18,801 nucleotides of DNA from assembly GCA_900551595.1 (NCBI GenBank), contig URWR01000013.1, forward strand, positions 1 to 18,801, written 5' to 3'. Origin of the DNA: an uncultured Coriobacteriaceae bacterium. GTDB taxonomy: Bacteria > Actinomycetota > Coriobacteriia > Coriobacteriales > Atopobiaceae. Of this stretch, positions 1-18,801 are shown one piece after another. The stretch's first letter is position 1, and every line of letters begins with the position of its first letter. Position numbers and translations under genes: made by a program. The notes beneath the pieces were generated by a model. The model was given only the letters and a program-made list of their open reading frames with translations, did not search any database and was not told where the DNA came from.

Positions 1-119
1 GGCCGGGCCAAGAGGGCAATGGCCGAGCCCAGGGGTTTTGATTCGCTCGTGCGCATCGCGTGGACGCCTGAGGTGCCACCGTTCTTCTCGGCAGAGTGTG
101 GTAGAATCAGCTCTCGCAA
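1..119. other. Window edge and upstream region of tRNA-Gly; possible 5' end of a minus-strand gene
   Basis: No gene can be assigned firmly here. On the minus strand an ATG at 56-54 opens a frame reading MRTSESKPLGSAIALLAR to the window edge, which could be the N-terminus of a divergent gene, but no Shine-Dalgarno sequence precedes it. On the plus strand a frame ending at TGA 37-39 could instead be the tail of an upstream gene. The last 20 bases hold the tRNA-Gly promoter. Confidence 0.2.
99..107 (+). promoter_or_regulatory. Extended -10 promoter element of tRNA-Gly
   Basis: TGG followed by TAGAAT (102-107) fits an extended -10 (TGn-TATAAT) with 5/6 matches in the hexamer, ending 12 bases before the tRNA 5' end. 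No convincing -35 is visible, as expected for an extended -10 promoter. Confidence 0.5.
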
Positions 120-194
120 GCGGGCATCGCCAAGTGGTAAGGCATCAGCTTCCCAAGCTGACATTCGCGGGTTCGAGTCCCGTTGCCCGCTCCA
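120..194 (+). tRNA. tRNA-Gly, anticodon CCC
   Basis: The cloverleaf folds by eye. The acceptor arm GCGGGCA (120-126) pairs with TGCCCGC (184-190), followed by discriminator T and an encoded CCA (192-194). The anticodon stem TCAGC/GCTGA encloses the loop TTCCCAA, giving anticodon CCC for GGG codons. The T-arm GCGGG-TTCGAGT-CCCGT is typical. Length is 75 nt. It is transcribed as a single unit between a close promoter and an immediate terminator. Confidence 0.96.
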
Positions 195-204
195 TTGATT
201 TTAT

Positions 205-233
205 CGGTCTAACAATTAGTTAGGCCGTTTTTT
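205..233 (+). terminator. Intrinsic terminator after tRNA-Gly
   Basis: The stem CGGTCTAAC (205-213) pairs with GTTAGGCCG (219-227), 9 bp with one wobble, around a five-base loop. A run of six T follows (228-233). Confidence 0.9.
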
Positions 234-351
234 ATGAGAATCTGCCGCACGCCCGTCTCATTCGCCACGAGCTGTATTGAAAGCGCGGAGGTCGGGTATT
301 CTTTTTCCGGCAGATTTGGAATGGACCATATTTGAGAGGATGATTGAACGA

Positions 352-1629
352 ATGACCGCTCCCTTTACGAGTGCTGAATGCCGTGCCTCAATGCGAGCGC
401 TGGAAGATGAAATAGCAAATTACGCCGAGCTCCTTGTCTGTGATGGTGTTGCCATAAAACCAGGCCAGGAACTCGTAGTGAATGCTCCTGTTGAAGCATA
501 TGAATTTGCACGTCTTGTAGTGAAAGCAGGCTATGAAGCTGGGGCTGGGCATGTAACCGTAATTTGGGGAGACGAACGCATCTCTCGCCTAGAGTATGAA
601 AATCTACCTCGCGAATATTTTGAAACCGTGCCTGCTTGGAAGCGTGATCAACTCAACACGCTTGCAGAGAATGGTGCGGCGTTTCTGTTTCTTTCCGGAG
701 AAGATCCGTCTGCACTGAAAGGCATAGATCCTGCTAAGCCTGCCACGGCGCTCCGTGCACGAAATATGCAATGTCGAGCATTTCGTGATGGCATGGATTT
801 TGGTCGCAATGCATGGTGTATTGGCGGTGTGCCAGTAGCCGCTTGGGCGCGTCAGGTATTTCCCGATGTCTCAGAAGAAGAGGCTCTGTATCGACTTTGG
901 GCTGCCATTTTACGTGCTTCACGAGCCGATGGAGAAGATCCGCACGGTGAGTGGGAGACGCATAATGCGGCTTTCGAAAAGAATAAACGCCAGCTCAACG
1001 GCATGCATTTTGAGTCTCTGCACTACACGTCATCAAATGGAACCGATCTTATAGTTGGCCTTACCGATAAACACATCTGGGAGGGCGGTGCCGCACGGAC
1101 GCAAGATGGCACGGCATTCTTTCCGAACATTCCAACTGAGGAAGTCTTTACTTCGCCAGATTGTCGTCGTGCGCAAGGCAGGGTCGTTTCGGCGCTGCCG
1201 CTCGTACATAACGGTCTGCTAGTGAGCGACTTTTGGTTTGAATTTAAAGATGGTCGCGTCGTTGATTTTGGTGCTGAACGTGGTGCTTCTGTTTTGGAAG
1301 AGATTCTTGAAACTGATGATGGAGCGCGCAGACTCGGCGAATGCGCCATTATTTCTAAAAACACTCCTATCCGGCAGAGCGGACTTATCTTCTACAACAC
1401 ACTTTACGACGAGAATGCCAGCTGTCATCTAGCACTGGGCATGGGCTTTCCTGATTGTTATGAGGGAGGCTATGAAATGACAGCAGAAGAACTTGCAGAA
1501 AAGGGCGTGAACAAGTCACATACGCACGTTGACTTTATGATTGGGTCAGATGACTTAGCAATTACCGGCATCACAGCCGATGGAAAAGAGGTTCCATTCT
1601 TTATAAATGGGCAATGGGCGTGGGAATAG
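352..1629 (+). CDS. M29-family aminopeptidase (AmpS/PepS-like metallopeptidase)
   Basis: A predicted cytosolic dinuclear-metal exopeptidase that removes N-terminal residues from peptides. At 425 aa it has the usual family length (about 410). The M29 metal-ligand pattern is visible: Glu264 in PTEEVFTSP, Glu330 in LGECAI, His359 in NASCHLALG, Tyr370 or Tyr374 nearby, and His392/Asp394 in SHTHVDF. The N-terminal half carries the family substrate-domain pattern (YAELLV, then IKPGQELVV). I chose ATG 352 because GAGAGGA (334-340) precedes it at 11 bases. In-frame alternatives are ATG 340 and TTG 277; the latter would add 25 residues with no homology-like character. The gene stands alone between two tRNA units, and no clear promoter was found. 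The family is well supported; substrate preference cannot be read from sequence. Confidence 0.92.
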   Translation: MTAPFTSAECRASMRALEDEIANYAELLVCDGVAIKPGQELVVNAPVEAYEFARLVVKAGYEAGAGHVTVIWGDERISRLEYENLPREYFETVPAWKRDQLNTLAENGAAFLFLSGEDPSALKGIDPAKPATALRARNMQCRAFRDGMDFGRNAWCIGGVPVAAWARQVFPDVSEEEALYRLWAAILRASRADGEDPHGEWETHNAAFEKNKRQLNGMHFESLHYTSSNGTDLIVGLTDKHIWEGGAARTQDGTAFFPNIPTEEVFTSPDCRRAQGRVVSALPLVHNGLLVSDFWFEFKDGRVVDFGAERGASVLEEILETDDGARRLGECAIISKNTPIRQSGLIFYNTLYDENASCHLALGMGFPDCYEGGYEMTAEELAEKGVNKSHTHVDFMIGSDDLAITGITADGKEVPFFINGQWAWE

Positions 1630-1666
1630 CGTGATAATCTACAATCAGGTCTTGCCCTCAATGGGT

Positions 1667-1672
1667 TAGAAT
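1667..1672 (+). promoter_or_regulatory. Possible -10 box for tRNA-Lys
   Basis: TAGAAT, the same hexamer as in front of tRNA-Gly, lies 30 bases upstream of the mature tRNA start. No good -35 or extended TG is present, so this is only a candidate. Confidence 0.25.
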
Positions 1673-1702
1673 CGCTATCCTAGTAAATCGCTAATGCGCT
1701 AT

Positions 1703-1778
1703 GCGTCCTTAGCTCAGTTGGCAGAGCAGGGGACTTTTAATCCCAAGGCCGTGGGTTCGACCCCCACAGGACGCACCA
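1703..1778 (+). tRNA. tRNA-Lys, anticodon TTT
   Basis: Acceptor GCGTCCT (1703-1709) pairs with AGGACGC (1768-1774), then discriminator A and encoded CCA (1776-1778). The D-arm contains AGCTCAGTTGGCAGAGC. The anticodon stem GGGGA/TCCC(A) encloses CTTTTAA, giving anticodon TTT. The T-arm GTGGG-TTCGACC-CCCAC is intact. Length is 76 nt. Confidence 0.97.
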
Positions 1779-1790
1779 GAGATTGTTAAA

Positions 1791-1819
1791 ACGGACGTCT
1801 TTTATGGCGTCCGTTTTTT
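1791..1819 (+). terminator. Intrinsic terminator after tRNA-Lys
   Basis: ACGGACGTC (1791-1799) pairs with GGCGTCCGT (1806-1814), 9 bp with one wobble, with the stem foot flanked by A's and a T run at 1814-1819. Confidence 0.92.
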
Positions 1820-1999
1820 CTTGCCGTTATGTTGTGAGTGCGGCTTATGAAATATTGCTAAATAAGCAAAAAATTGCCGAAGTTTTTATTAAAAAATTGC
1901 CGTATTTCTCTATTTCGGTAGTTCTGAAATGTTGTTCTCTTGTAAAGTCTCATCCATCAGAAGAGAACTGCAGATCACTTCGATTATTCATTCGACTTT
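1820..1999 (+). promoter_or_regulatory. AT-rich upstream region of the arg leader, with an 8-bp inverted repeat
   Basis: This 180-base gene-free stretch must hold the argG promoter. I see no clear -35/-10 pair; TAAAGT (1943-1948) is the nearest -10-like hexamer. A perfect inverted repeat GTTCTCTT (1934-1941)/AAGAGAAC (1961-1968) with a 19-base spacer could be an operator or an RNA hairpin. ATTATTCAT (1983-1991) resembles one half of an ArgR box, but the other half is absent. Confidence 0.4.
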
Positions 2000-2008
2000 G
2001 AGAGGAGG
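2000..2008 (+). promoter_or_regulatory. Strong ribosome binding site of the arg leader peptide
   Basis: GAGAGGAGG lies six bases before ATG 2015. It is among the strongest Shine-Dalgarno sequences in the window, which is hard to explain unless the 18-codon frame after it is translated. Confidence 0.8.
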
Positions 2009-2014
2009 CCCACA

Positions 2015-2071
2015 ATGCAGAACATGCTCACTCAGATGATGGACCTCCGACGCCAGGCTCGACGAATCTAG
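2015..2071 (+). CDS. Arginine leader peptide (attenuator ORF) upstream of argG
   Basis: The 18-residue frame MQNMLTQMMDLRRQARRI ends at TAG 2069-2071. It has four arginine codons in two pairs: CGA-CGC at 2048-2053 and CGA-CGA at 2060-2065. It is preceded by a near-perfect Shine-Dalgarno and followed 60 bases later by an intrinsic terminator that lies before argG, an arginine-biosynthetic gene. This is the layout of amino-acid leader peptides such as trpL and hisL: ribosomes stalled for charged tRNA-Arg would control the downstream hairpins. Three of the four Arg codons are CGA, whereas argG and its neighbours appear to favour CGT and CGC, which would sharpen stalling. The peptide itself probably has no function. 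Function is inferred; the sequence elements are directly seen. Confidence 0.82.
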   Translation: MQNMLTQMMDLRRQARRI

Positions 2072-2156
2072 CAGCGAAGCCAGCGCGCGTAGTTCTCAGT
2101 CCTTAAGCATACTGCTTACAAATGTGAACAGCACCTGGCACGCCGGGTGCTTTTTT
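2056..2156 (+). promoter_or_regulatory. Arginine transcription attenuator (alternative hairpins before argG)
   Basis: Three mutually exclusive pairings can be drawn. Segment 1:2 is GGCTCG (2056-2061) with CG-A-AGCC (2075-2081), overlapping the last Arg codons and leader stop. Segment 2:3 is an antiterminator in which GCCAG (2079-2083) pairs with CTGGC (2135-2139) and GTTC (2092-2095) pairs with GAAC (2126-2129), with a few extra pairs between; it encloses a small hairpin TAAGCA/TGCTTA (2104-2118). Segment 3:4 is the terminator at 2131-2150. A ribosome stalled on the Arg codons would cover segment 1 and free segment 2 for antitermination; one that reaches the stop codon would cover segment 2 and let the terminator form. 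Confidence 0.75.
2131..2156 (+). terminator. Attenuator terminator between leader peptide and argG
   Basis: GCACCTGG (2131-2138) pairs with CCGGGTGC (2143-2150), 8 bp with one wobble and a CACG tetraloop, followed by six T (2151-2156). It ends 148 bases before argG, so it can only act on the leader transcript. Confidence 0.9.
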
Positions 2157-2178
2157 CTGGCGAACGCTGCGCCTCTAG

Positions 2179-2229
2179 AGCGCTCGTATGGGATTTCGTA
2201 TTTGTTGATAAAGCCCATCGCAAAGCGCT
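2179..2229 (+). other. Stem-loop in the argG 5' untranslated region
   Basis: AGCGCT (2179-2184) can pair with AGCGCT (2224-2229), and CG-T-ATGGG (2185-2192) with CCCATCG (2214-2220), forming a long hairpin between the attenuator and the argG ribosome binding site. No T run follows, so it is not a terminator. Its role is unknown; mRNA stability is one possibility. Confidence 0.45.
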
Positions 2230-2304
2230 TCATTTCTCAAATCCAACAATGAGCAAACAATTTCCAATAGCAGGAATAACGGCGGAGAGAATAGGGAGAC
2301 TTTC

Positions 2305-3564
2305 ATGACCGCTACAGGACAAACCCCTCAGACAGATACTCCTAAAGAAAAGGTCGTGCTTGCATACTCAGGTGGCCTTGATACCTCGGTAATTGTTAAG
2401 TGGCTTCAGGTTGAGATGAATCTTGACGTCATTGCTATTTGCGGCAACGTCGGACAGGATGAGAAAGACCTCGCTGCAACGAAGCAGAAGGCGCTTGACC
2501 TCGGTGCTATTGTCTCCGAAGCAATTGATATGCGTGAGGAGTATGCTGACGTCATCCTTTCAAAAGCCATTTGGGCTAATGGCAAGTATGAAGGTACCTA
2601 CCCGCTGCTTTCTGCGCTTTCTCGTCCCCTTATTGCGAAGCATATTGTTGACTTGGCGCATCAGTACGGTGCGAAATATGTTGCGCATGGGTGCACAGGC
2701 AAAGGCAACGATCAGGTGCGTTTTGACACCTGCATCCACGGTCTCGATCCTTCACTTACTATTCTTGCACCGGTGCGTGAGTGGAATCTCACCACACGTG
2801 AAGAAGAGATGGAATGGGCAGAGGCTCATGGCGTGCCAGTTCCCACAACGCGCAAGCGTCCTTACTCCATTGACGACAATCTTTGGGGACGCGCTATTGA
2901 GTGTGGTGTCCTTGAGGACACATGGAACACACCACCTTCAGACATTTGGACTATGACGGCTAATCCCGAGGATTGCCCCAATGAGCCTGAAACTGTTGTC
3001 ATTGGTTTTGAGGGCGGTATCCCGACTTCTATCAATGGCGAGAAGATGTCACTTCTCGACGTTATTATCAAGGCAAACGAGATTGCAGGAAGAAATGGCT
3101 TTGGCCGCATCGATGTAATCGAAGATCGTGTTGTTGGTATTAAGAGCCGTGAGTGCTATGAGTGCCCTGCATCGCTGCTGCTTATTCAGGCACACCAAAC
3201 GCTTGAAAGCCTTTGCTTGGATGCAGAGTGCTTGCGCGAGAAGGCAAAGCTTGATGTTGACTGGGCGCACGCTGTGTATAACGGCCTTTGGTTCTCGCAG
3301 AATCGTATGGCCATTGATGCCTACAACGCCTACACACAGAAGTATGTCACCGGTGAAGTGCGTCTTAAGCTCTGCAAGGGCGGTCTGTTTGTTGATGGCA
3401 TGCGTTCGCCTTACAGCCTGTATGATTACGGTCTGGCAACGTATGACGAGGGCGACACCTTTGATCACACCGCTTCAAAGGGCTTCATTGAGCTTCATGG
3501 CCTGCAGTCAAGGACATGGTCACGTGTACAGGGTCCTGGCAGCGGTATGCAGTCGGCACTCTAG
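2305..3564 (+). CDS. argG: Argininosuccinate synthase
   Basis: It catalyses ATP-dependent condensation of citrulline and aspartate to argininosuccinate, the penultimate step of arginine synthesis, in the cytosol. The 419-aa length is close to the family norm (about 400). Visible signatures are the N-type ATP pyrophosphatase loop AYSGGLDTS (20-28), TYPLLSALSRPL, the AHGCTGKGNDQVRFD segment, and the C-terminal SLYDYGLATY region. The start at ATG 2305 is supported by AGGGAG (2293-2298) six bases upstream. The N-terminus carries about 14 extra polar residues before the conserved core. The gene is preceded by an arginine leader peptide and attenuator and followed by argH in the same direction, so this looks like an arg operon whose transcription is set by arginyl-tRNA supply. 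Confidence 0.98.
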   Translation: MTATGQTPQTDTPKEKVVLAYSGGLDTSVIVKWLQVEMNLDVIAICGNVGQDEKDLAATKQKALDLGAIVSEAIDMREEYADVILSKAIWANGKYEGTYPLLSALSRPLIAKHIVDLAHQYGAKYVAHGCTGKGNDQVRFDTCIHGLDPSLTILAPVREWNLTTREEEMEWAEAHGVPVPTTRKRPYSIDDNLWGRAIECGVLEDTWNTPPSDIWTMTANPEDCPNEPETVVIGFEGGIPTSINGEKMSLLDVIIKANEIAGRNGFGRIDVIEDRVVGIKSRECYECPASLLLIQAHQTLESLCLDAECLREKAKLDVDWAHAVYNGLWFSQNRMAIDAYNAYTQKYVTGEVRLKLCKGGLFVDGMRSPYSLYDYGLATYDEGDTFDHTASKGFIELHGLQSRTWSRVQGPGSGMQSAL

Positions 3565-3629
3565 AGCTCTGAACGTTCGTTCCATGAAACGACACATCTA
3601 TAAAGCTGCGTAGAGCAGCGACCAATATG

Positions 3630-3680
3630 ACGCTCTCATGCTGTATGCACTTCTTATTGTGCGCAGTGTGGGAGCGTTTC
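3630..3680 (+). terminator. Stem-loop between argG and argH, possible terminator
   Basis: ACGCTCTCA (3630-3638) pairs with TGGGAGCGT (3669-3677) with one wobble. Inside it CTG/CAG and GCAC (3647-3650)/GTGC (3659-3662) continue the hairpin. A short TTT (3677-3679) follows, weaker than the other terminators here. It may terminate part of the argG transcript or stabilise its 3' end. A smaller hairpin GCTGC/GCAGC lies at 3605-3619. Confidence 0.55.
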
Positions 3681-3726
3681 TCGATTAAGCTTGAAAGGTA
3701 CCAGATTTACGACGAAAGGGTGCATC

Positions 3727-5133
3727 ATGGCATTGTGGGGCGGCAGATTTGAAAAGGGTGTCGATGCGTTTACGCAGGAATTTGGAGCCTCACTTGAGGT
3801 AGATAAGGCCATGGCGTCGCAAGATATTGCTGGTAGTCGTGCTCATGCACGCATGCTTGCCGAGCAGGGGATAATTTCTGGAGAAGATCAGGCTGCAATT
3901 GATGAAGGGCTTCAGCGCATCGCTCAGCGCATTGAAGATGGCTCCTTTATATGGGATGTGAACGATGAAGATGTTCATATGGCAGTAGAAGGAGAGCTCA
4001 CGCGCGAAATTGGAACGCCGGGAGCGCGTCTACATACCGGGCGTTCGCGCAACGACCAGGTTGCGTGTGATCTGCGTCTGCTTGCAAAAGATCTCTGCAA
4101 CCATCTCATCCAGGGAAATATCGCACTTCGCCGGGTTCTTCTCGATGCTGCTGAGAAGAACCTTGATGTTGTCATGCCTGGCTATACACATCTTCAGCAT
4201 GCACAGCCAGTGTTGTTAGGCCATCACTTGCTGGCATATTTTTGGATGTTCTCGCGGGACTTTACGCGCCTTGTAGCCGCTCAAACCGCAGCGGATGCAA
4301 ATCCGCTTGGAGCGGCGGCGCTGGCGGGCACCACCTATCCGCTCGATCGCAAACGCACAAGCAAGCTTTTGGGATTCTCGCGCACCATTCCCAATTCAAT
4401 GGACGCTGTGTCTGACAGGGATTATCTACTTGACCTGGAATATGCCTGCTCGGTGAGCATGATGCATCTGTCACGTCTATGTGAGGAGATTGTCCTTTGG
4501 AGCACAACCGAGTTCGGATTTATCACGCTTTCGGATAGCTATGCTACAGGCTCTTCCATCATGCCGCAGAAGAAGAATCCTGACTTTGCTGAACTTACTC
4601 GTGGCAAGACTGGTCGTGTGTATGGCGACCTTATGGCGCTTCTCACCACGATGAAGTCGCTTCCGCTTGCCTATAACAAAGACCTGCAAGAGTGCAAAGA
4701 AGGGCCTTTGGATGCAGCGCATACGCTCTCAGATTGCATGGAGATAGCTGCTGGCATGATAGAAACGATGACAGTACATTCAGACGTTATGCTTGCGCAG
4801 GCAAAAACTGGGTTTACTGCAGCTACCGATGTGGCCGACTATCTCGCTAAAAAAGGAATGCCCTTCCGCGACGCTCACCGCGTGGTAGGAGAGCTGGTGT
4901 TGTATTGCGAGAAGCACGATAAGGGCTTAGAGGATCTCACGCTGGAGGAATTCCAGGCTGCAAGTCCTCTGTTTGAGGCAGACATTGTGAAAGATCTTGA
5001 TCCTGCAGGCATTGCAAATGCCCGTGTTACTTATGGTGGCACTGGTCATGATGCTGTGGTTGAACAACTTGCAGAAGCGCGCGCGGTATTAGCCACGGAT
5101 AAGAAAGAGATTGCTCAAGAATCAGACGAATAA
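3727..5133 (+). CDS. argH: Argininosuccinate lyase
   Basis: It cleaves argininosuccinate to arginine and fumarate, the last step of arginine synthesis. At 468 aa it is slightly longer than E. coli ArgH (457). The fumarase/lyase superfamily signature GSSIMPQKKNPD sits at 275-286 and includes the catalytic-loop serine. TGRSRNDQ (104-111) and GYTHLQHAQP (152-161, with His155 and His158) are the other conserved blocks. I chose ATG 3727, which follows GAAAGGG (3714-3720) by six bases and begins MALWGGRFEKG, the usual ArgH N-terminus. The in-frame TTG at 3691 lacks a ribosome site. It lies 162 bases after argG and 48 bases before the microprotein gene, with no terminator on that side. Confidence 0.98.
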   Translation: MALWGGRFEKGVDAFTQEFGASLEVDKAMASQDIAGSRAHARMLAEQGIISGEDQAAIDEGLQRIAQRIEDGSFIWDVNDEDVHMAVEGELTREIGTPGARLHTGRSRNDQVACDLRLLAKDLCNHLIQGNIALRRVLLDAAEKNLDVVMPGYTHLQHAQPVLLGHHLLAYFWMFSRDFTRLVAAQTAADANPLGAAALAGTTYPLDRKRTSKLLGFSRTIPNSMDAVSDRDYLLDLEYACSVSMMHLSRLCEEIVLWSTTEFGFITLSDSYATGSSIMPQKKNPDFAELTRGKTGRVYGDLMALLTTMKSLPLAYNKDLQECKEGPLDAAHTLSDCMEIAAGMIETMTVHSDVMLAQAKTGFTAATDVADYLAKKGMPFRDAHRVVGELVLYCEKHDKGLEDLTLEEFQAASPLFEADIVKDLDPAGIANARVTYGGTGHDAVVEQLAEARAVLATDKKEIAQESDE

Positions 5134-5181
5134 GCAGCCTGTCTCAGTAGCAGATGTCTTTGAAAAAGAGGAAAAGGCAAA

Positions 5182-5310
5182 ATGATTGATATATCTCAGC
5201 AACTGCCTCGGACATTTGACCCTACGAATACTGTTGCCCCGGTGGTGCTCTTAATTATCGCAGTTGTTGTTATTATCGCGGCTATTGTGCTTCGTAAGCG
5301 CCGTCGGTAG
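5182..5310 (+). CDS. 42-residue single-span membrane microprotein with a sorting-signal-like layout
   Basis: The frame starts at ATG 5182 after AGAGGAAAAGG (5168-5178) and ends at TAG 5308-5310. It encodes a short polar head (MIDISQQLPRTFDPTNT), an apolar stretch of about 19 residues rich in Val and Ile (about 18-36), and the basic tail RKRRR at the C-terminus. This predicts one membrane helix with the tail in the cytoplasm. The order LPRTF, hydrophobic span, basic tail mimics a C-terminal sortase signal, but the Gly of LPxTG is Phe and there is no signal peptide or extracellular domain. It follows argH by 48 bases with no intervening terminator and is probably co-transcribed with it. Function is unknown. 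Homologues in the same position would confirm that it is a gene. Confidence 0.65.
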   Translation: MIDISQQLPRTFDPTNTVAPVVLLIIAVVVIIAAIVLRKRRR

Positions 5311-5326
5311 TCTTTACATGGTGTAC

Positions 5327-5353
5327 ATGAACAGAGTTTGTACTGCTGTTCAT
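5327..5353 (+). repeat. Perfect 8-bp inverted repeat upstream of purB
   Basis: ATGAACAG (5327-5334) and CTGTTCAT (5346-5353) are separated by 11 bases. The repeat lies 55 bases before purB and just after the microprotein gene. No T run follows, so an operator or mRNA hairpin fits better than a terminator. Confidence 0.5.
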
Positions 5354-5408
5354 TATCGGTATTGTGTTGTATCGGCTTTATCCTGCTTGTTCCTACGAAG
5401 GAGACTTC

Positions 5409-6755
5409 ATGATTGACCGCTATACCCGTCCGGAAATGGGCCACATCTTCTCGCTGGAGAATAAGTATGCCATCTGGCAAGAGATTGAGGTGCTTGCCTG
5501 CGAGGCACACGCTGAGATGGGAAAGATTGGCATCACGCGCGAAGAGGCAGCGTGGATTCGCGAGCATGCGGATTTTAATAAGGACGAGGTAGACGCTATT
5601 GAGGCAGTAACCAATCATGACGTTATTGCATTTCTCACCAACATGGGCGAGTACATCGACCGTGAAGTGCCCGAGGGAGAGCCTAAACCCAGCCGCTGGG
5701 TTCACTTTGGCATGACGAGCTCCGATCTGGGCGACACGGCTCTGTGCTATCAGCTGGTTCAAGCAACCGATCTTCTTATTGAGGACTGCCGTCGCCTTGG
5801 CGAGATTTGCCTTCGCCGCGCCTTTGAAGAGCGCGATACGCTTTGTGTTGGACGCACACACGGCATCCATGCTGAGCCCATGACTTTTGGCATGAAGTTT
5901 GGTAGCTGGGCTTGGGAATTGCGTCGCGATCTTGATCGCCTTATTGACGCTCGTAAAAACGTGGCCTTTGGCGCCATTTCTGGTGCTGTTGGCACCTACT
6001 CCTCCATCGATCCTTTTGTAGAGGAATACGTATGTGAGCACCTTGGTCTTGCTCACGATCCGCTCTCAACACAGGTTATTAGCCGTGATCACCATGCTTA
6101 TCTTGCGGGTGTGCTTGCTACCTGCGCAGCTACCTGTGAGCGCATTGCAACCGAAATTCGCAATCTGCAAAAGACCGATACGCTTGAGGCAGAAGAGCCA
6201 TTTAAGAAGGGGCAGAAGGGTTCTTCCGCTATGCCTCACAAGCGCAATCCTATTACGGTCGAGAAGGTCTGTGGACTGAGCCGCGTAGTCAAGGCAAATG
6301 CACAGGTTGCTTTTGATAATGTTGCACTTTGGCATGAGCGTGACATTTCCCACAGCTCTGCAGAGCGTGTTGCTCAGGCGGATAGCTTTATTGCACTTGA
6401 CCATATGTATCAGTGCCTGATCCGCATTGTTGACGGCCTTATCCTCTATCCCGAGCAAATGAAGGCAAACCTCAACAAGACCCGTGGACTTATTTTCTCT
6501 TCGAAAGTGCTATTGGCTCTTGTCGAGACGGGTATAACACGTGAAGAGGCCTACAAAATTGTTCAGGAAAACGCTATGGCAACATGGCGAGAGGTGCAGC
6601 AGTGCACAGGTGGAACAACCTTCCGTGAGAAACTCGAGGCGGATCCGCGTTGTACGGTAAGCAGCGAAGAGCTCGATCGTATTTTTGATCCGTGGAGCTT
6701 CCTCACACGTGTTGACGTTGTATTTGAGCGCTTGGGCACCCTCAGCTTCGACTGA
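5409..6755 (+). CDS. purB: Adenylosuccinate lyase
   Basis: It acts twice in purine synthesis, splitting SAICAR to AICAR and adenylosuccinate to AMP, each with release of fumarate. The 448-aa product shows the superfamily signature GSSAMPHKRNP at 271-281, HFGMTSSDL at 99-107, and GRTHGIHAEP at 148-157 (His151, His154). ATG 5409 is preceded by AAGGAG (5398-5403) at five bases; an upstream in-frame start at 5364 has no such site. It uses the SAICAR made by purC about 5 kb downstream. A small TSCPD gene starts 17 bases after its stop, so the two are probably co-transcribed. Confidence 0.98.
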   Translation: MIDRYTRPEMGHIFSLENKYAIWQEIEVLACEAHAEMGKIGITREEAAWIREHADFNKDEVDAIEAVTNHDVIAFLTNMGEYIDREVPEGEPKPSRWVHFGMTSSDLGDTALCYQLVQATDLLIEDCRRLGEICLRRAFEERDTLCVGRTHGIHAEPMTFGMKFGSWAWELRRDLDRLIDARKNVAFGAISGAVGTYSSIDPFVEEYVCEHLGLAHDPLSTQVISRDHHAYLAGVLATCAATCERIATEIRNLQKTDTLEAEEPFKKGQKGSSAMPHKRNPITVEKVCGLSRVVKANAQVAFDNVALWHERDISHSSAERVAQADSFIALDHMYQCLIRIVDGLILYPEQMKANLNKTRGLIFSSKVLLALVETGITREEAYKIVQENAMATWREVQQCTGGTTFREKLEADPRCTVSSEELDRIFDPWSFLTRVDVVFERLGTLSFD

Positions 6756-6772
6756 TTGAGGAGCTTGTCTAT

Positions 6773-7036
6773 ATGATTTCTTATGACTATAAGCCGCGTG
6801 GCGTATGTGCTCGCAACATCCATGTAGAGCTTACCGACGATGGAAAAACCATCGAGTCGATTTCTTTTGTTGGTGGATGTAATGGCAACCTGAAGGCAAT
6901 TAGCAAGCTGGTTCGCGGTATGTCTGTTGATAGTGTTTGCGAAATTCTGGAAGGTAACACGTGCGGAGCTCGCTCCACGTCTTGTGCCGACCAATTGACG
7001 CATGCTTTACGTGCGGTGTCGTTTCATAAACAATGA
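6773..7036 (+). CDS. Small TSCPD-domain protein
   Basis: The 87-aa protein matches the stand-alone TSCPD family, related to the C-terminal domain of some vitamin B12-dependent ribonucleotide reductases. The eponymous motif appears as TSCADQL (69-75), and other conserved blocks are FVGGCNGN (32-39), GMSVDSV and GNTCGARS (61-68). Its five cysteines (12, 36, 56, 64, 71) suggest metal or nucleotide binding, but function is not established. GAGGAG (6758-6763) lies nine bases before the start and overlaps the region just after the purB stop. The stop codon overlaps the start of the next gene (ATGA), implying translational coupling. Confidence 0.85.
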   Translation: MISYDYKPRGVCARNIHVELTDDGKTIESISFVGGCNGNLKAISKLVRGMSVDSVCEILEGNTCGARSTSCADQLTHALRAVSFHKQ

Positions 7037-8280
7037 TGCAGTCGAAACGTCATAAGAGCTCATGGAGCAGGCCGTTTTCGCGGCGCACGCTTCTTAAAGG
7101 AGCGGCTGCTACGGGTGTGGCGGTTGCAGCTGTTCAGCTTGTGTCTGGCTGCTCATCGGAAGACGAGAAGCAGGTGGGAAACCCTACGGTTGTAGACGAT
7201 GGATCGGCAACAAGCATCCTCGATACTTATTCAGAGGCCGACCTTGCGCTCACCGCTTCAGCAAGCTGGGAACTTCCATTGGGGAGCGTGTTGTTTGCAG
7301 CAGAGGGAAGCTGGCTTCCTGTGTTGGCTGCAGGCAACACTGCTACCCAAATGATCAAGGGGTCTGCACTTTCGATTGAATCGGGAACACTGGTAGATGT
7401 GGTTCCAGAATGCATTAGCGAAGGCTCTGGCTGGGTTGTGTATGACGCTCGGTGCTCTGACTCGGTTTACGCTTGGGTTGAACTCGATATGCTCACGCGT
7501 TCATGGGTGCTCTATGCAACGGCCCTGAGTGAAGGTGCTGCTCAAGGCAGCCCTTCAAAGCTAGCGGAGGGAAACTCCGATTACGATCCCCCTCAAATAG
7601 CTTGCTCAGCCGATCATGTCATTTGGCTTAACATGCCTTCGGCTAAAGGGTCAAAACGTCAAGATCATTCGTTTTGTTATTTCTGGACATTAGGCGGTTC
7701 CGATGCAACTTCTGTTGTGGAATCACCTGGTAGGTTTGGGTGCGCTCCTTCTGTTTCGGGAAGCACGGTTACTTTGGCACCTCGTGTGCGCGCCGATGAA
7801 GGAACCTACTACGGCATAACGGCATACGATTTGTCAGACAATCTATCTTCAGTGGTTGATCAGCTCGTATTGCCGGCAAGCGTTCATCCGTTTTATGCCA
7901 CAAGAATTGGCGATTCGTTTGTTTTCTCCATTGAGGCAAACTACGGTTCGGGTGGCTTGCTGGGCAATATGGGAACCTATATAGGTGCAGGTCAAGGACC
8001 GTTTATATCTTTGGCGCGCGAGCCATCGGCACAGGTTGCGGGTACCTCTTCGGGGTTGTATCTCATAAAGAGCAATGCTTCCTATTTTGCTGTTAATACC
8101 GAAGACCAAACCTATTCGGTTCTCACCGCCAACGACCGCGCATTGGATTACGGAGAATACCCAGCATCCGATGGAGAATGTTCGCGCTTCGTAACCTTTT
8201 CAACGGTCAAAGACGAAAATACAGGATTGCCTGCAAGCGTTGTGGTAAGAGTCTTTCCGCTTGCCACAGAAACAGGATAG
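7033..8280 (+). CDS. Tat-exported lipoprotein of unknown function
   Basis: The 415-aa protein begins with a twin-arginine signal: SRRTLLKG at 16-23, then an alanine/valine-rich span, then the lipobox LVSGC with Cys40. It should therefore be folded in the cytoplasm, exported by Tat and lipid-anchored on the outer face of the membrane. The mature part is acidic and has recurring beta-strand-like segments containing Trp, such as GWVVYDAR, SWVLYAT and DHVIWLN, which suggests a beta-propeller-like fold; this is inference. Translation starts at ATG 7033 within the TSCPD stop (ATGA), or at the adjacent ATG 7036. The next genes are a two-component system, but a stem-loop and a separate promoter intervene. 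No enzymatic motif was recognised. Confidence 0.85.
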   Translation: MMQSKRHKSSWSRPFSRRTLLKGAAATGVAVAAVQLVSGCSSEDEKQVGNPTVVDDGSATSILDTYSEADLALTASASWELPLGSVLFAAEGSWLPVLAAGNTATQMIKGSALSIESGTLVDVVPECISEGSGWVVYDARCSDSVYAWVELDMLTRSWVLYATALSEGAAQGSPSKLAEGNSDYDPPQIACSADHVIWLNMPSAKGSKRQDHSFCYFWTLGGSDATSVVESPGRFGCAPSVSGSTVTLAPRVRADEGTYYGITAYDLSDNLSSVVDQLVLPASVHPFYATRIGDSFVFSIEANYGSGGLLGNMGTYIGAGQGPFISLAREPSAQVAGTSSGLYLIKSNASYFAVNTEDQTYSVLTANDRALDYGEYPASDGECSRFVTFSTVKDENTGLPASVVVRVFPLATETG

Positions 8281-8296
8281 GATGTGTAAAAGAAAT

Positions 8297-8336
8297 GGTC
8301 CATCTTGAGGTTGAAGGCTGACCTCATACGTGGACC
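8297..8336 (+). other. Nested stem-loop between lipoprotein gene and response regulator
   Basis: GGTCCA (8297-8302) pairs with TGGACC (8331-8336), and inside it GAGGT (8307-8311) pairs with ACCTC (8321-8325). No U-tract follows on either strand, so it may be a Rho-independent terminator of poor quality or a 3' stabilising element for the upstream mRNA. Confidence 0.45.
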
Positions 8337-8374
8337 TGTGGTAACGTGAGATAGCCTATAACGCGGATGGGCCG

Positions 8375-8383
8375 TGTTATGAT
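8375..8383 (+). promoter_or_regulatory. Extended -10 promoter of the two-component operon
   Basis: TGT followed by TATGAT (8378-8383) is a good extended -10 with 5/6 matches in the hexamer. The transcript would start near 8390, just before the ribosome site AAAGGAGG (8394-8401). There is no recognisable -35. The very short untranslated leader is notable. Confidence 0.5.
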
Positions 8384-8407
8384 GCATGCCTACAAAGGAG
8401 GCCAGCC

Positions 8408-9127
8408 ATGGCTCCGGATGTTAAAAAGATTTTGCTGGTAGAAGACGAAGTTGCCATTCGTGATGCGGTGGCAGCATATCTCGAGCGCGAAGGATATTGG
8501 GTTCGAGGGGTAGGGGACGGACAGTCGGCTCTCGAGGAGTTCGAGAAGCATACGTTCGATCTTATCGTTCTCGACCTCATGCTTCCGAAACTTTCGGGAG
8601 AGCGTGTTTGCCGCGCTATTCGCGACACGTCCGATGTGCCCATTATTATGCTCACGGCAAAAGGTGAGGTGGAGGACCGCATCATTGGTCTTGAGCTTGG
8701 TGCGGACGACTACCTAATTAAGCCGTTCTCTCCGCGCGAGCTTATCGCTCGTGTGCGTGCACTTTTGAGGCGCGTCCATGTTGAGGCTGAGCCCCAGCTT
8801 GAGGTGCTCGACTTCGGCGATCTTGTCATTGATATTTCAGGTCATAAGGTATTGGTTGAGGGCAAAGAGGTTGACCTCACCGCTTCTGAGTTCAAGCTCC
8901 TCACCACGCTTGCACGCTATCCTGGTCGTGTATATACACGTATGGAGCTTGTTGAGAAGGTCTTGGGTTACGACTTTGAGGGCTATGAGCGCACGATCGA
9001 TTCCCACGTGAAGAATCTCCGTGCTAAGCTCGGCGATGATCCTCGTAATCCTCGCTGGCTGTATACCGTCCATGGGGTTGGGTACCGTTTCGAGGCACCA
9101 GAGAAGTCCCAGGACGCAGCTGAATAA
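8408..9127 (+). CDS. OmpR/PhoB-family response regulator
   Basis: A 239-aa DNA-binding regulator. The receiver domain (about 6-120) has the acidic pair Glu12/Asp13, the phospho-acceptor Asp56 in VLDLMLP, Thr83 in IIMLTAKG and Lys105 in LIKPF. The C-terminal winged-helix domain (about 135-230) shows LTASEFKLL, RVYTRMELVEKV, RTIDSHVKNLRAKLG and the ending TVHGVGYRFE. ATG 8408 follows AAAGGAGG by six bases. The sensor kinase gene starts 21 bases after its stop, so they form one operon. The stimulus and target genes cannot be read from sequence. Confidence 0.97.
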   Translation: MAPDVKKILLVEDEVAIRDAVAAYLEREGYWVRGVGDGQSALEEFEKHTFDLIVLDLMLPKLSGERVCRAIRDTSDVPIIMLTAKGEVEDRIIGLELGADDYLIKPFSPRELIARVRALLRRVHVEAEPQLEVLDFGDLVIDISGHKVLVEGKEVDLTASEFKLLTTLARYPGRVYTRMELVEKVLGYDFEGYERTIDSHVKNLRAKLGDDPRNPRWLYTVHGVGYRFEAPEKSQDAAE

Positions 9128-9148
9128 TCGTAATAGGCGGGTTTGCTT

Positions 9149-10699
9149 GTGGCTCACTTCGTTATTGGGAAGCGAGCGCGGCAATCAGATGCAGGCGAGT
9201 CCTCATCGGACTCGCCTCACGCATCTTGGAAGACGCTGCGCTCGGGCACGAGGCGGACAATTACTTTTGGCGCGCGCCTCACTATAACGTTTGCCCTTAC
9301 CGCCATCATGACGGTGGGCATTCTTGTATTCATCCTCTCCTTTGTGTGGGAGGGACAGTTCCAGCGCTATGCTCGCTCTAATATGCAGCAGCTTGCTAAC
9401 GCAACGGCCAGCGAGCTTGCGCTGCATTATGAGGAGGAAGGCGGCTGGACGAACGAGGTCCTCTCCTATGCGAGTTCTGCTACTTCGACTTCTGCCGATG
9501 CAGGTATTCAGGTTTTAAATGCTGATGGAACCGTCATTTACGACGATACCTGGGTTGTTCCTGCTCAAAGTTCTCGCGGAAGCGGTTCAGAGGGCAGTAT
9601 GCCAGCTGAACCCGTGTCCCGTGCACCCGAAAGCTCGGATGCCTATGTTACTGCTTCCATACGTGTAAATGATGAAAAGGTCGGCACGGTTCGAGTATGG
9701 GCAAACGGTTCGGATGTCCTGCTTACGCGCTCCGATGCTGCATTTCGCTCCAATTCATATGGTGCGATTTGGACGGCTGCTGCTATTGCAGTGGCGTTTG
9801 CCTGTATCCTTGGCGTTTTTGTTTCTCGGTCGCTGACCGATCCTTTGAAGCGTGTGACCTCTACAGCCAAACAGATCCGTAATGGAGAACTATCGGCGCG
9901 CACAGGGCTTTCTGGTGAAGATGAGATCGGCGAGCTCGGCGAGACATTCGATGAGATGGCTACCACGCTCGAGCGCGATCTTAAGCTCGAACACCGCCTG
10001 ACAAGCGATGTTGCCCATGAGCTTCGTACACCGCTCATGGCAATGATGGCAACCGTGGAAGCCATGCAGGATGGCGTGCTTCCAACAGATGACAAACATT
10101 TGGGAACTGTTGCTGATGAAACCAGACGTCTTTCGCGTTTGGTGGACGCTATGCTTCAGCTGTCTCGTATGGAAAATGGCAAAACGAAGTTTGAGCCAAA
10201 ACGCACTGATATTGTTGGACTGGTGCGCGGGCTGGTTACTTCTCAAGAACAGCTTTTTGCCGATAGAGGTTTGCGCCTTCTGTTTACTTCTGAGACACCA
10301 CATCGTGAGTGCTATGCGAGTGTTGACAGAGATATGGTTCGCCAAGCAGTGGTGAACTTTATGAGTAATGCACTGCGGTATACCCCTGAAGGCGGCTGGG
10401 TTGTTGTCAACGTTGCGCAGGGCAAAGGAGATGTGCTTATCTCTGTATCCGATACCGGCATTGGTATTGCAAAAGAGGACTTGCCCAAGGTCTTTAGCCG
10501 CTTCTGGCGTTCAGATGCATCGCGTGAACGTGCTTCTGGTGGCTTGGGTGTAGGCATGGCTCTTGCTAAAGAAATTGCTGATAGACACCACGGTTATATT
10601 TCGGTGGAGTCTGAGCTTGGCAAGGGAACTATGTTTACACTGCATCTTCCGCGTGAGTACAAGGCAGAACAGTCTTCATCGGCTACAATTGAAAGCTAG
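9149..10699 (+). CDS. Membrane sensor histidine kinase
   Basis: Partner of the preceding regulator, 516 aa from the GTG start. It has a basic cytoplasmic N-terminus, one membrane span at about 43-68, an extracytoplasmic sensor region of about 135 residues rich in Ser and Ala, a second span at about 205-227, and a HAMP linker to about 280. The phospho-acceptor is His290 in DVAHELRTP. The ATPase domain shows the N box NFMSNALRYTP, G1 DTGIGI, F box VFSRFWR and G2 GGLGVGMALA. GTG 9149 is my choice because GGCGGG lies about seven bases upstream; TTG 9143 is possible and adds two residues. The sensor region matched no ligand-binding fold I could recognise. Confidence 0.95.
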   Translation: MAHFVIGKRARQSDAGESSSDSPHASWKTLRSGTRRTITFGARLTITFALTAIMTVGILVFILSFVWEGQFQRYARSNMQQLANATASELALHYEEEGGWTNEVLSYASSATSTSADAGIQVLNADGTVIYDDTWVVPAQSSRGSGSEGSMPAEPVSRAPESSDAYVTASIRVNDEKVGTVRVWANGSDVLLTRSDAAFRSNSYGAIWTAAAIAVAFACILGVFVSRSLTDPLKRVTSTAKQIRNGELSARTGLSGEDEIGELGETFDEMATTLERDLKLEHRLTSDVAHELRTPLMAMMATVEAMQDGVLPTDDKHLGTVADETRRLSRLVDAMLQLSRMENGKTKFEPKRTDIVGLVRGLVTSQEQLFADRGLRLLFTSETPHRECYASVDRDMVRQAVVNFMSNALRYTPEGGWVVVNVAQGKGDVLISVSDTGIGIAKEDLPKVFSRFWRSDASRERASGGLGVGMALAKEIADRHHGYISVESELGKGTMFTLHLPREYKAEQSSSATIES

Positions 10700-10717
10700 C
10701 TTATAGTTGCATATGCT
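10689..10717 (+). promoter_or_regulatory. Probable purC promoter
   Basis: TTGAAA (10689-10694), a 17-base spacer and TATGCT (10712-10717) give 5/6 and 4/6 matches to the vegetative consensus. The -35 lies inside the last codons of the kinase gene. A hairpin CATATGC (10710-10716)/GCATATG (10726-10732) covers the -10 and expected start. Confidence 0.45.
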
Positions 10718-10761
10718 TTTATGCTGCATATGTGCTTCGGTATAAAAAGGAGTTCTCGAAT

Positions 10762-11658
10762 ATGACAACAGCGGACCTGCGACCGGATTCTCATGGCAAG
10801 GTGAGAGATATCTACGACTGCGGCGATGCCCTGCTTATGGTGGCAAGCGACCGTATTAGTGCGTACGATTTCGTTTTGCCAGACGAAATTCCTCACAAGG
10901 GTGAGGTTCTTACTCGAATTTCGGCGTTTTGGTTCGACCGCTTTGCCGATCTTATCCCCAACCACATGATTTCGATGGATCCCGCAGATTTCCCTGAGCG
11001 CTATCGCGCTTATGAGGATTATCTCCTGGGAAGGTCAATGCTGGTCAAGAAGGCAGAAACCCTGCCGATTGAGTGCATTGTGCGCGGCTATCTTACCGGC
11101 TCTGGCAAGAAGACCTACGATCAGGACGGTACCGTCTGCGGAATCAAGCTTCCCGACGGACTGACAGAGGCCTCAAAGCTTCCTGAGCCTATCTTTACGC
11201 CTTCTACTAAGGCCGAGATTGGCGAGCATGACGAGAACATCTCCTTCGAGCGTTGTTGTGAGATTGTTGGCGATGAGATGGCTGCCAAGCTCAAGGATGC
11301 TTCTTTGGCTATTTATAAAGCTGCGGCTGAGTATGCTGCTACGCGCGGCATTATTATTGCTGACACGAAGTTTGAATTTGGCATTATTGACGGCGAGCTC
11401 ACGCTTATCGATGAGTGCCTCACTCCCGATTCCAGTCGTTTCTGGCCTGCAAAGGGCTATGAAGAGGGCAAGGTTCAGCCTTCCTATGACAAACAGTTTG
11501 TGCGCGACTGGCTGCGGGCAAATTGGGACATGACTGGAGAACCTCCACACCTGCCAGAAGATGTTGTCCGCGGTACTTCTGAGCGTTATCAGGAGGCATT
11601 CCAGATCATTACTGGTGATACGTTCGTTCCAATGAAGGAGTCTCATGTCTCTGCGTGA
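10762..11658 (+). CDS. purC: Phosphoribosylaminoimidazole-succinocarboxamide synthase (SAICAR synthetase)
   Basis: It joins CAIR and aspartate with ATP to form SAICAR in purine synthesis; PurB then cleaves it. The 298-aa protein belongs to the longer form (about 300 aa) rather than the E. coli form of about 237 aa. Conserved blocks are GKVRDIYDCGD, SDRISAYDFVLPDEIPHKG, IECIVRGYLTGSG, PIFTPSTKAEIGEHDENISF, ADTKFEFG and TLIDECLTPDSSRFWP. ATG 10762 is preceded by AAGGAG (10747-10752) at nine bases; an in-frame upstream start at 10732 lacks a site. Its last 14 bases overlap the next gene, whose ribosome site is inside purC. Confidence 0.97.
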   Translation: MTTADLRPDSHGKVRDIYDCGDALLMVASDRISAYDFVLPDEIPHKGEVLTRISAFWFDRFADLIPNHMISMDPADFPERYRAYEDYLLGRSMLVKKAETLPIECIVRGYLTGSGKKTYDQDGTVCGIKLPDGLTEASKLPEPIFTPSTKAEIGEHDENISFERCCEIVGDEMAAKLKDASLAIYKAAAEYAATRGIIIADTKFEFGIIDGELTLIDECLTPDSSRFWPAKGYEEGKVQPSYDKQFVRDWLRANWDMTGEPPHLPEDVVRGTSERYQEAFQIITGDTFVPMKESHVSA

Positions 11659-12355
11659 TACGTTGCAAGGAGCTCGCGAGGAGATCGCTCAGCAGCGAGC
11701 TGCCGATAAGAATCTGCCTCCTCGTGATCGTGGCGAGGAAAAAGGTGGTAAGAAGGGCCGCTCTAAAGACGAGCAGACGGAAGATGTCGCTTCAACAGGA
11801 TTTGAGAAGCGCTCAGCAACGCGTGCAAAGCCGGCTCGTGAGGCTGCGCAGGGTGTTCGTGTTGTTGCGGCAGGTCCTTCATCAAGAGCAGCAACTAAAT
11901 CCACTTCAAATCTGACGCGTGAGCAGCGCAAGCAGCAGAAGATGGAAGAAGAGCGCAATCGAGATCGTTTGGCCACCGCTACCAATATTGTGCTGGCAAA
12001 AGATCCACTGTATCGCAAGCGTCGTATTCGCTGGTGGATTCTCGTTATTATCGGCCTTGTTATGACGGCCTCTTCCTTTGTTGTGCTCTATATCGCTGCA
12101 CCTGTAGGGGCTAGCACTGATGTTTCAACGGGCTGGGGTATGTTCACGCTCGTCTCGCTTATCCTTGCTTATGGCGGTATTATTGGCGGTCTCGTTTACG
12201 ACCTCGTGCGTATTCGTCCACTGCGCCGTGCTGCTGATGATAAGTGCCGTGGAATGAGCGTAAAGCGTCTTGACGCTATCATCAAAGAGGATATTGCCGA
12301 GCGTCGCGCGCGTCGTCGTCGCAAGGGCAAGAAGGGCAGTTCCACAGCGGCATAA
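11645..12355 (+). CDS. Basic two-span membrane protein of unknown function
   Basis: A 236-aa protein not recognised as a known family. Residues 1-120 are hydrophilic and highly charged, with Lys/Arg/Glu-rich segments and probably disordered or helical (TREQRKQQKMEEERNRDR). Two membrane helices follow at about 129-152 and 163-189. The C-terminus has the run RRARRRRKGKKG (316 bases before the tRNA region it approaches is not involved). Both termini are predicted cytoplasmic, giving a hairpin topology. The start ATG 11645 lies within purC and has GAAGGAG (11634-11640) four bases upstream, so translation is likely coupled to purC. The charged tails suggest contact with membrane lipids or nucleic acid, but that is inference. 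Confidence 0.85.
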   Translation: MSLRDTLQGAREEIAQQRAADKNLPPRDRGEEKGGKKGRSKDEQTEDVASTGFEKRSATRAKPAREAAQGVRVVAAGPSSRAATKSTSNLTREQRKQQKMEEERNRDRLATATNIVLAKDPLYRKRRIRWWILVIIGLVMTASSFVVLYIAAPVGASTDVSTGWGMFTLVSLILAYGGIIGGLVYDLVRIRPLRRAADDKCRGMSVKRLDAIIKEDIAERRARRRRKGKKGSSTAA

Positions 12356-12366
12356 TATGCTGCACA

Positions 12367-12375
12367 TGCTAAAAT
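12367..12375 (+). promoter_or_regulatory. Extended -10 promoter element of tRNA-Arg
   Basis: TGC followed by TAAAAT (12370-12375) fits an extended -10 with 5/6 matches. The mature tRNA begins 24 bases after it. It resembles the elements before tRNA-Gly and the response regulator. Confidence 0.5.
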
Positions 12376-12398
12376 AGCGCCGCGGTATCTTTACATTC

Positions 12399-12474
12399 GC
12401 CTCCGTAGCTCAGGGGATAGAGCACCGCTCTCCTAAAGCGGGTGTCGGCCGTTCGAATCGGCCCGGGGGCACCA
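12399..12474 (+). tRNA. tRNA-Arg, anticodon CCT
   Basis: Acceptor GCCTCCG (12399-12405) pairs with CGGGGGC (12464-12470), followed by discriminator A and encoded CCA (12472-12474). The anticodon stem CCGCT/AGCGG encloses CTCCTAA, giving anticodon CCT, which reads AGG. T-arm GGCCG-TTCGAAT-CGGCC is intact. Length 76 nt. Confidence 0.96.
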
Positions 12475-12484
12475 GGAAATAGCA

Positions 12485-12518
12485 GGCCAGGGGCATAGAA
12501 AAGCCTCTGGCCTTTTTT
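12485..12518 (+). terminator. Intrinsic terminator after tRNA-Arg
   Basis: GGCCAGGGGC (12485-12494) pairs with GCCTCTGGCC (12503-12512), 10 bp with one wobble, followed by TTTTTT (12513-12518). It sits 17 bases from the converging macrodomain gene; on that strand it lacks a T run. Confidence 0.93.
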
Positions 12519-12535
12519 GCATAGGTTCCAGTAAT

Positions 12536-13351
12536 TCAGCGTATGCCAAGCAAATTGCTATAAAGCTGCCTGTCCTCATCGAGAAAGACGTCAAAAACGA
12601 CGGTCATGTTCGATTGAGGATGGTCAGCGAGCCATTGACTAACTGTCGTAACGGCAATATGAGCTGCTTTGTCCTGTGGGAATCCAAAAACGCCCGTAGA
12701 GATACAACAGAATGCAATACTGGAGAGTCTGCTTGCCAAAGCTGCATCGAGGCAAGCGTTATAGCACTGTGCAAGCTGTTGGCTTTGAGCGTCTGAGAGG
12801 AATCCTTGTGCAATGGGGCCTACGGTGTGAATAATACGCTGGCATGGTAGGTTATAGGCTTGTGTGATTCGAGCGTAGCCAGTTGGTTCGGGATGACCTT
12901 GTTCTGCCATTGCCTGAGCACATTCAAGGCGTAGCTGTACGCCAGCAAACGTATGGATAGCGTTATCAATACACGAATGAAGTGGCTACCAACATCCTGT
13001 CATGCCTGAATTTGCTGCATTAACAATGGCATCAGCTGCGAGCAGCGTAATATCGCTCTGAATGAGGCGTAACTGAGAATTGTTGGGTGCCGGTGTGGTG
13101 TCTGCAAGGGTGCATATACCACGCTCTGCAATTATCCCTTGGAGCAGTTCGTTCTGCTCAGTGAGAAAATGCTTATCGGCAGGAACTGGCTTGCGCGTAT
13201 TTACAAGCGCTCTAAAGCACGCCCAAAGCTCAGGAATCGAAGCATCAGAAGTTGGCAGAGAAGTGGGAAGCCAGCCGCCTTGAGTTTGTCTCTCTTGAAT
13301 GAGCCAGTTTGTTGTAGAAACAAGAAGTTCCTGCATCCTAATCTCGTTCAT
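12536..13351 (-). pseudogene. Zinc-type macrodomain ADP-ribosylglycohydrolase, interrupted by an in-frame amber codon
   Basis: Read through, this is a 271-codon gene matching the length and layout of the zinc-dependent macrodomains found beside SirTM sirtuins (about 270 aa). Such enzymes remove ADP-ribose placed on proteins by SirTM. Residues 1-90 are the helical N-terminal region. The macro fold begins at RLIQSDITLLAADAIVNAAN, and the predicted zinc-loop residues are Cys120, His125 and Cys127 (TGCW-stop-PLHSCIDNAIH). Later blocks are IIHTVGP and CISTGVFGFP. Codon 122 is TAG (plus-strand 12986-12988), with the reading frame unchanged on both sides; CAG to TAG is the simplest explanation. The start ATG 13351 follows AGAGAGG at about seven bases. 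As written it should give only an inactive 121-residue fragment, unless the stop is suppressed or is a sequencing error. Confidence 0.88.
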
Positions 13352-13370
13352 GATGCACCTCTCTGTCGAA

Positions 13371-13403
13371 CATCTGACTCAAGAGGGGGTCTTGAGCCAG
13401 ATG
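13371..13403 (-). other. 14-bp hairpin between the YwnB-like gene and the macrodomain gene
   Basis: On the minus-strand transcript CAUCUG-G-CUCAAGA pairs with UCUUGAG-U-CAGAUG around a CCCCC loop, an unbroken 14-bp stem including one G-U pair. On the plus strand the same position is an A-C mismatch, so the structure is built for minus-strand RNA. It ends 19 bases before the macrodomain start codon. No U-tract follows, so it is more likely a processing or stability element than a terminator. Confidence 0.65.
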
Positions 13404-13412
13404 TATTGTTCA

Positions 13413-14048
13413 CTAACGGCGTACGACAGAAATACGCTGTTGGATATGAGCATCATTATTGCGCTCAAGTTCATCAACAAGCGCAAGAGCATAATCAACG
13501 TACGAAATGATGGATTCGCCGCGCTCGTTCAGTGTAAGTTCCTCTCCGCCGAGGATGTAGGCACCTGTGCACTCACCATCTGCTTGGAAATCCCCAGCAG
13601 GAGAGATGTAGGTCCACTTCACATCTGAGCGCTCACGAAGCTCGGTAAGCGCCTCGCCCATTGCGTTGGCGAGAGGTTTGAACACCTCAGGGAAGTCTGC
13701 TCCGTCCTTAACACAAACAGTATGTTCGGGGTCAACATAAAGACTGCCAGCACCGCCCACAACAACAAGACGAACATCGGTGTTTGAAAGAATATCGCAC
13801 AGATGTTTAAGGGAGCTAGAATGCTGAGGAAGTGTCTCAGGAGTCCATGCACCAAATGCATCTACGACGGCATCAAAATCAGCAAGGTCTTCGGGGGTAA
13901 GGTCAAAGAGATCCTTATTAAGGTACTGCTCAGAGCAAGATTTATTGTCCCCTCGTGCGATAGCGGTCACATCATGTCCGCGCTTGATGGCTTCCTCTAC
14001 AACAAATTGACCAACACGACCATTTGAGTAAACAACTGCGATTTTCAT
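13413..14048 (-). CDS. NAD(P)-binding YwnB/NmrA-like short-chain oxidoreductase family protein
   Basis: A 211-aa Rossmann-fold protein. The N-terminus MKIAVVYSNGRVGQFVVEEAIKRG is broken by a glycine turn of the form SNGRVG (8-13), an atypical dinucleotide loop as in the NAD(P)H-binding YwnB/NmrA group. LVVVGGAGSLYVDP and KWTYISPAG are further family blocks. Length agrees with B. subtilis YwnB (about 213). It probably binds NAD(P)(H), but a catalytic Tyr-x3-Lys is not obvious, so a sensor or reductase role is unresolved. ATG 14048 is preceded by GAAAGG at seven bases. Its promoter region carries three palindromic operators. In Bacilli, ywnB sits beside an Rrf2-type ywnA gene, which the present neighbourhood mirrors. 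Confidence 0.87.
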   Translation of the reverse strand: MKIAVVYSNGRVGQFVVEEAIKRGHDVTAIARGDNKSCSEQYLNKDLFDLTPEDLADFDAVVDAFGAWTPETLPQHSSSLKHLCDILSNTDVRLVVVGGAGSLYVDPEHTVCVKDGADFPEVFKPLANAMGEALTELRERSDVKWTYISPAGDFQADGECTGAYILGGEELTLNERGESIISYVDYALALVDELERNNDAHIQQRISVVRR

Positions 14049-14075
14049 AGCAAGACCTTTCTTCTGTTCATCTGT

Positions 14076-14098
14076 ATTGTAATAATCGCTATTACAAC
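14076..14098. promoter_or_regulatory. Rrf2-type operator, copy 1
   Basis: ATTGTAA-N9-TTACAAC; the symmetrical core extends to TTGTAATA/TATTACAA. It lies 28 bases upstream of the YwnB-like start, downstream of that gene's probable -10. It matches the other three palindromes of this locus. Confidence 0.75.
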
Positions 14099-14106
14099 TC
14101 TGACAA

Positions 14107-14135
14107 TATGTAGTAAACAGCAGTTACGTTGTAAA
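14107..14135 (-). promoter_or_regulatory. Possible promoter of the YwnB-like gene
   Basis: On the minus strand TTTACA (14135-14130), a 17-base spacer and TACATA (14112-14107). The -35 overlaps operator copy 2, and operator copy 1 lies just downstream, a layout suited to repression. The -10 is weak. Confidence 0.4.
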
Positions 14136-14150
14136 TACAATAGTTACAAC
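14128..14150. promoter_or_regulatory. Rrf2-type operator, copy 2
   Basis: GTTGTAA-N9-TTACAAC, perfect 7-bp arms. Its start is 52 bp from copy 1, about five helical turns. Confidence 0.78.
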
Positions 14151-14181
14151 TAAGAATGACGGGACTCCATAAAGTCCGCAC

Positions 14182-14204
14182 GTTGTAATAAGAATGATTA
14201 CAAC
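14182..14204. promoter_or_regulatory. Rrf2-type operator, copy 3
   Basis: GTTGTAA-N9-TTACAAC; the arms extend to GTTGTAAT/ATTACAAC. It is 54 bp from copy 2 and lies 36 bases from the sirtuin stop codon. A small hairpin GGACT/AGTCC sits between copies 2 and 3 (14162-14177). Confidence 0.78.
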
Positions 14205-14240
14205 AAAGGGAAAGGCACAAAGTCTTGGTCAAACTGTTTG

Positions 14241-15176
14241 TTAGGAGAGGCTTAGATGTCCTTTAAGCGAAGACAGCGTTGATGCAATATCAGCATCAAT
14301 GAGAATTGCCTGATGTTCTAGGACGGCAGGAGCAAGTGATTCCCCAAGGTTTATGCAAGCATACGTTGCCTGAGGGTTCTTGCTAACGTCATTCCAGAAA
14401 GGGAATTTAATGATGGAGGGTGTGTTATATCCCACACCAAGCTCGAGATAGAGAGCGTGCATATCTTGATGATGCTGCTGGAAATCTGCCCATCGCTGTG
14501 CTGCCTGGTGCCAGCCACGGTCTTCTACAAACGTGTTATCTGCACGGAGATTCATCGCGAAGGGTCTGCCGCATACAGGACAGTGTGGAACAAGATCCGT
14601 TGGAATTTGCATTGCTGGCGTAGTGTCGGCGGGAAGCCTAAAGATACCATCGTTGTCTTGGACATAGCCCTGGCTCTCCAGCATGGCAAAAACAGCACTG
14701 CGATTGTCATAGGTTTTTAGATGACAAGGCTTGCTGCATTGCCATAAACCATAATCTCCTTGTGTATAGAAAAGACGCTCCTTCTCAAACCCTGCTCTCT
14801 GAAATTGATGATCAACATTTGTGGTCAGAACAAAATAATCTCGATCACATACGAGCTCATAAAGAGTTTGATAGGGGGCTCCGACAGCGCATCCATAGCG
14901 ATTGCAATAGATAAATCGGCTCCAATAGGCCCATTGCTCTTCAAGAGAGGAAAAGGGAAAGAATCCGCCGGAATACATGTCATGGATGCCGTAGGCGCGC
15001 TCAAAATCATCAAACCATTGCGTAAAGCGAGCTCCTGAATAGGTAAGCCCTGCAGAGGTGGAGAGTCCTGCCCCTGCACCAATAACAATGGCATCAGCCT
15101 GCCCAAAGGCTTCAATAAGACGATCAATCTGTTGTTGAGGAGTCTGACTTTGTGAACGAGCGTTTATGAACTGCAT
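14241..15176 (-). CDS. Class-M sirtuin (SirTM), predicted protein ADP-ribosyltransferase
   Basis: A 311-aa Sir2-fold protein. The NAD-binding motif GAGAGLSTSAGLTYSG is at 33-48 and TTNVD at 118-122. Zinc ligands are Cys147/Cys151 (CSKPC) and Cys199/Cys202 (CPVC). In deacetylase sirtuins a catalytic His precedes Gly; here the position reads YTQGDYG with Gln139, as in the SirTM class, which modifies proteins with ADP-ribose instead of deacetylating. A macrodomain gene that would reverse the modification lies nearby. I chose ATG 15176, which has GGTGGAG two bases upstream (a short spacing); a TTG at 15191 is possible. It begins 16 bases after the rrf2-type stop, so both are probably on one transcript. 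The usual lipoylated target GcvH-L and its ligase are not in the window. Confidence 0.88.
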   Translation of the reverse strand: MQFINARSQSQTPQQQIDRLIEAFGQADAIVIGAGAGLSTSAGLTYSGARFTQWFDDFERAYGIHDMYSGGFFPFSSLEEQWAYWSRFIYCNRYGCAVGAPYQTLYELVCDRDYFVLTTNVDHQFQRAGFEKERLFYTQGDYGLWQCSKPCHLKTYDNRSAVFAMLESQGYVQDNDGIFRLPADTTPAMQIPTDLVPHCPVCGRPFAMNLRADNTFVEDRGWHQAAQRWADFQQHHQDMHALYLELGVGYNTPSIIKFPFWNDVSKNPQATYACINLGESLAPAVLEHQAILIDADIASTLSSLKGHLSLS

Positions 15177-15192
15177 AACTCCACCAGACAAT

Positions 15193-15633
15193 CTAAGCGT
15201 TTTGCTCTGTGATTTGGCCGGTTAATCTATCGGTTAGATCGGCAAGTGTTGTCTTGGCAAGGCGATCTTCAAGCGCTTGCTGAGCTGCAAGAAGCTCTGC
15301 ATCAAGCACCTCATGAATATTTCGACCAACAGGACATGCTTCATTGGGATTGGGATGGAAATTAAAGAGTGTGCCATCAACACACTCGACAGCTCGATAC
15401 ACATCGAGGAGTGTAATTTGGTTTGCAGGACGAGCAAGAGAAGCCCCGCCAACACCCGCTTCAACCGTAACAATATGAGCGTCTTTAAGCTGTCCAAGTG
15501 TCTTGCGGATAATAACCGGATTTACGTTGACGCTTTGAGCAATAAAAGTAGATGTGGTCTTGTGCTCTGGAGAAAAATACTGGATACAGAGCAGGGTGTG
15601 GATAGCAATAGTAAAACGTGTTGATATTTGCAT
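15193..15633 (-). CDS. Rrf2-family transcriptional repressor (YwnA-like)
   Basis: A 146-aa winged-helix regulator. The N-terminus MQISTRFTIAIHTLLCI and the block VNPVIIRKTLGQLKDAHIV (about 38-55, the recognition region) followed by GVGGASLAR (the wing) are typical Rrf2 features. It lacks the three clustered cysteines of IscR-type Fe-S members; only Cys84 and Cys100 (in ACPVG) lie in that part, plus Cys16 near the N-terminus. This fits the YwnA-type subgroup, and Cys100 could be a redox switch, which is inference. ATG 15633 is chosen because AGAGGA (15645-15640) lies six bases upstream; an earlier in-frame ATG at 15648 overlaps that site. One palindromic operator covers its own promoter, so it probably represses itself. 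Confidence 0.92.
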   Translation of the reverse strand: MQISTRFTIAIHTLLCIQYFSPEHKTTSTFIAQSVNVNPVIIRKTLGQLKDAHIVTVEAGVGGASLARPANQITLLDVYRAVECVDGTLFNFHPNPNEACPVGRNIHEVLDAELLAAQQALEDRLAKTTLADLTDRLTGQITEQNA

Positions 15634-15685
15634 CGATGATCCTCTCATGTCAGGTCGTACAGAAGTGACCTAGTACCTCACAATC

Positions 15686-15708
15686 GTTGTAAATATAACA
15701 CTTACAAC
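15686..15708. promoter_or_regulatory. Rrf2-type operator, copy 4, on the rrf2-sirtuin promoter
   Basis: GTTGTAA-N9-TTACAAC with perfect arms, 53 bases upstream of the rrf2-type start codon. It covers the spacer and -10 box of the promoter described next. Confidence 0.8.
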
Positions 15709-15719
15709 GAACAGTACAA
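15692..15719 (-). promoter_or_regulatory. Promoter of the rrf2-sirtuin operon
   Basis: On the minus strand TTGTAC (15719-15714), a 16-base spacer and TATATT (15697-15692). The -10 is inside operator copy 4, so a bound repressor would block RNA polymerase directly. Confidence 0.5.
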
Positions 15720-15789
15720 CATGTATCTTTGAGGTGGAAGCATGCGAGGGCTTTATGAAAGAGCGCGGTCAGATTCTTCGAACGCCATG

Positions 15790-15820
15790 AAAAAAGCCCG
15801 GTACGTGTTGCACCGGGCTT
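15790..15820 (-). terminator. Intrinsic terminator of the pknB transcript
   Basis: On the minus strand AAGCCCGGT (15820-15812) pairs with ACCGGGCTT (15802-15794), and the RNA runs on into U residues (15795-15790). It lies 22 bases after the kinase stop codon. Confidence 0.92.
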
Positions 15821-15842
15821 CAAAGTAACGCAACAAACGAAA

Positions 15843-17681
15843 CTATGACGTTGAGCTGCTGCTGTCAGAGGAATCTGAGTCTGATCCTGAATCAGAACCA
15901 CTATTTGAGGAATCGCTGGAATCTGATGAATCCGAATCAGAAGAATCAGAATTTGAGTTGCCGCCGCTCGGATATGACGGTGTGTAGGCAGGACCATCCG
16001 AAACAGTAATGGTAATGGTGGTGCCCTTGGGCTGATCGCTTGTGGGCGAGTAACTGATTACCAAACCAGCTTCTACACTGCTGCTGTTACGATACTCAAC
16101 ATTTACCTCAAAGCCAGCTGCCTGAAGTTCGCTCGTGGCAGACGTTTCAGACTTTCCGGTCACGTCAGGAACGGCCAAATTCTGAGGTCCGAGCGAGATC
16201 TGGTACGTGATAGTATCTCCAGCCTTAGCGGTTGAACCAGGTGCTACCGACTGTCCACACACCAAGCCATTTGCAACATCGTCGGAGTAAACAGATTCTC
16301 CTGCTTGCCCGCGCAGACCAAGGCTTTCAAGCTCTTTTTCTGCCTCAGCAGGCGTTTTGTTCTGCAAGTCAGGAACGGTTACATCAGCAGCAGGCTCTGG
16401 TCCACGCGAGACAACGAGATTAATCTTGGTTCCTTTAGTAACCTGCGTACCAGCACTTGGATCCTGCTCAATAATGCGGCCTTCTTCTACATTCGCGCTG
16501 TATTCTTCCGTAATCTCGCCAACTTCAAAGAAGTCGGAGTTTTCGATTTGTGAAGTCGCCTGATCTTGTGTGAGCGTTACAAAGTTCGGCACTTCTTGAC
16601 GTGCGGAGTTGGAGTTCATTGCGCTTACAGCAACAACAATTCCAACGATGGCGATAATGGCAACAATAACCCCCGCGATAATTTTGTTCCTGCGCGACCG
16701 CGAGCGTTTCTCAGCTTCGTTTGTTGCTGACTCACCAATATGCTGAGAAGGAATACGGGTTGAAGTACGTCCGTTTGGTGAGATAGGTGGGGTGACCTGG
16801 CCCATGCGCTGGGTTTGTCCAGCGATGGGTGTTGGAATAGCGGTTGCACTGGATACAGCAGCCATACGACCAGCAAGATAATCACGCAAAACACGTGCAA
16901 GCTCGTCTGCAGTCTGGAAGCGATCTTGAGGGTTCTTCTGCATACAGCGAAGAATAATTCCTTCAAGCTGCGCATCGACATTGGGATTGATTTGGCTGGG
17001 AGGAACGGGCTGCTCTTGTACTTGCTTGAGCGCTACAGAAATGGCGTCATCGCCCTGGAAGGGCACTTGGCCGGTAGCTGCCTCATACATCACGATACCG
17101 AGGGAGTAGATATCAGATGTTGGGCCGAGCTCCTTGCCCTGTGTTTGTTCCGGAGAGACATAGTGCGCCGTGCCAAGAACATTGTTGTCCTGTGTGAGGT
17201 GACTGTTCTTTGCTCGTGCAATACCAAAGTCCATGACTTTGATATTGCCGTCGGGCTGAACCATGATGTTCTGCGGCTTGATATCTCTATGGATAATGTC
17301 GTGCTTGTGGGCAACAGAGAGAGCCTGCGCAATTTGTGAGCCAATTTGTGCTACCTTGCGGCAATCGAGCGCACCGTGCTTGCGAATGCCACTCTTAAGA
17401 TCGGTGCCACGCAGGTACTCCATAACAATGTAGTACGTCTCACCATCTTTGCCCCAGTCGTAGACCGAGACAATGTATGGACTCTGAAGTGCTGCAGCTG
17501 CCTGTGCCTCTTGCTTAAAACGTGCAGCAAAAGATGGGTCAGATGCATATTGAGGAAGCATTGTCTTAATGGCAACCGTGCGTCCTAACACATTGTCAAG
17601 ACCGCGAAAAACCGTGGCCATTCCTCCTGCGCCGATTTTGTCTTGGACCGTGTACCGGCCCCCAAGGACCCTACCTGGCAT
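15843..17681 (-). CDS. pknB: PASTA-domain Ser/Thr protein kinase (PknB/StkP type)
   Basis: A 612-aa membrane kinase that senses cell-wall fragments and phosphorylates growth and division proteins. The kinase domain (about 10-270) has the glycine loop GAGGMA (17-22), Lys39 in VAIK, the catalytic loop HRDIKPQN with Asp133, and DFG Asp151. The juxtamembrane region is rich in Pro, Ser and Thr. One helix spans about 333-355. Three extracellular PASTA repeats lie at about 361-428, 431-499 and 500-565. An unusual tail from about 573 to 612 is almost entirely Ser, Asp and Asn with few Gly. ATG 17681 has a GAGGGAGAG site upstream. It lies 113 bases after the stop of a PBP gene, as in the rodA-pbpA-pknB clusters of actinobacteria. 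Confidence 0.95.
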   Translation of the reverse strand: MPGRVLGGRYTVQDKIGAGGMATVFRGLDNVLGRTVAIKTMLPQYASDPSFAARFKQEAQAAAALQSPYIVSVYDWGKDGETYYIVMEYLRGTDLKSGIRKHGALDCRKVAQIGSQIAQALSVAHKHDIIHRDIKPQNIMVQPDGNIKVMDFGIARAKNSHLTQDNNVLGTAHYVSPEQTQGKELGPTSDIYSLGIVMYEAATGQVPFQGDDAISVALKQVQEQPVPPSQINPNVDAQLEGIILRCMQKNPQDRFQTADELARVLRDYLAGRMAAVSSATAIPTPIAGQTQRMGQVTPPISPNGRTSTRIPSQHIGESATNEAEKRSRSRRNKIIAGVIVAIIAIVGIVVAVSAMNSNSARQEVPNFVTLTQDQATSQIENSDFFEVGEITEEYSANVEEGRIIEQDPSAGTQVTKGTKINLVVSRGPEPAADVTVPDLQNKTPAEAEKELESLGLRGQAGESVYSDDVANGLVCGQSVAPGSTAKAGDTITYQISLGPQNLAVPDVTGKSETSATSELQAAGFEVNVEYRNSSSVEAGLVISYSPTSDQPKGTTITITVSDGPAYTPSYPSGGNSNSDSSDSDSSDSSDSSNSGSDSGSDSDSSDSSSSTS

Positions 17682-17794
17682 CTCTCTCCCTCTCTATCCC
17701 ATGTTGCTCGTCGGTGTTGTGTTTAAAGTTCGTTTGTTGTTTGGGATAAACACCCATGCATGCATGATATATGTCTTTTCATTATTCATGTTCC

Positions 17795-18801
17795 TTATGC
17801 CCCCTCTGATTGCACGGCAAGCGAGGTAGCCATAACTTGTCCACCAAGCTCAGCGGCAAGGCCTTCGATGTCTTCGCCGTTGCCTTCAACGCAAATTGAT
17901 ATGGCAAGCGTAGGCTTGTCATAGGGAGCAAAGCCAATATAAAGCGAATTGATAACCCCATCAGAAACCTGAGCAGTTCCTGTCTTGCCAGCAACACGTA
18001 CGCCGCTCACCTGAGCTGCTGTACCGGTACCGTCTTCAACAACACCGAGCATAGACTCTTTGAGTTGCTGGGCGGTTGAGCTCGAGATTGCTTGTCCAAG
18101 CGAGCGGGGCTGCGTGGTGGAAACCGTGGCGCCTTCTGGTGAAAGCACGTGGTCCACAAGATAGGGATCCATAACGATGCCGTCGTTTGCAATAGCGGCA
18201 GCAATAACAGCGTTTTGCATAACGGTCGTTTGAGGTCCAGCGGGGCTATCGTGTTGTCCAACAGGTTGTCCGCAAGCTGCCCAGGCAGTTTCCCACTCGG
18301 TCATTTCGGAAGGTACCGGCATGAGCGACGTTGCACATGAGAAATCCTGACCTAAAGAAGTGCCGTAACCAAAGGCATTGGCATAGCTTACGAGCCTATC
18401 AGCACCAACATCAACGCCCACTTGTCCGAAGGCCGTGTTAGAAGAAACGGCAAGCGCGCGTGAAAGACTAATGGTTCCGTAGTCGGCATCATGGTCGTTG
18501 GTGACCTGCGCGCCTCCAATGGTAGTTGCAGCAGGAGCAGCAACGGAGGTATCTGGGGTCATGAGGCCCGAGTCCAGAGCCTGCCATAGTTACAACCTTA
18601 AAGGTTGATCCAGGAGCATAGAGGCCCTGCGTAGTGCGGTCGAGAAGAGCACCTGAACCGTCATTACTCTCGATAACCGACGAGATATTGTCATACGAGA
18701 AGCTTGGTGAGCTGGCTTTGCCCAGAATTGCTCCGGTGGACGGATCAAGAACAACAATGGCTCCCACTCGTCCCTGGAGTGCATCCTCGCAGGCCTGCTG
18801 A
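17795..18801 (-). pseudogene. pbpA: Class B penicillin-binding protein (PbpA/FtsI-type), 5'-truncated by the window and frameshifted
   Basis: This is the transpeptidase part of a peptidoglycan cross-linking enzyme. From the window edge the frame reads QQACEDALQGRVGAIVVLDP through the active-site motif STFK (in PGSTFKVVT). About five residues later it changes frame: the sequence GTAACTATGGCAGGCTCTGG carries one base too many, and the downstream frame resumes as [12 protein letters not shown]. The second frame has the SxN motif SSN (in VSSNTAFG) and KTG in VAGKTGTAQ, and ends at 17795. Removing one G at about 18579-18581 would join the frames as [15 protein letters not shown], which is what this family shows. 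Either the gene is broken or the base is an error. The adjacent pknB and the essential role of such PBPs make an error plausible. Confidence 0.85.

Follow-up and report, generated by a model that had tools for sequence, protein, structure and literature searches.

Organization of the region upstream of argG

The window analyzed in this study is the whole 18,801-nt stretch of DNA from an uncultured Coriobacteriaceae bacterium. Two genes on its plus strand, presumably argG and argH to judge by their sequences, are preceded by a short open reading frame, three segments capable of alternative pairing and an intrinsic terminator (Table 1). The short frame has 18 codons and a TAG stop (2069-2071), and contains two pairs of Arg codons, CGA CGC (2048-2053) and CGA CGA (2060-2065), three of the four being CGA. 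An earlier note on this DNA had described a strong Shine-Dalgarno, an 18-codon frame with four Arg codons (three CGA) and an intrinsic terminator before argG; sequence and translation confirmed the former, and a terminator scan recovered the latter as a hairpin followed by a T run. The 162-nt gap between argG and argH (3565-3726) has a possible hairpin, and argH may or may not lie on the argG transcript.

Table 1. Features of the argG leader region and downstream genes in the window
Feature	Position	Strand	Basis or remark
-10-like hexamer TAAAGT	1943-1948	+	66 nt 5' of the leader ATG; probable leader promoter
Shine-Dalgarno AGAGGAGG	2001-2008	+	read from sequence; start and Shine-Dalgarno in frame in 48/48 copies
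Leader peptide frame MQNMLTQMMDLRRQARRI	2015-2071	+	translation, ATG at 2015; frame conserved among copies
Conserved motif CGA CGC CAG nnn CGA CG[A/T] A[T/C]C (RRQxRR[I/T]), putative regulatory Arg codons	2048-2068	+	comparison of copies
Region 1, overlapping motif codons 3-6; partner of region 2	2054-2065	+	swap test, pair counts; weak in the window (-4.3 kcal/mol)
Region 2, 5' half of antiterminator	2079-2098	+	duplex energies, folding, covariation
Region 3, 3' half of antiterminator, overlapping the terminator 5' arm	2123-2139	+	duplex energies, folding, covariation
Intrinsic terminator (3:4), hairpin 2130-2151 plus T tract	2130-2156	+	terminator scan, pair counts
argG, presumed argininosuccinate synthase, putative controlled gene	2305-3564	+	open reading frame; used to fetch relatives
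argH, presumed argininosuccinate lyase, next gene	3727-5133	+	open reading frame

The RNA of the window taken by itself was not distinguishable from chance. The terminator was one of two sites in the scanned 1.1 kb (shuffled sequences gave 0.9), and the whole leader folded no better than its shuffles (z = -0.60). Its 2:3 duplex (-13.4 kcal/mol), the weakest among the 48 copies compared below, was equalled by 38% of swapped partners, and its 1:2 duplex was also among the weakest of these copies. In folding calculations the terminator formed at equilibrium even with the Arg codons masked. The window may be a drifting copy, or the switch may be kinetic. Because the window alone folds no better than shuffles, the case rests on its relatives. 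The three competing pairings proposed in the earlier note could indeed be folded as claimed and covaried in relatives, whereas in the window alone they did not exceed chance.

Distribution and conservation of the leader

Of 80 loci fetched by ArgG, 66 loci of Coriobacteriia (L001-L066) were examined for leaders, and 14 (L067-L080) were left out. A leader, either with RRQxRR or in a degenerate form with the second half kept, preceded argG in 38 of the 66 loci, which include one without upstream DNA (L056) and one false match to a loose pattern (L064). Screening of 396 genomes of the class with a strict DNA pattern (at most one mismatch) gave 94 sites in 88 genomes. Of these, 66 were located 136-322 nt upstream of the argG alignment start, one per genome, so that at least 66 of the 396 genomes carry the leader; this is a lower bound because two genomes (G018 and G019) have degenerate leaders missed by the pattern. 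The other 28 sites were not near a listed argG, and the three inspected were all inside coding frames; since argG genes were listed only down to about 60% identity, unlisted argG genes might adjoin some of these sites. The pattern was found at 37 of 72 listed argG genes with at least 76% identity and at 29 of 37 with 63-75% identity. A further set of 40 upstream regions, mainly from more distant genomes (three repeat genomes already covered), contained 30 leaders.

On an ArgG tree of 77 rows the leader label changed five times, compared with 22.6 times in shuffles. The changes were confined to one clade with good support, to which Slackia and Atopobiaceae belong; some long branches were flagged. 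One gain followed by several losses would fit this tree, which is no proof of such a history. A nearly sequence-only model built on the 48-copy alignment was used to search 296 genomes of the phylum. Among the 23 genomes listed with a match, the only strong ones were two members of the class (G001 and G034); 10 of the 22 weaker sites were inspected, and none had argG or argH nearby, the best (G067) lying in an unrelated operon. With regard to other arginine genes, the argC start was located in 10 of 18 regions (six of these genomes carry the argG leader), and no RRQxRR leader was seen in the 380 nt upstream of it; argJ was present in 13 of 19 leader carriers tested. One locus (L213) has a frame upstream of argC with four scattered Arg codons.

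For comparison of the 69 copies, three without a terminator (L025, L029 and L160) were not aligned, 13 of the remaining 66 had their 3' ends set by hand, and non-redundant sets of 48 copies (<95% identity) and, more strictly, 31 copies (<80% identity) were used. In all 48 copies the motif frame had a start codon preceded by a Shine-Dalgarno of four or more bases; each other frame had one in only two copies. The number of codons before the motif ranged from 9 to 22, and the sequence of this part of the peptide was not conserved. Leaders stop 7 to 22 codons after the motif start. The tail in the window is one of the two shortest; most relatives extend further, many with a second Arg cluster (e.g., RRQDRRTTLRRQRVLS), and in longer leaders the motif and what follows it contain as many as eight Arg codons. 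The RRQxRR motif, with argG downstream, is a cluster of codons for the end product of the pathway.

Five of the 69 copies (L025, L026, L028, L029 and L036) were degenerate: their first Arg pair was missing one codon or both, while CAGnnnCGACGAATC was kept; three of the five retained the terminator and the other two had no recognisable one. The earlier note had proposed alignment of argG upstream regions in related Coriobacteriia as its check and had named loss of the Arg codons or frame with retention of the terminator as an outcome against it. The frame, the Arg codons and compensatory stem changes were all found in these relatives, and such a loss was not the rule. Six leaderless argG genes (L032, L034, L035, L037, L039 and L041) have, by eye, -10-like TAGAAT or TATAGT hexamers near the gene, as if transcription started just upstream.

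Alternative RNA stems and proposed mechanism

Region 2 is located 30-60 nt 3' of the motif start, and region 3 lies just before the terminator and extends into its 5' arm, so that the antiterminator (2:3) and the terminator (3:4) share region 3 and are mutually exclusive. RNAalifold kept only three pairs on the 48-copy alignment because one structure cannot show alternative stems and a variable middle; swap tests and pair counts for named structures were therefore used instead.

First, the 2:3 stem covaried in the swap test. The mean duplex energy of the copies' own partners was -20.3 kcal/mol, compared with -16.3 kcal/mol when region 3 was permuted among copies (z = -8.9, with 0 of 20,000 permutations as low; z = -6.9 in the 31 copies below 80% identity), and control stretches gave z values of 0.6 to 1.3. 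Over eight aligned pairs, 76.9% of cells could pair, compared with 21-53% in slid versions, and seven of the eight pairs had changes on both sides. Second, the 3:4 terminator was similarly supported (z = -8.6 for 48 copies and -7.3 for the 31 copies; 88.2% of cells paired). A T tract, defined as at least five T within eight nucleotides 3' of the stem, was found in 42 of the 48 aligned copies, six lacking a good one, and an automatic scan placed the best hairpin at the expected position in 62 of 69 copies (exceptions: L006, L009, L025, L029, L053, L160 and L179). Third, the 1:2 stem gave z values of -5.6 (48 copies) and -4.7 (31 copies), with controls at -1.0 and -0.2. Pair counts supported this stem less clearly: 66.9% of cells paired versus 59.7% in one slid version, its covariation score was no better than that of a one-column slide (0.212 versus 0.211), and its covarying part is the otherwise free codon 4. 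Finally, a small hairpin directly after the motif showed no covariation (z = -1.6).

Considering the frame with its Shine-Dalgarno and Arg codons, the terminator, the covariation of the alternative stems and the association with argG, we regard it as very likely that transcription of argG, and perhaps argH, is controlled here by ribosome-mediated attenuation of the trp/his kind, with charged tRNA-Arg as the signal. The same reading had been put forward in the earlier note, and the comparison among relatives supports it well at the level of sequence. According to this model, RNA polymerase would make the leader with a ribosome following behind. When charged tRNA-Arg is ample, the ribosome would pass the CGA/CGC/CGT codons and reach the stop. 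There its footprint would mask region 2 in its 5' part, or the ribosome would leave and 1:2 would form; with region 2 blocked, the 3:4 terminator would halt transcription before argG. When arginyl-tRNA is scarce, the ribosome would wait on the Arg codons and cover region 1, and the freed region 2 would pair with region 3, so that no terminator would form and argG would be transcribed. Translation of the leader, stalling, termination and the response to arginine are the predicted parts of this model. The sign is very probably the expected one, with arginine shortage turning argG on.

Codon choice in the leader motif

The use of synonymous Arg codons in the motif was constrained. Among the 48 copies, 45 have Arg at codon 1, always as CGA, codon 5 was CGA and codon 3 CAG in all 48, and CGG, AGA and AGG were absent from the 189 Arg codons of the first cluster. 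Since these copies had been picked by patterns containing CAG and the second CGA, the count was repeated in a codon-blind manner. When all frames of 107 regions upstream of argG were scanned for RRQxRR, 67 sites were found, 64 of which were leaders, and CGA occupied codons 1 and 5 in all 64; the other three sites (L060, L061 and L063) had different codons and no strong in-frame start. In the background of 13 loci including the window, CGA accounted for 11.4% of Arg codons and CGG, AGA and AGG together for 27%. Codons 2, 4 and 6 vary in their third bases, so the fixed CGA codons do not result from lack of divergence. CAG already makes up 61-99% of background Gln codons, and thus the third base of codon 3 says little. 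RNA pairing alone was also considered as the cause of the fixed CGA third bases and rejected, the best single partner having a mean probability of 0.05 for codon 1 and 0.12 for codon 5.

Bacteria generally use a single tRNA-Arg with inosine to decode CGU, CGC and CGA. A tentative extension of the attenuator model, which we consider possible though somewhat doubtful, is that the leader is a codon-specific sensor, in which the fixed CGA codons would report how well this single tRNA-Arg is charged, or whether it carries its inosine. A single isoacceptor would in that case govern arginine synthesis, and the leader might act as a graded switch that takes over from ArgR at argG, with ArgR keeping the other arginine genes.

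The motif could also be read as an arrest peptide, in which the nascent RRQxRR would stall the ribosome on a ligand such as free arginine, citrulline or ornithine, upstream of the same RNA switch. TnaC is a ligand-sensing leader peptide of this type. The two Arg pairs keep both their distance from each other and the intervening Gln, and in a codon-blind scan of regions without the motif, Arg pairs around a residue other than Gln occurred with a strong in-frame start just once (L163). In addition, a known ornithine decarboxylase leader has two consecutive Arg codons (PMC6386406). However, a peptide sensor would have no need of the constrained synonymous choice, residues before the motif are not conserved, and codon 4 varies as an amino acid but covaries as RNA. 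Moreover, high arginine inducing a gene of arginine synthesis would have the wrong sign. We thus consider this explanation unlikely. Attenuation by charged tRNA-Arg might instead be replaced by a general response to slow translation caused by antibiotics or any starvation, given that region 2 would be released by whatever stalls a ribosome close to region 1 and that CGA is as a rule a slow codon; the link to argG and the Arg clusters with up to eight Arg codons speak for a specific signal, and make such a general sensor very improbable.

Promoter, ArgR and other regulatory elements

A -10-like pattern, TA[TA]A[GA]T, which was picked after looking at the upstream regions, was sought 45-100 nt upstream of the leader ATG; 29 of 48 copies have it (at 55-91 nt), compared with 4% in shuffles. 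In the window, no -35 consensus was found upstream of the leader. The position of the hexamer speaks against transcription starting downstream of 2071, although it maps no start. A direct repeat, AAAAAATTGCCG, is visible by eye at 1868-1879 and 1891-1902, 23 nt apart, in AT-rich sequence before the presumed promoter, and could be an operator.

ArgR (PF01316) was detected in 326 of the 396 class genomes and in 56 of the 66 leader carriers, which suggests that the leader supplements ArgR or divides the task with it, and that arginine control does not require the leader. An ARG-box-like palindrome (e.g., TATGCACAAAAATGCATA) was found before argG in three of 26 leaderless loci (L012, L016 and L027). 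At up to two mismatches, the palindrome TATGCATAAWWWTGCATA occurred in none of 39 leader-bearing loci, the best site in the window having four mismatches; the true box of these bacteria may differ, and weaker boxes are possible. As the pattern was read off the three positive loci, this contrast is only a lead. In these loci the palindrome is near TATGCATAAAAATGCATA and starts 197-205 nt before the argG match, and the argG of this clade has no leader.

These data bear on the possibility that the motif is a DNA operator for ArgR or another repressor, or an RNA-protein site, with the frame and stems being incidental. Conservation of the motif at the DNA level including third bases, and the presence of ArgR in most carriers, would agree with it, but it leaves the conserved frame, start and Shine-Dalgarno and the covarying stems unexplained, and the palindrome appeared, as far as that lead goes, in leaderless loci instead; we therefore regard it as extremely unlikely. 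That a random short frame happens to precede the terminator of an upstream tRNA-Lys transcript, as the chance-level folding of the window alone would allow, is refuted by conservation in relatives and has a negligible probability.

A search of the window against Rfam with gathering and relaxed thresholds identified no family, the relaxed matches having E values of 0.95 or worse, far below the cut-offs. No T-box reached the Rfam threshold in the window, in agreement with the earlier note, or in 13 loci (one leader-bearing), in which Rfam matched tRNAs only.

Comparison with known systems

Leader-peptide attenuators of the trpL type control the trp, his, leu, ilv, thr and phe operons, and control of arginine synthesis is known through ArgR and T-boxes. 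The argG leader resembles the trpL type in having a short translated frame as predicted, tandem codons for the end product, stems 1:2, 2:3 and 3:4, an intrinsic terminator and a biosynthetic gene downstream. It differs in that the amino acid is arginine, that the two Arg pairs are split by a fixed Gln and a variable codon, that the first cluster uses only CGA, CGC and CGT, and that a second Arg cluster is often present. By description it can also be likened to the fungal arginine attenuator peptide, an upstream frame before an arginine gene that responds to arginine; in contrast with the argG leader, this is a eukaryotic arrest peptide that represses at high arginine.

In Actinobacteria, the same phylum, attenuators of the same kind have been predicted for trp, trpS, leuS, ilvB and cys leaders, and for the genomes analyzed there that 2005 study reports that no RNA structure is conserved before arginine operons (PMC1262725). 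The main text of a broad survey of premature terminators names neither arginine nor argG (PMC2965389). Two Arg-sensing leaders of another design are described in other reports. In Salmonella, consecutive Arg codons of the speF leader orf34 sense low arginine and alter RNA folding (PMC6386406); orf34 controls a polyamine gene via RNase G decay, Rho and masking of the ribosome-binding site, whereas the argG leader has an intrinsic terminator before a gene of arginine synthesis, and argG rather than the ornithine decarboxylase gene characteristic of the orf34 family lies downstream. In Staphylococcus aureus, the short leader rbfL senses arginine limitation through Arg codons, but these are AGA/AGG, low arginine represses, and the leader blocks the ribosome site of a biofilm regulator (PMC13009471). 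The carA gene of Pseudomonas aeruginosa, common to arginine and pyrimidine synthesis, also has a leader peptide, which belongs to another gene and another group (PMC4997734).

The earlier note knew of no described arginine leader-peptide attenuator in this group, and the literature searched, which lacked most subscription papers, yielded none for an arginine-synthesis gene. On the best reading, arginine as the sensed amino acid and the striking codon choice are new, and the kind of element, ribosome-mediated attenuation, is already known. If true, the attenuator model would fill the arginine gap among the textbook attenuators with an element that, although apparently lost in places, has persisted in much of a bacterial class. 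It would also offer a natural test of why CGA codons serve as stall sites, and would bear on arginine production by Coriobacteriia.

Elsewhere in the window, two adjoining frames on the minus strand (12536-15648) resemble a single broken macrodomain gene. Their neighbours, judged from sequence, are presumably reductase-like, sirtuin-like and Rrf2-like genes.
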